Assembly: GCA_903953565.1 (NCBI GenBank) | Contig: CAJBKE010000068.1 | Coordinates: forward strand, 1-64,000 | Source: an uncultured Verrucomicrobiota bacterium | GTDB taxonomy: Bacteria > Verrucomicrobiota > Verrucomicrobiia > Chthoniobacterales > JACTMZ01 | Length of the DNA stretch: 64,000 nt | Reading direction: 5' to 3' | Shown here: one piece after another, positions 1 through 64,000 of the stretch | How the letters are laid out: each line of letters begins with the position of its first letter | Numbering within the stretch: position 1 is the first letter of the stretch | Notes under the pieces: model-generated | Database searches by the model: none | What the model was told of the DNA's origin: nothing | The model's input: the letters and a program-made list of their open reading frames with translations, nothing else | Program-made: the position numbers and the translations under genes

Positions 1-193
1 CCGCGCTCAGGTAAAAATAGTCGGAGCTGTATCCCTCCAGATCTTTGATTTCCTTCGGTCCCGGCAGGGTGATCTTCCACTCACTGAGATCAAAGGCGGT
101 GGACGGCGCCTGGGCGAAAACACGGGGCTCCCCTAAGAGCACAGCCCCGGCAAACGCCGCCGTCAAAAAACGGGCATAGCGCCGCGGGGGCAT
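1..193 (-). CDS. Polysaccharide lyase family 7 (alginate lyase), N-terminal part
   Basis: Only the first 64 codons lie inside the window; the gene runs off the left edge. The ATG at 193 opens a signal peptide (basic start, hydrophobic core, cleavage near VFAQA), followed by FDLSEWKITLPGPKEI and then YSSDYFYLSA. A mature N-terminus with 'LS.WK.TLP' followed by an aromatic 'YFY' strand is the usual start of PL7 lyases, which cleave beta-1,4 links in alginate by beta-elimination. The product is therefore probably periplasmic or secreted. It lies downstream of a Na+/solute symporter on the same strand, which fits an uptake-and-degradation unit. The catalytic R/Q/H/Y residues are outside the window, so activity and exact substrate cannot be judged. 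Confidence 0.75.
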   Translation of the reverse strand, partial: MPPRRYARFLTAAFAGAVLLGEPRVFAQAPSTAFDLSEWKITLPGPKEIKDLEGYSSDYFYLSA

Positions 194-324
194 AAATTTG
201 AGCCCGTCCGCCGACATTGCGCCGGCCTGCAGCCGCGCAAGCTCGGATGAGGCAAGTGCAGTGAAAAATCGCGCCGGATCCAGCAGGGTTCGCCACTGGC
301 ATCGACAAGACTCATGGCCGCTGC

Positions 325-777
325 TCATTCCTTGCGCGTGAGCAGCGTGGCCTGATAAGCCGCGACCTGTATTCCCTTGTCCGTCCGCGCTACGACCATC
401 ATGAACCGGTTCGTCCCCTGGATTATTCTTTCGCGTGCCAGGACTTTGAGGTCGAGCACGCCCGAGACCACGGCAACGCGGCCCAGCAAAGTCACCTTCG
501 GGTCGAGAATTTTGCACCGCACGTAATCCCTCGTGCCATCCCGCAGGGCGCCGAGAAAACGTTTTTTCGTCTCCACCAGGCCCGTTCCGTGCGTGTGCGT
601 GTAGCCACTGTCGAGCAGGTTCTCCAAAGCAGCGGTGTCGGAAGCACCGACCAGGGCAGCCCACCTACGCGCCGTTCTCAACGCATCGGCCTCGGTGAGA
701 TCACACGCCGGAGTTCCCGCCCGCGCGACGCCGGCCGCGAAGGCCAGAAAGAGCGACAGAAAAATAGCTCTCCGCAT
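325..777 (-). CDS. Secreted NTF2-like (DUF4440/SnoaL-type) protein
   Basis: 150 residues from the ATG at 777. An upstream in-frame extension is open but lies inside the preceding gene, and the ATG at 777 gives a clean signal peptide (MRRAIFLSLFLAFAAG, cleavage near ARA-GT). The mature part, about 130 residues, has the alpha+beta cone pattern of the NTF2 superfamily: an N-terminal helix 'DALRTARRWAALVGASDTAA', a 'YTHTHGTGLVETK' segment typical of DUF4440 proteins, and late strands 'VSGVLDLKV', 'NRFMMVVARTDKG' and 'QVAAYQATLL'. It starts 11 nt after the symporter stop, so the two are probably cotranscribed. The family covers small-molecule binding and some enzymes; no specific activity can be assigned. 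Confidence 0.7.
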   Translation of the reverse strand: MRRAIFLSLFLAFAAGVARAGTPACDLTEADALRTARRWAALVGASDTAALENLLDSGYTHTHGTGLVETKKRFLGALRDGTRDYVRCKILDPKVTLLGRVAVVSGVLDLKVLARERIIQGTNRFMMVVARTDKGIQVAAYQATLLTRKE

Positions 778-788
778 GGGCAAACGCG

Positions 789-2546
789 TTATTCGGCTGG
801 GCTGTTCGGGCGCTTGGAAGAACGACCGAGCAACCAACCGATGAAGAGCAGCGTGCCGCCGCAGAACAGAATGCTGAGGCGCCCCGAGATCGGATTGGGA
901 ATGAGCACAAGCAGAGAAATGAACGCGCCATAGGCCAGGCAAAGTTTGGAAAGCGCGCTGGCCTGCCTGCTGTCGCTCCCCTCCCCGATCTCCTTGGCGA
1001 AGTCCACCGGACGGTGCATTTCGGCGAAAAATTCACCCGACCTCTTTTTGTATTCCTCGGACGAGTTCTTGTAGAACAGGCACGAACCGAGGAACCAGGC
1101 GGAGCCGATGATCATGTTGGCCGCCATGGAGGCGACGAAGTCGTGCTCCCGGGCCCAATCGACCACGGGAGTCAGGCCGGTTGAAGCAGCCAGACCCTGG
1201 ACCCACTCCCAACCGGGTCCCGCGGAGACGAGCAGCGAAACCAGCAAGCAGACCAGCACGGTGGACCACGCCGACCACGGCGGAGTGCGGCGGATGACGA
1301 GACACCAGAACAGCGGGATGCTGTAGGGCATGCTGACCAGCGCGCTGAAGTTGATCATGAGCTTGAAGAGGCCCACGTTTTCCCACGTGCTGTAGACCAG
1401 TGCGGTAAGGATCACAATGATACCGAAAAAGGCGGTGATGAGTTTTCCCGCCATGAGAAGTTCCTTCTCGCTCGCGTGGGGCCGCATGAGGGGTTGGTAG
1501 ACGTTCTTGATGAACACGCCCGCATTGCGGTTCAGGCCGGTATCCATCGAGGACATGGTTGCGGAGAAGATGCCGGTGACGAGCAGACCGAGGAGACCGG
1601 CCGGCATGGTTTTCATGGCAATGGCGACATAGGCGCCCTCCGCCGGGTTTTTCAGCGACGGGAACATTTCTGCCAGGTCGGGGTAAAGGATGCGTGCGGC
1701 CATCGGCGGAACAAACCAGATCACCGGGCCGACAAGGAAGAGAATGGTGCTGAGCATCGCCGCCTTACGGGCCGCGCCACCGTCCTTCACGCAGAGGTAA
1801 CGCGCCGCATCCTGCATGTTGTTGAGGATGATGATCTGCTTGATGACCATGGCAATCACCCAGAGCAGCCCGTATTCCGCGTAGCGCGAACCGAGCAGGT
1901 CGAGATGATCCGGTGGGATCTGCTCGAAGAAAGGCCCGACACCGCCCACGGCGACCAAGGCCAGCACCGCCACCACCACGGTGATGGGCATGAGGATGAG
2001 CGCCTGCAGGAAATCACCGGCCACCACCGCCCACGAACCACCCATCGTGGCGATGAGCAGCACGACCAATCCCGTCACCACGATGGTGACCGGAAGGCTC
2101 ATACCGAAGACCGACGCGGCAAAGACGGCCAAGCCGAAAAGCCAGATCGCGGCGTAAAAAATCTGGATGGGCAACTGCAACCAAGTGAAGAACTGCTCGC
2201 TGCCCGGGCCAAACCGCTGGCGGATGGCCTGCATCACGGTGATGACGCGCATCTGCCGGAACCAAGGCCCGAAGGTCGTGAAGTTGAGGAAAAAGCCGAT
2301 CGCGTTGGCCAGATAGATGACCAGGATGACGATGCCGAACTCGTAGGCGATACTGGCCGCACCCGTGAAAGTCCACGCGCTGAACGAAGCCATGAACGCC
2401 GAGGCTCCCACCAACCACCAAGTCATCTGGCCGCCGCCGCGGAAGAAGTCGCTCGCATTTTTGCTGAAGTTACGGAAGAACCACCCCATCCCCGCCATGA
2501 AGACAAAGTAGAATGTGATGACGAGGTAGTCGTAATTGGTGAGCAT
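789..2546 (-). CDS. Sodium:solute symporter (SSS family)
   Basis: 585 residues with about 13-14 hydrophobic segments across the whole length, the size and profile of SSS permeases. The N-terminus (YDYLVITFYFVFMAGMGWFF, then NASDFFRGGGQMTWWLVGAS) carries the family's 'A.DFF.GG..M.WW..G.S' signature; 'MSSMDTGLNRNAG' matches the conserved TM8 Na+-site region. Such carriers import sugars, acids or amino acids with Na+ across the inner membrane. Its place ahead of an NTF2-like protein and a PL7 alginate lyase on the same strand suggests alginate oligomers or their unsaturated monomers, since SSS proteins serve that role in marine alginate degraders. The substrate is inferred from neighbours only. 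Confidence 0.85.
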   Translation of the reverse strand: MLTNYDYLVITFYFVFMAGMGWFFRNFSKNASDFFRGGGQMTWWLVGASAFMASFSAWTFTGAASIAYEFGIVILVIYLANAIGFFLNFTTFGPWFRQMRVITVMQAIRQRFGPGSEQFFTWLQLPIQIFYAAIWLFGLAVFAASVFGMSLPVTIVVTGLVVLLIATMGGSWAVVAGDFLQALILMPITVVVAVLALVAVGGVGPFFEQIPPDHLDLLGSRYAEYGLLWVIAMVIKQIIILNNMQDAARYLCVKDGGAARKAAMLSTILFLVGPVIWFVPPMAARILYPDLAEMFPSLKNPAEGAYVAIAMKTMPAGLLGLLVTGIFSATMSSMDTGLNRNAGVFIKNVYQPLMRPHASEKELLMAGKLITAFFGIIVILTALVYSTWENVGLFKLMINFSALVSMPYSIPLFWCLVIRRTPPWSAWSTVLVCLLVSLLVSAGPGWEWVQGLAASTGLTPVVDWAREHDFVASMAANMIIGSAWFLGSCLFYKNSSEEYKKRSGEFFAEMHRPVDFAKEIGEGSDSRQASALSKLCLAYGAFISLLVLIPNPISGRLSILFCGGTLLFIGWLLGRSSKRPNSPAE

Positions 2547-2606
2547 GGGGTGCTAGGGAAGGTGTAAGCGCGTTGTCGGGGCTGGGATGGGGGTCTAAAA
2601 AGCCTG

Positions 2607-2627
2607 CGGCCAAGTTTGCATTGGCCG
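2607..2627. promoter_or_regulatory. Candidate operator: 7-bp inverted repeat before the symporter gene
   Basis: CGGCCAA and TTGGCCG form a perfect inverted repeat around a 7-nt centre (GTTTGCA), ending 61 nt upstream of the symporter start codon. The size and position fit a dimeric repressor or activator site controlling the symporter/lyase unit. No regulator gene is adjacent, and no convincing -35/-10 pair was found nearby. Confidence 0.35.
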
Positions 2628-2879
2628 AGCCTGTTTCGACATCATCGCATACGGCGCCCCGCTCGCAATAGTTATTATGTGCCGGCAGGAAATATGAGAC
2701 CAACCAGAATGGCGCTGCCCTTGGTGGGACACTGGCACCGAATTCTTGGTGCTGGGGGTCAGTGCGCGCCATTTTCGCCGAAGCATAAGCAGAGATTCTG
2801 CCGCTGCCTTGTGAAGTCCAGCTCCCCCCCAATGACGACGTGTTGAACGCACAGATCACTCGCGCGCATGTATCACCGC

Positions 2880-2905
2880 AAAGAAAAAGCCCGGGAAATC
2901 CGGGC
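2880..2905 (-). terminator. Intrinsic terminator after tRNA-fMet
   Basis: Read on the minus strand: GCCCGG, loop ATTTC, CCGGGC, then TTTTTCTTTG. This is a 6-bp all-GC stem followed by a U-rich tract. It lies 34 nt past the tRNA 3' end and would close the aldolase-hpt-tRNA transcript or a shorter tRNA transcript. Confidence 0.8.
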
Positions 2906-2938
2906 CGGTGAATCCATATTAAGACGCGGATGAAGGAT

Positions 2939-3015
<77 letters not shown>

Positions 3016-3050
3016 ATTGAGGTCCCACAATATCCGACCCGCCGAGCTTG

Positions 3051-3629
3051 TCAAGCGAGCTTGGGGGCGTATTTCACGATGGCTTCTTCGCTGATCACGC
3101 CAATGTAGGGCAGATTGCGGAAGCGCTCCATGTAGTCGAGGCCGTAACCGACGACGAACTCGTTGGCAATGTCGAAACCGATGTAGTCCGCCTCGAGTTC
3201 GCGCTGGCGCGGGACGTCCTTGCGCAGCAGCACACAGACTTTGACGCTCAAGGGATTGGTTTCCTCGAGAAGTTTGTCACGGATGGCGTGCAGGGTGTGA
3301 CCGCTGTCGAGGATGTCGTCGAGAAGCAGCACATGCCGGCCGTGCACGTCGGGGAGGTGCAACTGGTTGAAGGTGACCACGCCGGTGGTCGAGGCGCCGT
3401 GGTAGCTCGAGACACTGAGACAATCGAGGCGCAGCGGCATCTCAAGACGGCGCAGCAAATCCGCACTGAACATGAGGCTGCCGTTGAGCACGGTGACAAC
3501 GGTGATCTCTTTGCCGCCGTAGTCGGCGGAGATTTCCGCAGCCATCTCGTCCAACCGGCTCATGATCGTGCTCTCGTGGAAGAGCACGCCGCGGATTTCA
3601 CTCCGCATCTGGCCGGCGACGGAAGGCAT
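3051..3629 (-). CDS. hpt: Hypoxanthine phosphoribosyltransferase
   Basis: 192 residues from the ATG at 3629; a GTG two codons upstream (3635) is an alternative and neither has a clear ribosome site. The PRPP-binding loop 'VLLLDDILDSGHTL' (about residues 100-113) and the 'VLNGSLMFSADLLRRL' segment (48-63) identify a purine salvage PRTase converting hypoxanthine or guanine plus PRPP to IMP or GMP in the cytoplasm. The hood segment 'DYIGFDIANEFVVGYGLDY' is typical of Hpt. Length is normal. It starts 9 nt after the aldolase stop and is followed by tRNA-fMet, suggesting one transcript. Confidence 0.95.
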   Translation of the reverse strand: MPSVAGQMRSEIRGVLFHESTIMSRLDEMAAEISADYGGKEITVVTVLNGSLMFSADLLRRLEMPLRLDCLSVSSYHGASTTGVVTFNQLHLPDVHGRHVLLLDDILDSGHTLHAIRDKLLEETNPLSVKVCVLLRKDVPRQRELEADYIGFDIANEFVVGYGLDYMERFRNLPYIGVISEEAIVKYAPKLA

Positions 3630-3638
3630 GAGCACGGC

Positions 3639-4592
3639 CTAGAGGCCGAGTTCCTTGCGGACGTTCGGGAGTTCGCCGGCCGATCCGAGCATCTTGTTCT
3701 TGTGCGCGATGAACTTGGCGTATTCCTCGACGAAAACTTTGCCCGGCGGACGGAAATCGAATTCACCGGGTTTATTGTGGAAGAATTCGCGGTGCACGCG
3801 GGTCCAGATGAGGCGCCCGTCGGTGTCGATGTTGACCTTGGTCACCCCGAGCTTGGCCGCGGGGAGGTATTCGTTTTCATCGACGCCGCGCGCGCTTTCG
3901 TCGAGCTTGCCGCCGGCGGCGTTGATGCGCTTGACCTCATCCTGCGGAACGCTCGAGCTGCCGTGCATGACGAGCGGGAAGCCGGGCAGGAGTTGCTGGA
4001 TTTCCTTGAGCACGTCGAAGTGCAGGCTTTGTTGGCCTTTGAATTTGTAGGCACCGTGGCTCGTGCCGATGGCGCAAGCGAGCGAATCGCACCCCGTGCG
4101 AACGACGAATTCCTTGGCTTCGACCGGATTGGTCAAGCAGGCGTGGCCTTCGTCGACGTGGATGTCTTCCTCCACCCCGCCGAGCATCCCGAGTTCGGCT
4201 TCGACGCTCAGGCCTTTGGCATGGGCTTTGTCGACCACGCGCTTGGTGATGGCCACGTTTTCGTCGAAGGGTGCGTGGCTCGCATCGATCATAACCGAGC
4301 TGTAGAATCCCGAGTCGATACAATCGTAGCAGGTCTCCTCGTCGCCATGGTCGAGGTGCACGGCAAAGACGGCCTCGGGATACATGGTGTCGGCCGTGCG
4401 GATGAGGGCTTCGAGCATGCGCTTGTCGGCGTATTTGCGCGCGCCTTTGGAAAGCTGGATGATGAAGGGCGCCTGGCTGTCGATGCAGCCCTGGAAGAGA
4501 CCGAGGGTCTGCTCCATGTTGTTGATATTGTAGGCTCCGACGGCGTATTTGCCGTAGGCGATTTTGAACAGTTGTGCGGTCGTGACGATCAT
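3639..4592 (-). CDS. fba: Class II fructose-bisphosphate aldolase
   Basis: 317 residues. The Zn-dependent aldolase signature is complete: HLDHG with catalytic Asp81 and metal ligand His82, Glu133 in 'EAELG', His179 in 'GTSHG' and His210 in 'LVMHGSSS'. 'KVNIDTDGRLIWT' near residue 255 binds substrate phosphate. It cleaves fructose-1,6-bisphosphate to DHAP and glyceraldehyde-3-phosphate in glycolysis and runs in reverse for gluconeogenesis. First gene of an aldolase-hpt-tRNA-fMet string. The related tagatose-bisphosphate aldolases share these motifs, but with no galactitol or tagatose genes nearby the glycolytic role is favoured. Confidence 0.94.
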   Translation of the reverse strand: MIVTTAQLFKIAYGKYAVGAYNINNMEQTLGLFQGCIDSQAPFIIQLSKGARKYADKRMLEALIRTADTMYPEAVFAVHLDHGDEETCYDCIDSGFYSSVMIDASHAPFDENVAITKRVVDKAHAKGLSVEAELGMLGGVEEDIHVDEGHACLTNPVEAKEFVVRTGCDSLACAIGTSHGAYKFKGQQSLHFDVLKEIQQLLPGFPLVMHGSSSVPQDEVKRINAAGGKLDESARGVDENEYLPAAKLGVTKVNIDTDGRLIWTRVHREFFHNKPGEFDFRPPGKVFVEEYAKFIAHKNKMLGSAGELPNVRKELGL

Positions 4593-4659
4593 GGCAAGCG
4601 GCCATCAAAACCGCGGATGCCGGTCGCGGCAAGACCAAAGGACCGGCGGCGCAAAAACA

Positions 4660-5145
4660 CTACTGGGCGGCTGGTGCGCCGACCAAACGACAATGACGCA
4701 AGACGATGTCCCCGGCATCGAACTCCAAATACGAACCGCTGACCGTGATCTGCTGGCCCGTCTGGATGAAGGGCTTCGATCCCGTCTCGTTGCCGATCTG
4801 GTCCACGGTGCGGATAAGGACCTCGCTCGCGTCATCGTTCACGGCGAGTTGCGTGTTCGGTTCAAGGTCCCCGTTTTCGAAAAGACATTTCACGTCGGGA
4901 CCCGGGCCGTCCTGCGTCGAGAGGATGACCGCGACAGCCGGAGTGCTCTCGGTGGTCATGTCGCCCTCGGCAATGGATGACACCGGACCGCTTACCGTGA
5001 TCATGCGGCCTTGGTATTTGGTCTCGGCAGCGGCTTGATCCTGCGAGAATTCGGCGGCGATGGTGCGCCAGTCGATCGGAGCATCCTGGGCCAAGGCGGA
5101 GGAGACAGAGAGGGCGGCAACAAGCGTGAGGGAGAACGTCTTCAT
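4660..5145 (-). CDS. Secreted OB-fold (tRNA_anti-like) protein
   Basis: 161 residues with a signal peptide (MKTFSLTLVAALSVSSALAQ). The mature region reads 'IAAEFSQDQAAAETKYQGRMITVSGPVSSI', then 'VKCLFE' and 'GQQITVSGSYLEFDAGDIVLRHCRLV'. This 'A...Y.gk.i.V.G.V' opening and late 'l..C' strand fit the tRNA_anti-like OB-fold family, a fold implied in nucleic-acid or oligosaccharide binding, here on the periplasmic side. It is divergent from the OmpH operon with 84 nt between start codons. Function is not known. Confidence 0.7.
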   Translation of the reverse strand: MKTFSLTLVAALSVSSALAQDAPIDWRTIAAEFSQDQAAAETKYQGRMITVSGPVSSIAEGDMTTESTPAVAVILSTQDGPGPDVKCLFENGDLEPNTQLAVNDDASEVLIRTVDQIGNETGSKPFIQTGQQITVSGSYLEFDAGDIVLRHCRLVGAPAAQ

Positions 5146-5229
5146 TGCGTGTTATGATTACCTCTCCTTCCTTCGTTGGCAACAGCTCATGGCATTGATC
5201 CCGCCACGTTTTTGTGCGAGGCACATGGC

Positions 5230-5754
5230 ATGCTATCCCGCCTGCTCCCCATCCTGCTGCTCCTTGCCGCCGGAGCCCACGCCGAGACCCCGGCGGCACC
5301 GCGTCTGGCGACCGTTGACCTGACGGCCGTGTTCGAGGCGCACCCGCGCACGGCGACGGAAACAGCGACTTTGACCGCCGCCCGCAATGCGGCGCGCGAG
5401 GATTTCCGTGCGAAATCCAAAGCACTCAAGGACACCCTCCAGCGCCATCAGGAGTTGCTGCGCGCGGGCGACAAGTCCGAGGCTGCGGCAAGTCTGGAGA
5501 AAGCCAACGAGATTGAGCGATCCATCGCGGAGCTCGGAACGACGAACCAAAAGAATCTGGAGGAGCGGTTCCGCCAAGCCAAGGAAGGCATCATGGACGA
5601 CATTGCGCGGGTCATTCGCGAATTCAACGCGGAGAAAGGCTACGCGCTGGTGCTGGACAAATCGGCCGCTTCGGCCAACGGACTGCCGCAGGTCATCGAC
5701 GCGCCGGGCGCCGATGACATCACCGCCGGCATCATCGCTCGCGTGAAGCAATGA
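5230..5754 (+). CDS. OmpH/Skp-family periplasmic chaperone
   Basis: 174 residues from the ATG at 5230, chosen because it begins a clear signal peptide (MLSRLLPILLLLAAGAHA). The mature protein opens with 'RLATVDLTAVFEAHPRT', the usual OmpH/Skp start, followed by a long charged helical segment (about residues 50-130, rich in K, E, R and A) that would form the tentacle-like coiled coil, and ends with 'GYALVLDKSAASANGLPQVIDAPGADDIT', matching the typical 'vlDkS....vly...d.DiT' end. Skp proteins hold unfolded outer-membrane proteins in the periplasm. It overlaps the next gene by ATGA; bamA and lpxD, frequent OmpH neighbours, are absent. Confidence 0.85.
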   Translation: MLSRLLPILLLLAAGAHAETPAAPRLATVDLTAVFEAHPRTATETATLTAARNAAREDFRAKSKALKDTLQRHQELLRAGDKSEAAASLEKANEIERSIAELGTTNQKNLEERFRQAKEGIMDDIARVIREFNAEKGYALVLDKSAASANGLPQVIDAPGADDITAGIIARVKQ

Positions 5755-6851
5755 GCCGCGTTGTCTTGCCGGTCGACCGGCTCTCCGAGCTCTGGCCCGC
5801 CCGCCTGCGCGGCCGACGCACAGGGGCCCTCCTCCACGCCGCCTCGGTCGATTCCTTGTTGCGTCCGACCCTTTCGGCTCTTGAGGCGATGAACGCCGCA
5901 GGCGAACTCAAGCTCGCGGCGTTGTTCGGTCCGCAGCACGGGTTTGAAACAACAACGCAGGACAACATGATCGAATGGAGCGGATACCGTCATCCTCGCC
6001 TGGGGATTCCGGTGCACAGTCTCTACGGCGAGCATCGTGAACCGACCGACGCGATGCTTGAGGGCCTGGAGGTGCTCTTCATTGATTTGGTCGACGTGGG
6101 AGCGCGTTACTACACGTTTATCTGGACCATGCTGCTGTGCATGCAGACGGCGGCGCGCCGCGGCATTTCCGTTGTCGTTGCGGACCGTCCGAATCCGATC
6201 AACGGACTGACCATAGAAGGCCGACCGCAGCAGGCCGACCATCTCTCGTTTGTCGGCTTGCATCCCCTGCCCGTCCGTCACGGCAAGACGATTGGCGAAC
6301 TGGCGCGGCAATTCCGTGACGAGCTGGTGCCGGCTGTCGATCTTACGGTCCTGCCCCTCGAGAGGTGGAATCGGGCGCACTACCACGAAGACACAGGGCT
6401 TCCGTGGATCATGCCCTCACCCAACATGCCGACGCCCGACACCGCTGTGGTCTATCCGGGAATGTGTTTGCTCGAGGGGACAAATCTGTCCGAAGGCCGG
6501 GGCACCACGCGTCCTTTCGAGCTTTTCGGCGCGCCTTGGATCGACGGCGAGAAATTGGTCGCCGAACTGAATCTCCGAAGATTGCCGGGGATTCATTTTC
6601 GCGCAGCTGCTTTCGAACCCGGATTCCAGAAATACGCGGGACAGATTTGCCGCGGCGCGCAGTTGCATGTGACCAACCGCGACGAGTTCGAGCCGGTGCG
6701 GACCGCTTTGGAAATTCTGCGCACCGCGCAAGACAAGTATCCGCGTGATTTTGCCTGGAAGCAACCGCCCTACGAATACGAACACGACAAGCTGCCGATC
6801 GAAATCCTGTGTGGACGGCCGCTGGAGACAATCTTCGATGAAACGCTTTGA
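5751..6851 (+). CDS. DUF1343 / NamZ-type exo-beta-N-acetylmuramidase
   Basis: 366 residues. Recognised by the run 'GELKLAALFGPQHGF', 'GIPVHSLYGEHREPT', 'VLFIDLVDVGARYYTFIWTM', 'ADRPNPING', 'LPVRHGKTIGELA' and 'CLLEGTNLSEGRGTTRPFELFGAPWI'. This is the DUF1343 family, whose characterised member NamZ releases terminal MurNAc from peptidoglycan fragments. Many homologues have a lipoprotein or secretion signal; this one starts directly in the domain (MSRVVLPVDRLSELWPARL) and looks cytoplasmic. The start codon overlaps the OmpH stop (ATGA), and its 3' end overlaps the 3D-domain gene by 14 nt, so translation is probably coupled. A role in wall-fragment recycling is likely; MurNAc uptake or kinase genes are not in the window. 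Confidence 0.88.
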   Translation: MSRVVLPVDRLSELWPARLRGRRTGALLHAASVDSLLRPTLSALEAMNAAGELKLAALFGPQHGFETTTQDNMIEWSGYRHPRLGIPVHSLYGEHREPTDAMLEGLEVLFIDLVDVGARYYTFIWTMLLCMQTAARRGISVVVADRPNPINGLTIEGRPQQADHLSFVGLHPLPVRHGKTIGELARQFRDELVPAVDLTVLPLERWNRAHYHEDTGLPWIMPSPNMPTPDTAVVYPGMCLLEGTNLSEGRGTTRPFELFGAPWIDGEKLVAELNLRRLPGIHFRAAAFEPGFQKYAGQICRGAQLHVTNRDEFEPVRTALEILRTAQDKYPRDFAWKQPPYEYEHDKLPIEILCGRPLETIFDETL

Positions 6852-7590
6852 TTTTCGTGCCGCCCTTCTCGCGCTCGCCGCGACCGTCACCCAACTGCCA
6901 GCTTCGGTGGTGACCTGGCAGGAACTGCTCAACAAAACCCAACCAGTCGAAGGCCTGCTTGAATCGCCAGAGACGTTCGCCGACATCGTGCCGCCCCAGG
7001 CCATTCCGGCGGAGGGCTTGCGCTTTTTCACCGACATGATGCGCGACCTTTACGCGAACTTCAACGAGCCTCCCTCCTCGCATTATTTTTTCTGCACCAT
7101 CTACTACACGCCGCTGGAAACCGGTTTCTGCGCCGAGCGCGGATTCGACCTCACTCCGATGGTCATGAAAGGTTCCGGCGGTCGCAAGTTTGCCGCCGAC
7201 TTTGTCCGCTCCGTCATCATGGAGGGGTTTGGGCGGTTGGCCGAGCCGGTCGGCGGCAAGCCGTATCTCGCCTACAACGGACGCTTGCACGGCCGCATTC
7301 TCGGCAACCGGAACAACGAACTTGTGCCGCGCCACAGCATTGCCGTGAATACGAAGAACCCGCTTATGCCGTCTGGCCGCAAAGTCTGGGTGCTCGATCC
7401 TGAGCTTTACAACCAGTTCGGAGCCGCGCTTTACGAAGTGGCTGACACGGGCGGCGGTCTCTTCCGCAACCAGATCGATCTTTACTGGGGCGAGGACAAT
7501 CCCCGCGGCCCGGGTTCGGGCATCGCCCGCGCCGCGTCGTGTGATGTCGCCGTGAAGTGGATTGTGCCCGTCCTCTCCGCGGAGAGGTAA
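6838..7590 (+). CDS. Secreted 3D-domain (MltA/RlpA-like barrel) protein
   Basis: 250 residues from the ATG at 6838, inside the end of the previous gene; a signal peptide follows (MKRFDFRAALLALAATVTQLPAS). The C-terminal half has the three-Asp pattern of 3D domains: 'IAVNTKNPLMPSGRKVWVLD' then 'YEVADTGGGLFRNQIDLYWG', where the Asp in ADTGG and in IDLYWG fall at the catalytic positions. 'FFCTIYYTPLE' marks the N-terminal strand of the barrel. 3D domains occur in lytic transglycosylases and wall hydrolases, so the protein probably acts on peptidoglycan in the periplasm. With NamZ just upstream this suggests a cleavage and recycling pair. Confidence 0.8.
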   Translation: MKRFDFRAALLALAATVTQLPASVVTWQELLNKTQPVEGLLESPETFADIVPPQAIPAEGLRFFTDMMRDLYANFNEPPSSHYFFCTIYYTPLETGFCAERGFDLTPMVMKGSGGRKFAADFVRSVIMEGFGRLAEPVGGKPYLAYNGRLHGRILGNRNNELVPRHSIAVNTKNPLMPSGRKVWVLDPELYNQFGAALYEVADTGGGLFRNQIDLYWGEDNPRGPGSGIARAASCDVAVKWIVPVLSAER

Positions 7591-7799
7591 CGCCGATGGG
7601 CCGGTAGTTGTGTCGCGCTGTCCCCTGCGCGCCGGGGACATGACCGGGCCAACAGCGAAACAGAAGGAAACATCCTCCCGTTCCCGGGACCAGCAGTCCC
7701 GCCCGTGGACCTCCGCCTCCCATGGCGCGGCTTGCGTCGGAGGAGCTTCGCGCCTATGATTCCATCTTTCCGGGGCCCATCCGGCTCCGGCACCTCGCC

Positions 7800-8927
7800 A
7801 TGCAAATACCACTTATCTCCCGCATCCCTTGGGATCGCGTCAATTGGACAACGAGCATTTTCCTCGCTGTCATTAACACCCTGGCTGTTACCGCCGTGCC
7901 TCTCTACATCTGGCACTACGGCCTCGATTGGTTCCAAGTGGCGCTCTTCTTTTTCTTCTACATCGCCACCGGTTTCAGCATCACCCTGGGCTACCACCGG
8001 CTGTTCTCGCACCTCGCTTTCAAAGCCAAAGCTCCGGTCAAGCTGAGCACTCTGCTCTTTGGCGCCTGTGCGTTCGAAAACTCGGCCCTCGACTGGTCAT
8101 CAGACCACCGCAAACACCACAAACACGTCGACCATGAAGAGGACCCTTATGACATCTCGAAGGGTTTCGTCTGGGCCCACATCGGATGGCTGCTTTTTAA
8201 ACTCGGCCCTGAGCAGCCGATGGATAACGTCAACGACCTCAAGCGCGACCCGCTTGTCATGTGGCAGCACAAATGGTGCATCCCTCTGGCCATCTTCCTC
8301 GGCTTCGGCGTCCCCACCCTACTCGGCTTCTTTTGGAACGGCGCGGCCGGCGCCCTCGGCGGCTTCCTCTTGGCCGGCGTCCTCCGTGTTTTTGCCGTGC
8401 AGCACAGCACATTCTTCATCAACTCGATGTGCCACACCGTAGGCCACCGGCCTTACTCGACCCGCTGCAGCGCGCGCGACAGCGCCATCATGGCGCTCTT
8501 CACCTTCGGCGAGGGTTACCACAACTATCACCACGAGTTCCAACACGACTACCGCAACGGCGTGAAGCGCTCCAACTTCGACCCGACCAAGTGGACCATC
8601 TGGAGCCTGGAAAAGCTCGGACTGGTCAGCGATCTGCGCCGCGTGCCCGACGAAAAAATCCTGCTCGCCGAGATGACCGAGACCAAGCGTCGCGCTGCGC
8701 TCAAGACAGAGCACCACGAAAGCATCGCTGCCGTTTTCGGACAGCAAATGCACGACATGTTCCACCAGCTGAGCGAACGCCTTGCGGCAAATTATGCCGC
8801 TTTGGAAAAAGCCATGGCGGAAAAAGTCGAGGTCTCCCGTCACATGATCGAGGACTGGCGCCGCGAAACCCGCGAGTTCGCCTCGCTCCTCAACGACTTG
8901 GAGCGGCGACTGCCCGTCACGGCTTAA
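7800..8927 (+). CDS. Membrane fatty-acid (acyl-CoA/phospholipid) desaturase
   Basis: 375 residues from the ATG at 7800; an ATG 26 codons upstream is in frame but gives an unlikely N-terminus. All three histidine boxes of the di-iron desaturase family are present: HRLFSH (66-71), HRKHH (103-107) and HNYHH (241-245), set between four predicted membrane spans. It would introduce a cis double bond, probably delta-9, into a saturated acyl chain using O2 and an electron donor. After about residue 280 the protein has a roughly 90-residue charged helical tail ('FGQQMHDMFHQLSERLAANYAALEKAMAEK...') that looks like a coiled coil and exceeds the usual length. Monocistronic in appearance. Confidence 0.93.
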   Translation: MQIPLISRIPWDRVNWTTSIFLAVINTLAVTAVPLYIWHYGLDWFQVALFFFFYIATGFSITLGYHRLFSHLAFKAKAPVKLSTLLFGACAFENSALDWSSDHRKHHKHVDHEEDPYDISKGFVWAHIGWLLFKLGPEQPMDNVNDLKRDPLVMWQHKWCIPLAIFLGFGVPTLLGFFWNGAAGALGGFLLAGVLRVFAVQHSTFFINSMCHTVGHRPYSTRCSARDSAIMALFTFGEGYHNYHHEFQHDYRNGVKRSNFDPTKWTIWSLEKLGLVSDLRRVPDEKILLAEMTETKRRAALKTEHHESIAAVFGQQMHDMFHQLSERLAANYAALEKAMAEKVEVSRHMIEDWRRETREFASLLNDLERRLPVTA

Positions 8928-8959
8928 GGACAGAAGCGGGGCCCTCCCCCCTCTGACAT

Positions 8960-9026
8960 GTGGATCGCGCCCGTCCCGGCGCGATCTTCTCCCTGAGAAA
9001 TCACGATAGGGACATCGCGATCCACC
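8960..9026 (-). repeat. REP-like palindromic repeat, copy 1 (reverse orientation)
   Basis: 67 bp between convergent genes. The left part (GTGGATCGCGC, then GGCGCGAT) and right part (ATCGCGATCCACC) are the right and left arms of the element seen also at 27671, 35565, 40069 and 45984, here inverted. The ends GTGGATCGCG and CGCGATCCAC are inverted repeats, so the whole unit can fold. Confidence 0.85.
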
Positions 9027-9120
9027 GGGCTTCGAGACTTGGGGCCGGTTCTGACAAACACCCGGTCCGCAGGACCGCTCGAAAATCACTCAGCCTTCAG
9101 GTCTCAGCTTTCATCCCTCA

Positions 9121-9145
9121 TGAATGGCGCCACAGGCGCCATTCA
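9121..9145. repeat. Perfect hairpin over the beta-CASP stop codon
   Basis: TGAATGGCGCC, loop ACA, GGCGCCATTCA: an 11-bp perfect inverted repeat. The minus-strand TGA stop of the beta-CASP gene lies in its right arm. No U-tract follows on either strand, so it may protect the mRNA 3' end rather than terminate. Confidence 0.6.
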
Positions 9146-10495
9146 CACCTCCACCGGGACACCCGGAGCAGGAATGACCACTTCGGTCTGCGGGGAAACT
9201 TTGGGCACCTCACGAGCGAACCATGCCACGGCTGGCGGGTCGCCGTGCACGAGGACGAGTTTCTTCGGTTGCACACGCTTCACATAGTCGAGCAACCCGC
9301 CGCGGGTGGCGTGGGCGCTCAGCGTGAATTCATCCAGTTTGCAGCGCCGGCGCACGGGACGGCGGCGCGGGTCGAGCGACACCTCCTCGCCTTCCCTGGC
9401 AGCACGCAAACGGCCCGCAGGCGATTTCGGATCCGAGTAGCCGACGAACATGCAATGCGCGGCGGGATTCTCGAGGATTTTCGGGGCAAGGACATTGGAC
9501 AGGGTGTTCTCCGTCATCATTCCGCTGGAAATGGCATAAACTGTGCGCGGGAGCACGGGCAACTGCGCGATGTCGCGTCCGCCGACCACCTCCATAGGCA
9601 GGCATTCGGCCAATTTGAGGTCGCCGTGACCACGCGGCGCGCTGCCGCGCAAACGATCGGTGACCGCCGTGATCTTGGCGCTCAGCCCCCCGACATAAAG
9701 ACCAAAGCCGCCGCGCAACGCACCGCTCTTTTTCGATTCATAGAGCAAAGCTAGAAGCTCCTGCGTTTTGCCCAGAGCGAAGACCGGAATGAGCACCGGA
9801 CCGCCGGCATCGAGCGCCCCCTGTAGCGTGCGAATGAAGCGTTCTTCTTCGGTCTTGCGCGTCATTCCTTCGGGAACAGGACTATCCCCGCGCGTCGTCT
9901 CCATGATGAGCACGTCGATATCCTCCGCGGGAAACTTCGCGCCGCGCATGAGCGTCTGGTCCTCGAAATTGACATCCCCCGTGTAGAAGACGCGCTTGCC
10001 TTCGGCCCGCAGCAGGATCCCGGTGGACCCGAGGATATGCCCCGCGTCGAAGAACTCGCCGGTGATATCTTCGCCCAAGGCAAATTTTCCGCCTAAACGG
10101 ACCACTTCCCACCGATCCATCGCGTTCTCGATCTCGCGGTGGGAGAAGAGCGGAAGATCCGGCGCGCCCACTTCCTCGCGCTGGCGCATCATCACGTTCA
10201 CCGAATTGTGCAGCATCACCTCGGACAACCCCGAAGTTGCTTCGGTCATATAAACCGGAGCGCCGGGCGCTTGGCGCATGGCCAGCGGCAGACACCCGAC
10301 ATGATCCTGATGCGCATGGGTCAGCACCATGGCATCGAAGCCGCGGCCTTCGAGGAGCGAGAAGTCGGGGGTGGCGAGCGAACCCACCTCGCGCGGATGC
10401 ATTCCGGCGTCGAGAAGGACGCGGGATTTCCCCGATTCGAGCAGGTAGCAATTAGCCCCGATTTCCTCGGCGCGGGTGAGATTGGTGAATTGCAT
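9143..10495 (-). CDS. Beta-CASP metallo-beta-lactamase-fold RNase
   Basis: 450 residues from the ATG at 10495. Motif 2 HAHQDH (His60, His62, Asp64, His65), the 'FFDAGHILGSTGILL' motif 3, the 'VFYTGDVNFEDQTLMRG' motif 4, and C-terminal beta-CASP motifs 'FALGKTQELLALL', 'AISSGMM' and 'FTLSAHATRGGLLDYV...VLVHGDP' are all present. This architecture belongs to YSH1/CPSF73-like nucleases, which cut or trim RNA with two Zn ions; bacterial members are mostly uncharacterised. A basic stretch near residue 395 (DPRRRPVRRRCKLDEF) could contact RNA. Last gene of a recN-glycosyltransferase-CHASE2-like-nuclease string, 4 nt after its neighbour. Confidence 0.88.
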   Translation of the reverse strand: MQFTNLTRAEEIGANCYLLESGKSRVLLDAGMHPREVGSLATPDFSLLEGRGFDAMVLTHAHQDHVGCLPLAMRQAPGAPVYMTEATSGLSEVMLHNSVNVMMRQREEVGAPDLPLFSHREIENAMDRWEVVRLGGKFALGEDITGEFFDAGHILGSTGILLRAEGKRVFYTGDVNFEDQTLMRGAKFPAEDIDVLIMETTRGDSPVPEGMTRKTEEERFIRTLQGALDAGGPVLIPVFALGKTQELLALLYESKKSGALRGGFGLYVGGLSAKITAVTDRLRGSAPRGHGDLKLAECLPMEVVGGRDIAQLPVLPRTVYAISSGMMTENTLSNVLAPKILENPAAHCMFVGYSDPKSPAGRLRAAREGEEVSLDPRRRPVRRRCKLDEFTLSAHATRGGLLDYVKRVQPKKLVLVHGDPPAVAWFAREVPKVSPQTEVVIPAPGVPVEV

Positions 10496-10499
10496 TGTT

Positions 10500-11645
10500 T
10501 TACTTTCCAAACCAACCGGCCCGATGACCAGCCCGGCCAATGATAAGGGCCGCACCTAGAGTCAGCAAACTCGGGGCTGCCGGCAAGAGAACACGCGTGG
10601 AACCGAAAACACCCAGAGCGACCAAGGCAAAAACCAGCACGGTCAAAAGGGCGGCCGTCAGCGCCGCCCGGTTCGAGCGTCGGGCCGGACCGAAGACTAA
10701 AACCACGCCGGCAAGGACAACAGCAACCGGATACCACCAAGCCGGCGGGAGAAAGAGGCGATTGGTCCGCAGGGCTTCCCAAGCCGAGGCCAAGCGCTCG
10801 GCCGGCGTGGCCGCTTCCATTTCCCCAACCGCCACGCGGGCGACGTCCGCCGTGGCGCGCGCCAGCACCATGATGTGATCGCGGAATGGCGAGACACCGC
10901 CCTCGCGCTCGAACTTTTCGGACGCGACGAGGACTTCATTCATGGTCATGGTCCGCGGCTCGTTCCCCGGCAAGAAGCGCGCGGCACCATCATCCGCGAG
11001 AAACATCCGCGCGGAGCCGGCCGTGAGCACATCGTCTTGCGCTTGAAGATCGGACCACCGCGAACCATTGGCCACCGTCCAAGCCAGCGTAAGGAAGGAC
11101 GGAACGGGCCGGTCGCCGTTGCGCGCCGCGAGCAAGATGCTTCGTGCGCCGCTGGCCCCTTCCGGCGGCACAATGAAACCGCGGGCAAAGCGTCCCATTC
11201 GCCCGGCCACACCCGGAGCCTCGGGCCAGCCGGCCGCGGGCGCACCGGCGACCGGCGTCCACCCTTGACCCGGCGGCGACTGCCAATCGTAGCCGCCGAA
11301 AACCGGCATGCCTTCCGCTGCCTCGATCATGCGCGAAGGATCTTCCCCGATTCCTTCCACCCCGGCGGCGAGCGCACCGAGACGCGAAGCCGCGCGGGCG
11401 AAGAGCGTTCCGTCGAGCAAAGCCAACCGCGTGGTGCCCGCCAATTCGGAAGCCTCCTCATCGTAGAGCACCAGGGTCAGCGGCGGAAGATAGCGCGCCT
11501 GGTTTTTGTCCGCCGTGTTGGCGGCCAACCAGGAAACGAAACCGCTCTCGATCACATCGAATGTTCCGCGCGCGTGCTCGCGATGCAGCCAGGCCGCGAG
11601 CAAAGCGAGTCCGGCGACCATGGCCAAAGCGATGGTTCGATTCAT
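10500..11645 (-). CDS. Membrane protein with degenerate CHASE2-like sensor domain
   Basis: 381 residues from the ATG at 11645, overlapping the glycosyltransferase stop. One N-terminal membrane span (about 4-20), a roughly 280-residue extracytoplasmic region, and three C-terminal spans (about 305-372). The soluble part follows the CHASE2 layout: early 'LPPLTLVLYDEE', a middle 'RPVPSFLTLAWTVANG' corresponding to the usual 'PSLALA' helix, and a late 'FRDHIMVLARATADVARVAVGEM' resembling 'l.gKiVlvG.ta'. Known CHASE2 proteins continue into a kinase, cyclase or FHA output; here the chain stops after the membrane spans, with no output domain. The assignment rests on pattern similarity and is moderate. 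Confidence 0.55.
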   Translation of the reverse strand: MNRTIALAMVAGLALLAAWLHREHARGTFDVIESGFVSWLAANTADKNQARYLPPLTLVLYDEEASELAGTTRLALLDGTLFARAASRLGALAAGVEGIGEDPSRMIEAAEGMPVFGGYDWQSPPGQGWTPVAGAPAAGWPEAPGVAGRMGRFARGFIVPPEGASGARSILLAARNGDRPVPSFLTLAWTVANGSRWSDLQAQDDVLTAGSARMFLADDGAARFLPGNEPRTMTMNEVLVASEKFEREGGVSPFRDHIMVLARATADVARVAVGEMEAATPAERLASAWEALRTNRLFLPPAWWYPVAVVLAGVVLVFGPARRSNRAALTAALLTVLVFALVALGVFGSTRVLLPAAPSLLTLGAALIIGRAGHRAGWFGK

Positions 11646-12829
11646 GACAGGGGTTCCTTTTGCATCTTTTCGTAGTGCGCGACGAGCGCGTTGATATGGT
11701 TTTCCGGACGAAATTTGCTCTGCCAGACCTCCCGCGCCCTGCGGCCCATGCCGTGCAAGCGATCCCGGTCCTCGAGGAGGCCGCCCACCGCTTCGCGGAA
11801 AGCACGGCGACCGCCGAAGGGAACGCAGATTCCCGTTTCGCCGTCGGAGAGCCACTCGCGGATGCCCTCCGTATCGAATGCGACCACCGGTTTCCCGTAG
11901 GCCATGGCGCCGAGGCCCTCGAGACCCAATGGTTCGTTCCAGAGCACGGGCATGATGACCAGCGTGGCCTCGCGGTAAAGCAGGGACCACTGCTCGGGCG
12001 TAGCCTCCCCGACGATACGCACACGATCGCCCAATCCGCGGCGGCGCACATGAGACTCGAGCATTTCGCGTTCGGCACCACCACCGGCGAAGACAATCTG
12101 CACGTCTTTGGGCAACTCGCGGATCATACGCACAACCATCCACACTCCTTTTTGTCCGAGGATGCCTCCGACGTGCAGGACAGTGCGCACCGAAGTGTAT
12201 CCCTCGTGGCGCGCGCCGGTGGGCGGCGGGGCGTAGGGTGGCAGGCTCGTGATCTTTTCTTCCGGAATGCCGTTGGCGATCAATTGACGGCGCACCGAGC
12301 CGCTCATGACTTGCAGACCGGGCAGACGGCGCAGCGCCCCGAGACTGCGTCCGACCGCGCGGTAGCGGACATAATTGAGCACCGGGTTCCACGAGCCGCA
12401 CCCGCGCGTGAGGTGCATAGCGGCGCATCCGCGGCCGTGATCGCGCAAGCAAGGCTCGGCCGGTCGCTCGAGTGTGAGGCGATGTCCGGAGCAGTAGAAC
12501 TGGTGGTTGTGAATCAGTCGCACGGTTGGCTTGCGCGCGGCCAACCAGCCATCGAGCAAGGTGTTCCCCACCCCGTGCAGTTGAACCACGTCGGGCGAGA
12601 AATCCTCGAGGATCGCCTCGAGGCGCAAAGCGCTGTTGTCGCGCGGGGCCGTTGTCCCGTCGATGTCGTCGTAGATGTAACCCGTGCCTTCGAGTTGACC
12701 GCCACGCCGGGCGTGGACCAGAGCAACCTCGTGACCGGCGGTGCGCAAACGACGCACCGTATCGACGACCAAGCGGTTCATTCCACCGCCCAAGGGACGC
12801 GCCGAGCGGTTGAAGAAAAGGATCCGCAT
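11642..12829 (-). CDS. GT4-family glycosyltransferase
   Basis: 395 residues. N-terminal Rossmann domain with 'NRSARPLGGGMNRLVVDTVRRL' and 'DVVQLHGVGNTLL', C-terminal domain with 'VLHVGGILGQKGVWMVV' and the donor-site motif 'NEPLGLEGLGAMAYGKPVVAFD', containing the E-x7-E pattern of retaining GT-B enzymes. A cysteine-rich insert (about residues 112-145, 'HNHQFYCSGH...CLRDHGRGCAAMHLTRGCG') is shared by a GT4 subgroup and may bind metal. It probably transfers a sugar from a nucleotide donor to a lipid or polysaccharide. It begins 2 nt after recN and overlaps the next start, so the three are coupled. Substrate unknown. Confidence 0.88.
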   Translation of the reverse strand: MRILFFNRSARPLGGGMNRLVVDTVRRLRTAGHEVALVHARRGGQLEGTGYIYDDIDGTTAPRDNSALRLEAILEDFSPDVVQLHGVGNTLLDGWLAARKPTVRLIHNHQFYCSGHRLTLERPAEPCLRDHGRGCAAMHLTRGCGSWNPVLNYVRYRAVGRSLGALRRLPGLQVMSGSVRRQLIANGIPEEKITSLPPYAPPPTGARHEGYTSVRTVLHVGGILGQKGVWMVVRMIRELPKDVQIVFAGGGAEREMLESHVRRRGLGDRVRIVGEATPEQWSLLYREATLVIMPVLWNEPLGLEGLGAMAYGKPVVAFDTEGIREWLSDGETGICVPFGGRRAFREAVGGLLEDRDRLHGMGRRAREVWQSKFRPENHINALVAHYEKMQKEPLS

Positions 12830-12831
12830 AT

Positions 12832-14508
12832 TCAGCCGTGGGCGGTGAGCAGACTGCGCGCGTGGGCGAGTGCGGATTTGCTGTCCTGTCCGCCCAACAT
12901 GCGGGCGAGCTCGGCAACCCGTTCGGCACCGGACAATTCACCCACCGCTGTCGTGGTGCGCGTGCCGTCGAATTCTTTGGTCACGGCGAATTGCCGGTGC
13001 GCCGCGGCAGCGACCTGCGGGAGGTGGGTGATGCAGAGCACCTGGTGCGCCTTGGACAGCTCGCGCATTTTTTGTCCGACCTTCACCGCCACCTCACCGC
13101 CCACGTTCGCGTCGATTTCGTCGAAGACCAGCAAGGGGACGCCATCTTGTCCGGCCAGCACGGATTTCAACGCGAGCATGACGCGCGAAATCTCGCCGCT
13201 GGAAGCAATGGCCCGCAGCGGTTTGGCCGACTCGCCGGGATTCGGGGCGAATTCGAATTCCGCCAAGTCGGCCCCGAGGGAACGGGCTTCGTCGAGCAAC
13301 TCCAATTGCACGCCGAACTCCGCGCGGAGAAATCCGAGTTCTCGCAATTCCTTGGTCACCGCTTTGGTCAAAGAGGGCGCCGCTTTGGCCCGGGCGGCAG
13401 AGAGAGACTTGGCGAGTTTCCTTGCTTTGCTTGCCATGGCCACCTGCTCCTTTTGCAACTCCGCGATCCTCTCGCCGCGCGTCTCGATATCCTCGAGATC
13501 CTTGGCGGCTTGCTCTCCGCGCGCCATCACCTCCTCCATCGTCCCGCCATACTTGCGCTTGAGCGACTGCAGCAAGTCCGCCCGTTCTTCCAATTCACGC
13601 AGCGTTGCGGGATCCGCATCGATCCGTTCCGCATGGTGACGCACTTCGTTCTCGAGGTCCGTCACCCGGCCAGCCACATCCTCCAGCGAGGCGAGAATTG
13701 CACCCGCGGCTTCATCCAAGCGCGCCAACTCGCGGCCCGCACGCACCGCCTCGGCCAAGGCAACGCGCATCCCGCCCTCGCCATCCGACCCAAGGGCCGA
13801 TTGCAACTGCGAGCCCAGCTCGATGAGTCGCTGGCTGTTGCCCGCGGCACGCAGACGCGACATGACTTCTTCTTCCTCCCCCGGTTGCAACTTGGCGGCG
13901 GCTATTTCCTTGGCCGCATGGGCCAGCATGTCACGGCGCAGGGTCGCATCTTGTTCGAGTCCGTGCAGACGCGCAACTTCACCGGCCAAGCGAGCCTGCT
14001 CGCGATGCGCCACGGCAAAGGCCGCAGCCACTTCCGTCGCTCCCGCGTAGGCATCAAGCACTTTGGTCTGCGCTTCGCGGGAAAAAAGAGACTGGTGATC
14101 ATGCGGTCCGTGCAGATCGACCAAGCGATCCCCGAGCGCCTTGAGGGCAGCAAGTGTGCAGGCGGAGCCATTGAGAAATTGGCGGCCTGATCCCGTCGTC
14201 GAGAGCGTTCTTTTGAGGAGCAGTTCGCCGTCGGCACACGGCTCGGCTCCCTGCTCCTCGAGCCAAACATCGAGTTCTTTGGCCCCGGCAACCTCGAACA
14301 CTGCTTCCACCGTGCAGGAATCGGCCCCGGTGCGGATGAGAGATTTGTCGGCGCGCTCACCCAGCAAAAGCTGCAAGGCACCGATGAGCAAAGACTTGCC
14401 GGCGCCCGTTTCACCGGTAATGGCCGCCAACCCGGCGCCAGGTTGCCACGTCAGGTCCTCGACCAAGGCGAGGTTTCGTATTCTCAGGGATGCCAGCGTT
14501 GCGAGCAC
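12832..14508 (-). CDS. recN: DNA repair protein RecN
   Basis: 558 residues, the normal RecN length, from a GTG at 14508. SMC-like ATPase: 'LRIRNLALVEDLTWQPG' start, Walker A 'GETGAGKS' (32-39), a long helical middle with coiled-coil heptads, then signature and Walker B 'LLVFDEIDANVGGEVAVKVG' and 'ITHLPQVAAAA' near the end. RecN binds DNA ends and holds broken duplexes together for recombinational repair. First gene of the minus-strand unit; the divergent PhnP-like gene starts 34 nt away, leaving a short shared promoter region. Confidence 0.95.
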   Translation of the reverse strand: MLATLASLRIRNLALVEDLTWQPGAGLAAITGETGAGKSLLIGALQLLLGERADKSLIRTGADSCTVEAVFEVAGAKELDVWLEEQGAEPCADGELLLKRTLSTTGSGRQFLNGSACTLAALKALGDRLVDLHGPHDHQSLFSREAQTKVLDAYAGATEVAAAFAVAHREQARLAGEVARLHGLEQDATLRRDMLAHAAKEIAAAKLQPGEEEEVMSRLRAAGNSQRLIELGSQLQSALGSDGEGGMRVALAEAVRAGRELARLDEAAGAILASLEDVAGRVTDLENEVRHHAERIDADPATLRELEERADLLQSLKRKYGGTMEEVMARGEQAAKDLEDIETRGERIAELQKEQVAMASKARKLAKSLSAARAKAAPSLTKAVTKELRELGFLRAEFGVQLELLDEARSLGADLAEFEFAPNPGESAKPLRAIASSGEISRVMLALKSVLAGQDGVPLLVFDEIDANVGGEVAVKVGQKMRELSKAHQVLCITHLPQVAAAAHRQFAVTKEFDGTRTTTAVGELSGAERVAELARMLGGQDSKSALAHARSLLTAHG

Positions 14509-14542
14509 GGGTCGGATTATGCAAATCTATCGGATTCAAGTC

Positions 14543-15325
14543 ATGGCCGAACTTGCCATTACCTTTCTCGGCACCGGAACGTCCCAAGGGGTCCCTTTCG
14601 TGGCCTGCGATTGCCCCGTCTGCCGGTCGGACGACCCCCGGGACAAGCGCCTCCGTTCCTCCATCCTGGTCGAGGCCCCGGATACCGTTTTCCTTGTCGA
14701 TACGACCCCCGACCTGCGGGCTCAGGCCCTGCGCCACGACCTGCGACGGATCGATGCGGCGATCTTCACCCATTCTCACACCGACCACGTGGCCGGGTTC
14801 GACGACCTGAGGCGCTTCTGCGAATTGGCCGACCGCCCGATGCCCATTTACGCCTCGCCGCATACGATGGCGGACCTGAGGCGGGTGTTCTATTACGCGT
14901 TCGACGGGCAGCACTCTTTCCGCAATTACGTGCGCACGGAGCCCCACGAGGTCTCCGCGCCCTTCGAGTTGGGCAGTGTGGAAATCATCCCCGCCGAAGT
15001 CCCCCACGGCAAAATACTGGTCTACGGCTACATCTTCTCGCGGCAGGGACGGAAGTTGGCCGCCTATTTCAGCGATTGCCATCACGTGCCACCCGAGGTG
15101 GTCGCGCAGATCAAAGACATTCCGGTTCTTATCATCGATGCCCTGCGCCACGAGCCCCACCCGAGCCACCTCTCGTTGAACGAGGCCCTCGAAATTGCCA
15201 AGGCCGCTGGTGCGCAGCGCGCTTATTTGACCCACATCGGCCACGACCTCGGCCACGCGGAGACCGAAAAACTCCTTCCGCCCCACATCCGCCTCGCCCA
15301 TGACGGCCTCCGTATCGAGATTTAG
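14543..15325 (+). CDS. PhnP-like metallo-beta-lactamase-fold hydrolase
   Basis: 260 residues from the ATG at 14543; an in-frame ATG at 14519 would add 8 residues. 'FLGTGTSQGVPFVACDCPVC' has the three cysteines (22, 24, 27) that hold a structural metal in PhnP, and HSHTDH (77-82) is the catalytic metal motif; 'AAYFSDCHHVP', 'DALRHEPHPSHLSL' and 'LTHIGHDLGH' complete it. PhnP hydrolyses cyclic ribose phosphates, but close relatives without phn genes act as general phosphodiesterases. No phosphonate genes are nearby. The gene overlaps the next one by 26 nt, heading a five-gene operon. Confidence 0.85.
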   Translation: MAELAITFLGTGTSQGVPFVACDCPVCRSDDPRDKRLRSSILVEAPDTVFLVDTTPDLRAQALRHDLRRIDAAIFTHSHTDHVAGFDDLRRFCELADRPMPIYASPHTMADLRRVFYYAFDGQHSFRNYVRTEPHEVSAPFELGSVEIIPAEVPHGKILVYGYIFSRQGRKLAAYFSDCHHVPPEVVAQIKDIPVLIIDALRHEPHPSHLSLNEALEIAKAAGAQRAYLTHIGHDLGHAETEKLLPPHIRLAHDGLRIEI

Positions 15326-16922
15326 CTTTCTACTCGTTGCGCTGGTCGCGGCCGTTCAGGCCCAGGAATCCGGCGTGCGGACCACCCGGGAAGCCGCGGC
15401 CACGGCGGTGATCTTCAACACGAGGGATCCCGAATCGCGCGGACTGGCCGAATACTACGCCGAGCGGCGCGCCATTCCGCCCGAGAACATCATCGGACTC
15501 GACTGTCCGCTGGAGGAGGAAATCAGCCGGAAGGACTATGTCGAAACCATCGAGAAACCGCTTCGCGCCGTCTTCGAGCGCAAGGAATGGTGGGGCGTGC
15601 GGACCGGATTCGGCGACAAACAGGAAATTTCAGACAGCCGCATCCGCTTCATGGTGCTCATGCGGGGTATGCCGCTGAAAATCAAAACGACCATCCAAGC
15701 GCCTTCTCCCGAAGCCACGCCCCCGCCACGGCCGAACGGCGGCGATCCGATCCGCAGTCACGACGAGGCCGCCGTCGATTCCGAGTTGTCCGTGCTCGGA
15801 GCTTTCGGACAAGACGCGTTCGGAGTCGTCAACAATCCGTATTACCGCCGCTTTTCACCCATCCTCGACTCGTCCGTCACCTCAGGACTCATTCTCGTGG
15901 CGCGGTTGGACGCGCCGACCGCGGAGACGGTGCGCCGCATGATCGACGACTCCCTGCTGGCCGAGCGGGTCGGACTTCACGGTTGGGCCTATATCGATCG
16001 CCGGAGCACGCCAGAAAGCGGATACCGAGAGGGCGACGATTGGTTGTTCAGCGCCGCTGGCGAGTGCTGGAATCAAGGCATCCCGGTTATTCTCGACAAT
16101 GTGCCGGCAACCTTCCCGACCGGCTTCGCCATCACCGATGCCGCACTTTACTACGGCTGGTATGACTGGGGTGCTGGCGGTGCCATGGCCGCACCGCAAT
16201 TCGTGCCGGGTGCGGTGGCCGTCCATATTCATTCGTTCAGTGCACGAACCCTGCGCGATCCCAACGCGAACTGGGTGGCCCCGCTGGTCACCCGCGGCGT
16301 CGCCGCCACGACCGGCAATGTCTACGAACCCTACCTCGACTTGACACCCCACCTTGATGTCCTCAACGAGCGGCTGCTGCAGGGTTTCACCTTCGCCGAG
16401 AGTGTCTACATGAGCCTCAAGGCCCTCTCATGGATGACCACCGTGGTCGGCGACCCTCTTTACCGGCCGTTCGCCGGCACGCAGGGCGGAGCGTGGCGCA
16501 TTGAGCCCGATGCAGCCGCCGAACCTTGGGTTGCACTGCAAAAAGAACTGCGCAAGGCCTCGCGCTCGGGTTTGACCCAAACACTCTACCTTGCTCGTTT
16601 GGCGCGCGAGAATCCAACCGGCCTCAACTATGAGGCGCTCGGTATGCTGCAAAGTTACCTTGGCGAGCCCCGCGCAGCGATCACCTCACTCGAGACCGCC
16701 GGCGCAGCTTACCGCAATCCCGCCGAATCCTTCCGCACCGTGGTCGAGCGCGTGCGCATTCTTCAAGGCCTCGCGGACAAAAAGAACGCCCTCAAACTCA
16801 TCGATCGCACTTTGCAACGCACCCAGCCGGCAGATCGCGCGAAACTGCTCAACGACATCCGCAACGAAATCGCGCCACCGCCACCGCCGCCCACCCCGGT
16901 CGGATCACCCAAGAAACCATGA
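15300..16922 (+). CDS. TIGR03790 family secreted protein
   Basis: 540 residues with a signal peptide (MTASVSRFSFLLVALVAAVQAQ). Matches the TIGR03790 pattern: 'VIFNTRDPESRGLAEYYAERRAIPPENIIGL', then 'IRFMVLMRGMPLKI', 'ALYYGWYDWG', 'FVPGAVAVHIHSFSA', 'WVAPLVTRGVAATTGNVYEPYL' and 'VYMSLKALSWMTTVVGDPLYRPF'. The first region is about 430 residues; the last 90 are helical and resemble a TPR-like hairpin, ending in a Pro-rich tail. The 'GDPLY.P' close recalls caspase/gingipain-fold proteins, but no catalytic Cys-His pair can be assigned with confidence. It overlaps both neighbours, so it is translationally coupled. Function unknown. Confidence 0.85.
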   Translation: MTASVSRFSFLLVALVAAVQAQESGVRTTREAAATAVIFNTRDPESRGLAEYYAERRAIPPENIIGLDCPLEEEISRKDYVETIEKPLRAVFERKEWWGVRTGFGDKQEISDSRIRFMVLMRGMPLKIKTTIQAPSPEATPPPRPNGGDPIRSHDEAAVDSELSVLGAFGQDAFGVVNNPYYRRFSPILDSSVTSGLILVARLDAPTAETVRRMIDDSLLAERVGLHGWAYIDRRSTPESGYREGDDWLFSAAGECWNQGIPVILDNVPATFPTGFAITDAALYYGWYDWGAGGAMAAPQFVPGAVAVHIHSFSARTLRDPNANWVAPLVTRGVAATTGNVYEPYLDLTPHLDVLNERLLQGFTFAESVYMSLKALSWMTTVVGDPLYRPFAGTQGGAWRIEPDAAAEPWVALQKELRKASRSGLTQTLYLARLARENPTGLNYEALGMLQSYLGEPRAAITSLETAGAAYRNPAESFRTVVERVRILQGLADKKNALKLIDRTLQRTQPADRAKLLNDIRNEIAPPPPPPTPVGSPKKP

Positions 16923-18262
16923 GCACTCTCCGCCGCGCCTATGACCATGCGTTGCGCGGCGGCAACGGACGCGTTGCCGAGGCGGCGCCTCCCGCAGAAA
17001 ACGAACTAACCTGGCAGGCCCGCTGGTTTTCCGGCGCCTGCGGACGCGAATTCAAAACGTCCACTGGCGAAACCGTTGTCGTCACCGACTTCGGACAATG
17101 GAACCGCGAAGCGGGGCCGGACTTTGTCCATGCCGCGGTGAGGATCGGCGGTCGCGAGCACCGTGGAGCCATCGAGGTCGATCTCGAAGCTTCTGGATGG
17201 GAACAGCACCGTCATGCGGTCAATCCCGCCTATGAAAATGTCGTCCTGCATGTCGTCGTCCACCGCCCTGTCAAAAAGCATTTCACCCGCACCGCAACGC
17301 ACCGTGAAGTGACGCAAGTCTGCCTGGCCGATCACACGGCCACGGACGCCGAATGGCCCGCTTTTGCCGCCGCGCGGCCCGGACGTTGCCTCGCCCCGCT
17401 GCGCACATTATCGACCGTGCAAATTTCTGACTTGCTGACCGTTGCTGCCCGCCGGCGCCTCGAGGCCAAAGGTGCTGCCTTGCAGACCATGATCACGGCG
17501 CGCGGACCCGACGCCGCCCTCTACGAAGCCGTTGCCGTTGCGCTCGGCTACAAAAACAACAAACTCCCTTTCCAACTCCTCGCCCAACGCGTTCCCGCCG
17601 GCACAGCAGCCACCGCGCGCGGCGAAGCCCTGCTTTTCGGTTTGGCCGGCTTCCTCGAAAAACCCGAACCACCCGCCGGCGCGGCGCGCACCGAGGTCGC
17701 GGCTCTTTGGTCCGACTGGTGGAAACTCCGCGCCGCCCACACTGATGCCATCCTCCCGCGCCAAGCTTGGAAACTCACCGGCGTCCGCCCGGCCAATCAT
17801 CCGCTGCGACGCATCGGCGCCCTGGCTGCCCTGGCCAAGCGCTGGAAATCCGTCCGCACCGCCCTCGAGTCCGCGGATCTGTCCCGCTTGGAAAACGTCC
17901 TCGGCTCACTCGAACACCCGTTCTGGTCATTCCACACAACATGGAAGAGTCCGCGCCGCAAAAAGCCGCTCGCCCTGCTCGGATCCGACCGCATTCGCGA
18001 AATCCACGCCAACATCGCGCTCCCGCTGGCCCTCGCGCGCGGCGAGGAACCCGCGTGGCTGGACATTCCCGGCGGACCGCCCAACACCTCCCTGCGCGTC
18101 GTGTCCGCGCGTCTTTTTGGCGGACCGCTCCCACGCACCCTTCCGCGTCGTCTTTTCGTCCACCAAGGCTTGCTGCAGATCTACGCCGACTTCTGCCTGC
18201 GCGACCACGGCGAGTGCGCGCAGTGCCGTTTCCCGTCACTCGTCGCCGGGTTGCCCGCTTGA
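16919..18262 (+). CDS. DUF2851 family protein
   Basis: 447 residues, overlapping the TIGR03790 stop by 4 nt (ATGA). The 'ENELTWQARWFSGACGREFKTSTGE' opening, 'FGQWNREAGPDFVHAAVRIGG', 'GAIEVDLEASGWEQHRH...NVVLHVV' and later 'LYEAVAVALGYKNNKLPFQLLAQRVP' are the hallmarks of DUF2851, found mainly in Bacteroidetes and Verrucomicrobia. The 'GAIEVDLE' beta-strand set resembles a restriction-endonuclease-like core with D and E-x-D positions, but this is a guess from pattern. The C-terminus has Cys residues spaced C-x7-C-x2-C ('CLRDHGECAQC'), a possible metal site. Function unknown. Confidence 0.82.
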   Translation: MSTLRRAYDHALRGGNGRVAEAAPPAENELTWQARWFSGACGREFKTSTGETVVVTDFGQWNREAGPDFVHAAVRIGGREHRGAIEVDLEASGWEQHRHAVNPAYENVVLHVVVHRPVKKHFTRTATHREVTQVCLADHTATDAEWPAFAAARPGRCLAPLRTLSTVQISDLLTVAARRRLEAKGAALQTMITARGPDAALYEAVAVALGYKNNKLPFQLLAQRVPAGTAATARGEALLFGLAGFLEKPEPPAGAARTEVAALWSDWWKLRAAHTDAILPRQAWKLTGVRPANHPLRRIGALAALAKRWKSVRTALESADLSRLENVLGSLEHPFWSFHTTWKSPRRKKPLALLGSDRIREIHANIALPLALARGEEPAWLDIPGGPPNTSLRVVSARLFGGPLPRTLPRRLFVHQGLLQIYADFCLRDHGECAQCRFPSLVAGLPA

Positions 18263-18293
18263 CCGCCGCCCTTGGCAAAATATGCTCGTTCCC

Positions 18294-18749
18294 ATGAGCA
18301 ACATCACACCGACCACCGATCTGACCAAACGCCCGCCCCGCAGCACGCGCACCCGCCTCGGGGGCTACGTTCTGCTGCCCCGCATCGTCGACAAATGCCG
18401 CGCGGTCATCGCCGGAACAAACGGGGACTTTAACTACGCCTGCCCGCTCGACATGGAGTTTTTCGAGTTCACCTCGATCGATCCCGCAGACTTGAAAAAA
18501 CAGATCGAAGCCGGGCTCGGTGACACCGCGCTGCTGGAGTGGGTGCGCAAGAACGCCGGGACCAAGCGCAGCCCGCACGAAATCCACCTCTGGTCCCGCT
18601 ACATGGAAGACCGCGCGCCATCCGGCGTGGAAAAGCGCGAATACTTCAACCAAACCCACAAGGACATCGCCCCGGACCGCGACGACATCTCCACGTGGTT
18701 CGATTGGCTCGACCTGGACGACTACGTGTCCTACGGCGGAAAAGTCTGA
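18294..18749 (+). CDS. DUF5069 family protein
   Basis: 151 residues from the ATG at 18294; an ATG at 18282 is the alternative start. 'TKRPPRSTRTRLGGYVLLPRIVDKCRA', 'NYACPLDMEFFEF', 'LEWVRKNAG.KRS.HEI..WS' and 'DISTWFDWLDLDDYVSYGGKV' define the DUF5069 family, a small soluble protein common in Verrucomicrobia and Planctomycetes. Length is standard. Three nucleotides separate it from pdxJ. No catalytic motif is apparent; the conserved 'LLPR.VDK.RA' opening resembles DinB-like helical proteins, but this is not firm. Confidence 0.85.
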   Translation: MSNITPTTDLTKRPPRSTRTRLGGYVLLPRIVDKCRAVIAGTNGDFNYACPLDMEFFEFTSIDPADLKKQIEAGLGDTALLEWVRKNAGTKRSPHEIHLWSRYMEDRAPSGVEKREYFNQTHKDIAPDRDDISTWFDWLDLDDYVSYGGKV

Positions 18750-18751
18750 CC

Positions 18752-19498
18752 ATGCCGCTCCGCCTCGGCGTCAACATCGACCACGCCGCCACCCTGCGTC
18801 AGGCGCGTTACGCGCGTGATCTGGAGAGCATCCTGGTCGAACCCAGCCCGGTCGCCGCTGCCCTCATCGCCGAACAAGCCGGCGCCGAAGGCATCACCGC
18901 CCACCTCCGCGAGGACCGCCGCCACATCCAAGACCGCGACATCTTCCGGTTGAAAGAATCGCTCCAGACCAAGCTCAATCTTGAAATGGGCAACGCCCCC
19001 GAAATCGTGGCGATCGCACTCAAGGTCAAACCACACGACGCTTGTCTTGTCCCGGAAAACCGCAACGAAGTAACCACCGAAGGCGGACTCGATTGCGTCA
19101 CCCATCGCACCGCCTTGACCGAAACGATCACCAAACTCCACGACACCGGCACAGTGGTCAGCCTCTTCATCGACCCCGATCCGCACCAAATTCAAGCCGC
19201 CGCCGATCTGAAAGCCGAATACATCGAACTCCACACCGGCGCCTTCGCCAACGCTACCGGCGACACGCGTACGCACGAACTGCACCGCCTCGTCGAAGGC
19301 GCGAGGCAAGCGCACGCACTGGGCCTCCGAGTCAACGCCGGCCACGGCCTCAACTACCAAAACGTCCGCGAGCTCTTCGCTGTCCCCCACCTCGAAGAAC
19401 TCAACATCGGCCACGCCATCATCTCACGCGCCCTGATCACCGGCCTTGCCACCGCGGTAAAAGAGATGAAGGCCCTCTGCGAGGAGTATCCCCTGTAG
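18752..19498 (+). CDS. pdxJ: Pyridoxine 5'-phosphate synthase
   Basis: 248 residues. 'LGVNIDHAATLRQAR' at the N-terminus, 'ITAHLREDRRHIQDRD' (the general-base His region), 'CLVPENRNEVTTEGGLD', 'SLFIDPDPHQIQAA', 'ELHTGAFA' and 'GLRVNAGHGLNYQNV' are the complete PdxJ barrel motifs. It condenses 1-deoxyxylulose-5-phosphate with 3-amino-1-hydroxyacetone phosphate to form pyridoxine 5'-phosphate in the DXP-dependent vitamin B6 route. Last gene of the operon. Its TAG stop is contributed by the left end of a palindromic repeat (19494-19563). Confidence 0.95.
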   Translation: MPLRLGVNIDHAATLRQARYARDLESILVEPSPVAAALIAEQAGAEGITAHLREDRRHIQDRDIFRLKESLQTKLNLEMGNAPEIVAIALKVKPHDACLVPENRNEVTTEGGLDCVTHRTALTETITKLHDTGTVVSLFIDPDPHQIQAAADLKAEYIELHTGAFANATGDTRTHELHRLVEGARQAHALGLRVNAGHGLNYQNVRELFAVPHLEELNIGHAIISRALITGLATAVKEMKALCEEYPL

Positions 19499-19563
19499 CG
19501 TCGCCGTCCTCGGCGACGGCCGTTTCACGATCAACAACCGGCGGCGGGGACGCCGCTGCTACA
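19494..19563. repeat. GTAGC-ended palindromic element between pdxJ and ribF
   Basis: 70 bp with outer ends TGTAGCG and CGCTGCTACA in inverted order and internal GC-rich hairpins (for example GCCGTC-ctc-GGCGAC; CGGCGG...CCGCTG). The left TAG is the pdxJ stop and the right CTA is the ribF stop on the opposite strand. It could also act as a bidirectional terminator, although no long U-tract is present. Confidence 0.7.
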
Positions 19564-20464
19564 TTCTGACTTCAGCAATATCCCGCTCGATCTGAGCGCG
19601 CAGGTCATCCAAGGAATCGAACTTCCTCTCCCCTCGCACAAAGCGGAGAAACTCCACTTCGATATCCGTGCCGTAGAGGTCGCCGTCGAATTCGAAGAGA
19701 TGAACTTCGAGCACGCGCCTGCTGTCCTGCGAAACGGTGGGACGGATGCCGAGGTTGGCGATGCCTTGGAAATCTTTTTCGCCGATGTGGACGCGCACAG
19801 CGTAAACACCGTCCGGGGGCAGTTGCAATCCAGCGGCGTCGATATTGGCAGTGGGAAAGCCCAACTGCTGGCCCATCTTTTGTCCGGGCACCACCTTGCC
19901 GAGGATGGCGTAGGGACGGCCGAGAGCCTTTTCAGCGAACGTCAGGTCGCCGCGGGCCACCGCGAGGCGGATGGCCGTGCTGGAAATCACTTCACCATCG
20001 ATCGCCACCGCCGGAATTCCGTCCACCTCGAACCCGCCGAGGCGCTGAAGCAACTCGACATTGCCGCCGCGACCTTTGCCGAATTTCCAATCCGCGCCAA
20101 CCACGATGCCGCCGAGCGGTTGGCAGGCGCCGCGCAAGTCCGCGACGAATTCCTCGGCCGTCTGACCCGCGCGTCCCGCCTCGAAAGGCAGCACAGCCAG
20201 ATGCGTCACGCCCTGACGCTCGAGCAACAACTCTTTGTGACGCGGATTCGACAGACGCAAGGGCGGCTCGGAGCGCTGGAAGAACATCATGGGATGCGGT
20301 TCGAAGGTCATGACCACCGCGGTGCCTCCGGATTTCCTCGCATCGGCCTGTGCTTCTTCGATCAGCGCTTGGTGCCCCCTATGCACACCGTCGAAAATCC
20401 CGATGGCGAGATAGACCGGTCCGCGCAGCGAGGACAGCGACGCGAGGTCGTGAACCACCTCCAT
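19559..20464 (-). CDS. ribF: Bifunctional riboflavin kinase / FAD synthetase
   Basis: 301 residues. N-terminal FAD synthetase domain with 'LAIGIFDGVHRGHQALI' (the HxGH-like nucleotidyl-transfer motif) and 'IVVGADWKFGKGRGGNVELL'; C-terminal flavokinase domain with 'GRPYAILGKVVPGQKMGQQLGFPTANID' (GxPTAN metal/ATP motif) and 'LPPDGVYAVRV'. It phosphorylates riboflavin to FMN and adenylates FMN to FAD in the cytoplasm. It follows truB by 5 nt at the end of the nusA-infB-rbfA-nrnA-truB-ribF order. Its stop codon lies in the palindrome shared with pdxJ. Confidence 0.95.
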   Translation of the reverse strand: MEVVHDLASLSSLRGPVYLAIGIFDGVHRGHQALIEEAQADARKSGGTAVVMTFEPHPMMFFQRSEPPLRLSNPRHKELLLERQGVTHLAVLPFEAGRAGQTAEEFVADLRGACQPLGGIVVGADWKFGKGRGGNVELLQRLGGFEVDGIPAVAIDGEVISSTAIRLAVARGDLTFAEKALGRPYAILGKVVPGQKMGQQLGFPTANIDAAGLQLPPDGVYAVRVHIGEKDFQGIANLGIRPTVSQDSRRVLEVHLFEFDGDLYGTDIEVEFLRFVRGERKFDSLDDLRAQIERDIAEVRM

Positions 20465-20469
20465 GGAAA

Positions 20470-21192
20470 TCAGACCCCGCGCAGGCGCGAGACTTCGGGC
20501 AGGCTCATGATCCGCGCTTTGATCGCGTCTAACGGCAGTGTGCGCAATTCATCCACCGTCAGGACGCCGTCGACGCGAAATTTCCCCGATGCTGTCCGGC
20601 GCAGCGCCTTCAAATGCCCTCCGCAACCGAGCAGTTGGCCGATGTCATGCGCGTAAGTGCGCACGTAGAAGCCCTTGCTGCAAACCACGCGGAACTCCAC
20701 CTCGGGCAAATCCACTTTGAGAATTTCGTGGCCGTAGATATGGACCAAGCGCGGTTCGCGTTCGATCGTCTTGCCCTGCCGCGCGAGTTTGTAGAGCGGC
20801 ACGCCGTCCTTCTTGATGGCCGAAACCATGGGGGGCGTCTGGTAAAAATCGCCTTGGAATTGTCCGAAGACCGCATCGATCTGCTCGCGGGTCAGATCCG
20901 GCACTGGCTTTTCCTCGAGGATCTCGCCGTCGGCATCCTGACTGCCGGTGGTTTGACCGAGACGAATCGTGCCCACGTATTCCTTGTCCTCGCTCATGAG
21001 CAGATCCTGGATCTTGGTGCCGCGACCGATAGTGATGATGAGCAAACCGGTGGCCAGCGGGTCGAGCGTGCCGCAGTGGCCGACCTTGCGGGTATTGAGG
21101 ACGCGGCGCGTGATGGCCACCACGTCGTGCGAGGTCATGCCCGGGGCTTTGTCGATGAGAAGGACGCCGTCAATCATTGGTTCGGACTTCAT
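20470..21192 (-). CDS. truB: tRNA pseudouridine-55 synthase
   Basis: 240 residues from the ATG at 21192; a start at 21177 (MIDGVLL) is also possible. 'DGVLLIDKAPGMTSHDVV' and 'KVGHCGTLDPLATGLL' with the catalytic Asp44 are diagnostic of TruB; 'YQTPPMVSAIKKDGVPLYKLARQG' and 'CSKGFYVRTYAHDIG' complete the fold. It makes pseudouridine at position 55 in the T-arm of tRNAs. The C-terminal PUA domain of E. coli TruB is short or missing here. It overlaps the nrnA stop by 23 nt when the upstream start is used. Confidence 0.94.
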   Translation of the reverse strand: MKSEPMIDGVLLIDKAPGMTSHDVVAITRRVLNTRKVGHCGTLDPLATGLLIITIGRGTKIQDLLMSEDKEYVGTIRLGQTTGSQDADGEILEEKPVPDLTREQIDAVFGQFQGDFYQTPPMVSAIKKDGVPLYKLARQGKTIEREPRLVHIYGHEILKVDLPEVEFRVVCSKGFYVRTYAHDIGQLLGCGGHLKALRRTASGKFRVDGVLTVDELRTLPLDAIKARIMSLPEVSRLRGV

Positions 21193-22162
21193 GGCAAATG
21201 GCTTGCAGAACTTTCTCCTCCGCCTGCTCGAGCGGACCGACCAGTCGGGCCCCCGCCGCTTGGGGATGTCCCCCGCCGCCGAAGAGTCCGCAAATTTTGC
21301 AGACATCGAACCGCGGTTCCTTCGAGCGCATGCTCACACGAACCTTGCTCTCCGGCAGTTCCTCGAAAAAGGCGGCAACTTGCACACCTTCCACCGCGCG
21401 AAGGTGGTCGATCAGCCCCTCGTTGTCCTCGGGAAGAACGCCCAGCTTGCCCGCGGTTTCGAGCGAGAGACTGAAGCTGGCCACGCGGTCATTGCAATCG
21501 AAACGCGCCGAGTTGAGCAGCGCCTTGAGCAGCTCGAGCCTGCGGCGCGGGTAGCTGTCATACATCTGGCGCGAAATGTCGGGAACGTTGACGCCTTTGT
21601 CCACGAGGTCCGCGATAAGTCGGAAGGTGTGGGGCGAGGTCTTGGCGTATTGGAAGGACCCGGTGTCGGTCGAAATCGCCGCATACAGGTTGCCGGCGAT
21701 GGCCGGGGTGATGGCCGCGCCGGTTTCGACGAGGTAATCGTAAAGAATCTGGCCCGTGGCCGGCGCCGAGTCGTCGATGTAGTTGAGGTCGCCGTAGCGG
21801 TGGTTGCTCACGTGGTGGTCGACATTGATCCACGTGGTGACTTTTCCGGTCGCTTTGAGGACGCGGCCGAGACGTTCTTTGGTCGATGTATCCAGCGCGA
21901 GAAATACATCGAAATCCTGTTTGCCATGCTCCGGCGGGAATCCGACCAAATTACTCTCCGGCAAGTAGCGGAACTTGTCGGTCAATCCCTCCTCGTTCCA
22001 GACCGTGACATTTTTGCCCTGCGCTTTGAGGTGCAGACCCATGGCAATGGACGAACCGTAAGCGTCGGCATCGGGACGCACGTGGCTGGCCACAAGAATG
22101 CGGTCCGCCGCATCCAGCGTGTGCTTGATCTGGCCGAGGGTGGCGTCGAGTCCGTGGCTCAT
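21170..22162 (-). CDS. nrnA: Bifunctional oligoribonuclease/PAP phosphatase (DHH family)
   Basis: 330 residues. DHH-phosphoesterase motifs: 'LVASHVRPDADAYGSSIAMG' (motif I), 'VFLALDTS' (II), 'WINVDHHVSNHRYGDLNYID' (III, with DHH) and, in the DHHA1 domain, 'CGLFGGGGHPQAAGARL'. NrnA-type enzymes degrade nano-RNAs 2-5 nt long and can dephosphorylate pAp. The gene sits between rbfA and truB, its usual place in many bacteria, and overlaps rbfA by 4 nt. Length is typical. Confidence 0.92.
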   Translation of the reverse strand: MSHGLDATLGQIKHTLDAADRILVASHVRPDADAYGSSIAMGLHLKAQGKNVTVWNEEGLTDKFRYLPESNLVGFPPEHGKQDFDVFLALDTSTKERLGRVLKATGKVTTWINVDHHVSNHRYGDLNYIDDSAPATGQILYDYLVETGAAITPAIAGNLYAAISTDTGSFQYAKTSPHTFRLIADLVDKGVNVPDISRQMYDSYPRRRLELLKALLNSARFDCNDRVASFSLSLETAGKLGVLPEDNEGLIDHLRAVEGVQVAAFFEELPESKVRVSMRSKEPRFDVCKICGLFGGGGHPQAAGARLVGPLEQAEEKVLQAICHEVRTND

Positions 22163-22515
22163 TCGTTGACCGCCTCCCCTCCGGTGTCGAGTTCGTCGAG
22201 AATATCCAGGACGCGGGAGCCGCGCTCGATCGATTCATCCAATTGGAAATGCAGGTGCGGAGTAAACTTGAGCACGACGCGTTTGGCCGTCTCGGCCTGA
22301 AGGACGACGCGATGCTGCTCGAGGCGCTCGAGGGTTTGTCTCTGCTGGGCGGCGGTTCCGAGGATGCCGACGTGCACAGTGGCGTTGCGCAGATCGGGGG
22401 ACACGTCCACGGCATTGACCGTGATCAGCGCGCCACCGGACGGGACCTCGCGCAGAATGACGGTGCTCAATTCACGCTTGAGGATTTCAGCAACGCGGAT
22501 CAGGCGGTGTTTCAT
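22159..22515 (-). CDS. rbfA: Ribosome-binding factor A
   Basis: 118 residues. 'RLIRVAEILKRELSTVILREV' starts the KH-like fold, followed by 'VNAVDVSPDLRNATVHVGILG' and 'LKFTPHLHFQLDESIERGSRVLDILDEL', all typical of RbfA, which helps mature the 16S rRNA 5' region in the 30S subunit. It lies 54 nt downstream of infB and overlaps nrnA by ATGA. Confidence 0.94.
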   Translation of the reverse strand: MKHRLIRVAEILKRELSTVILREVPSGGALITVNAVDVSPDLRNATVHVGILGTAAQQRQTLERLEQHRVVLQAETAKRVVLKFTPHLHFQLDESIERGSRVLDILDELDTGGEAVNE

Positions 22516-22569
22516 GGAAACAGTTGAGAGTTGAGAGAGATGAGGTCCAGGGGCCGGCCCCCGAAGCCC

Positions 22570-24606
22570 CTACTCGAGTTTCTGGGCAACCTTTTCGAGG
22601 GTGTAGGCCTCGATGATGTCGCCGGCTTCGTATTCGTCGTAATCCCCGAGCTTGATACCGCACTCGAAGCCGTTGCGCACTTCCTTCACGTCGTCTTTGA
22701 AGCGACGCAGAGTCGAAATGCCGCCGTCGTAAATCGGCTGCTTGCGGCGTAGGACGCGGGCCCGTGCGGTGCGGAGGATACGTCCGTCCGTCACCATGCA
22801 ACCGGCAACGATACCCTTGGTCAGATCGAAAACCTGACGAACCTCGGCGTGGCCGATGACATTCTCGCGCAGCTCGGGTTCGAGCAGGCCGGCCATGGCC
22901 TCTTTGATCTGGTCGATCAGTTCGTAAATGATGGAGTAAAGTTTGATCTGCACGCCCTCGCGCTTGGCCGCAGTGGCCGCGCTGTTCTCCGTCTTGACCC
23001 CGAAGCCGACGACAATGGCGTCGGAAGCGGTGGCGAGGAGAATGTCCGACTCGCTGATCGGTCCGACCGCGGCATGGATGACCTCGAGGTCGATTTGCTT
23101 CGCCTGGATATCGCCGAGTGCCTGCACCAACGCCTCGAGTGATCCCTGGACGTCGGCCTTGAGCACGACGCGCAAGGCCTTGCGCTGATCGGCCGCAAGA
23201 TTGTCGAAAAGACTTTCCAGCGTGGCGCGCTGCGGGGCGGCCAGCTTTTCCTGACGCTGCTCTTCCTGACGCTCCTCGCTCAAAGTGCGCGCAGAGCGCT
23301 CGGAATCCATAGCCATCAGCTCGTCGCCCGCTTTGGGCAGGCCGTCAAAGCCGAGGATTTTGACCGGCATGCCGGGACCGACTTCTTTGACCGGCTTGCC
23401 GAGATCGTCGATGAGGGATTTGACTTTGCCCCATTGCAGACCGCAGAGGAACGGCTGACCGACCTTGAGCGTGCCCATTTTGACGATAACGGTCGCCGTC
23501 GGACCGCGACCCGGCTCCATCTCGGCTTCGATGATCGTGGCGCGGGCGGGAACTTTGGGACTGGCTTTGAGTTCCAAGACTTCGGCCTGCAAGGCCATCA
23601 TCTCGAGCAGGTGGTCGATGCCGGTGCCTTTGGTCGCGGAGACCGGACAGACGATCGTCGATCCGCCCCAGTCCTCGGGCGAAAGATCGTGTTCCTGAAG
23701 CTGCTGCTTCACCCGGTCAACGTTGGCGGCGGGCAGATCGGTCTTGTTCACCGCCACGATGATCGTCACCCCCGCCGCTTTGGCATGGCTGATCGCTTCT
23801 TCGGTCTGCGGCATGATGCCGTCATCCGCGGCGACAACGAGCACGACGATATCCGTGACGTTCGCGCCGCGCGCGCGCATGGCGGTGAAGGCGGCGTGGC
23901 CTGGGGTGTCGAGGAAGGTGATTTTGTGTCCGCCATGCTCGACCGAATACGCACCGATGTGCTGGGTGATGCCGCCCGCTTCCCCCGCGGCGACGCGGGC
24001 TTTGCGGATGAAATCCATGAGCGAAGTTTTGCCGTGGTCGACGTGGCCCATGAAAGTGATGACCGGCGGACGGGATTCGAGTTCCTCTTTGGTGACCTCG
24101 ACTTCGGGTTCGGAGGGCGGGGCGACGACCGGTTCCGCCTTGTGCACCCCGGCACCGGCCTGGCGTTTTTCTTTCTCGAAAACAAAACCATGTTTATCGC
24201 AGACGATCGAAGCAACAGCGGGATCGATCGTTTGGTTCAGATTGGCGAAGATGTTCGCCTCCATCAGATCCTTGATGACCACGAACGGCTTGAGGCCGAG
24301 GGCCGCGGCGAGGTCTTTGACCACGATCGGCGGCTTGATATTGATCACTTTTTTGCCGTCCTCGTTGACTTCGAGTTCGGCGGGGGCTGCGGGCTCCGGC
24401 GCGGGGGCGACCGGCGGCACTTCGGCGACCGGTTTTTTCTTCGGCACCTCGTCGATGAGTGAAACCACTTCGACCGGCGCCTTGGGCGCGGCCTTCGGCT
24501 TGGCGGGTTTGGCTTCCGCCGCAGGCCCGGAGGCAACAGCAGACTTCGGCTTCGCCGCGGTCTTTTTTGCGGCGGGCTTTTTGGTCGCTGGTGCTTTGGC
24601 GGGCAT
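22570..24606 (-). CDS. infB: Translation initiation factor IF-2
   Basis: 678 residues from the ATG at 24606. The first 75 residues are Lys/Ala/Pro-rich and probably disordered ('[15 protein letters not shown]...'), then an IF2-N segment ('[21 protein letters not shown]'). The GTPase domain has G1 GHVDHGKT (187-194), 'DTPGHAAF' and 'AVNKTDLP', and the C-terminal domains that bind fMet-tRNA follow. IF2 delivers initiator tRNA to the 30S subunit. It is shorter than the E. coli alpha form, with a compact N-terminus. It follows nusA by 21 nt. Confidence 0.96.
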
Positions 24607-24627
24607 GCTTGTTGAATGACGCAATTA

Positions 24628-25920
24628 CTAGGCGACGGCCGTTTCGGCGGGAGCAGGTTGGGACTTTGTGGCTTCGAGACCTTTGGCGCGCTCGACGATT
24701 TCGGCGGCCTTGGCTTCGTCGATGCCCAGCATGGTGACAAGGTCGCCCGCTTCGACACCGCCGGCCACGAGATCGGCCGGGCTGGGAATTCCGTTTTGGA
24801 CCAGCTTGGTCGCGGTCTCTTCGTCGAGTCCGAGTTGCGTCTTGAACGCTTCGGTCGCGCTGCTGACCTGATTTTCAAAGGCTTGCTCCTTGGAAGCGTC
24901 TTTCTCGATGTCCACTTCCCAACCGGTGAGTTTCGCGGTCAGGCGGGCGTTCTGGCCTTTCTTGCCGATGGCAATGGAGAGTTGGTCTTCGTCGACCGTG
25001 ACCTTCACGCGCTTGTCGGCCTCGTTGATCTCGATCGACTTGATCTTGGCCGGCTTGAGCGCCTCGACGACGAATTCTTTGGGATCGTCGCTCCACTTGA
25101 TGATGTCGACTTTCTCGTTGTTGAGTTCGCGGACGATGTTCTTCACCCTTGCACCGCGCATTCCGACGCAAGCGCCGACCGGATCGACTTTGCTGTCACC
25201 GCTGGCCACGGCGACCTTGGTGCGCACGCCGGCCTCGCGGGCAATGCCCTTCAACTGCACGGTGCCGTCGGCGATTTCGCTCACTTCCAACTGGAAAAGC
25301 TTGCGGACGAAGTTCGGGTGGCTGCGGGAAAGGATGATCTGCGGGCCGTCCTTGCCGTTCTCCACCGCGACGACATAAGCGCGCAGGCGGTCGCCGACGC
25401 TGTAGTCTTCAGTGACGACGCGCTCGCGCGAGGGCATGACGGCTTCGAATTTGCCGAGGTCGAAAATGACGTCGCTTTTGACGAAGCGGCGGACTGTGCC
25501 GCTGACGATATCGCCCGCACGGTCTTTGAATTCCTCGTAGATCCGCTCTTTCTCCACGCGACGGATACTCGACATGATGGCGTTGCGGGCCACGCCGGCG
25601 GCGATGCGGCCGAAAGCGGCGGGTTCGACCTCCACCTCGATGCTGTCGCCGGCTTGGATCCCGGGCTTCATGACCTGGGCGCGGGCCAGAAGCATTTCCT
25701 CCTGCGGGTTGGTCACTTTGTCGACGACGAGGACGTTGGCCACGCCGCGGATTTTCCCGGTCTTCGGGCTGATCTCGACGCGCAATTCGCGGGTGTATCC
25801 TCCGAATCCCTTGCCGGCAGCCTTGATGATGGCCTCCTGCATGGCCTGCAAAAGGGTCTCGCGCGAAATCCCGCGTTCGCGCTCCAAATACTCCAGCATA
25901 GTCAGCAGTTCGTTACTCAT
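24628..25920 (-). CDS. nusA: Transcription termination/antitermination protein NusA
   Basis: 430 residues from the ATG at 25920. The N-terminal RNAP-binding domain ('LLTMLEYLERERGISRETLLQAMQEAI'), S1 domain ('DIVSGTVRRFVKSDVIFDLGKFEAVMPSRE') and two KH domains ('VDPVGACVGMRGARVKNIV', 'SIAIGKKGQNARLTAKLTGW') are present, plus a C-terminal helix-hairpin-helix ('LGIDEAKAAEIVERAKGLE'). It modulates pausing and termination by RNA polymerase. rimP, normally just upstream, is absent; instead a promoter and a terminator-like hairpin form a leader of about 63 nt that begins after tRNA-Val, so expression is probably attenuated. Confidence 0.96.
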   Translation of the reverse strand: MSNELLTMLEYLERERGISRETLLQAMQEAIIKAAGKGFGGYTRELRVEISPKTGKIRGVANVLVVDKVTNPQEEMLLARAQVMKPGIQAGDSIEVEVEPAAFGRIAAGVARNAIMSSIRRVEKERIYEEFKDRAGDIVSGTVRRFVKSDVIFDLGKFEAVMPSRERVVTEDYSVGDRLRAYVVAVENGKDGPQIILSRSHPNFVRKLFQLEVSEIADGTVQLKGIAREAGVRTKVAVASGDSKVDPVGACVGMRGARVKNIVRELNNEKVDIIKWSDDPKEFVVEALKPAKIKSIEINEADKRVKVTVDEDQLSIAIGKKGQNARLTAKLTGWEVDIEKDASKEQAFENQVSSATEAFKTQLGLDEETATKLVQNGIPSPADLVAGGVEAGDLVTMLGIDEAKAAEIVERAKGLEATKSQPAPAETAVA

Positions 25921-25941
25921 GGTCGTTTCTCTTTTGAGGAT

Positions 25942-25969
25942 AAAAAAAAGTGGGCCGAAACCCACTTTT
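25942..25969 (-). terminator. Terminator/attenuator hairpin in the nusA leader
   Basis: Minus strand: AAAAGTGGG, loop TTTCGG, CCCACTTTT, running into eight consecutive Us. This is a 9-bp stem and a strong U-tract ending 21 nt before the nusA ATG, too close for another promoter to fit between. A competing hairpin CTTTTC-TGAC-GAAAAG (25980-25965) shares the AAAAG of the 5' arm, so two alternative folds are possible. Confidence 0.75.
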
Positions 25970-25989
25970 CGTCAGAAAAGGTTCCCTCA

Positions 25990-26018
25990 AACCTAGGGAT
26001 GCGCCTCCAGAGTGTCAA
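25990..26018 (-). promoter_or_regulatory. Sigma-70 type promoter for nusA-infB operon
   Basis: Minus strand: -35 TTGACA (26018-26013, perfect match), 17-bp spacer, -10 TAGGTT (25995-25990, 3 of 6 matches). Transcription would start near 25983, between the tRNA-Val gene and the leader hairpin, giving a leader of about 63 nt before nusA. Confidence 0.6.
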
Positions 26019-26022
26019 GCCA

Positions 26023-26094
26023 TGCGCGATGCAGGGTTCGAACCTGCGACATCTTGCGTGTGAAGCAAGCGCTCTACCACTGAGCTAATCGCGC
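26023..26094 (-). tRNA. tRNA-Val (CAC), CCA not encoded
   Basis: 72 nt with a complete cloverleaf: acceptor GCGCGAT/ATCGCGC with discriminator A, D-arm GCTC-AGTGGTA-GAGC, anticodon loop TTCACAC (anticodon CAC, reads GUG), and T-arm GCAGG-TTCGAAC-CCTGC. The bases after A73 are TGG, so CCA must be added by the nucleotidyltransferase, unlike the fMet and Ser tRNAs here. A possible promoter upstream is TTGACG (26139-26134) with AATAGT after a 19-bp spacer. Confidence 0.96.
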
Positions 26095-26145
26095 GAAAGG
26101 AGATCCCAACTATTTGCCACGGAGCACGCGGGCCGTCAATCCCGG

Positions 26146-27186
26146 CTACCGCACGAGCAAGCGATCGCCGGCCGAGAGCCCCTCGAGCACCGGATAAAAT
26201 CCGTCCAACTCCTCCCCCACCCGCACCCGCACGCTCTCCGGTCCGCCCTCCCCGGTCGAAACGCGCAACACCGTGGCACCCGACCCCTCGAGCCGCACGC
26301 AGGCCGTGGGGATGAAAAGCTGGTTCTCGTAGAGCCCGACCTTCGCCGTCATCTCGCCGGTCAAACCGCCGCGCAAAGCGAGATCCGCATTGGCCAGCTC
26401 TCCTTCAACGCGGAAAAGGCGTGTCGATTCGTCCGACGCGCGGGCCACATTGACGACCGGCACGTCAAAGACCTTGCCCGGCGCGGCGGACAAACGCAAT
26501 TGGACCTTCGTCCCGGCCGGAAAGGAGTCCACGTCACGTTCATTGACATAAAACACTATCCGCAAGCGGCTGGTATCAACCATGCGAACGACCGGCTGGT
26601 TGATGTTCACCGCCTCGCCCACCTGCACGAGCCGCTCGACGACCGAACCGTCGAATGGCGCACGGATGGTGTGATCCTCCAATCGCGCCCGCGTGGCGTC
26701 TTCCTCGGCATCGGCTTGGCGCGTCTCGGCGCGAACGGCCTCGACTTGGGTGCGGGAGACAACGCGGTTTTTGCCCAGTGTCTCGGCTTCGCCCAGGAGT
26801 CGTTGCAACTCGACGAGTTTCGCTTCCGCCCGCCGATAGTCGCTCGCGGCAATTTCGTCATCGAGAAGGACGAGCGGATCACCGGCCTTGGCCGGCGAGC
26901 CGGTTTCCACTTTCACCTCGGAAACTCGGCCGGCCACCTCGGCCGGGACATCGGCCACCAGCCATGGGTCAACGGCCGCCGCATAGCGGCGCTCCCGCTC
27001 CACGGTGCGCGGTTCGACCGTGAAGATGAAATCCTCCCGCTCCTTGAGCTGCGCCTTCTCCTCTTGCAGACGGCGTTTTTGTTCGACCGAATCGAAATAC
27101 CGTCCCACCGCGGCCAGCATGACAGCCACCACGATGGAGAGCCCGAGGAACGCGAGGATGGCGCGCTTGGATCGGCGGGCAAGCAT
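26146..27186 (-). CDS. HlyD/RND-type periplasmic adaptor (membrane fusion protein)
   Basis: 346 residues. One N-terminal membrane anchor (about 9-28), then a lipoyl half-motif 'VDPWLVADVPAEVAGRVSEVKVETGSPAKAGDPLVLLDD', an alpha-hairpin (about 110-165), a second half-motif 'HTIRAPFDGSVVERLVQVGEAVNINQPVV', and beta-barrel and membrane-proximal domains ('GLTGEMTAKVGLYENQLFIPTACV'). Adaptors of this kind link an inner-membrane RND or ABC pump to an outer-membrane channel. No pump gene follows inside the window, so the partner is elsewhere or the protein serves a pump without a fixed operon. Confidence 0.85.
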   Translation of the reverse strand: MLARRSKRAILAFLGLSIVVAVMLAAVGRYFDSVEQKRRLQEEKAQLKEREDFIFTVEPRTVERERRYAAAVDPWLVADVPAEVAGRVSEVKVETGSPAKAGDPLVLLDDEIAASDYRRAEAKLVELQRLLGEAETLGKNRVVSRTQVEAVRAETRQADAEEDATRARLEDHTIRAPFDGSVVERLVQVGEAVNINQPVVRMVDTSRLRIVFYVNERDVDSFPAGTKVQLRLSAAPGKVFDVPVVNVARASDESTRLFRVEGELANADLALRGGLTGEMTAKVGLYENQLFIPTACVRLEGSGATVLRVSTGEGGPESVRVRVGEELDGFYPVLEGLSAGDRLLVR

Positions 27187-27223
27187 GCGGAAGTTTATAT
27201 CGCGGGGCGCCCCGCGTCACGCG

Positions 27224-27613
27224 TCAGCCATCCAAACGCACGACGCACTCAATCTCCACCTGCATGTTGAGCAGCTGTGCGCCCACCGTGGTGCGCGCCG
27301 GATAATCACCCTGGAAGAACTCTTTGTAGACCGCATTCATCTCGGCGAAATTTTTCTCGGTCAACTGGGCGAGAAAGACCCGCACGCTGACCACATCGGA
27401 CAATTTGGCACCCGCGCCTTCGACCACCTTGCGCAAGTTGGTCAGGACGATGCGGGTCTGCTCGCCGACCGGGCCGTCATGCATCTTGCCGGTGGACGGA
27501 TCCATCGGCGTCATGCCGGAAACAAAAAGGAATTTCCCCTCCGCGGCGACCGCGAGGGAGTAAGGACCGATGGCTGTCGGGCCTTCGGGGACGGAGGTGA
27601 AGCAATTGCGCAT
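27224..27613 (-). CDS. ridA: RidA-family reactive imine deaminase
   Basis: 129 residues. 'AIGPYSLAVAAEGKFLFVSGMTPMDPSTGKM', 'QTRIVLTNLRKVVEGAGAKLSDVVSVRVFLA' and 'YPARTTVGAQLLNMQVEIECVVRL' are the canonical YjgF/YER057c motifs; Arg in 'ARTTV' and Glu in 'VEIECV' line the active site. RidA hydrolyses reactive enamine/imine intermediates from PLP enzymes to ketoacids. It precedes the membrane fusion gene by 37 nt on the same strand, but no functional link is obvious. Confidence 0.92.
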   Translation of the reverse strand: MRNCFTSVPEGPTAIGPYSLAVAAEGKFLFVSGMTPMDPSTGKMHDGPVGEQTRIVLTNLRKVVEGAGAKLSDVVSVRVFLAQLTEKNFAEMNAVYKEFFQGDYPARTTVGAQLLNMQVEIECVVRLDG

Positions 27614-27670
27614 GGAGGTCTTTTATCGTGCGCTGTGGCGAAAGCAACGCTGCGCTGCCGCTGCAACCAG

Positions 27671-27735
27671 GGTCGATGGCGATGTCTCCAACGCAATGGC
27701 GTCGCTGATGATCGCGCCGGGACGGCGCGATCCAC
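27671..27735 (+). repeat. REP-like palindromic repeat, copy 2
   Basis: 65 bp between ridA and the pseudouridine synthase. The right arm (ATCGCGCCGGGACGGCGCGA then TCCACC) is perfect; the left arm (GGTCGATGGCGATGTCTCC) is degenerate. The element ends exactly one base before the pseudouridine synthase stop codon. Confidence 0.8.
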
Positions 27736-28437
27736 CTATCGCCCCGCCGCCGCCTTGCGCAGCGAATCAATCTCCCGCGCCGTCAGCTCGCGCCAAGCGC
27801 CGCGCGGGAGGCGGCCCAGCTTGAGCGGACCGAGGCGCGTGCGGGTCAGGCGCTTCACCTTGTAACCGAGCGCGGCGAACATGCGGCGGATCTGGCGGTT
27901 GATGCCCTGCGTAAGGACGACCCGTAATTTGTTCCCACCCTCGATGTGCACGTGCGCGGCCTTGGCGCGACCCTCCTCGAGATATATGCCCTTCAAAAGC
28001 TTCGCCGTCAGCGCCGGATCGAAAGACCTGTCCAGGATCACTTCGTATTCTTTTTCCACGTGCCGCGAAGGATGCGTGATTGCTTGGGCAAGCGCGCCGT
28101 CATTGCTGAGGAGCAGAAGCCCCTCGCTTTCAGCATCGAGGCGCCCGACATGGGGCAAGTTCCCGGCATCGCGCGGGATCAAGTCATAGACCGTCGGCTT
28201 GCCTCCCTGCGACTGACGGGAACTCAGGCAGCCTGATGGTTTGTGCAGAACGAGGTAACGCGACTGCGCCGGCCGGACCACGCGTCCGCGCGCCACGACC
28301 GTGTCATCGGGATCAACCACCGTAGCCAATTCGCGCACGGGGCGACCATTGATGCGAACGCCGCCACCGAGAATCACCTCCTCGCAAGCACGGCGTGATC
28401 CCAGCCCGCAGAGGGCGAGGTAACGATTTAGGCGCAT
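27736..28437 (-). CDS. rluB: RsuA/RluB-family rRNA pseudouridine synthase
   Basis: 233 residues. An N-terminal S4 RNA-binding domain ('MRLNRYLALCGLGSRRACEEVILGGGVRINGRPV') is followed by the synthase domain with 'YLVLHKPSGCLSS' and the catalytic motif 'HVGRLDAESEGLLLLSND' (Asp101). 'LTQGINRQIRRMFAALGYKVKRLTR' is the standard C-terminal motif. It isomerises a uridine in 23S rRNA (RluB or RluE-like) or in 16S (RsuA-like); which site cannot be fixed from sequence alone. Its 3' end abuts a palindromic repeat. Confidence 0.92.
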   Translation of the reverse strand: MRLNRYLALCGLGSRRACEEVILGGGVRINGRPVRELATVVDPDDTVVARGRVVRPAQSRYLVLHKPSGCLSSRQSQGGKPTVYDLIPRDAGNLPHVGRLDAESEGLLLLSNDGALAQAITHPSRHVEKEYEVILDRSFDPALTAKLLKGIYLEEGRAKAAHVHIEGGNKLRVVLTQGINRQIRRMFAALGYKVKRLTRTRLGPLKLGRLPRGAWRELTAREIDSLRKAAAGR

Positions 28438-28477
28438 GGACCGGCTCAGGCCGCCGAAGGGCGGCCCGCCGCGACGA

Positions 28478-28633
28478 TTACTCGTCCGGTTTGGTTTTTT
28501 TGAGGCCGATGACGCTCTGGCCGTCTTTGAATTGACCGCGCTTCTTGAGCACCTCGACGCGCTCGAAACGCTTGAGGACGTTGCGCTTCGCCTTGATCGC
28601 GCCTTGGCCGCGGAGACTTCTGTGCTGACTCAT
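28478..28633 (-). CDS. Small basic protein, Chlamydiae/Verrucomicrobia family
   Basis: 51 residues from the ATG at 28633: strongly basic, starting 'MSQHRSLRGQGAIKAKRNV' and continuing 'LKRFERVEVLKKRGQF' and 'GLKKTKPDE'. The sequence matches the short lineage-specific protein family known from Chlamydiae and Verrucomicrobia, whose size and charge suggest a ribosome or RNA partner. Its role is not established. The gene stands alone, 40 nt before the pseudouridine synthase, which fits an rRNA-related context. It supports the taxonomic placement. Confidence 0.85.
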   Translation of the reverse strand: MSQHRSLRGQGAIKAKRNVLKRFERVEVLKKRGQFKDGQSVIGLKKTKPDE

Positions 28634-28686
28634 AATACGCAGGATCTTAGCGCCCCCCCTTCCGGATGCCAAACAAAAGCTGCAGC

Positions 28687-28815
28687 TCAGCGAAACCAAG
28701 CCAGAAGACCGCCACTTATCGCCAACCAGAACAACGCGGTGCCAAGAAGGATAGCACCCCAGACCGCCGCGCGGGCCAGTTTCCAACGCTTCGGTTCCGT
28801 TGCCGTGCTGCTCAT
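28687..28815 (-). CDS. Tiny single-pass membrane protein (42 aa)
   Basis: Starts at the ATG at 28815, overlapping the previous stop by ATGA. 'MSSTATEPKRWKLARAAV' is followed by one hydrophobic helix (about 17-40, 'VWGAILLGTALFWLAISGG') and the protein ends two residues later (WFR). Probably an inner-membrane microprotein with a cytoplasmic N-terminus. The coupling to the 88-residue and 284-residue genes suggests one unit. No homology was recognised. Confidence 0.6.
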   Translation of the reverse strand: MSSTATEPKRWKLARAAVWGAILLGTALFWLAISGGLLAWFR

Positions 28816-29078
28816 GGTTCGTCGAGTTCCCTGCTGAAATGCCCTCGCACGAGGCGGCAAAGGAAGAGCACGACCGGAATGGCCAGAACAGCCAACCCCA
28901 GCACGAAAACCTCCCGCGGGAACTCCCCGTAAATTAGATAGCTCAGGGCCGCAGCGATGAAAACGGCCACCGCCATGGGGAGGCAGATGAAGGCGGCCGG
29001 CATGACCGAGCGCTCGAATCTTTCGCGTTCCGTGCGGCGCGCGATGCGTTTGGGACGGTGCTTGAAACGCGCGCTCAT
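28812..29078 (-). CDS. Small membrane protein (88 aa, two spans)
   Basis: From the ATG at 29078. The N-terminus is basic ('MSARFKHRPKRIARRTERERFERSVM', about 25 residues), then two hydrophobic helices (about 26-46 and 52-74) with a short loop 'IYGEFPREV', ending 'RGHFSRELDEP'. It overlaps both neighbouring genes by 4 nt, so it is translated with them. No family was recognised; a membrane adaptor or a complex subunit are both possible. Confidence 0.65.
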   Translation of the reverse strand: MSARFKHRPKRIARRTERERFERSVMPAAFICLPMAVAVFIAAALSYLIYGEFPREVFVLGLAVLAIPVVLFLCRLVRGHFSRELDEP

Positions 29079-29929
29079 ACCGACAAGTCGGGAACTCCGT
29101 CCAACTTGGCCACCAACTCGCGCTGCGCGGACAAAGCGCGCTCGACAAGCGCATCCGGCAAAGTGTCTGCCCGACCCGCAATATCCTCGGACCACAACAA
29201 CCGCCCCTTTTGCCCGTCATGCAAACGCGCGGTGAAGACCACCTGGCCATCGCCGTCCGCCTGCGCTTCGCCGGACAAAATGAAACGTGCACCGTTGCGC
29301 CGTCCAAGATCGCGCGCGGTGTCGCTGTCGAGCAGACCATCGGCGGAGGGTGACGCGGGCCCGGCGAACACCGCCACACCGCCTCGCCGCACGAGGCAGT
29401 CGACCACACGCGTGCGGAAAGCCGGACCGCACGAACCGGAATCACCGTCGTGCAACACGTGCACCGTGATGGCGTGCGGATCAAGGAACGCGTTTTCCTG
29501 ACGGGGCGCCTGGCGATCAAAAACCGGAACGTAGCCTCCCCGCGGAAGCGTGATCCGCACCGAGGCGCGTAATCCGCTTTTCAAATAGTATGTCTCGAGA
29601 TCGCGCCGCAATTTGGCCGCCTCGATGCGCACGATGGGATCGGTCGCCGGATTGAAAGTGGTAGGCCGACCGAAAACCTCTGTCGCGACCTGGTATCCGC
29701 CGACCTTCTCGAAGCGGCTGTCGAGCGAGCAGCGCACAACGTATTCCAGAAAACGACGATTCCGTGCCGTGGCCGGAAAATCCGCGCTGTTCACAATTTC
29801 CGTCAGAGCCGCAAGCACTTCTTCTCGCGTCACAGACGGATCGGATTGCTCAGTGCGCCGATGTCCAGTGCACCGCCTGCGTGCTTTTTTCTCTGTGACA
29901 AGAGGGGCGTCGGCAAGGGCTGTTTCCAT
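29075..29929 (-). CDS. TolB/FlgO-like protein with N-terminal domain of cyclase-TPR proteins
   Basis: 284 residues. Residues about 34-138 ('EEVLAALTEIVNSADFPATARNRRFLEYVV', 'YQVATEVFGRPTTFNPATDPIVRIEAAKLRRDLETYYL', 'LPRGGYVPVF') resemble the N-terminal domain of the long adenylate cyclase-like/TPR proteins common in rhizobia. Residues about 150-275 have the FlgO/TolB-N pattern ('ARDLGRRNGARFILSGEAQADGDGQVVFTARL...GRLLWSEDI'). In those relatives TPR repeats follow; here the protein ends after the second domain. No signal peptide. Downstream of a kinase-regulator pair, it may be a regulatory or DNA-contacting protein, but this is inference. Confidence 0.6.
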   Translation of the reverse strand: METALADAPLVTEKKARRRCTGHRRTEQSDPSVTREEVLAALTEIVNSADFPATARNRRFLEYVVRCSLDSRFEKVGGYQVATEVFGRPTTFNPATDPIVRIEAAKLRRDLETYYLKSGLRASVRITLPRGGYVPVFDRQAPRQENAFLDPHAITVHVLHDGDSGSCGPAFRTRVVDCLVRRGGVAVFAGPASPSADGLLDSDTARDLGRRNGARFILSGEAQADGDGQVVFTARLHDGQKGRLLWSEDIAGRADTLPDALVERALSAQRELVAKLDGVPDLSV

Positions 29930-30015
29930 GACAAATTAGAATCCCTTGCCGCGCGGCATCCGACAATTGCCCTTTGGTGCAATCGGTCCGGGCGACCCGT
30001 GGCCGAATGCCAGCC

Positions 30016-30621
30016 TCAAGGCGCACCCGCATCCCGCACCAAGAGGGCCCATTCCGCCGCCGACTGGATCCCTAGCTTCCGGGCTACTGCGGCGCGATGG
30101 TGTTTCACCGTGCGTTCGGCAATCCCCAACTCCGCCGCGATCTGCTTGTTCAGGAGGCCGCGAATCGCGCCGCCCAGAACCTGCCGCTCGCGCGCGCCGA
30201 GCACGTCGATCTTTTCCCGAGCGGCGAAGCGGGCCGCCGATTGCGGGCGCTCCCTCGCATCTCGGGCCAGCGCACGCTCGATCGCCTCGACCAGTTGCAC
30301 TTTGGGCGCACGCTTGGTCAGAAAGTCTTCCGCGCCGCCGCGCATGGCACGCACCGACGTCGGGATATCGCCCTTGCTCGTGAGAAAAACCACCGGCAGC
30401 GGGTTTGCCGACCGCGCGAGCGCCTGCTGCAGATCGAGACCGCTTTGGTGGGGCATCTGCAGATCGGTCAGCACGCAGCCCGCCGACGAGGCGTCTTTGC
30501 GCCGCAAAAAGTCGTGCACAGAGGAATACGTCGCTACTTCGAACCCTGAGGCACGCAGCAAGCGCGAGACGCTGCGCAGGAACGGCGCATCATCGTCCAC
30601 GATGTGCACCACAGCCTTCAT
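30016..30621 (-). CDS. FixJ-like response regulator
   Basis: 201 residues from the ATG at 30621. Receiver domain: acidic pair Asp10-Asp11 near 'HIVDDDAPFL', phospho-acceptor Asp53 in 'LTDLQMP', 'FLTSKGDI' and Lys in 'FLTKRAP'. A LuxR-type HTH follows ('LGARERQVLGGAIRGLLNKQIAAELGIAERTVKHHRAAVARKLG'). This FixJ/TodT layout activates transcription on phosphorylation. Its start overlaps the kinase stop by one base, so it is almost certainly the partner of the five-PAS kinase. Targets are unknown; the 284-residue gene 86 nt downstream is one candidate. Confidence 0.92.
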   Translation of the reverse strand: MKAVVHIVDDDAPFLRSVSRLLRASGFEVATYSSVHDFLRRKDASSAGCVLTDLQMPHQSGLDLQQALARSANPLPVVFLTSKGDIPTSVRAMRGGAEDFLTKRAPKVQLVEAIERALARDARERPQSAARFAAREKIDVLGARERQVLGGAIRGLLNKQIAAELGIAERTVKHHRAAVARKLGIQSAAEWALLVRDAGAP

Positions 30622-33338
30622 CACAGCAGTCTCCTTCTATGCACGGGCAACGTCATTATGACAGTGAGGCCTCGACCCGCGAGGTTCTCGACGCGCAGTT
30701 GCCCGCCGTGCTGCTCGACAATGTTCGCCACGATGGGCAGACCCATGCCCAGTCCTCCTTCCTTTGTAGTGTGAAAAGGCTCGAGCAAACGATCTTTCTC
30801 CTCGTCGGAAACACCGCCGCCGTTGTCACCCACCGAGATGGCCACCGAGCCGACGAGGGACTCGCCCGCGCGCAGTTGGATGAGACCGTCTGCGCGCGCA
30901 CCGATGGCATCGGCCGCGTTGAGCACAAGGTTGAGCAGGGCCTGCTGCAAGAGCACCGTATCGCCATCGATCGGAGACAGCCCGGGTTCGACGGAAGTTT
31001 CGAGCTTGATTTGCCTGGCCTCGATCACCGGACGGACAAGTTCGCAGATCTGCGCAAAGAGCGACGGGACATCGACCGCTGCGCGCGCGAAGGGCTGTTT
31101 CTCCACCATGGCGCGGATGCGATCGAGCACCGCACCGGCGCGGCGGTCGTCCTCGATGATGTCGCGTAGGATGTTGCGCAACTCGGGAAGATCGGGCGGG
31201 GTTCGAGTCAGAATGATTTCTGCGGTCTCCGCATTGTTGAGGATGGCACCGAGCGGTTGGTCCAACTCGTGGGCGAGCGCGGCAGCCAACTGCCCGAGCG
31301 CGGACACGCGACCGACCCGGGCCAACTGGTCGCGTTGCTCGCGGAAAAGTCGCTCGGCGCTGTTGCGCTCGGTCAGGTCGACCCACAAACCGAACACCTC
31401 GCCCGCGAGCAAAATGCCGGAAAACTGCATCTCGTGCTCGGCACCGGATTTGTCGATCACTCTGACCTCGGAAGAGGCATTGATTTTCCCATCCCCCGCC
31501 TGCGCGTCCTGCAACTGCTGCCCCCAGTCGGCCATGATGCGCGCCCTATAGGCCGGATCGGGATAAGCGCGCTGCATACAGTGCTCCAAATCGGGAATGT
31601 CCTCGGCCGTGTAGCCGACTATATCGGTGAAAGCCTTGTTCGCCCAGAGGCGGCCGTTGGCCAAATCCAAACGGACGATGCCGAGCGGCGCGTTTTCGAC
31701 CAACGCGCGCAAGCTGGCTTCGCTCGCGGCCAGAAGGCGCTCGGCGCGGTTGCGCTCGGTCAGGTCGACAAATGTCCCGAACATCTCGCCGCCGAGAAGG
31801 ACCGCGCTGATTTCCACCTCGCGCTGCGCGCCCGATTTGTCGGCCATGCGGTAAACCCGCGCACCGATCCTGCCGTCCGATTGGCGCGCGTTTTCCAAGT
31901 CCGCACCCCACGTCTGGAGAGCTTCCCGACGGTATTCCGGATCGGGATAAATTTTTTCGAACCACGTGTCATAGTCCGGCACGTCGTCGATCGTCCAGCC
32001 GAACGTGCTGGTGAAAGCCTTGTTGAAGCTCAGCACGCTGCCGCCCTCCCTCGTGAACGAGATGGCCACCGGCGCGTCTTCGATCATGCGCCGGAACCTT
32101 GCCTCGCTTTCCTCCAGCTTTGCCCGAACGCGGTTGCGCTCAGTCACGTCTTCCATCGAAGTGACAAGCTTGTTGCCCACCGCCACCGCCTGGATCAAGA
32201 CGTCGCGGGGTTCGCCATTTTTCGCCAGGACAGTAATCTCGATTGGCCCGACGTCGCCCTCCGTGCGCAGCGCGGCCTGCACTTGGCGGTCAAGAGCAGC
32301 AAAGATCTCGTTCCGCTTCTGCTCGTCGGGGAAAGCCTGGCGCGCCCAGTCGCTCACCGTGGGAATGTCCCCGCGCTCGTAGCCGAAAAGCGCGGTGAAG
32401 CGACGGTTGAGGAAGGTCACTTCGGCCCGCGCGTCCTGCCAGTCGAAGTCCAGGCCCGCCGCGCTCATCACCACCGGGAAAGGAAGGCTCTCCATCACGC
32501 GCCGCAACTCCTCCTCGCGCGCCGCGCGCATCTCCAATTCGCGCCGCCGCTGGGACACATCGGTGAACGTCCCGACAAATCTCCCCGCGACGACCGCACC
32601 AGCCACCTCCACATCCAAGACGCGTCCGTTCTTGCACGTGACGCGGTATTCCAAAGGCCGCAGCACCTCCCCCTTCGCCGCTTGAGCGAACCACTCTTCC
32701 GTGTCCTGCCGCACCTGTTCGCGGTAGACCTCGTCGGGATAAGCTTTGGCGAACCACGCCTCGATGCTGGGCACCTCGTCCGGTTCGTAGCCGAAGGTTC
32801 GGACAAACGCGCGGTTCACCTGCAGGTCACTGCTATCCGAGAGACCCGTGAAAGCCATCGGCACCGGCGCCTCCTGGATCTGCCGCCACAAGTTCTGCTC
32901 GTTGGCGCGCAAATTTTCCTCGGCCTGCTTCAGCGCCGTGATGTCGCGATCCGCACCGCGGAATCCGACAACGCGCCCCTCTTCGTTTCGGATCGGCATA
33001 CCGCTGGACGAGATCCAGACAATCTCGCCGGATTTCGCCACCAGCGGGAGGGCGAGTTGCGAAAACTCCTCACCCTGACCAATCCAGTCTTCGGAAAACT
33101 CCTTTTCCAACTCCGGGGTCGATTGCACCGGATAAAAATCCTGGATGGTCCGCCTCCCCACCAACTCTTCCGGCCGGTAGCCGAGCAAATCCTCGAAGGA
33201 AGAGCTGACATAAGTGAAGACACCTTCTCGGTCTACCTCCCAGACCGCCGTCCGGCTCAACTTCAAGACGGTTTCGATGCGCCGCAAGGCATCGGCGACA
33301 TCGCTCGACGCAGCGGCTTGCTGGGTTAAAACGTGCAT
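30621..33338 (-). CDS. Soluble histidine kinase with five PAS domains
   Basis: 905 residues with no membrane span, so probably cytoplasmic. Five PAS units in tandem: about 17-135, 140-265, 265-400, 400-530 and 530-660, most closing with a 'D.TERN.AE' type linker (for example 'GTFVDLTERNRAERLLAASE', 'GLWVDLTERNSAERLF'). HisKA follows with 'ALAHELDQPLGAILNNAE' (His690), then HATPase_c with 'LLNLVLNAADAIG', 'VGDNGGGV' and 'GGLGMGLPIVANI'. The ELDQPL box puts it in the FixL/TodS-like group. Ligands could be oxygen, light or metabolites; no heme-FixL His was assigned. It forms a pair with the FixJ-like regulator. Confidence 0.93.
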   Translation of the reverse strand: MHVLTQQAAASSDVADALRRIETVLKLSRTAVWEVDREGVFTYVSSSFEDLLGYRPEELVGRRTIQDFYPVQSTPELEKEFSEDWIGQGEEFSQLALPLVAKSGEIVWISSSGMPIRNEEGRVVGFRGADRDITALKQAEENLRANEQNLWRQIQEAPVPMAFTGLSDSSDLQVNRAFVRTFGYEPDEVPSIEAWFAKAYPDEVYREQVRQDTEEWFAQAAKGEVLRPLEYRVTCKNGRVLDVEVAGAVVAGRFVGTFTDVSQRRRELEMRAAREEELRRVMESLPFPVVMSAAGLDFDWQDARAEVTFLNRRFTALFGYERGDIPTVSDWARQAFPDEQKRNEIFAALDRQVQAALRTEGDVGPIEITVLAKNGEPRDVLIQAVAVGNKLVTSMEDVTERNRVRAKLEESEARFRRMIEDAPVAISFTREGGSVLSFNKAFTSTFGWTIDDVPDYDTWFEKIYPDPEYRREALQTWGADLENARQSDGRIGARVYRMADKSGAQREVEISAVLLGGEMFGTFVDLTERNRAERLLAASEASLRALVENAPLGIVRLDLANGRLWANKAFTDIVGYTAEDIPDLEHCMQRAYPDPAYRARIMADWGQQLQDAQAGDGKINASSEVRVIDKSGAEHEMQFSGILLAGEVFGLWVDLTERNSAERLFREQRDQLARVGRVSALGQLAAALAHELDQPLGAILNNAETAEIILTRTPPDLPELRNILRDIIEDDRRAGAVLDRIRAMVEKQPFARAAVDVPSLFAQICELVRPVIEARQIKLETSVEPGLSPIDGDTVLLQQALLNLVLNAADAIGARADGLIQLRAGESLVGSVAISVGDNGGGVSDEEKDRLLEPFHTTKEGGLGMGLPIVANIVEQHGGQLRVENLAGRGLTVIMTLPVHRRRLL

Positions 33339-33409
33339 GGCAGGGCAGCGCCAAAATAGTCAGCAAATCCGACCTGCGCCAACTCCCGATCGTCCCGCCA
33401 GAAGAAGCC

Positions 33410-33964
33410 TCAGACCAAGCCCAACTTCATCCGCCCCGCTTCCGTGATCATCCCTTGGTTCCACGGCGGCGACCAGACGAGGTCGACTTCCGCGCTTTCC
33501 ACGCCGGGGACGGTGAGGATGCGGCTGCGCGCGTCGGCCGCGATAGTCGGGCCCATGCCGCAGCCCGGTGCAGTGAGGGTCATTTTGACATTCACCGTCG
33601 TGCCGCCTGATTCGCTTTTGCCGAGGATCAAATCGTAAACCAGTCCGAGGTCGACGATGTTCACGGGAATCTCCGGATCGTAGACGTTCTTCAATTGCGC
33701 CCAGACATCGTCATCTTTGACTTCAACGCTGCCAGCCGCCGAAGGAACCGGGGCAACGTTTTCCTTCTTCTCGATTTCGAGCCCCAGGGCATCGGCATCC
33801 GTCTCGGCGATGCGGGCCAACCCGGTCTGCGTGGCCACGGTATAAGTGCCGCCGAGCGATTGGGTGATGATGACCGGACTGCCGGCCGGCAAGGAGGACT
33901 CCTCGCCGCTCGGGATCAGGATGACTTTGCAATCGCGCGTGAGGGTGATTTCCCGGTGCTGCAT
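33410..33964 (-). CDS. sufT: SufT-type (DUF59) Fe-S maturation protein
   Basis: 184 residues from the ATG at 33964. A first 70-residue region ('ILIPSGEESSLPAGSPVIITQSLGGTYTV', 'TQTGLARI') is followed by a DUF59/MIP18 domain: 'VYDPEIPVNIVDLGLVYDLILGKSESGG', 'VKMTLTAPGCGMGPTIAADARSRI' and 'VWSPPWNQGMIT'. This two-part architecture is that of SufT, which helps mature Fe-S proteins together with the SUF system. The Cys in 'APGCGMG' is conserved. No other suf genes are nearby; the gene stands between the PAS kinase and psd. Stand-alone DUF59 proteins share the second domain only. Confidence 0.88.
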   Translation of the reverse strand: MQHREITLTRDCKVILIPSGEESSLPAGSPVIITQSLGGTYTVATQTGLARIAETDADALGLEIEKKENVAPVPSAAGSVEVKDDDVWAQLKNVYDPEIPVNIVDLGLVYDLILGKSESGGTTVNVKMTLTAPGCGMGPTIAADARSRILTVPGVESAEVDLVWSPPWNQGMITEAGRMKLGLV

Positions 33965-34049
33965 AGGGAAGGTTTTATCTGTGCGCAGCGCCGATTCCAA
34001 TCAAATGGTTTCGCGCCGCGCAGTTCTCGCGTGTAGGATCCAATGCCAT

Positions 34050-34730
34050 ATGCGGTGGCAAACCCTGTGCGAGGGCAAATGGATCTTCTTCACGCTGGTC
34101 GCGGCGACCGTGGGGGCATGGTTCTATGCACCCTGGGCGGTGCTGGTGCCAGTGGCGCTCTTGCTTTTCACCCTATGGTTCTTCCGTGATCCGCCTCGCC
34201 GCATCCCTGACGGCCCCGGTCTCATCGTCTCTCCCGCCGACGGCCGTGTCACCGACATCGAGGAAATCGAGGAGCTCGAGCTGATCAATCGGCGGGTGCG
34301 CCGTATCGGTATTTTCCTGTCGGTCTTCGACGTGCACGTGAACAGAGCGCCCGCCGCGGGCCAAATCGTCTACTGCGCGGAATTCGAGGGAACGTACCAT
34401 GACGCGCGCAGCCCCGCCGCCTCCACGCACAACACGGCGCGCACCTGGGGCTTCGCCTGCGGCGATGGTCTCCTGCTCGTCGTTCGGCAGATCACCGGTG
34501 CGATCGCCCGCCGCATCGTTCCTTGGGCGCAACTGGACCAGACGGTCGCACGCGGGGAACGCTTCGGCATGATCCGCTTCGGATCGCGCACCGAAATCTG
34601 CCTGCCGCTAGACGCGGAAATCTCCGTGCGGGTCGGACAGAAAGTCAAAGGCGGCAGCACCGTGCTGGCCCGTCTTGCCCCGGTTGCCTCTGCGCCAACC
34701 ACGCAGCACCACGCAACTTCCGCCGTATGA
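34050..34730 (+). CDS. psd: Phosphatidylserine decarboxylase (short type)
   Basis: 226 residues from the ATG at 34050. Two membrane spans near the N-terminus, then 'FFRDPPRRIPDGPGLIVSPADGRVTDI', 'IGIFLSVFDVHVNRAPAAGQI' and the self-cleavage site 'GMIRFGSRTEI', where Ser179 should become the pyruvoyl group. It decarboxylates phosphatidylserine to phosphatidylethanolamine at the inner membrane. The site reads FGS rather than LGS, as in other short-type (archaetidylserine-like) enzymes. It overlaps pssA by 4 nt. Confidence 0.94.
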   Translation: MRWQTLCEGKWIFFTLVAATVGAWFYAPWAVLVPVALLLFTLWFFRDPPRRIPDGPGLIVSPADGRVTDIEEIEELELINRRVRRIGIFLSVFDVHVNRAPAAGQIVYCAEFEGTYHDARSPAASTHNTARTWGFACGDGLLLVVRQITGAIARRIVPWAQLDQTVARGERFGMIRFGSRTEICLPLDAEISVRVGQKVKGGSTVLARLAPVASAPTTQHHATSAV

Positions 34731-35563
34731 ACCACGACCACGACCCGCAATCGGCGAGGATCTACCTCCTCCCCAACTTAATGACGGCCGGAAATCTTTT
34801 CTGCGGATTCGCCGCGGTCCTGAACATTCTCGACGCAGTGATCCAGATAAATGCCGGACTGGATCCGGCGGGAAAAATCTACACCGCCGTCTGGTTCATC
34901 CTCGGCGCCTGCGTCTTCGATCTGCTCGACGGGCGACTCGCCCGCCTCGGGGGAAATGAAAGCGCATTCGGGCGCGAATTCGATTCGCTGGCCGACATCG
35001 TGTCTTTCGGCGTGGCCCCTGCCCTACTCACTTTCCACATCGTCCTGCGCGATTTCGACCGCTACGGCATGCTCATCGCATTTGTCTACCTGGCTTGCGG
35101 CGCGTTGCGGTTGGCGCGGTTCAATTGCGTGGCCGCACAGAAAGGCGAAGATGCGGCGCACAAGGACTTCGAGGGATTCCCCATTCCCGCCGCGGCCGGC
35201 CTCATCGCCTCGCTCACCCTCTTTATGCTCTGGCTCGACGCCGGACAAAAAACAATCGGTCCGTGGAAATTCGCCCTGCCGCCACTCATGCTTTTCCTCT
35301 CATTCATGATGTTCAGCCGGGTGCGTTATCCGAGCTTCAAGGCGGTCAACTGGCGCACGCGGCGCTCGATCCCCAAGTTTCTTGCCATCATCGTCGTGCT
35401 CATCTTCACCGTGATGAACTACGAGTGGATGCCGGCCATGATTTTCATCAGCTATCTCCTCTACGGCCTGGCCAGACCGCTTATCTCGCAGTCATGGCGC
35501 AAGGAAATCGAGTCGGAGATCGGCGAAGATGAAGAGGCCGCGCCGGAAAATCGCGGCGCTTGA
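34727..35563 (+). CDS. pssA: CDP-diacylglycerol-serine O-phosphatidyltransferase
   Basis: 278 residues, starting in the psd stop (ATGA). The CDP-alcohol phosphotransferase motif is seen in 'DLLDGRLARLGGNESAFGRE' continuing 'FDSLADIV', giving the DG-x2-AR-x(n)-G-x3-D-x3-D pattern with two catalytic Asp residues. About eight hydrophobic helices span the protein. It makes phosphatidylserine from CDP-diacylglycerol and serine, supplying Psd. The pair forms the phosphatidylethanolamine branch. A palindromic repeat follows two bases after its stop. Confidence 0.95.
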   Translation: MNHDHDPQSARIYLLPNLMTAGNLFCGFAAVLNILDAVIQINAGLDPAGKIYTAVWFILGACVFDLLDGRLARLGGNESAFGREFDSLADIVSFGVAPALLTFHIVLRDFDRYGMLIAFVYLACGALRLARFNCVAAQKGEDAAHKDFEGFPIPAAAGLIASLTLFMLWLDAGQKTIGPWKFALPPLMLFLSFMMFSRVRYPSFKAVNWRTRRSIPKFLAIIVVLIFTVMNYEWMPAMIFISYLLYGLARPLISQSWRKEIESEIGEDEEAAPENRGA

Positions 35564-35564
35564 A

Positions 35565-35630
35565 GGTGGATCGCGATGTGCCCATCGCGATAAACGTTTT
35601 CGGAAAAATCGCGCCGGGACGGCGCGATCC
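35565..35630 (+). repeat. REP-like palindromic repeat, copy 3
   Basis: 66 bp between the convergent pssA and ssb genes, starting 2 nt after the pssA stop and ending 2 nt before the ssb stop. It has both arms: GGTGGATCGCGATGTG-CCC-ATCGCGAT and ATCGCGCCGGGACGGCGCGA-TCC, separated by about 16 nt. Confidence 0.88.
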
Positions 35631-35632
35631 AA

Positions 35633-36079
35633 CTAAAACGGAATATCGTCGTCCGCCGACTCTTCGGCCGCGGGCGCTGACTTCGCGGGACGGCTGCCTC
35701 CGCCGGAGGAGCGACCACCACCGCCGCCGCCTTCGCCGCCACCGTCACGAGATCCGAGCATTTGGAAATTTTCGCAGACCACGCGGAGCTTGGAACGCTT
35801 CTGGCCGGTTTGTTTGTCATCCCAAGTGTCCAGCTGCAGGCGCCCCTCGACGAAAAGCGGACGACCTTTTTTGAGGTATTCGCCGGCGATTTCGGCCTGG
35901 CGTCCCCACATGGTAACGTCGACGAAGGTTGTCTCTTCGCGCTTCTCGCCGCCATCGGTCGTGTAGGTGCGGTTGACCGCGAGGCCGATGTCGGCCACGG
36001 CGCTGCCTTTGGGGGTGTATTTGACCTCGGGATCACGGGTGAGATTACCGAGGAGCATGACTTTATTGTAGGAGGCCAT
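35633..36079 (-). CDS. ssb: Single-stranded DNA-binding protein
   Basis: 148 residues. The OB-fold begins 'MASYNKVMLLGNLTRDPEVKYTP', with 'VADIGLAVNRTYTTDGGEKREETTFVDV' and 'KKGRPLFVEGRLQLDTWDDK'. A Gly/Ser-rich linker (about 108-135) leads to the acidic tip 'ESADDDIPF', which recruits replication and repair proteins. The gene follows rpsF by 37 nt on the minus strand, the usual rpsF-ssb order, but rpsR is absent. Length and tail are typical. Confidence 0.95.
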   Translation of the reverse strand: MASYNKVMLLGNLTRDPEVKYTPKGSAVADIGLAVNRTYTTDGGEKREETTFVDVTMWGRQAEIAGEYLKKGRPLFVEGRLQLDTWDDKQTGQKRSKLRVVCENFQMLGSRDGGGEGGGGGGRSSGGGSRPAKSAPAAEESADDDIPF

Positions 36080-36116
36080 GGTGGTTGAGGTGTGGGGTTG
36101 GGCGCGGGCGCGCGGT

Positions 36117-36425
36117 TCAGGCCGCTTGGGCGGCGGGTTTCAATTTCTGGTAATGCTGAAGGTGAACGACCGGATCGAGCTTCCATTTCGACTGGAGCGT
36201 GGCGATCTGCTCCGGTTCGGCGTGCACGATATAGTTCACATAAAAGCCCGAGGTTTGTTTCTGGCTCGGGTAGGCGAACTGGCGTTTTTCAAGGCGCTGG
36301 ATCTGCTCGACCTCCACTTTTTCCGCTTTGATTTGCTTCTCGATGGCCTCGATCAGGTCGTTGGCCGATTCCTCTTTGCCTTTGGTGTTGAGCACCAGCA
36401 GCACTTCGTAACGTCGTTTGGTCAT
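36117..36425 (-). CDS. rpsF: 30S ribosomal protein bS6
   Basis: 102 residues. 'RRYEVLLVLNTKGKEESANDLIEAIEKQI', 'RLEKRQFAYPSQKQTSGFYVNYIVHAEPEQIATLQSKWKLDPVV' and a short Ala-rich tail. This is the bS6 alpha/beta fold in the 30S platform, where it pairs with bS18. Overlaps pth by 4 nt. rpsR and rplI, which often follow, are not found downstream of ssb. Confidence 0.95.
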   Translation of the reverse strand: MTKRRYEVLLVLNTKGKEESANDLIEAIEKQIKAEKVEVEQIQRLEKRQFAYPSQKQTSGFYVNYIVHAEPEQIATLQSKWKLDPVVHLQHYQKLKPAAQAA

Positions 36426-36991
36426 AATCCTTCTTTATTGAACTCATTCATCGCCGCGGCAAGCCCGTTTTTCAGAATGACGCGAATTGCCTCGGTCGAG
36501 CGGTCGAGAACGGCCTTCAACGTCCCCTCCTCATCCGGACCGAAGGGCGCGAGCACATAGTCATGCAAGGCCATGGGGGGCGGCGGGGAACCGATGCCGA
36601 TGCGCAGGCGCGGAACATCCTGAGTCGCGAAATGGACGAGGATGGATTCGAGCCCGTTGTGGCTGCCCGCACTGCCCGAGGGACGGATCCGCAGTCGGCC
36701 GAAGGGAAGGGCCGCATCGTCAAGAACCACGAGCACATTATCGTGCGGGATTTTGTAAAAATCGGCCAGCGCACGCACGGCCACGCCGCTCAGGTTCATG
36801 AAAGTCGTCGGCTTGATCAGCCAAGCACCATCGCATCGCGCGACCTCGCCATCGAAGCGCTTTTCCTCGCGGAACGACTCGGTGGCCAGCGCGTCGAGCG
36901 CAAGCCATCCAATGTTGTGGCGGGTGCGCGCGTAACGCGTCCCTGGATTGCCCAGACCCGCCAGCAGCCAAGTCGGGGCGCCGTCGTCCAC
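36422..36991 (-). CDS. pth: Peptidyl-tRNA hydrolase
   Basis: 189 residues from a GTG start at 36991. 'LLAGLGNPGTRYARTRHNIGWLALD' contains the catalytic His region, 'PTTFMNLSGVAV' and 'VVLDDAALPFGRLRIRPSGSAGSHNGLESI' (Asp and Asn of the active site) complete the Pth fold. It frees peptides from prematurely dropped peptidyl-tRNAs. It lies 6 nt after rplY, in the common rplY-pth order. Confidence 0.95.
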   Translation of the reverse strand: MDDGAPTWLLAGLGNPGTRYARTRHNIGWLALDALATESFREEKRFDGEVARCDGAWLIKPTTFMNLSGVAVRALADFYKIPHDNVLVVLDDAALPFGRLRIRPSGSAGSHNGLESILVHFATQDVPRLRIGIGSPPPPMALHDYVLAPFGPDEEGTLKAVLDRSTEAIRVILKNGLAAAMNEFNKEGL

Positions 36992-36997
36992 GGCCGA

Positions 36998-37675
36998 TTA
37001 GTCCTTCTTGGCCGCGTCCTTGCCCTCGCCCTCGGCGGGCTTCTTCTCGTTGATGACCTCGGGCTCGGTCGCGGCACCCTCGGCGGGAGCAGTTTCCTCG
37101 GCAGTCTTCGGCTCGGACACGAGGAAGACGGTGAGTTCGGGATCGGCTTGGTAAGTGACCCCGGCGATTTTGGGAAGATCGCGCACGTGGAGAGATTCGT
37201 TGAGTTGGAGCGCAGAGACATCGACACGGATGATTTCCGGAAGGTCCTTGGGCAAACACTCGACCTCGATCGAGCGCAGGCTGTGACCGAGCAAGCCACC
37301 GCCGGTTTTGACTCCGGCAGCTTCGCCTACCGGCTCAATAACCACCTCGGCTACGAGGGTTTCGGTCATCGAAACCGCCTGGAAGTCGATGTGCAGGATG
37401 GTTTGGTTTACGGGGTGATGCTGCACTTCGTTGATCAGCGCGAGGCGTCCGCCGGATTTGCCGCCGTCTTCGATCTCAAGGTTGACGAGAATGTTTTCAC
37501 CGACGGCGTGGGCGAGGAGGGTGTCGATGGCGCGGCGCTGGACTTGCAGCGGCTGGGGATCGACCCCGGATCCGTAGAGAATGGCTGGAACGACCTTTTC
37601 GGCCTTCATTTTTTTCACGGCGTTGCGCCCGAGGGCAGTGCGGCGCTGTGCCTTGAGACTGACTTGATTCGACAT
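36998..37675 (-). CDS. rplY: 50S ribosomal protein bL25, CTC type
   Basis: 225 residues from the ATG at 37675. The N-terminal bL25 domain ('VSLKAQRRTALGRNAVKKMKAEKVVPAILYG') binds 5S rRNA; the longer CTC/TL5 C-terminal domain ('VEPVGEAAGVKTGGGLLGHSLRSIEVECLPKDLPEIIRVDVS') follows, with an acidic, Glu/Ala-rich tail. It starts 13 nt after prs, giving the usual prs-rplY-pth order. Confidence 0.95.
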   Translation of the reverse strand: MSNQVSLKAQRRTALGRNAVKKMKAEKVVPAILYGSGVDPQPLQVQRRAIDTLLAHAVGENILVNLEIEDGGKSGGRLALINEVQHHPVNQTILHIDFQAVSMTETLVAEVVIEPVGEAAGVKTGGGLLGHSLRSIEVECLPKDLPEIIRVDVSALQLNESLHVRDLPKIAGVTYQADPELTVFLVSEPKTAEETAPAEGAATEPEVINEKKPAEGEGKDAAKKD

Positions 37676-37688
37676 AGGGGCGGAGAAA

Positions 37689-38630
37689 CTAGACGGATCG
37701 CCCGCCGATTTCAAACAAAGAAGTCACGGACTCGTCTTCGTGGATGCGTTTGATCCCCTCGCCGAGCAGGCTGGCGACCGAACAAATGGCCAGCGGGCAG
37801 CCGTCCATTTTCCGGACCGGAACACTGTCCGTGGCCACTAGTTCCTTGATGTCGGAGTTGCGCAGACGCTCGCCCGCGATGTCGATCAGGACGGCATGCG
37901 AGACCATGGCATAAATGTCCTTGGCCCCGGCGGCGCGCAGGATTTTGGCCGCACCGGTCAGCGTTCCCGCTGTCTCGGTGAGATCGTCGACGAGAAGGAC
38001 ATTCTTCCCCTTAACATCGCCAATGACGTGCTGCGCTTCGGTTTCGGTTGCGCTGATGCGGCGTTTGACCACGATGGCCAGACCTGCACCGAGCACCTGC
38101 GAGTAAGCCGAGGCCATTTTGACGCCGCCCACGTCGGGCGAGACCACGACAAGATCGGGAATTTTCTTCTGCTGCAGATACTTGATCAGCACCGGCAAGG
38201 CGTAGAGATGGTCGACGGGTATGTCGAAAAAACCCTGCAATTGCTGCGCATGCAGGTCCATGGTGAGCAGACGGTTCACCCCCGCGGCCACGAGAAGGTT
38301 GGCTACGAGCTTGGCCGTGATCGGCACACGCGGCTGGTCTTTGCGGTCTTGGCGTGCGTAGCCGAAAAACGGAATCACAGCCGTGATCCGCGCGGCACTG
38401 GCGCGGCGGGCTGCGTCGACCAAGATGAGCAATTCCATCAGGTTCTGGTTCGTCGGCGGACAGGTCGGCTGGATAATGAAGACGTCGCGGCCGCGCACGT
38501 TCTCGTTGATCCTCACGAACGTCTCGCCGTCAGGAAACGAGCTCACTGTGGCATCGCCCAAGGGAACGCCGATGTAATCCGCGATGGCTTTGGCCAACTC
38601 CGGGTGCGCTGTTCCCGTGAGGAGCCTCAT
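37689..38630 (-). CDS. prs: Ribose-phosphate pyrophosphokinase
   Basis: 313 residues from the ATG at 38630, chosen to match family length; an ATG at 38651 would add seven residues. 'ETFVRINENVRGRDVFIIQPTCPPTNQNLMELLI' (ATP site), 'RITAVIPFFGYARQDRK', 'VVSPDVGGVKMA' and the PRPP loop 'NVLLVDDLTETAGTLTGA' are the standard class I motifs. It makes PRPP from ribose-5-phosphate and ATP for nucleotide, His, Trp and NAD synthesis. First gene of the prs-rplY-pth-rpsF-ssb set. Confidence 0.95.
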   Translation of the reverse strand: MRLLTGTAHPELAKAIADYIGVPLGDATVSSFPDGETFVRINENVRGRDVFIIQPTCPPTNQNLMELLILVDAARRASAARITAVIPFFGYARQDRKDQPRVPITAKLVANLLVAAGVNRLLTMDLHAQQLQGFFDIPVDHLYALPVLIKYLQQKKIPDLVVVSPDVGGVKMASAYSQVLGAGLAIVVKRRISATETEAQHVIGDVKGKNVLLVDDLTETAGTLTGAAKILRAAGAKDIYAMVSHAVLIDIAGERLRNSDIKELVATDSVPVRKMDGCPLAICSVASLLGEGIKRIHEDESVTSLFEIGGRSV

Positions 38631-38709
38631 TTCTGCTTTGCCGTGATACATAAGCCGCGAGGTTCCCCGAACGGAGGCAGGTCTTGCAATTGCAAAAAAG
38701 GAAAACGCG

Positions 38710-39870
38710 GTGAACTATCGGCCTCTCATGCATGCGCCGCACGTCCCGCCGCCCGATCCCGCGGAAACTCTCGCCCCGCTCGGCCTGCCGCTCAGCCCGG
38801 CCGTGGCGGCATTTGCCCGCGACTTGGCGCCGGTGGATGACGAACAACTCGAGGACATGGCCCGGCGCTCGCGCGCGCTGACCCGGAGGCATTTCGGCAA
38901 GACCGTGCGGCTCTTCGCTCCGCTTTACCTTTCCAACGAGTGCATCAACAGCTGCACCTACTGCGGCTTTTCCCGCGAGAACGCCATCTTGCGCGTCACT
39001 TTGGAAGCCGAAGAGGTTCGCGCCGAAGCCCGTCACCTCGCCGCTCAGGGTTTCCGCAACATCCTTCTGGTGGCCGGGGAGCATCCGAAGTTCGTCTCCA
39101 ACGGCTACCTCGAACAAATCCTCCGCACCCTCGCGCAGGAAATCCCGTCGCTCTCCATCGAGGTCGCGCCAATGGAAACTCGCGATTATCTCCCGCTGGT
39201 CCGCGCTGGAGCCGAAGGATTGATCGTTTACCAGGAAACCTACCACCGCCCGACCTACGCGCGGCTGCACACGGCCGGACCGAAAAAAGATTACGATTGG
39301 CGACTGGCCTGTCCGGCACGCGGACACACCGCCGGCTTCCGTCGCATCGGCATCGGTGTGCTTCTCGGCTTGTGGGATTGGCGCGAGGAGGCCATCGCCC
39401 TCGCCGCGCACCTCGATCATCTCCTGCGCACCTGCTGGAAAGCGCACTTCACCGTGAGCTTCCCGCGGCTTCGTCCCGCGGCGGGGGGATTCCATCCGAC
39501 CCATCCCGTCGACGACCGTGATTTCGTCCAACTGCTCTGCGCCTTCCGCCTCCATTTCCCGCGCGTCGGGCTGGTCATGAGCACGCGCGAACCCGCCGCC
39601 CTGCGCGATGCCGTCGCCCCGCTCGGCGTGACCATGATGAGTGCCGGCAGCCACACCGAACCCGGCGGCTACACCGGACTCGGACACGACAATCTCCACC
39701 TCACGGTGCGCGGACGGGCCATGGCCTGCGACACTCCGGCTGACGCGCTGGCCACCGAGCAATTCTCCACATCCGACCAGCGCTCTCCGCAGGAGGTTGC
39801 CTTGCGCCTGCGCGAACTTGGACTCGATCCGGTCTGGAAAGATTGGGACCGCGCCATCCTCGGAGCATGA
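38710..39870 (+). CDS. thiH: Radical SAM 2-iminoacetate synthase (ThiH-like)
   Basis: 386 residues from a GTG at 38710, preferred over the ATG at 38728 because an AAGGA ribosome site lies 7 nt before it. The [4Fe-4S] motif is CINSCTYC (Cys78, 82, 85). 'LLVAGEHPKFVSNGYLEQIL', 'IEVAPMETRDYLPLVRAGAEGLIVYQETYH', 'RIGIGVLLGL' and 'SFPRLRPAAGGF' match ThiH, which cleaves tyrosine to dehydroglycine for the thiazole of thiamine. Closely related FO synthase and HydG share the fold; the overlapping thiS gene argues for ThiH. thiG and thiF are not in the window. Confidence 0.92.
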   Translation: MNYRPLMHAPHVPPPDPAETLAPLGLPLSPAVAAFARDLAPVDDEQLEDMARRSRALTRRHFGKTVRLFAPLYLSNECINSCTYCGFSRENAILRVTLEAEEVRAEARHLAAQGFRNILLVAGEHPKFVSNGYLEQILRTLAQEIPSLSIEVAPMETRDYLPLVRAGAEGLIVYQETYHRPTYARLHTAGPKKDYDWRLACPARGHTAGFRRIGIGVLLGLWDWREEAIALAAHLDHLLRTCWKAHFTVSFPRLRPAAGGFHPTHPVDDRDFVQLLCAFRLHFPRVGLVMSTREPAALRDAVAPLGVTMMSAGSHTEPGGYTGLGHDNLHLTVRGRAMACDTPADALATEQFSTSDQRSPQEVALRLRELGLDPVWKDWDRAILGA

Positions 39871-40064
39871 AACTCGTCCTCAACGGCAAAGACCGCGAAG
39901 TCAACGCAACCCGAGTCGAGACTCTCGTCGCCGAACTCGGACTTCCCCTCGCTGCGGCGCTGGTCGAACACAACGGCACCGCCCTCCTCCGCTCCGAATG
40001 GGCGGGAAGAAATCTCCAAGAAGGCGACCGCCTTGAAATCATCCGCATGGTCGCGGGCGGTTAG
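39867..40064 (+). CDS. thiS: Sulfur carrier protein ThiS
   Basis: 65 residues from the ATG at 39867, overlapping the thiH stop (ATGA). Ubiquitin-like fold: 'MKLVLNGKDREVNATRVETLVAELGL', 'ALVEHNGTALLRSEW' and the ending 'GDRLEIIRMVAGG' with the C-terminal Gly-Gly that is adenylated and thiocarboxylated. It donates sulfur to the thiazole ring with ThiG. A palindromic repeat follows 4 nt after the stop. Confidence 0.93.
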   Translation: MKLVLNGKDREVNATRVETLVAELGLPLAAALVEHNGTALLRSEWAGRNLQEGDRLEIIRMVAGG

Positions 40065-40068
40065 CAAA

Positions 40069-40134
40069 GGTGGATCGCGATGTCCCCATCGCGATTTTCC
40101 TCCAACTCATCGCGCCGGGACGGCGCGATCCGCC
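40069..40134 (+). repeat. REP-like palindromic repeat, copy 4
   Basis: 66 bp starting 4 nt after the thiS stop. Left arm GGTGGATCGCGATGTCCCC then ATCGCGAT; right arm ATCGCGCCGGGACGGCGCGA then TCC. This is the best-preserved copy and the closest to the consensus. Confidence 0.9.
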
Positions 40135-40143
40135 TATCCCCGG

Positions 40144-40174
40144 TAGGGGCGGTCGTCGCCGCGACCGTCCGCCG
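40144..40174. repeat. GGCGGTC/GACCG palindrome
   Basis: GGTCG, loop TCGCCG, CGACC, preceded by TAGGGGC and followed by GTCCGCC. This small hairpin resembles the one at 45579-45602 and the arms at 19494-19563, and may be a half-copy of that element. Confidence 0.5.
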
Positions 40175-40261
40175 ACCTAAGGCTTCGCGCGAAGACGAAC
40201 TTCGTCCCCGCGATCACCAGCACCATGGCGAGCAGGAGAAATTCCCCGCTCACATCAAGCA

Positions 40262-41695
40262 TCAAGCCCTCTCGACCACGACCTCGCTGCCCTCGACGCG
40301 CAACGCCACGACCTCCGCGCCGGGGGCGATGAAATCGCCCTCGCTTCGTGCGTCGAAGACCTCGCCGCCGAATGCCGCGCGCCCGACCGGACGCAGCATG
40401 GAAAGAGCTTTGCCGCGGTCACCCGCGCGCACGGACATCTTCGCGGCACCCGGTTCGTCCATGGTCAGAGACTCACCAGCCGGGCCGCTCGTGGTCAGCA
40501 CCAACCGCCGCAGAACCGGAATCTTCGGGAAAAATTGCGCGAGGAAAAAGATGACTACTCCGGACAAGCCGATAGCCACGCCAAGGTTGGCCAACGGAAG
40601 CAGGAAAAGTTCGGGCGACGGCCATTCCGGGGCACTCGGATAGTAATCGACCATGGCCCAAAGCAGCGCGCCGAACATGAGCAGCGTTCCGGCCAAGGCG
40701 AGCACGATGATGCCGGGAATAAAAATTATTTCGATCAGGACCAGAATGAGACCAAGCACAAAGAACGCGATCACCTCCATGCCAGTCAGCCCGGCCACAT
40801 AATGTCCGGCAAAGAAGAGCAGGAAAGAAACAGCGGCCAGGGCACCAGCCACGCCGAAGCCGGGCGATTTGAATTCGATGTAGGTGCCGATGATCCCTCC
40901 AAGGAGGAAGAGCGGGGCGAGCATGGTGATGACCAACGCCATCCGCTCGAATCCGCTCGGTTCCGCTTCGACGACCGGACCTCGCAGACCCGCGTCCCGC
41001 ACCAACTCCGCCACCGATCCGGCAATCCCCTGGGCAAGGAGCGGTTTGCCGCCGATTTTTTCCGCCGCTTCTTGCGCGCTCAAGGTGAGCAGTTCGCCTT
41101 TCTCGTTGATCTCTTTGCCGCCGACCTTGGCTTGCTTCTCCTTGTTGATAAATGCCTCGGCCACCTCCGGATTGTGGCCGTTGTTGTCCGCCGCACTGCG
41201 GAAGTAGCCGGAGTAATAGGAGACGATCTTGGCGTTGAGCGTCTCGGGCACCTCCTGCCCCATACCCATAACCGGTGCAGCCGCGCCAATTGCGCTGACC
41301 GGCGCCATCCAGATATGTTTCGTTCCGAGTGCGATCAACGCACCCGCCGAGCCGGCATTCGGATCGACGTAGGTGTAAGTTGGAGCCTTGACCTTCATCA
41401 ACGCCTGAAGGATGTCGACCGCCGCGCCGAGTTCCCCGCCCGGCGTGTCCATGTCGAGAATGTAGGCGGAGGCATTGGCCGCCTCCCCGGCTTTGAGAAT
41501 TCGGCGCAGGAAGAAAAACTGCGCTTTGGAGACCTCGCCCTTCAGCGGAACAACGACCACCGCACCCTCGGGAATCGCGCCCTCGAGTTTACGCACTTCG
41601 GGCACGGCCGCTTCGGTCTTTTCCTCCGCATCAGTTCGCTGCGCCCAAACGCTGGGAGCAGTGAAGAGGAGAGCCAAGAGCAGTGCGAATCTCAT
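40262..41695 (-). CDS. NfeD-family membrane serine protease
   Basis: 477 residues from the ATG at 41695. Signal peptide, then a ClpP-like protease domain (about 45-250): 'AYILDMDTPGGELGAAVDILQALM', the Ser site 'PNAGSAGALIALGTKHIWMAP' and 'IGAAAPVMGMG'. Four or five membrane helices (about 270-410) and a C-terminal OB-fold NfeD domain ('TTSGPAGESLTM', 'RAAFGGEVFDARSEGDFIAPGAEVVALRVEGSEVVVERA') follow. Long-form NfeD proteins cleave hydrophobic peptides and are often paired with stomatin (SPFH) genes; no SPFH gene is adjacent here. The Lys of the Ser-Lys dyad was not assigned. Confidence 0.88.
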   Translation of the reverse strand: MRFALLLALLFTAPSVWAQRTDAEEKTEAAVPEVRKLEGAIPEGAVVVVPLKGEVSKAQFFFLRRILKAGEAANASAYILDMDTPGGELGAAVDILQALMKVKAPTYTYVDPNAGSAGALIALGTKHIWMAPVSAIGAAAPVMGMGQEVPETLNAKIVSYYSGYFRSAADNNGHNPEVAEAFINKEKQAKVGGKEINEKGELLTLSAQEAAEKIGGKPLLAQGIAGSVAELVRDAGLRGPVVEAEPSGFERMALVITMLAPLFLLGGIIGTYIEFKSPGFGVAGALAAVSFLLFFAGHYVAGLTGMEVIAFFVLGLILVLIEIIFIPGIIVLALAGTLLMFGALLWAMVDYYPSAPEWPSPELFLLPLANLGVAIGLSGVVIFFLAQFFPKIPVLRRLVLTTSGPAGESLTMDEPGAAKMSVRAGDRGKALSMLRPVGRAAFGGEVFDARSEGDFIAPGAEVVALRVEGSEVVVERA

Positions 41696-41785
41696 ACCGG
41701 AGATCTTCCCTGCATGCGCGCCGCTCTCAAGTCCAATCGAACGAATTCCCGCGCACCGGTTTGCCCCCTCCGCTACACTCCGGCC

Positions 41786-43561
41786 ATGCCCCGCATCGCC
41801 GAGGAAAGCATCGAGCGCGTCGCCGCCGCCTGCGACATTGTCGAAATCATCGGCGGATACTTCCCGCTCAAACGCGCGGGCACCAGCTGGCGCGCGCTGT
41901 GTCCGTTCCATCGCGAAAAGTCCCCGTCTTTCCACGTCAGCCCGCAGAAACAGGCCTATTACTGCTTTGGCTGCGGCGCCGGCGGGAGCCTCTTCAAATT
42001 CGTCATGGAATACGAACGCGTCGACTTCGCCACCGCGGTCCGGCGCCTCGCGCAAAAGGCCGGCGTCACCATCGTTGAAGAGCAATCCGCTCCCGGCGAC
42101 GATCATCGGCGCGAATTGCGCGGACGTCTCCTCGAACTCCACAAAGTTGCCGCCGACTGGTTCCACGCCAATCTCCTCCGCTCCCCCGCCGGCGCCGCCG
42201 CGCGCGATTATCTCAAGTCCCGCGAGATCAATTCGGAAATCGCGAAAAATTGGCACCTCGGCTATGCGCCCGACAGCCGCGATGCGTTGCTCAAACACGC
42301 ACGCGCCGCCGGATTCAAAGACCACGAACTCCGGGCCAGCGGGCTTTTCCACGGCGGCGAGGACAAACCTCTGGCCGACCGCTTCCGTCAGCGCCTCATG
42401 TTTCCCATCCGCAACGACTACGGCGAAGTCATCGCGTTCAGCGGACGCGTCCTCCCGCCATCCGAAGATCCGGCCAAATACGTCAACTCGCCCGAGACCC
42501 CGCTCTTCACCAAAGGCCGCGCGCTCTACGGACTGGACAAAGCGCGGCGTCCGTTGGCGGATGCCGGACTCGCCATCGTCTGCGAGGGACAGCTCGACCT
42601 CATCCGCGTGTTCGAAAGCGGACTGCAAAACGTCGTCGCGCCGCAGGGCACGGCATTCACTCCCGCGCAGGCGCGCTTGCTCAAGCGCTACGCGGAAACA
42701 GTCGTGCTTTGTTTCGATTCCGACCGCGCCGGTCGCACCGCCGTCGAGCGTTCGTTGCCCATCCTCCTCGCGGCCGGTTTCGGCGTGCGCGTCGCCCCGC
42801 TGCCCGCCGGCGAGGACCCCGATTCGCTCATCCGCAAAAACGGCGCCGAGTCCTTCCGCGCTCTTGTCGACAACGCACCTGACTATTTCGACTTCGCACT
42901 CGATGAAGCGGCCTCCGCCGGAAAACTCGACAACGCATCCTCCAAAGCCGCACTCATCCGCAAACTCGCCGGCTTCGCCTCCAACCTGCCGGATGCCGTC
43001 GCGCGCGAATCGCTCGCCGCGCGCCTCGGTCCGCGCCTTGCCCTTTCACCGAAGGCGTTCATCGATGCCATTCCGGACAAGCCCGCAGCCAACGAACCCG
43101 AGGAAATCAGCGAGGACGAGCCCCCAGCCACCGCGGAACCCGACCAGACCATCCGCCTGCTCATCCATGCCTCGCTCGTCAGCAGCGAAACGCGCCAGTG
43201 GCTCGCCGCGCAGGACACTTCTATCTTGGCCGGACGCCCGGGCCTGCCCCTTCTGCAAAAATGCCTTGGTGCGTCCTTCGATCCGGCCGAACCAGCAGCG
43301 ACCCAGGCCTTCCTCGCCGCCCAGTCTCCGGAGGCTCAGTCGATTTTAGCGGCCCTGCTTATGGAACGAGCCCCGACCGAGCCCGTCGCCATCGCCCGGG
43401 ACACCCTCCGCTCCTTGAGCCGCCGGCAACTCGAGGCCCGACGCAACGCCCTGACCGCCCGCCTCCGCCAAGCCGGCCTGCCCCCCGCCGAAGTGGCCCG
43501 TTTGCAGGCCGAGGTGGTTGACATTATGCAGGAGATCAGTCAGGTTAGCGGGTCGCACTGA
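41786..43561 (+). CDS. dnaG: DNA primase
   Basis: 591 residues from the ATG at 41786. The zinc ribbon has Cys39, His42, Cys60 and Cys63 ('[30 protein letters not shown]'). The TOPRIM core follows: '[17 protein letters not shown]' (catalytic Glu) and '[11 protein letters not shown]' (DSD). The C-terminal 150 residues are helical and bind helicase. It primes Okazaki fragments. The gene precedes rpoD, as in the classic rpsU-dnaG-rpoD order, with rpsU missing. The usual VEGYMDVI is CEGQLDLI here, which keeps the acidic residues. Confidence 0.95.
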
Positions 43562-43626
43562 CTCCACCAGCGCCGGCGCAAAATCGTCAGATTCCAGCCC
43601 GCGCGACTCTGTCGACCAACCTGTCT

Positions 43627-45567
<1,941 letters not shown>

Positions 45568-45578
45568 TTCGTCAGTTT

Positions 45579-45602
45579 TGTAGCGGCGGTCTACGACCGC
45601 CG
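45579..45602. repeat. GTAGC-type half palindrome after rpoD
   Basis: TGTAGC followed by GGCGGTC-TAC-GACCGCC, a 7-bp perfect hairpin beginning 11 nt after the rpoD stop. It shares the TGTAGC start with the element at 19494-19563. Confidence 0.55.
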
Positions 45603-45607
45603 GACCA

Positions 45608-45646
45608 CAAAAAAATCCCCGCAACCTTTCAGGCAGGCCGGGGTTT
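45608..45646. terminator. Bidirectional terminator after rpoD
   Basis: AAAATCCCCG (left) and CGGGGTTT (right) can pair around a 17-nt loop. On the minus strand the stem is followed by seven Us; on the plus strand by TTTAG. It may end rpoD transcription and block antisense transcription from the tRNA-Ser side. Confidence 0.5.
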
Positions 45647-45654
45647 AGCATTCC

Positions 45655-45984
45655 ATGGACGACCAAAAGCTCTGGAATCTCCTCGGCCGCAGCCCGCGCC
45701 CAACGGCACCGCCGTTCTTCGCCGGGAAAGTCATGCGGCAGATCGGCACAGCCGCGCGCCCGTCTTGGCGCACCGTCGTCCTGCGCTGGCTCGCGCCCGC
45801 CGCCGTCGCCACGCTTCTGTTCTTAGCCATCCTGCCCCGTCCCGACTCCACGCCGGCTGTCATGACCCAACCATCCGACCTCACCACCCTCGACCTCGTC
45901 GAAATGCTCAGCCCCGAGGATCACGCGACCCTCACCGCCGCCGGTTGGCCCTACAACAGCGGCTTCCTCTCCGCCGGCCTGTAG
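45655..45984 (+). CDS. Small membrane protein downstream of rpoD
   Basis: 109 residues. Amphipathic start 'MDDQKLWNLLGRSPRPTAPPFFAGKVMRQIG', one membrane helix (about 45-62, 'RWLAPAAVATLLFLAILP'), then a roughly 45-residue C-terminal part 'LTTLDLVEMLSPEDHATLTAAGWP'. A short N-terminal cytoplasmic domain, a single span and a small outside domain resemble an anti-sigma-factor layout, but no zinc-binding motif is present. No ECF sigma gene is next to it. A palindromic repeat begins at its stop codon. The function is unknown. Confidence 0.65.
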   Translation: MDDQKLWNLLGRSPRPTAPPFFAGKVMRQIGTAARPSWRTVVLRWLAPAAVATLLFLAILPRPDSTPAVMTQPSDLTTLDLVEMLSPEDHATLTAAGWPYNSGFLSAGL

Positions 45985-46050
45985 GTGGGGATCGCGATGT
46001 CCCCATCGCGATAACCCAACCAACATCGCGCCCAGAGGAAACGATCCACC
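45984..46050 (+). repeat. REP-like palindromic repeat, copy 5
   Basis: 67 bp starting inside the stop codon of the 109-residue gene. The left arm (GGTGGGGATCGCGATGTCCCC then ATCGCGAT) is good; the right arm (ATCGCGCCCAGAGG then AACGATCCACC) is degenerate. Confidence 0.8.
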
Positions 46051-46324
46051 ACATCAAACTGAATGGGTGGGATTGATCGCCTGCGGCGACCTGTCTTCGG
46101 CTCGAACTGCGGAATGTTGATTTCGGCCTTCGGCCTTCACCCCTGCGGGGCCGACCTGCGGTCAGTCTGTGCCGCTGCGCGGCGCTCTCGTCCCACCGGA
46201 ATGTTTCAAGACCGCCTACGGCGGACTGGCGGAAGGGGTGGGATTGATCGCCTGCGGCGATCTGTCTTCGGCTCGAACTGCGTTCTCATCCCACCGGAAT
46301 GTTTCAAGACCGCCTACGGCGGAC
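45985..46324. other. 340-bp repeat-filled intergenic region
   Basis: No credible gene. It contains REP-like copy 5 (45984-46050) and a cluster of direct repeats built partly from the 3' end of the neighbouring tRNA-Ser (46065-46343). An open frame crosses the region, but its protein mirrors the repeat and has no ribosome site. Confidence 0.7.
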
Positions 46325-46343
46325 TGGCGGAAGGGGTGGGATT
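46191..46343. repeat. 98-bp direct repeat carrying the tRNA-Ser 3' end
   Basis: TCCCACCGGAATGTTTCAAG begins at 46191 and again at 46289 (period 98 bp). Each copy continues through 'CGGCGGACTGGCGGAAGGGG' and 'TGGGATT'; the second runs into the tRNA-Ser gene, the first into GATCGCCTGCGGCGA. A third, shorter copy of GGGTGGGATTGATCGCCTGC lies at 46065. So the last 18 or so bases of the tRNA are duplicated outside it. Confidence 0.85.
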
Positions 46344-46416
46344 CGAACCCACGGTTGGTTTAACCCAACGCTCGATTTCGAGTCGAGTGCCTTAAACCGG
46401 ACTCAGCCACCCTTCC
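46325..46416 (-). tRNA. tRNA-Ser (CGA), CCA encoded
   Basis: 92 nt including CCA. Acceptor GGAAGGG/CCCTTCC with discriminator G, anticodon loop CTCGAAA (anticodon CGA, reads UCG), the long class II variable arm (CGTTGGGTTAAACCAAC) and T-arm GTGGG-TTCGAAT-CCCAC. The 3' end is copied into direct repeats on its downstream side. Confidence 0.96.
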
Positions 46417-46520
46417 TGAAAGCGAAAATATACCCCATCCGGTTGCCGTCTGAAATCTCCAATTTCAAATCCGAAATTTTCTTCAGCCGCGCCCTTCACT
46501 CAGGTTTTCGCCCTCTCCTC

Positions 46521-48005
46521 TCACGTCCCGCAAAACGTCCGGTAAGGCCCGCTGCCGGGCAAAGGGCCATCGCGGTAAGCTTCGTTGGCTGACGTTGCCT
46601 CGTAAGGGCGCGCTAAAGCATCGAGCAGCCGGTGCATGACCGAAAGATCGCCAGCGACCGCGGCAGCAAGAGCTTCCTCCACGCGGTGGTTGCGCGGGAT
46701 GACCACCGGATTGGCCGCGCTCATCGCCGCAACAACCTTGGCACGACTCCTCTGCTGGCGCTCCAGACGCGCCATCCACTTCGCCTGCCAAGCGCGCAGC
46801 GGAGTGCCGCCGAACGACAATGCGTCTTGCAACTCGGATGTCTCCGCAGCACGCACGAGCGAACGAAAAGCCCCAGTGAAGTCCGCTTCCGCACCCTTCA
46901 AGCAATCAAGAAACTCCTTGGCCAATTCGAGATCACCATCCTCCTCCGAGAACAGGCCAAGCTTCGCTCTCAATCCGGCTGTGTAATGGGAACGAAAACG
47001 TTCTGGAAATTTGCCGAGCGTTTCTTCCGCGGCAGCGACGGCCTTGTCCTTCTCCTCATCGATGAGCGGCAAAAGCGCTTCGGCCAAACGCGCCAGATTC
47101 CAATGCGCGATGTTCGGCTGGTTTCCGTAGGCATAGCGTCCACCCCGGTCGATCGAGCTGAATACCGTTGCCGGGTCATAGGTATCGATGAACGCGCAAG
47201 GACCGTAATCGATCGTCTCCCCGCTCAACGCCATGTTGTCTGTGTTCATCACCCCATGGACAAAGCCCACGCAGACCCATTGCGCGACAAGCTTGGCCTG
47301 GCGCTCGAGCACGCCTTCGAACAAAGCCAGCGCCGGATTTTCCACGCCAACCGACTCCGGATAATGCCGCTCCAACGTGTAACGCGTCAGAGCCTCCAGC
47401 GTGGCGCGGTCGCCGATCGCATTGGCATACTCGAAGGTGCCCACCCGGATATGACTCGCGGCGACACGCGTCAGAACCGCCCCCGGCAACATTTCCTCGC
47501 GCGCGATTTGCTCCCCTGTGGTAGCCACAGCCAGACTGCGCGTCGTCGGAATCCCCAGCGCATGCATCGCTTCACTGATGACGTATTCCCGCAGCATCGG
47601 TCCGAGCGCAGCGCGACCATCACCCCGACGCGAGTAGGGTGTCTGTCCCGAACCCTTCAATTGGACATCGAATCGCGCACCAGCGGGCGTGAGATGCTCG
47701 CCCAACAAAATAGCCCGCCCGTCGCCCAGATTGGTGAAATGACCGAATTGATGGCCGGCATAGGCCTGGGCGATCGGATCGGCACCTGCGGGAACAGTGC
47801 TGCCGGCAAAAACTTCCGTTCCTGTCTCGCGCAACGCGGCAGCATAGAGTCCCATTTCCGCGGCGAGGTTCTCGTTCAGAACAGCCAACCCGGGCTGCGC
47901 CACAGGAACCGGAACCGCGCGCGCGAAAAGCGCGTCCGGCAACCGTGCGTACGAGTTGTCGAAACGCCATCCGGCCGCGCTTTTCTTGTCGGACTTTCCC
48001 GCCAT
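46521..48005 (-). CDS. selO: SelO pseudokinase-fold protein AMPylase
   Basis: 494 residues from the ATG at 48005. 'AYAGHQFGHFTNLGDGRAILLGEHL', 'VQLKGSGQTPYSRRGDGRAALGPMLREYVISEAMHALGIPTTRSLA', 'VGFVHGVMNTDNMALSGETIDYGPCAFID' and 'GGRYAYGNQPNIAHWNLARLAEAL' are the SelO/YdiU motifs. SelO transfers AMP from ATP to hydroxyl residues of redox-related proteins. The DYGP replaces the DFG of kinases. The C-terminal Cys ('YRTFCGT') is conserved as Sec or Cys in the family; here it is Cys. It is divergent from the GH1 gene with 44 nt between. Confidence 0.93.
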   Translation of the reverse strand: MAGKSDKKSAAGWRFDNSYARLPDALFARAVPVPVAQPGLAVLNENLAAEMGLYAAALRETGTEVFAGSTVPAGADPIAQAYAGHQFGHFTNLGDGRAILLGEHLTPAGARFDVQLKGSGQTPYSRRGDGRAALGPMLREYVISEAMHALGIPTTRSLAVATTGEQIAREEMLPGAVLTRVAASHIRVGTFEYANAIGDRATLEALTRYTLERHYPESVGVENPALALFEGVLERQAKLVAQWVCVGFVHGVMNTDNMALSGETIDYGPCAFIDTYDPATVFSSIDRGGRYAYGNQPNIAHWNLARLAEALLPLIDEEKDKAVAAAEETLGKFPERFRSHYTAGLRAKLGLFSEEDGDLELAKEFLDCLKGAEADFTGAFRSLVRAAETSELQDALSFGGTPLRAWQAKWMARLERQQRSRAKVVAAMSAANPVVIPRNHRVEEALAAAVAGDLSVMHRLLDALARPYEATSANEAYRDGPLPGSGPYRTFCGT

Positions 48006-48049
48006 GCGGCTAAAGTGCTGCACAGGCCGAATCTTTCAACAACTCTCTT

Positions 48050-49411
48050 ATGTCCATCCCTCACCGCCTCGCTCTGATTTCGACCTGCGCGCTCCTCGCC
48101 GGATGCATCACCTACCCCAAAACACCGCCGGTCAGTCCCGAGCAACGGGCAAACGCCGCCACAGTGAAAACCGGACCTTTTGCTTGGGGCATTTCCACGT
48201 CGAGTTGGCAATACGAGGACCGCGAGACCGACCAAGACGGCACACCGGTTTTCCGCACGGATTGGGACGTTCTGATGGATGCCGGCAAAGCGCCCGCGCG
48301 CGGCAACACCGTGGTCCGCAGTTGGAGCGATTTCGACAAGGACGTGGCCGCGCTGAAAAAAATCGGAGTGACGCACTACCGCTTCAGCCTCGAATGGGCC
48401 CGTATCGAACCCGAACCCGGGAAATATGACCAAGCAGCCATCCGCCGCTATGTCGGCATGGCGCGCAAATTAAAAGCGGCCGGGATCGAGCCGGTGGCCT
48501 GCCTTTGGCATTTCACTTTTCCCCAGTGGCTCTATGACAAAGCGAACCCGAAAAAGTCCAACTGGCTGCACCCGGAGGCGGATGCGCGCTGGGATGCCTA
48601 CGTGCGCAAGGTCGTCCCCGCCCTCGCTCCGCATGTGCGCTATTTCGCGCCGCAGAACGAGCCGAACGGACAAATCGGCACCGCGTATTTGAACGGACTA
48701 TGGCCGCCGGCCATGACCGCCGCCTTCGGCACCTACGCGGCAGCCACCCGCGCCAGCGCGCGCCAATTCCGGCAGGCCGCCGACATCATCAAGTCGGTCC
48801 GCCCCGATGCGGTGGTCATGTCCGTGCAAGCCCTGCCGTGGTGGGAACGCGGACTGCTCGATCCGACGCGTGCCTGCCTCCACGGCATGCTGCGCATGAA
48901 CTTCGACCACCTCGATCTCATCGCCGACAAATGCGATGTGATCGGATTCAACTACTACTACAGCCAGCATGCGAGCCCGATCGCCGCGCTGACCGCCAAC
49001 TCCCAGCGCGGGAAAACTTTCACCATGATGGGCTGGGACATCGACCCTGCAGGCCTCTACAAACAAATCCGCCTTGTCGGCAAACGCTACGGCAAGCCGA
49101 TGATGATCACGGAAAACGGCGTCGCCACCACCGACGACAAAGAGCGTGAGAGCTACCTCGCGGAGCACATCGGGGCGATCGAGCAGGCAAAAAAGGACGG
49201 CTACGACGTCCGCGGATATTTTGTCTGGTCGCTCCTCGACAACTACGAGTGGCACGGCGGCTTCACCGACACCTTCGGCCTGGGCAAAATGAATCCGAAA
49301 ACCTACGCCCGCGAACTTAAACCCTCGGCCTACGCCTACCGCGACACTATCCGCCGCGGCGGCGTGAAGGAAATCCCCCCGGCGGTCCTTCAAGCCAGCA
49401 AGCGCAGGTAA
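48050..49411 (+). CDS. GH1 beta-glycosidase, lipoprotein
   Basis: 453 residues. A lipobox (LAGC, Cys19) anchors it to a membrane. The GH1 barrel follows: 'FAWGISTSSWQYED', 'YRFSLEWARIEPEPGKYDQAAI', acid/base Glu204 in 'APQNEPNG' and nucleophile Glu355 in 'MMITENGVAT', with 'GYFVWSLLDNYEWHGGFTDTFGL' near the end. It should cleave beta-glucosides or galactosides, releasing monosaccharides. GH1 enzymes are usually cytoplasmic; this one is exported, so it probably trims oligosaccharides outside. Starts 44 nt from selO, divergent. Confidence 0.92.
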   Translation: MSIPHRLALISTCALLAGCITYPKTPPVSPEQRANAATVKTGPFAWGISTSSWQYEDRETDQDGTPVFRTDWDVLMDAGKAPARGNTVVRSWSDFDKDVAALKKIGVTHYRFSLEWARIEPEPGKYDQAAIRRYVGMARKLKAAGIEPVACLWHFTFPQWLYDKANPKKSNWLHPEADARWDAYVRKVVPALAPHVRYFAPQNEPNGQIGTAYLNGLWPPAMTAAFGTYAAATRASARQFRQAADIIKSVRPDAVVMSVQALPWWERGLLDPTRACLHGMLRMNFDHLDLIADKCDVIGFNYYYSQHASPIAALTANSQRGKTFTMMGWDIDPAGLYKQIRLVGKRYGKPMMITENGVATTDDKERESYLAEHIGAIEQAKKDGYDVRGYFVWSLLDNYEWHGGFTDTFGLGKMNPKTYARELKPSAYAYRDTIRRGGVKEIPPAVLQASKRR

Positions 49412-49472
49412 CCGGCCCAACGGATCGCATCCGTCTCTCTGGCTGAAAACTGAACACGGAACACCGAACACT

Positions 49473-49492
49473 GCCCGGCGGCCCCGCCGGGC
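49473..49492. repeat. GC-rich hairpin after the GH1 gene
   Basis: GCCCGGCG, loop GCCC, CGCCGGGC, with no U-tract. Just before it (49452-49471) lies a run of GAACAC units (GAACACGGAACACCGAACAC). The 161-bp gap otherwise shows only a possible promoter before the first pilin. Confidence 0.5.
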
Positions 49493-49534
49493 GCCTACAG
49501 GAAAACCCTAGCGAAAAACACCAAATCGGGGAAA

Positions 49535-49563
49535 TTGAGGGTCTGGGCCGGCGCGCTTAACTT
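49535..49563 (+). promoter_or_regulatory. Possible promoter of the first prepilin gene
   Basis: TTGAGG (49535-49540), 17-bp spacer, TAACTT (49558-49563). The start codon lies only 9 nt after the -10, and no ribosome site is seen, so the mRNA could be nearly leaderless. Weak evidence. Confidence 0.3.
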
Positions 49564-49572
49564 GGCTTCGTT

Positions 49573-49863
49573 ATGAAGAAACACACCACACTCAAATCAA
49601 AGTTCAACTCGGCGTTCAGCTTGGTCGAACTTCTCGTTGTCATCGCGGTCATCGCCGTCATTGCGGCTATCGCGATTCCGAACATCGCTGGCACGCGCGA
49701 GGCAGCGCAAGCAGCTCAGGCAAGCTATGACACCGCCCAATTCAATCAGATGTCGAATCAGCTGACTGCTCTCGGATACGCTGGCAGCATAACCCCAGAA
49801 ACGCTGGCCGGCGGCATCACAGTGACCAACGGGACAAATCCTATCACGTTCCGGCTCGACTAA
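49573..49863 (+). CDS. Type IV prepilin-like protein 1 (probable major pilin)
   Basis: 96 residues. Basic leader 'MKKHTTLKSKFNSA', then the N-methylation site before 'FSLVELLVVIAVIAVIAAIAIPNI', the hydrophobic helix of type IV pilins with Glu5 (counting from the mature Phe). The mature part is short (about 80 residues) and ends 'ITVTNGTNPITFRLD'. The peptidase site is SA-FS rather than G-FT. It is followed by a GC-rich hairpin that could uncouple it from the next pilins, as expected for a strongly expressed major subunit. Confidence 0.85.
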   Translation: MKKHTTLKSKFNSAFSLVELLVVIAVIAVIAAIAIPNIAGTREAAQAAQASYDTAQFNQMSNQLTALGYAGSITPETLAGGITVTNGTNPITFRLD

Positions 49864-49900
49864 GGACGTGTCGACTCTCATACGAGTCACGCTTGAATCA

Positions 49901-49927
49901 GGGCCCCGGTTCGCCGGGGCCCTTCTC
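49901..49927 (+). terminator. Strong hairpin after the first prepilin
   Basis: GGGCCCCGG, loop TTCG, CCGGGGCCC, then TTCTC. A 9-bp GC stem capped by a stable tetraloop, 38 nt after the stop codon. It could act as a partial terminator or an RNA-stabilising hairpin, favouring the first pilin over the next genes. Confidence 0.65.
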
Positions 49928-50002
49928 ACGTCCGGGCGCAACGGAGGAGGGCATGATTTCCGTTTGACCTGAGTCCGCTGCGGCTTGAGGTTCTAAACGT
50001 AC

Positions 50003-50446
50003 ATGAAGATCTCTCCAAGCAACCGGATCCCCTCCAAGGTGCCTGGCTCCCGCGCAGGCTTTAGCTTGGTGGAGATTCTTCTGGTTATCGCCGTTATCGC
50101 AGTCATATCGAGCATCCTGATACCCTATTTTTCCCCCATACGGAGAGCAGCCAGCGGACAGGTTGCCCGGCAGCAGCAAGCCGAGTTACAAACTGCACTT
50201 AGCAGCTGGGTCGTAGCCCAATCCGGCGGACCGGGCGGTTTGGCCGCCGCGAGGGCGACCTATAACAGCGCGGCCGGGTCAAGGCTGCAATTGCTGCAAA
50301 ATTACCTGCAGGCGGCCACCTATTCATTGCTTTCGGTTGACGGTGGCGCGGTCACAAGCACTGCACTGGACAGCATGAACGCTTACCTGCAATTCTCAGA
50401 TTGGGCGTCCGATGGACAACCAACGGTGCAATGGGTCAACCGATGA
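50003..50446 (+). CDS. Type IV prepilin-like protein 2
   Basis: 147 residues. The leader 'MKISPSNRIPSKVPGSRAG' ends in the peptidase Gly, then 'FSLVEILLVIAVIAVISSILIPYF'. The mature part is Ser/Gln/Ala-rich with helical periodicity (about residues 50-100, 'QQQAELQTALSSWVVAQSGG'), a minor-pilin pattern. Its stop overlaps the start of the third prepilin (ATGA), so the two are coupled. Confidence 0.85.
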   Translation: MKISPSNRIPSKVPGSRAGFSLVEILLVIAVIAVISSILIPYFSPIRRAASGQVARQQQAELQTALSSWVVAQSGGPGGLAAARATYNSAAGSRLQLLQNYLQAATYSLLSVDGGAVTSTALDSMNAYLQFSDWASDGQPTVQWVNR

Positions 50447-50844
50447 AACATTCCAACAGCAACTGGAAGGACCGCGCCTTCAGCTTGGTCGAACTACTCG
50501 TCGTTATTGCCGTCTTGGGCATCGTCCTTTTCTTCGCCTTCCCGAACATCATCCAAGTCAAAAGTGACAGCGAAAAGGACTTAGCCAAGGCGCGGGCAGA
50601 AACCTTGAACCTCGCTTCGGCAGCCTATTTCCAGGCGATTGGCGCTAACGTTGCGGCAACGAGCTGGGCCGGCAAAAGCGCCGAACAGCGCTATCAATTG
50701 ATCACTCCCTACATAGCTTTCCCTGCAGCTTCTCTCAGCAACTTCCTGCCCAGCTCCGATTACAGCATTACGTTCAACGACTCGGCGCCGCATAAAGTCA
50801 AAGCGACACTCATGGGCCCGGGCAGCACCAACATCCCCTACTGA
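50443..50844 (+). CDS. Type IV prepilin-like protein 3
   Basis: 133 residues from the ATG at 50443. Basic leader 'MKHSNSNWKDRA', cleavage before 'FSLVELLVVIAVLGIVLFFAFPNI', then a globular part of about 90 residues. As in prepilin 1, the residue before the mature Phe is Ala, not Gly. It lies 68 nt before pilB. Confidence 0.84.
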   Translation: MKHSNSNWKDRAFSLVELLVVIAVLGIVLFFAFPNIIQVKSDSEKDLAKARAETLNLASAAYFQAIGANVAATSWAGKSAEQRYQLITPYIAFPAASLSNFLPSSDYSITFNDSAPHKVKATLMGPGSTNIPY

Positions 50845-50852
50845 CCTGGACC

Positions 50853-50874
50853 TGGCCTCGGGCCTGTTTTTTGG
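50853..50874 (+). terminator. Possible weak terminator before pilB
   Basis: GGCC-TCG-GGCC followed by TGTTTTTTGG, a 4-bp stem with a six-U tract, just after the third prepilin. Weak stem, so partial termination at best. Confidence 0.35.
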
Positions 50875-50911
50875 CTCACCCGCCCAGGAAGGAGGTGGTA
50901 GGTTAAATTAC

Positions 50912-53143
50912 ATGACGACAGCAGACCAGCAGGCCCTCCATGAGGCCCTCAGGTCGCGGAACTTGGCATCCGCTCTGGACACTACGCAGACCTCGGCCGA
51001 TTGCCATAATGCTTTGGCCCAAGCCAACGCGGTTCCGCCCGAGCAGTCGCTCGAATGGTTGGCCAAGCAGTTCCAAATGCTGCCCTACCAGCCGATTCGT
51101 CCCTCGTTCTCGGTCCAGACAGAAGCTTTGTTCCGGTCCCTGGCTGGACCAACGGACGCGCCCGAGCCGTGGCTACCCGTCGGTCCTTTGGGACCCTTGG
51201 TTATATTGGCCCATTACAATCCAGCTGCCATCGACACGTGGGGGATCCCGGAGGCGTTTTGCGTGAAGGTGTTGGTCGGTCAGGATCACTATGCGGAGTT
51301 CCGCGCGCTGCTCGATGAAAGACTGGGCGCACGACCGCTCGGCACCGCACCTGCGCAGCAACCCTCCAACGAGCTGGAACGCGGCAGTTCGCCCGAGGCC
51401 GCCTTGCGCTGGCTTCTGACCGAGTATCCTTTCCGCGGGGAAGAACGGGAGCGGTTGACCAGCGCACTGGAATCGCTCTCCGGCGTGGCGGCGAACCACG
51501 TCATTCCGGTCAAGACCTTGCCGGCGGGTTATGGTGCCGCACTGCGCCACCTCTGCACGGGTGAAGCCGTATTCAATGCGTCTCTCGCCCCGCGCCAGAC
51601 CACCTTCCCCGAGACTCTGCTGGAAAAGCATTCTGTTTTTCCTCTCTTCGTCGGAGCGCACACCGTTTACCTGCTGAGTTCGCAGAAAGAAATTTTCAGC
51701 TTCGAGGACGAGTGGCTGTCATCCACGGAGGACACGCGGGAATTCAGACCGGTCTTGGCCGACAAGGAGTCCATCGTCCGCGTCATCAATCGCGACCGGA
51801 GCACGGCGGCAGCCACCGGAACGGAGGCCTTTGTCGGAGAGCTGGCGGAATCGGGTGTGGCCAATGTGGTCGAGATCGATCCGCAGGAAATGGCCCGGGT
51901 CAATCCGGCCAGCATCAACACGACCGCCGAGCAGGCTTTGCAGTGGGTCTTGCACCGATCCATCACCGGTGGAGCCAGCGATCTGCACATCGAGAAGTAT
52001 TACAACATGGCGCGGTTCCGCGGCCGCATCGACGGCGAATTGGTCACGCTCTTCTCCGCGCCCGAGGAAATGCTCCCGCGCTACGTCAGCCTGATTAAGA
52101 ACTATTCCAACATGAGTCAGGAGCGGCAGTCGGCCCAGGACGGTCGCTTTTCCCTGCGCGTCGGCAAGCGGCGCGTCGACTGCCGCGTCTCGGCCATCCC
52201 CTGCCGCAAGGACCAGCAGAAGATCACCATCCGCTATCTCGAGAAAGAGGGTGGCGTGCGCAAGTTGAGCGAACTGAACCTTTCCAAGCGCAATCTCGAA
52301 CTCCTGCAAGCCGCCATGTCACGCGATCAGGGCCTCATTCTCATCACCGGACCGACCGGCAGCGGCAAGACCACCACGCTCTATGCCCTGCTCAACAGCG
52401 TGAATTCGGAAAATCTCAACATCCAAACGATCGAGGATCCGATCGAATACGAGGTCGAGGGCCTCAATCAGACCCAGACCGATCCGGTTCACGACATCGA
52501 TTTCTCCCAAGGCTTGCGCCGGCTCATGCGCGCCGATCCGGACGTGATCCTCATCGGCGAGTGCCGAGACGAGGAAACAGCCAGCGCCGCGGTCAATGCC
52601 GCACTGACCGGCCACCTCGTTCTCACCACCCTGCACGCTAACGACTGTTTGCGCGCGGTCAGCCGCTTTATCTCCATGGGCGTCCCGCCCTACCTGCTGG
52701 CCGATTCATTGGCTCTGTCGCAAGCGCAGCGTCTCGTTCGCCGCCTCTGCGGCCAGTGCAAGCGCATGGTTGCGGTCACGCCGCAGCAACGGAGCATTTT
52801 CACGGCAAACAAAGTTCCCCTGCCACCGGAGGTCACTCATCTTTACGAAGCGGAAGGTTGCCCGGAGTGCCGCGAGACCGGCTATCGTGGTCGTATCGCA
52901 TTGATGGAGCTTTGTCCGATCGACCGCGAGATTGCCGATCTTATCGCGATCAACGCCCCCCAAGGCCAGATGCGAAAGATTGCCAGCGCACAGGGCTTGC
53001 GGACGCTTTACCAAGAGGGATTGCATGCCGTGGCCGAGGGCCTGACGTCGCTCGATGAAATCAATTGCCTCGCCTACACCGGAGTAGCGGCAAGCGATAC
53101 AACAAGCGCCGCGCCGAATGCCGATAGCATGCCGCAGATTTGA
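50912..53143 (+). CDS. pilB: PilB/GspE-family assembly ATPase
   Basis: 743 residues with a strong ribosome site (AAGGAGGTGG, 13 nt before the ATG). An N-terminal T2SSE-like region (about 1-330) precedes the ATPase: Walker A GPTGSGKT (480-487), Asp box 'TIEDPIEYEV' (507-516), Walker B region 'DPDVILIGECRDEETAS' (543-558), and His box 'TGHLVLTTLHAND' (566-578). A zinc site follows with Cys613, Cys616, Cys650 and Cys653. It powers pilus extension or secretion from the cytoplasmic side. In the Walker B region the usual 'GEIRD' is 'GECRD' (Cys551). Confidence 0.94.
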   Translation: MTTADQQALHEALRSRNLASALDTTQTSADCHNALAQANAVPPEQSLEWLAKQFQMLPYQPIRPSFSVQTEALFRSLAGPTDAPEPWLPVGPLGPLVILAHYNPAAIDTWGIPEAFCVKVLVGQDHYAEFRALLDERLGARPLGTAPAQQPSNELERGSSPEAALRWLLTEYPFRGEERERLTSALESLSGVAANHVIPVKTLPAGYGAALRHLCTGEAVFNASLAPRQTTFPETLLEKHSVFPLFVGAHTVYLLSSQKEIFSFEDEWLSSTEDTREFRPVLADKESIVRVINRDRSTAAATGTEAFVGELAESGVANVVEIDPQEMARVNPASINTTAEQALQWVLHRSITGGASDLHIEKYYNMARFRGRIDGELVTLFSAPEEMLPRYVSLIKNYSNMSQERQSAQDGRFSLRVGKRRVDCRVSAIPCRKDQQKITIRYLEKEGGVRKLSELNLSKRNLELLQAAMSRDQGLILITGPTGSGKTTTLYALLNSVNSENLNIQTIEDPIEYEVEGLNQTQTDPVHDIDFSQGLRRLMRADPDVILIGECRDEETASAAVNAALTGHLVLTTLHANDCLRAVSRFISMGVPPYLLADSLALSQAQRLVRRLCGQCKRMVAVTPQQRSIFTANKVPLPPEVTHLYEAEGCPECRETGYRGRIALMELCPIDREIADLIAINAPQGQMRKIASAQGLRTLYQEGLHAVAEGLTSLDEINCLAYTGVAASDTTSAAPNADSMPQI

Positions 53144-53205
53144 GTGAGCAGGGAGCGCGGAGCCGGGAGCTAGGAGCCAGCAGGACTCTCTGAGTGCGAT
53201 CACTT

Positions 53206-53233
53206 TTTTGCGCCGATGTCAGTCGGCGCAAAA
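53206..53233. repeat. Palindrome between convergent pilB and NarL-regulator genes
   Basis: TTTTGCGCCGA, loop TGTCAG, TCGGCGCAAAA: an 11-bp perfect inverted repeat. It has no U-tract outside the stem on either strand. Upstream, 53148-53185 carries four or five GGAGC-type units in a row. The remaining 172-bp gap shows no gene. Confidence 0.5.
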
Positions 53234-53315
53234 TAATCCTCCGTCATCTTCTCCAATCGGTGGCCATTTCACTGTGCGCTCCACACTCCCTGCCGCGTAG
53301 GCATGCACCTCGGGC

Positions 53316-53972
53316 CTACGCCTCGATGATGTGGTTGCGAATGGCATAGCGCACCAACTCCCCTATCGAGTGAAGCCCCAGCTTGCGCATAATTGCCGCT
53401 CGGTGCGTCTCCACCGTTTTCACGCTGATACCCAGCTTGTCGGCAACGTCCTTGTTGCTGCTGCCTTCGGCTAGCAACTGGATAATCTCCCGCTCCCGCG
53501 TGGTCGGCTTGTCTTCATCTTTTGACGGGGCGTGGGGCAAGCCGATTTCCCGCATACTGTCGAAAATGACCTCGGAAACCTGCGAGCTGAAGTAGTGCTT
53601 TCCGCCGAGGACACACTTCACCGCGTCGACCAGTTGCCGTCCAGCATCCGACTTCAAAATGTATCCATGCGCTCCGGTGCGGAAAATCTGCACCACCACC
53701 TGCTCCGCATCATGCACCGTGAAAACGAGCACTTTCGTATTCGGACACAGCTTCAGCACCTGTTTGGCCGCCTCGATCCCGTTCAGCTCCGGCATGGTCA
53801 CATCGAGAATGGCCACATCCGGCTGAAGTTCCTCCGCCATCTTGACAGCCTCCCGCCCGTTGGAGGCCTCTCCGCAACAAGCATACCCCCCGCTCTCGAT
53901 CAAATTCCGCACCCCCGCCCGCACGATCTCATGATCGTCCGCAATCAACACCGTGGGCTTCTTCTTAGCCAT
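53316..53972 (-). CDS. NarL/FixJ-type response regulator
   Basis: 218 residues. Receiver: 'VLIADDHEIVRAGVRNLIE' with Asp12-Asp13, phospho-acceptor Asp57 in 'AILDVTMPE', 'VFTVHDAEQ' and Lys in 'ILKSDAG'. HTH: 'TTREREIIQLLAEGSSNKDVADKLGISVKTVETHRAAIMRKLGL'. The last gene of the minus-strand pil operon, 117 nt after the NarX-like kinase, its likely partner. It could regulate the operon or the convergent pilin genes. Length is standard. Confidence 0.93.
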   Translation of the reverse strand: MAKKKPTVLIADDHEIVRAGVRNLIESGGYACCGEASNGREAVKMAEELQPDVAILDVTMPELNGIEAAKQVLKLCPNTKVLVFTVHDAEQVVVQIFRTGAHGYILKSDAGRQLVDAVKCVLGGKHYFSSQVSEVIFDSMREIGLPHAPSKDEDKPTTREREIIQLLAEGSSNKDVADKLGISVKTVETHRAAIMRKLGLHSIGELVRYAIRNHIIEA

Positions 53973-54089
53973 GCCAAAAGCCTAGCCGCTGATGAGGGAA
54001 GATAAACGACAAGATTTTCCCGGGGGAACCGTTTCCTCCTGTTGTCAGACGGGAGGAAACAAATCCTGCCCATCCGCGTTTATCCGTGT

Positions 54090-55895
54090 CTATTTGCCTG
54101 CGGCCCACGGCCTCGGCTGTCTCGTAGACTCGGCTGTGGCTAACTCTTTGCTTTTGTCCGTGGCGCCCAACCTGCACTTCACGGACACCCCATACGGCGA
54201 CGAATCCAATTCCAGTGTGCCTCCAAGATGCTTCATCCGCTCGCGCATACCGGCCAAACCGACCCCTGCCGAAGTATTGAAAGAAAATCCCTCGGGCAAT
54301 CCCGCGCCATTATCGCGAATCTCCAAGGAAATTTTGCCGTCCTCCTCGTGCCACAGATTAATCCACGCCTTTGTCGCACCCGCATGTCGGTAGATATTGC
54401 CCAGCGCCTCCTGCACGATGCGGAACAGCGCTGTCTCTTCATCTGTTCCCAACCGCGGGAAACCCTCCGGCAAATCAAGGAACACCGGAATGCTGTTGCG
54501 TTTGGTAAAGCCGTCGACAAACCAGCGTATAGCGAAAATGAGCCCTTCCTCCTCCAAAAGCGGTGGATGAAGCAGGTAGGAAATGTTCCGTAACTCCTGA
54601 CAGACTTGACGACTGATGGCCGCGGTTTCGGCGGCGACTTTACGCGCCTTCTCGTCCGTTGCCGTTGCCTCCAACAAGCTTGTGTTCATCTCGAGCGCGG
54701 AGAGGCTCTGGGCGGTGGAATCATGGAGATCCCGCGCTATGCGGCGCCGTTCCTCGTCCTGCAAGGTCATAAGACGCGCGGAAAGCGCCTGCAACTGACG
54801 CTCCGAGTGCTGCAGCTTTCGCTGGGCGCGGACCTCGGTGGTGACATCCGACGCTATCCACTGGCCTCCGGAAAGGCTCCCATCGGCGGCGAAATTTCCG
54901 CGGATCGTGCTGCGCAGCCAAACAGGGGGGGACCCGCCTTTGCGGATGACATGGGTGAATGAGGCCGCGCCCAACGACGGACTAAGGCCGGCCATTTGGT
55001 CATGAAGAAGTGTAAAGGTGGATACATCGAGGCAATCGGAGAGCAGCGGTCTGCGTCCTTGCGGCGCACGCTCGCAGAGCGCCTCGAAGGTGCGGTTGGA
55101 GAAGGTGATTTCCCGGCGGCTATTGAAGCGGCAGATCGACTCCATCTGATCCTCGACCACGTGGCGGTATTCGCGCTCCGCGGACTGAACCAGCGTGGCC
55201 AGCTCCTCGATACTGCGGGCCAAGCCGGCCAACTCGTCATCTCCGGTGAATTCGAGTTTTACCGGCAAGCGTTCCTCGTTCTTCTCGCTTTCCACCTCGT
55301 CGGCCAAGTTTTGGATGCGCCGCAGAATGGTCCGGTCGACAATGAAGAGCATGAGCAAAAGCATGAGGCCCGCGGCCAAAACGAGCCCGACGAGAAAATA
55401 GCGCGCCGCCTTGGCTCCGGTTTCATAAAACGACCTGCGGCCCGAAACCACAACGTCCCTCGAGCCGGATGGCTCGGCGAAGGATGCCTCGACCATGCCC
55501 TCGGGCAGCTTGCGCACCAGAATGCCCCCGGTTTGTCCGCCGGAAAGCTCGTCCGGGGATCGGTCGCGAAAGGACACTTTCCGGCCAAGCAATGCGGCTG
55601 CCTCGGCAAGCTCCGCCTCGCCGGGGGTGCGGTTTTCGCGCTGCGCCTTGTCGGCGAGAAAGTCGCGCACAGCGGAAGCCGTGGCGCGTGCTTCCTCGTC
55701 GTCGGCGACCTCGAACTGCCGGAACACGGCGATCCAGACGACAACCGCGGCAATGGCACCGAGCGCGAGAAATCCCAGCGCAGCGAGGACAATGGCGCGC
55801 GAGTAAACCGTCTCGGATCGCAACCCAAGGGCGTGTCCCAACCGCGCGAGGGTGCGCCCCGAGAACGAATCTTTCGGCGGAACAAAGCGGATCAT
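54090..55895 (-). CDS. NarX-type (HisKA_3) sensor histidine kinase
   Basis: 601 residues. Membrane span at about 33-57, a periplasmic sensor of about 105 residues, a second span at about 165-187, then HAMP (about 188-240) and PAS (about 245-355). HisKA_3 has 'RRRIARDLHDSTAQSLSALE' with His391, followed by a HATPase domain ('TALFRIVQEALGNIYRHAGATKAWI', 'IRDNGAGLPEGF', 'GLAGMRERMKHLGGTLE'). It should autophosphorylate and pass phosphate to the downstream NarL-type regulator. It begins 4 nt after the pilC stop, so it is part of the pilus operon, an unusual arrangement. Confidence 0.93.
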   Translation of the reverse strand: MIRFVPPKDSFSGRTLARLGHALGLRSETVYSRAIVLAALGFLALGAIAAVVVWIAVFRQFEVADDEEARATASAVRDFLADKAQRENRTPGEAELAEAAALLGRKVSFRDRSPDELSGGQTGGILVRKLPEGMVEASFAEPSGSRDVVVSGRRSFYETGAKAARYFLVGLVLAAGLMLLLMLFIVDRTILRRIQNLADEVESEKNEERLPVKLEFTGDDELAGLARSIEELATLVQSAEREYRHVVEDQMESICRFNSRREITFSNRTFEALCERAPQGRRPLLSDCLDVSTFTLLHDQMAGLSPSLGAASFTHVIRKGGSPPVWLRSTIRGNFAADGSLSGGQWIASDVTTEVRAQRKLQHSERQLQALSARLMTLQDEERRRIARDLHDSTAQSLSALEMNTSLLEATATDEKARKVAAETAAISRQVCQELRNISYLLHPPLLEEEGLIFAIRWFVDGFTKRNSIPVFLDLPEGFPRLGTDEETALFRIVQEALGNIYRHAGATKAWINLWHEEDGKISLEIRDNGAGLPEGFSFNTSAGVGLAGMRERMKHLGGTLELDSSPYGVSVKCRLGATDKSKELATAESTRQPRPWAAGK

Positions 55896-55899
55896 GCAG

Positions 55900-57174
55900 C
55901 TAGCGACCGGGAACAGCAGGTGCCGAGGCCCCCGGAGGCGCCTCGCCCTCTTTTTTAGGCAGGATGACTTTGCTCAATCCGAAGATGGGGCCGTAGATCG
56001 CATAGATGATGCCGCCCACCACCGAGCCGAGAATGATGAGCACAAAAGGCTCGAGTAGCTTGTCGATCTGCGCGGACATCAAATCGAGTTGTTCCTCGTA
56101 GTCGGAAGCAATCTGGTCGAGAACCTCGTTCATGCCACCCGTTTCGCCGGCCATCTGGACAATTGACGCTATTCCCCTGCCATCAGCTCCCAGAAGGTGA
56201 GCCTCCATAAGAAAACTCTCCGGCATAGATAGCCCGTCGACGATGTGGTCACGCACGCGCAGGAAAAAGGCTTCGAATTCAACGTGATTGGCACTCTTCG
56301 CAGCGATTTCCAAGGCCGTGGCCACACGGACATTGGCCTGCAGCAAAAGGGCCAGAATGCGGAAGCTGACCATGGCTGCGGTCTTCTTGATCAGATTCCC
56401 GACGGTGGGAATGCGCGAGAGCGCAATCTGCACTTTCGGAATGCGGTAGATTTTGCCCCAGTTTTTGAACAAAGCGACCAAAGCGATGATCGGCAGCGCG
56501 GCCATATAGGGCCGGTGAAGGAGGAGGTCGGAAAACCAAATAAGACCCTGAGTCGGCAGCGGCAGAGCAACATTCATGGAGGCATAGAGCTTCGAAACGG
56601 CCGGAATGAGCGTGAAGCTCATCACGATGACAACGACCACCGCCAAGAGAATAACAATGACAGGATAAATCATCCCCGCCCGCAACTTGCGCAGGATGCG
56701 CAGCGACTTTTCGCGGCCGCTGGTGATCTGTTGGAAGACCATGTCGATTTGGCCGGACTCTTCGCCGGCCTTGATCAGAGCAAGCACGTCCTCGGTAAAA
56801 AGATCCGGGTGCTGGGCGAAGGCATCGCTCATTTTCTCGCCACCCATGATGCTGCGACTGATGTCGGCCACTGCTCCGCGGAAGCGCGGAGACTTCAGCC
56901 GGCCGGTCATGAGCTCGAGCCCCTTGTTGATCGAGATATTCCGCTGCAAGCAACGCGCCATGCCGTTGAAGAACTGGGCGGACTCCTCGAGCGAGGGCTT
57001 CTTTTGCGTGATGCGGTTGACGAATTCGTCGGCGCCCCTGATATCCGTCACTTCCGCCGTCTCGTTCGGAGCTTTGCCCGCACCGAACACCGCCTTGGCA
57101 TCTTCGTCGGTATCGACGATCACCTCGGACATTTGGGCGTTGTAAATATTGGTGAGCTTAACCTTTTTGAGCAT
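55900..57174 (-). CDS. pilC: PilC/GspF-family inner-membrane platform protein
   Basis: 424 residues. After an N-terminal stretch of about 60 residues ('EVIVDTDEDAKAVFGAGKAPNETAEVTDI') come two T2SSF domains, each with 'FFNGMARCLQRNISINKGLELMTG'-type helices and 'VLALIKAGEESGQIDMVFQQI'; three membrane spans lie near 175-200, 225-245 and 375-400. The ending is Pro/Ala-rich. It links the ATPase to the growing pilus or pseudopilus. Pseudopilin genes precede it and a kinase gene follows. Confidence 0.92.
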   Translation of the reverse strand: MLKKVKLTNIYNAQMSEVIVDTDEDAKAVFGAGKAPNETAEVTDIRGADEFVNRITQKKPSLEESAQFFNGMARCLQRNISINKGLELMTGRLKSPRFRGAVADISRSIMGGEKMSDAFAQHPDLFTEDVLALIKAGEESGQIDMVFQQITSGREKSLRILRKLRAGMIYPVIVILLAVVVVIVMSFTLIPAVSKLYASMNVALPLPTQGLIWFSDLLLHRPYMAALPIIALVALFKNWGKIYRIPKVQIALSRIPTVGNLIKKTAAMVSFRILALLLQANVRVATALEIAAKSANHVEFEAFFLRVRDHIVDGLSMPESFLMEAHLLGADGRGIASIVQMAGETGGMNEVLDQIASDYEEQLDLMSAQIDKLLEPFVLIILGSVVGGIIYAIYGPIFGLSKVILPKKEGEAPPGASAPAVPGR

Positions 57175-57187
57175 AGGACGAACCGTT

Positions 57188-57616
57188 TTAGTTCTGGTTG
57201 TATTTCACCCTGATGCTGGGACGAACGATGGTCACGCCATTCGTAGTGAGCCCTCCGCTGCCGCCCGGACTGGCGAAGACCATGATGCAGCTGGTCTGCT
57301 CAAGAGCCACTGTGGTTCCGCTCACCAAAATATTTGTGGCCACTGCGCGGCTGAAAGAAAGCGCGTAGCCGTTGGATGGCGGCGTGCTGCCGCCCGCGCA
57401 GTTCTCCGGAAGGATCCGGTAGATATCGCCGGATCGCAAATCCAACCGGTAGAGTTTGGCCGCCTGTTCGTGCAGGTTGGCGGCCCGCAGGGTGGCCGCG
57501 TTGAGCTCCTGCTGCTGCATGAGAGTCGAGGCGAGGACTGCCGCTGCGGTCAAACCTACCGCGACGATGGCCGCGGCAACCATAACCTCGACCAGGCTGT
57601 ATCCTTTGGTGCTCAT
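57188..57616 (-). CDS. Pseudopilin with PilV/GspI-like prepilin leader
   Basis: 142 residues from the ATG at 57616. A very short leader MSTKG, then 'YSLVEVMVAAAIVAVGLTAAAVLAST' with Glu5, and a polar remainder of about 110 residues with 'QQQELNAATLRAANLHEQAAKLYRLDLRSGD'. The +1 residue is Tyr in place of Phe. It overlaps the 417-residue gene by 4 nt, so the two are coupled. A minor pilin or pseudopilin for a tip complex is likely. Confidence 0.82.
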   Translation of the reverse strand: MSTKGYSLVEVMVAAAIVAVGLTAAAVLASTLMQQQELNAATLRAANLHEQAAKLYRLDLRSGDIYRILPENCAGGSTPPSNGYALSFSRAVATNILVSGTTVALEQTSCIMVFASPGGSGGLTTNGVTIVRPSIRVKYNQN

Positions 57617-58866
57617 GGTGTTTTGTAATCCTCCAGCCACATCATGCGATCGGCAACGTAATCCAAACCGCCGGGATCCAGTTCCGGTTCAAGCACCGGG
57701 CTGCCGGTAATGGCGCCGTCCGTCCTGATGCCGCCGACGATATCGATGCCGGCCGTTGAGAAGGAAACAGCGCTGTTCGCCACGGAGATGCCGACGCGCC
57801 AATTGCCCGTGGCATTGGTGGCGATCACACCGAGATTGCCCCCGGCGCCCGCCGTGCGCTGATAATTCACGTAGACCTCGCGGCCGGTAACCAGAGGGTT
57901 TCTGCCTTGAAGGAACAAAGTGGTCAGGTTGGTCCGGGACGCCGGAATGACAACTTGCAGCGGTTTCAAGCCGTAAACTTCAGTTCCGATCAGCCGGAGG
58001 CCGGTGACCGGCAAGCCGACGTAGTTTGTGCCGTTCGTGGTGAAACCAGCGCGGTCCATGCTTTCGTCGACCCGGAAAAGCAAAACCTGACTGAGGTCTT
58101 GGGGATCGCTCGCTCCGAGATCGATAACGAGGTGCAGGGCCGTGATGGATGGGTTGGCCGGCACGAAGGACGAATTGGTAAAAGGACCCCACGAGGCCAC
58201 GCCGATGGGCACCCCGAGGTATCCTTCGTAACCTGTGGGATCGACGTTGGTGTTGGTCACTGAACTGACTCTCATCCGCGCCATCTCGTAAAATCCCACG
58301 AACTGCTCGGGATCGTTCATGTCGATGTAAGGGGGATTGAGGAACCCCGATATGGCATTGCTGGCCGGACGATGCTGCGTGAGGGGATACCCGGCGGCGA
58401 TGGGACTGCGCGTGCGGACCTGAAAATTCCACGGCACATCCCCCACCCCGTCATAAATGGTTCCCGGCACGACGACGCGGTAGAAGCCCCCGCGCTCCAT
58501 CAAGGTGAACGGATTGATCTTGAGATTCACGTTGGTGTTCGTCGACGAGAGGGTTGTCCAATAGTCGCCGCCCATGCTGGTCTCGCTGACCGGCGATACA
58601 GAAAAGCCGCCAATGGCTGCATTCGTGTGGCTCGTGTTGGTTCCGACCACACCGTTGAACATCCTGGCCAGCATGAACTGCCGGCCCATCGCGCGACTGT
58701 TCTCCTGCATGATGCGTCGATCCAATGCATCCCATTCATTCTGCCCAACGATGGCCTGTGTGGCCGCGAGCTGGGCGATACCGGCCAGGACAAAGACTCC
58801 AGCGGCAAGCAAGAGCACGGCGAACACCAAGACGGCCGCGGAATCACGCTGCGATGCGTTCTTCAT
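57613..58866 (-). CDS. Large PilX/GspK-like membrane-anchored secreted protein
   Basis: 417 residues. 'MKNASQRDSAAVLVFAVLLLAAGVFVLAGIAQLAA' is a pilin-like hydrophobic N-terminus without Glu5, as in GspK and PilX. The mature region is rich in Asn, Thr, Gly and Ser with repeated 'TNTN' and 'TNAA' motifs and looks like an extended beta fold. Proteins of this size flanked by pseudopilins usually cap the pilus tip. Overlaps both neighbours by 4 nt. The exact family is uncertain. Confidence 0.65.
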   Translation of the reverse strand: MKNASQRDSAAVLVFAVLLLAAGVFVLAGIAQLAATQAIVGQNEWDALDRRIMQENSRAMGRQFMLARMFNGVVGTNTSHTNAAIGGFSVSPVSETSMGGDYWTTLSSTNTNVNLKINPFTLMERGGFYRVVVPGTIYDGVGDVPWNFQVRTRSPIAAGYPLTQHRPASNAISGFLNPPYIDMNDPEQFVGFYEMARMRVSSVTNTNVDPTGYEGYLGVPIGVASWGPFTNSSFVPANPSITALHLVIDLGASDPQDLSQVLLFRVDESMDRAGFTTNGTNYVGLPVTGLRLIGTEVYGLKPLQVVIPASRTNLTTLFLQGRNPLVTGREVYVNYQRTAGAGGNLGVIATNATGNWRVGISVANSAVSFSTAGIDIVGGIRTDGAITGSPVLEPELDPGGLDYVADRMMWLEDYKTP

Positions 58867-59795
58867 AACGAGGGAAAAGTAGGCAGCACGAAAAAGAGGG
58901 ATGTGCGGCCGGCCATGTTGGAATAGTTGGCCCGCGTATCAGTCGATGAAACAGGCACAGCACCTCCCCCGAGTCTGGAGAGGAGAGGATCGGGCCACCA
59001 AACAAAGGTGAATGGCTGGTTCACCGCGACAGCGAAAGGATCATCTCCGTCCTCGTCGGCCGCCGTACGACCGAAGAAAGCGGCCAGCGGGCGGAAGCCA
59101 TCCGAGCCGTTCGCGGCGCCGGGGTAATAGACATGGTAATAGTCGGTCGGCACGGAGGTGTTCGTGCCGCTGTAGCGCCTCACGGAGGCCACGGTGCCGC
59201 CGGCCGGTTCCACGGAGGGAACGAAATCCATCTCGTAAGTGGCCAGGACCGTCAGCCGGTTGGTGTAGTCGGAGACACTGGCCAGGGTGCCGACGACATA
59301 AATGCTCGCGTTGGTTGTACCAAGCAGCGCCCCGTCTTGATTCTCCGGGAAAGCGGCTCCCAACGCACCGCTCGCCGAGGCCAGAAAATCGCGGAAGGTC
59401 GAAGGCGTGGCATGACTGCGAAAGTCCGTGTTCGGCGGCACGGCGATATCAGCAGGCCGGAGTGAAGGGCTGCCGGAAACGTTGCGCCCCAGACAAAAAA
59501 CCGCCGAGGCTGCAGAGACATCGGAGATTAGCCGATCCTTCATCCGGCGCGCCTGGGCCGCTTGGAAATAATTGGGATTCGGACCGAGGGTAAGCGAGGC
59601 GAAGTTCGTGCCATAGAAATTCCCGATCACCCCCGAAGGCAGCGAGACGTTCACCGTGCCCTGGCGAAGGGGTAAACTTGAGATGACGCCGAAGCCGATG
59701 ACGGCAGAAGCGATGAGGGCCGCGCCGATGGCCGCAGCCACGAGCAACTCGACCAGGGTGAAGCCGCTAGTCGCTTTTCTTTGGTGCGGATTCAT
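58863..59795 (-). CDS. Pseudopilin (PilW/GspJ-like), long
   Basis: 310 residues from the ATG at 59795. The leader 'MNPHQRKATSG' ends in the peptidase Gly, then 'FTLVELLVAAAIGAALIASAVIGFG' with Glu5, the canonical G-FTLVE site. The mature region of about 280 residues is longer than most pilins and has a polar beta-rich part ('RRYSGTNTSVPTDYYHVYYPGAANGSDGFRPL', 'QPFTFVWWPDPLLSRLGGG'). It overlaps the 417-residue gene, and its 5' end overlaps the PilP-like gene by 29 nt. Confidence 0.8.
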   Translation of the reverse strand: MNPHQRKATSGFTLVELLVAAAIGAALIASAVIGFGVISSLPLRQGTVNVSLPSGVIGNFYGTNFASLTLGPNPNYFQAAQARRMKDRLISDVSAASAVFCLGRNVSGSPSLRPADIAVPPNTDFRSHATPSTFRDFLASASGALGAAFPENQDGALLGTTNASIYVVGTLASVSDYTNRLTVLATYEMDFVPSVEPAGGTVASVRRYSGTNTSVPTDYYHVYYPGAANGSDGFRPLAAFFGRTAADEDGDDPFAVAVNQPFTFVWWPDPLLSRLGGGAVPVSSTDTRANYSNMAGRTSLFFVLPTFPSL

Positions 59796-60519
59796 CGGAG
59801 GAACGCGGGACTGCTTCACCCATCAGCTCGTGGGAGCGCTCGGTCAACCCCTGCAACCCGGATTTCTCCGCACCCTCGGCAATCGCTTTGACCGCGGGAA
59901 CTTCGAGCGGCTTGAGGTCGGGCGCGCCCTTCGGCGTGAACGGGACAAGTTTCTTGAAAAGCTCGCCGGAAAGCAGCGACTGGGGACGCGGCGTCAAGTC
60001 ATAGCCCAGCCCGATGGTCCGAGCCGGAAGCCCCGGCGCCTTCTCCTCGAAAGCGAGGATGATCTCACGCTCCCCGATGCTTTGCACCCGAAGCACCTCG
60101 GCTTGGTCGGCAAAGAGCTTGGGCAATATTTCGCCATCCTTCAGCTGCATGGACCCAAGCACGACGCGGTAGGATCCGGGGGACCCGGAAACGCCGCTGA
60201 TGCGCATGTTCGCGAGGATGCGGCGAATGCGCATTTCCTCGGTCTCCGATGCGATCTGCTCAACCTCCTGCACTTCCTCGGGCGGCAGGGACACAAGACC
60301 GAAGGGATTGCGCTCTCCTTCGACCACCGTGGCCGGCTCGCGCCTTTCCGGCGCCATGGCGGAGCGATCGAGTTCCGGGATCCGCATATCTGCGGCTTTC
60401 TGCTCCGCGGGTGTCAGCTCTCTTTCCTGCGCGAGTGCAGGAATGGTGAGAACAAGAACAGGGAGGAGCAGACCAAGCGTGACTTTGCGCCGGATTGTCA
60501 TGAATGCGATCCGTGTCAT
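59767..60519 (-). CDS. PilP/GspC-like assembly protein
   Basis: 250 residues from the ATG at 60519 (ATGA overlap with the upstream gene). Signal sequence or membrane anchor at about 8-30 ('RRKVTLGLLLPVLVLTIPALAQ'). Residues about 70-170 contain 'ERNPFGLVSLP', 'RRILANMRISGVSGSPGSYRVVLG', 'ILPKLFADQAEVLRVQSIGEREIILAFEE', the HR-domain pattern of PilP and GspC, which connect the inner-membrane complex with the secretin. A Glu/Lys-rich C-terminal part follows. No secretin gene is in the window. Confidence 0.68.
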   Translation of the reverse strand: MTRIAFMTIRRKVTLGLLLPVLVLTIPALAQERELTPAEQKAADMRIPELDRSAMAPERREPATVVEGERNPFGLVSLPPEEVQEVEQIASETEEMRIRRILANMRISGVSGSPGSYRVVLGSMQLKDGEILPKLFADQAEVLRVQSIGEREIILAFEEKAPGLPARTIGLGYDLTPRPQSLLSGELFKKLVPFTPKGAPDLKPLEVPAVKAIAEGAEKSGLQGLTERSHELMGEAVPRSSDESAPKKSD

Positions 60520-61073
60520 GGCTTTTTGTTGGAGCGGAGCGGGACTTCCAAGGTGACATCCATGCGCAGATCGTCACCGCGCGATCCTTTGGCCAATTCG
60601 AGTCGTCCGACGCGCATGGTCGGTTTGATTTTTTCCATCATGCCCAGCCAGTTGAGCAGCTTGGCATAGCTGTCATCGAAAACCAGCGAGGCCTGCATGA
60701 GGATGGGCAGTGACTTGTTGTCCACATTGCTGATCTTGTGCGGCACCTGCTGGTAGCGCTGCGAGAGATTGAGCATATTGGCCTCGCGCACTTTCATGCT
60801 GATGCCCGTCTCCGCCGCTTGCTGCTCCTTGATCACGGCAAAAAAAGGTTCCCACTTGTCGACGAATTCGAGCAACTCTTTCGACTGGCGCTGCAGATCT
60901 TCGTAAACCCCCTTTTCGGCCTCGAGTTGCGTGACCAAGCCGGCCTCTTCCTTGGCCGCAGCCTCGGCTTCACTGTTGAGCGTTTTCGCTTTGCCCTGGA
61001 ACGACTGGGCCAACTGTACGAGCAGGAGGATGCCGACCAGCACCACGACCATTCCTAGTTGCTTGGGGTTCAT
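60516..61073 (-). CDS. PilO-like assembly protein
   Basis: 185 residues from the ATG at 61073. A membrane helix at about 6-24, then a coiled coil of about 60 residues ('KTLNSEAEAAAKEEAGLVTQLEAEKG' in parts) and a C-terminal alpha/beta region 'SYAKLLNWLGMMEKIKPTMRVGRLELAKG', 'DLRMDVTLEVPL', matching the ferredoxin-like ending of PilO. It would form the inner-membrane alignment complex with PilN. Overlaps its neighbours on both sides by 4 nt. Assigned on position and layout more than residues. Confidence 0.7.
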   Translation of the reverse strand: MNPKQLGMVVVLVGILLLVQLAQSFQGKAKTLNSEAEAAAKEEAGLVTQLEAEKGVYEDLQRQSKELLEFVDKWEPFFAVIKEQQAAETGISMKVREANMLNLSQRYQQVPHKISNVDNKSLPILMQASLVFDDSYAKLLNWLGMMEKIKPTMRVGRLELAKGSRGDDLRMDVTLEVPLRSNKKP

Positions 61074-61678
61074 GGTTGGACGATTTCCTGGGAACGCTCC
61101 GCCGGGGTCGGTGCTTTGGCGTGCGGGTTTTGCCAGAGCAAGCTGGCCCTGTAGTCCAAGTCGCCCCTCACCCTGGTCTGCGTCGGGGAAAATTCGCGGT
61201 AGTTCATCCGGCGGATAACCTCCAGCGTGTCCTCCAGTTGCTGGTCGGAATTCGTGTTCAACCGCAACCCGAGCCGCAGTTGCGAGGGTGTTTCCGTATC
61301 GCGCTCGAGTTTCAAGTCCACGATGGACGACTGGGGATCCATGCTGCGGACGATGGCCACGATGAGTGGCTGAAGCGGCATGGAGGCGAGAACCCATCCT
61401 TCCAAGTCGGTTGCCTCGCGGATCTTCGCCTCGAGGGCGGCGCGATCGGTTTTGGTCGTGGCGATTTCCGTCTGCAGGGAGGTGATCCGCTGTTTGATGG
61501 CGTCCCGCTTCTGGGTGGCCACGCGCATATTCCAAAAAGCGAGAGAGCCGATGACGACGAGGAAGGCAAGCGCACCATAAAAGAGGATCGGAACCATGCG
61601 GAAGACCATGGGCAAGGCCGGCATGATATCCTTGCGGTCCGTCTTCAGGTCGTCGATTTGATCGGCAACAATTTGCAT
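61070..61678 (-). CDS. PilN-like assembly protein
   Basis: 202 residues. A short cytoplasmic N-terminus ('MQIVADQIDDLKTDRKDIMPALPMVF'), one membrane span (about 27-48), a coiled coil (about 55-90, 'QKRDAIKQRITSLQTEIATTKTDRAALEAKIREA') and a beta-rich end with 'SIVDLKLERDTETPSQLRLGLRL'. This is the PilN layout: cytoplasmic tail to PilM, coiled coil to PilO. The usual 'INLLP' PilM-binding motif is not present, so the contact would differ. Overlaps the PilO-like gene. Confidence 0.7.
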   Translation of the reverse strand: MQIVADQIDDLKTDRKDIMPALPMVFRMVPILFYGALAFLVVIGSLAFWNMRVATQKRDAIKQRITSLQTEIATTKTDRAALEAKIREATDLEGWVLASMPLQPLIVAIVRSMDPQSSIVDLKLERDTETPSQLRLGLRLNTNSDQQLEDTLEVIRRMNYREFSPTQTRVRGDLDYRASLLWQNPHAKAPTPAERSQEIVQP

Positions 61679-61680
61679 GG

Positions 61681-62553
61681 TCAGTTGCGGTAAAGGAGGC
61701 GGGCGAGCAGACCGGATTCGGTCAGATCATTGATCGGACGCCCGGGAAACAATTCGGCAAGTTTTTCGGTGAGCCCGGGGACCGGCTCGTCGCAGGCCAC
61801 GACCAAACCGCGGTCCGGGCCCAACCGCTCTTGGAACGGCCGCAACAGTTCGATAAACGGCGCAATATCCCCACCGGGCTCGAAGAGATCGGGCCGCGAG
61901 CGCAGTTCCATCCAGTTGTCTTTCTCCTGCAGGAGCGCACAGACGGAACCGCTGCAACAGGCGACGTAGAGCACACTGACCGGATTCTCCGATCCTTTTT
62001 TGGTGTTCGTTGCACCAAGCGCGTGGCGCAAGAGGACATAGGTCCCGCAGCAGATGCGCCCGGGCTTGAGTCCCTGCTCTTTGCAGAAGGCCTCCGTCTT
62101 TTTCACGTTCTCCTCGTCCATGGCCAGCAGAATGCTGGAGTTGGTCTCGGGGTTGTGGGTCACGGCATACCTTTTTCCCCGTTCAAAGCGGGCGTGCAGA
62201 ACGCTGCGGGGATCCTTCTTCACCGCGTCCTCAGAGCCTTTTTTCCGTGAAAGGTTGTTCTCCACACTGATGACGTAGCGGCTATCGAGCGACACCATGC
62301 ACCATCCGTCGGCCGTGTCGTTCTTGATGGCCGGGCCCAACTCGGCAAAGAGCTCTTTCAGTTCGCCGTGCTTTCCCTCACCCGCCAACTGTTCGCCTTT
62401 TTTGCCGATGACGACGAAGGAAAGATGGCTGCGACCGACATGGACCAAGACGGTGTTGCGACCGGCAAAACGACTTTTCCAGGGCGCCTGGGGATCATCT
62501 TCTTCCGGGCGGAAGGCGGAGAAATTCAGGACGCTTTTGACGTATTTGATCAT
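61681..62553 (-). CDS. PilM-like actin-fold protein, divergent
   Basis: 290 residues with no membrane span. Position between PilT and PilN is that of PilM, and the length fits a short actin-like fold ('NTVLVHVGRSHLSFVVIGKKGEQLAGEG' as the first beta-hairpin, 'VSVLYVACCSGSVCALLQEKDNWMELRSRPD' as a second one, 'DRGLVVACDEPVPGLTEKLAELF' near the end). The nucleotide-site motifs of PilM are weak, so ATP binding is doubtful. Starts 0 nt from the PilT-like stop; probably cotranslated. Assignment is by context. Confidence 0.6.
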   Translation of the reverse strand: MIKYVKSVLNFSAFRPEEDDPQAPWKSRFAGRNTVLVHVGRSHLSFVVIGKKGEQLAGEGKHGELKELFAELGPAIKNDTADGWCMVSLDSRYVISVENNLSRKKGSEDAVKKDPRSVLHARFERGKRYAVTHNPETNSSILLAMDEENVKKTEAFCKEQGLKPGRICCGTYVLLRHALGATNTKKGSENPVSVLYVACCSGSVCALLQEKDNWMELRSRPDLFEPGGDIAPFIELLRPFQERLGPDRGLVVACDEPVPGLTEKLAELFPGRPINDLTESGLLARLLYRN

Positions 62554-63615
62554 CTACCGCGTGACCTCCGGTTGGTGCTCGAGGTATTCGCGCACCTCTT
62601 CCTCTCCGAAGCCGGAGCTGACCACTTTGACCGAGCTGACATAGCCCTCCTCTTCGCGGAGCTGCAGGCTCTTCTCGAAGTTGAACATGCCGCGCTTGAA
62701 TCCGGTCTCCAATTCCTGATCGAGCTTCTTGAAGTCGCCGCGGCGGATGATATTGACCACACCATCGTATTGCAGCAGCACCTCATGGATGGGAAACCGC
62801 TTCCCCTGCTTGTCGTCGAGCATGAGACGCTGACACATGATGAGGCGAAGCGAGTCGGCCAAGCTGGCCTGAGCACTCTCCAGACGCTCGCTCGGGATCA
62901 GTTTCAAAAAGCGCTGGACGGTCTGGGCCGCGGAAGAAGTATGCAACGTCGCAACGACCACGTGCCCGGTCTCGGCGGCTTGCAGCGCGATCTCGGCCGT
63001 CTCGCCGTCGCGGATCTCGCCGATGATGATCACGTCCGGGGCCTGGCGGAGGGCAGATCGCAGGGCTTTGCCGAAATCAATTTCATCCGTGCCCATTTCA
63101 CGCTGCGACATCAGTGCCGGCAGATCCTCGGGGTAGACAAACTCAATCGGGTCCTCGAACGAGATGACGTGCTCGCGTCGCCGCTTGGCGCGGTGCAGCA
63201 CCATGGAGGCAATGGTTGTCGATTTGCCACTGCCCGTCGGGCCGCAAATGAGAAACAGACCGTTCTTGGCCTCGAGAAACGCCTTAAGTGCCGGAGGCGG
63301 CACTTTGATCGCCGCGGGCTCGGGAATCACATTGGGGAGCAATCGCAAGACCCAGCGCAGCTTGCCCTTGGTCACCAACTGGCTGACGCGATAGCGGCGG
63401 CCGTGTAAATCCATCGCACTGTCCACGCAGCCGGGCTCCAGAAACTCCGGAACGGCAAAGTCGTAGACAACGTGGTCATAGACCATCTGCCCATTGCTCT
63501 TGTAGGCGAGCGGTTCGTTGGCCGTGAGGTAAAAATCACTGACCCGTGGGTCCTGACTGAGTTCTTTGAAGCGCTGGCCGGTCGGAGACTCGGGGTCGAT
63601 CTGCAGGAGGTTCAT
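62554..63615 (-). CDS. pilT: PilT/PilU-family retraction ATPase
   Basis: 353 residues. Walker A GPTGSGKS (125-132), Asp box 'SFEDPIEFVY' (152-161), Walker B 'DVIIIGEIRDGETAEIA' (194-210), His box 'TGHVVVATLHT' (216-226), and 'LRLIMCQRLMLDDKQGKRFPIHEVLLQYDGVVNIIRRGDFKKL' matching the PilT/PilU C-domain. PilT disassembles pili for twitching or for DNA uptake. Residues 1-100 form the PAS-like N-domain. The C-terminal 'AIRNLIRE' motif of PilT is 'GVVNIIRRGDFKKL', closer to PilU. An unusual position, heading the pilMNOP-like genes. Confidence 0.9.
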   Translation of the reverse strand: MNLLQIDPESPTGQRFKELSQDPRVSDFYLTANEPLAYKSNGQMVYDHVVYDFAVPEFLEPGCVDSAMDLHGRRYRVSQLVTKGKLRWVLRLLPNVIPEPAAIKVPPPALKAFLEAKNGLFLICGPTGSGKSTTIASMVLHRAKRRREHVISFEDPIEFVYPEDLPALMSQREMGTDEIDFGKALRSALRQAPDVIIIGEIRDGETAEIALQAAETGHVVVATLHTSSAAQTVQRFLKLIPSERLESAQASLADSLRLIMCQRLMLDDKQGKRFPIHEVLLQYDGVVNIIRRGDFKKLDQELETGFKRGMFNFEKSLQLREEEGYVSSVKVVSSGFGEEEVREYLEHQPEVTR

Positions 63616-63672
63616 GCGCGGGACTTCAGGGTGGAACAGTTGCCGCTCAATTCAAGCGCAAAGCCACCGCGG

Positions 63673-64000
63673 TCAGGGACCGGGCGAGTTGGCGGGCGAG
63701 AGAGAAAAGACCACGGAGGTGCTGTTGAGTTCCAATGTCTTTGCCGAGACCGAGCCGTTCAAGACACTCCCGTTGTTGAAGGCAATCGTATTGTTGGGAG
63801 CAAAGATCCGACCATAGACACTGCTGCCGGAGGCGACGTTGACGTTGGCATTCCACACGTTGATCTGCAGCCAGTCGGGGTTGGCAGAGTTCCCGAAAAT
63901 CGCGCCGTTGCTGAGATTGAATCCGTTGCGAAGATTGAGGATGACCCTGCCGACAATGACCACGTCGCCACCGCTGTTGAGGGTGAGGCTGTCGAAGTTG
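63673..64000 (-). CDS. PilX-like protein with DUF7305 beta-solenoid end (partial)
   Basis: The last 108 codons of a gene that runs off the right edge. The visible C-terminus has short beta repeats 'FDSLTLNSGGDVVIVGRVIL', 'NGFNLSNGAIFGNSANPDWLQINVW', 'SGSSVYGRIFAPNNTIAFNN', 'GSVLNGSVSAKTLELNSTSVV'. The 'SV.G.I.APN..I..NNGS.L.GSV.AKTL..N' pattern is that of DUF7305, found at the end of PilX-type pilus assembly proteins. Located before pilT on the same strand, it probably belongs to the same operon; the N-terminus is needed to confirm. Confidence 0.6.
   Translation of the reverse strand, partial: NFDSLTLNSGGDVVIVGRVILNLRNGFNLSNGAIFGNSANPDWLQINVWNANVNVASGSSVYGRIFAPNNTIAFNNGSVLNGSVSAKTLELNSTSVVFSLSPANSPGP

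Follow-up and report, generated by a model that had tools for sequence, protein, structure and literature searches.

The nusA operon and its surroundings

The window, a stretch of 64,000 nucleotides from an uncultured bacterium of the phylum Verrucomicrobiota, carries on its minus strand the operon nusA-infB-rbfA-nrnA-truB-ribF, with the identities of all six genes supported by NCBIfam. The first gene, nusA (24628..25920), encodes a protein of 430 aa (TIGR01953, NusA, E 3.2e-118) with a start in agreement with its relatives, and is followed by infB (22570..24609, start codon approximate; TIGR00487, IF-2, E 1.2e-224). The neighbour 5' of the nusA promoter is a tRNA-Val(CAC) gene of confirmed identity on the same strand (26023..26094), located 4 nt from the -35 box and devoid of an own terminator, an arrangement reminiscent of metY in E. 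coli. Reading of the sequence between the tRNA gene and the promoter reveals no terminator, and as the tRNA is not provided with one, transcription from it probably continues into the attenuator of nusA described below. At the gathering score, Rfam recognizes only tRNAs in the window; matches of low score, the L20 leader among them, were judged to be due to chance.

An earlier note on this DNA had pointed out that rimP is missing. The gene is indeed not detected in the genome, but its absence is a trait of the phylum and not of this genome in particular, as the RimP_N family (PF02576) was found in 0/155 phylum genomes and 0/38 relatives by a model that a too-diverged RimP would escape. The same search was positive in 10 of 14 control genomes.

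Promoter, leader and predicted terminator hairpin of nusA

Between 26018 and 25920 on the minus strand, the nusA upstream region consists of TTGACA, a spacer of 17 nt, TAGGTT, a short gap, AACCTTTTCTGACGAAAAGTGGGTTTCGGCCCACTTTTTTTT, 21 nt and the nusA ATG. The promoter proposed in the earlier note (25990..26018; TTGACA 26018-26013, TAGGTT 25995-25990) can be read directly and would open a leader of about 63 nt (25921..25983), as the note had stated; all other parts that the note had described are equally present at the positions it gave. A generic promoter scan misses the promoter due to a -10 box that is too weak, with 3/6 positions matching. The RNA would start near 25983, 7 nt past the -10 box.

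The central element of the leader is a predicted intrinsic terminator of the rimP-leader type (25945..25970), GAAAAGUGGGU-UUCG-GCCCACUUUUU with the motif AGUGGG..CCCACU, which is supported by its fold, by covariation and by a covariance model. While the 9-bp stem recognized before is present (AAAAGTGGG, 25969-25961, paired with CCCACTTTT, 25954-25946), the true extent of the stem is 11 pairs, with the UUCG loop closed by a U.G pair and the base formed by a G.U pair. Folding of the leader, suggested in the earlier note as a check, yields a hairpin of -13.7 kcal/mol that is more stable than expected by chance (z = -4.2; 0/200 shuffles as stable). Counts from a generic terminator scan are uninformative, with 19 terminator-like sites compared to 12.8 expected. 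The U-tract consists of eight Us (25942..25949, read directly as Ts 25949-25942), of which four lie inside the 9-bp stem and only four beyond it. As had been stated, it ends 21 nt short of the nusA ATG at 25920; this distance is too short to accommodate another promoter, and nusA can be reached by read-through only.

Upstream of the terminator, a short hairpin CUUUUC-UGAC-GAAAAG (25965..25980, minus strand; -4.1 kcal/mol on its own), a candidate antiterminator, shares GAAAAG with the 5' arm of the terminator.

Conservation within the genus

The genus sample consisted of the genome of the window and ten others, nine of which, including that of the window, provided a complete nusA leader. Layout and spacing of promoter, hairpin and ATG are kept in 9/9 of these congeners, so that a terminator between promoter and nusA with access to the gene by read-through only is common to all of them, and loss of the hairpin in close relatives, considered in the earlier note as a finding that would speak against its reading, is not seen among them. 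In the genus alignment, TTGACA is invariant in 9/9 congeners, while 0/17 spacer columns are; equally, CUUUUC, AAAAGTGGG and CCCACTTTTTTTT as well as the U-tract show no change, in contrast to the variable loop of the small hairpin and a variable part of the terminator loop. Since the promoter box and the stem arms are constant and spacer and loops vary, both promoter and hairpin are supported. The conserved block begins at the predicted RNA start with AACC, of which 3/4 columns are invariant.

With the end of the tRNA located about 52 nt 5' of the hairpin, no other terminator in between and tRNA-Val preceding nusA in 8/9 genus genomes with a complete leader, the hairpin might be regarded as the terminator of tRNA-Val, with nusA being expressed through leaky read-through. 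The exceptional genome, congener G007, contradicts this reading, as its tRNA-Val resides on a different contig (L310) and lacks such a hairpin downstream, whereas promoter and hairpin are retained at its nusA (L009). In congener G008, the tRNA has moved about 40 nt farther off with the spacing of promoter, hairpin and ATG unchanged, and in other families no tRNA is visible in the stretch directly 5' of hairpin-bearing nusA leaders. A tRNA-Val terminator, which we consider the least credible explanation of all, was thus rejected: the hairpin goes with nusA and not with tRNA-Val.

Conservation and covariation across the phylum

The strict motif, G[TC]GGG..CC[CGT][AG]C-Un within 250 nt, is present in 78 of 138 phylum nusA leaders and in 0.3% of dinucleotide shuffles, with no case at -600 to -350 of the same leaders. 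Its reverse complement scored 19, as expected from a near-palindromic hairpin with A/U flanks. A looser form of the motif is found in 90 of the phylum leaders, and 70 of these 90 hairpin-bearing leaders are preceded by a like promoter (TTGACN-16..19-NANNNT). In f17, a family of the same class, the hairpin is present at 50/50 loci, a few of which are near duplicates or derive from one genome sampled twice. On the other hand, the strict motif is absent from the genomes looked at in families f2, f4, f5, f10 and f13 of the order. As the strict hairpin is lacking from the nusA leaders of several order families, it is frequent and widespread, but not indispensable.

The compensatory changes across Verrucomicrobiota that the earlier note had proposed to look for were found. 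In an alignment of 70 leaders, produced by MAFFT without structural information, 94.7% of the cells are paired and 6/10 pairs have changed on both sides, with a covariation score above that of all 500 shuffles (0/500 reach it) and of every slid version. As the sequences were picked by a pattern that demands part of the stem, the core GGG/CCC pairs cannot be counted as independent evidence; on the flanking pairs (columns 5-8), this pattern places only loose constraints. In a search with a covariance model built from the phylum leaders, the window hairpin scores highest in its own genome (36.3 bits versus 26.5 for the next).

Located near the ribosome-binding region, the hairpin might alternatively act on the mRNA only after transcription, through 5' stability or translation, and not terminate at all. 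Such roles do not need a U-tract, which directly follows the stem and is conserved phylum-wide, with three columns invariant in the 70 leaders, and we consider an exclusively post-transcriptional function very improbable. Attenuation of transcription before nusA, as the earlier note had proposed, is strongly supported by the promoter-terminator-ATG layout in 9/9 congeners and many families, by covariation and by the association of the hairpin with nusA.

Competing and outer helices

The second hairpin of the earlier note is present as described, and its competition with the terminator is plausible. The best support comes from the nine congeners, in which the CUUUUC/GAAAAG stem is invariant and its loop variable, although a shuffle test in the genus of the window is not significant (mean z about -0.5). 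The same arrangement has statistical support in family f17, where CACUUU pairs with the 5' arm of the terminator (0/200 shuffles; permutation p 0.0014; 53 distinct leaders).

Other families of the order possess an additional, outer helix that encloses the terminator and is formed between the RNA start and a stretch past the U-tract (matched -12.7 versus permuted -9.8 kcal/mol, p < 0.0002). As the 3' strand lies past the U-tract, such a helix can form in read-through RNA only. It is absent from the genus of the window (matched -2.7, permuted -2.7 kcal/mol, p 0.59), and a UUUGAGG/CCUCAAA outer helix in the window was not counted as part of the device since the congeners do not conserve it.

The outer helix could bind a factor other than NusA, and in view of the role of the operon in ribosome assembly, the attenuator might be envisioned to respond to NusG, Rho, a ribosomal protein or the translation status. 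In the genus, however, no conserved binding site is seen besides the hairpin and the outer helix does not exist, which makes an effector other than NusA quite improbable.

Relation to the rimP-leader

While its description of the hairpin holds, the earlier note made no connection with a known attenuator, the terminator named rimP-leader (Naville and Gautheret, 2010; PMC2965389). Characterized by the signature GGGc..gCCC, this element was ranked the most ubiquitous attenuator in 2010, and its sequence conservation along with the lack of an antiterminator was taken to indicate recognition by a protein, most likely NusA; RimP or NusA as effector was left undecided with NusA favoured (PMC2965389). 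The window leader shares with the generic form (PMC2965389, Fig. 2b) the lack of a large sensor domain and a short terminator, G-rich in its 5' arm and C-rich in its 3' arm, with a U-tract. Both belong to the 5' UTR of (rimP-)nusA-infB, with a distance to the first gene of 4-130 nt in the generic form and of 21 nt, to nusA, here. The signature followed by a U-stretch is recovered as GUGGGU-UUCG-GCCCAC-U8, with GGGU-UUCG-GCCC instead of GGGC..GCCC due to a U.G in place of the c/g pair; other phylum leaders carry GGGCC..GGCCC. Further differences are the short competing hairpin upstream, with an outer helix in related families, and nusA as the first gene in place of rimP, RimP being undetected in the phylum. 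The name 'rimP-leader' thus does not fit here, while the leader type does. As the leader is otherwise the same, we read this as loss of the rimP gene and not of the leader.

Operon specificity was assessed by a scan for AGTGGGY, 2-6 nt and RCCCACTTTTTT in a collection of one genome per species from about 85,000 species. Among the matches listed, 87/121 sites lie 5' of nusA in the same orientation, in most cases separated from it by rimP, and a minority lie elsewhere; in about a dozen other listed sites the contig or stretch end is too near for nusA to show. Nine of the listed sites lie directly before nusA with no rimP in between, including sites in Planctomycetota (L203, L211, L258), Chloroflexi (L254, L267), Pelagibacteraceae (L225) and a Spartobacteria genome (L229).

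Longer forms of the leader also occur. The Rfam model RF01770 (rimP), which describes a leader of the same operon with 102 positions, has no match in the window or in any of 19 relatives at its gathering score of 47 bits, and E. coli alone matches among 14 control genomes. In E. coli, a tRNA gene (metY) is equally located upstream, and a CUGGGC-UUUA-GGCCC-U7 hairpin precedes rimP; NusA feedback on this operon has long been known (cited by Naville and Gautheret, PMC2965389). In Bacillus subtilis, NusA is reported to autoregulate by stimulating termination in the leader of its operon (Mondal et al., 2016, as outlined in the review PMC12288461). The intrinsic leader terminator is common to the rimP(ylxS)-nusA-infB leader of this organism and the window, with stimulation by NusA shown there and presumed here; the B. 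subtilis leader is given as 180 nt in PMC2965389, compared to about 63 nt here, and rimP is present. In Streptococcus agalactiae, which has rimP, RNA-seq evidence exists for termination ahead of rimP-nusA at 31 nt from the start, and NusA feedback has been proposed (PMC4448216); in the window, termination is likewise predicted very close to the start, after about 40 nt. A literature search for a nusA leader in Verrucomicrobia retrieved nothing relevant.

Attenuation and the probable role of NusA

By strong analogy to these systems, NusA feedback, the model of the earlier note, is the best functional explanation for the window leader, and we consider an attenuator before nusA-infB through which NusA limits its own expression probable. 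After initiation near 25983, the short AU-rich CUUUUC/GAAAAG hairpin would soon form, to be displaced as the more stable GAAAAGUGGGU/GCCCACUUUUU hairpin takes over the GAAAAG strand. Terminator and U-tract would then release part of the polymerases. NusA on the polymerase would favour the terminator, such that much NusA leads to more termination and less nusA-infB mRNA, and little NusA to read-through into nusA-infB. Read-through RNA from tRNA-Val would meet the same attenuator.

The assignment of NusA as the effector is open to a counter-argument, as the terminators most dependent on NusA are suboptimal ones (PMC12288461) and a hairpin of -13.7 kcal/mol with a UUCG loop is fairly strong. The leader might be a constitutive attenuator that passes a fixed fraction of polymerases with no response to NusA; regulation is not apparent from the window, nor is a large ligand-binding structure present. 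Against a merely constitutive device, the AGUGGG 5' arm is conserved beyond the need for pairing, with column 10 a U in 60/70 leaders and its partner A or G, and NusA feedback is known for equivalent leaders in other bacteria (PMC12288461, PMC2965389). We therefore regard a constitutive attenuator as unlikely.

Since RimP was found in 0/155 phylum genomes, NusA is the remaining obvious candidate of the operon for the effector of the attenuator. While the device upstream of rimP-nusA has been known, its persistence on nusA across a phylum without detected RimP is new and argues for service to nusA; the hairpin is linked to nusA and not to rimP. Such a phylum resembles an experiment of nature in which one gene has been removed, with NusA indicated as the effector, and the main value of the window element lies in the argument that the 'rimP-leader' is a nusA leader. 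Tentatively, the widespread 'rimP-leader' may in general be a dedicated NusA-sensing terminator, the AGUGGG 5' arm of which is recognized as a sequence either by NusA or by the exit channel of the polymerase. It would have stayed on nusA wherever rimP has been lost or is absent from the operon, as in Verrucomicrobiota and, apparently, also Planctomycetota, Chloroflexi and SAR11, and would be tuned by lineage-specific competing helices. The very short leader of about 63 nt would allow an in vitro test of NusA feedback.

Variant leaders in other families

Individual leaders differ from the common form. The outer helix comprises about 9-11 pairs in L010, L011, L016, L017, L020 and L022, for example CUAGUCCGC/GCGGGCUAG in L011, and starts close to where the RNA is predicted to begin. 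In the nusA leaders L057, L061, L078 and L080, a compensated GUGGAAACU..AGUUUCCAC or a close form replaces the GGG/CCC core, with the terminator shape retained. The leaders L028, L034, L036, L039, L042 and L044 of family f5, which lack the strict hairpin, display in most cases GACCGA/UCGGUC just 5' of the start codon followed by UUAUUGUUU, possibly a rebuilt attenuator.
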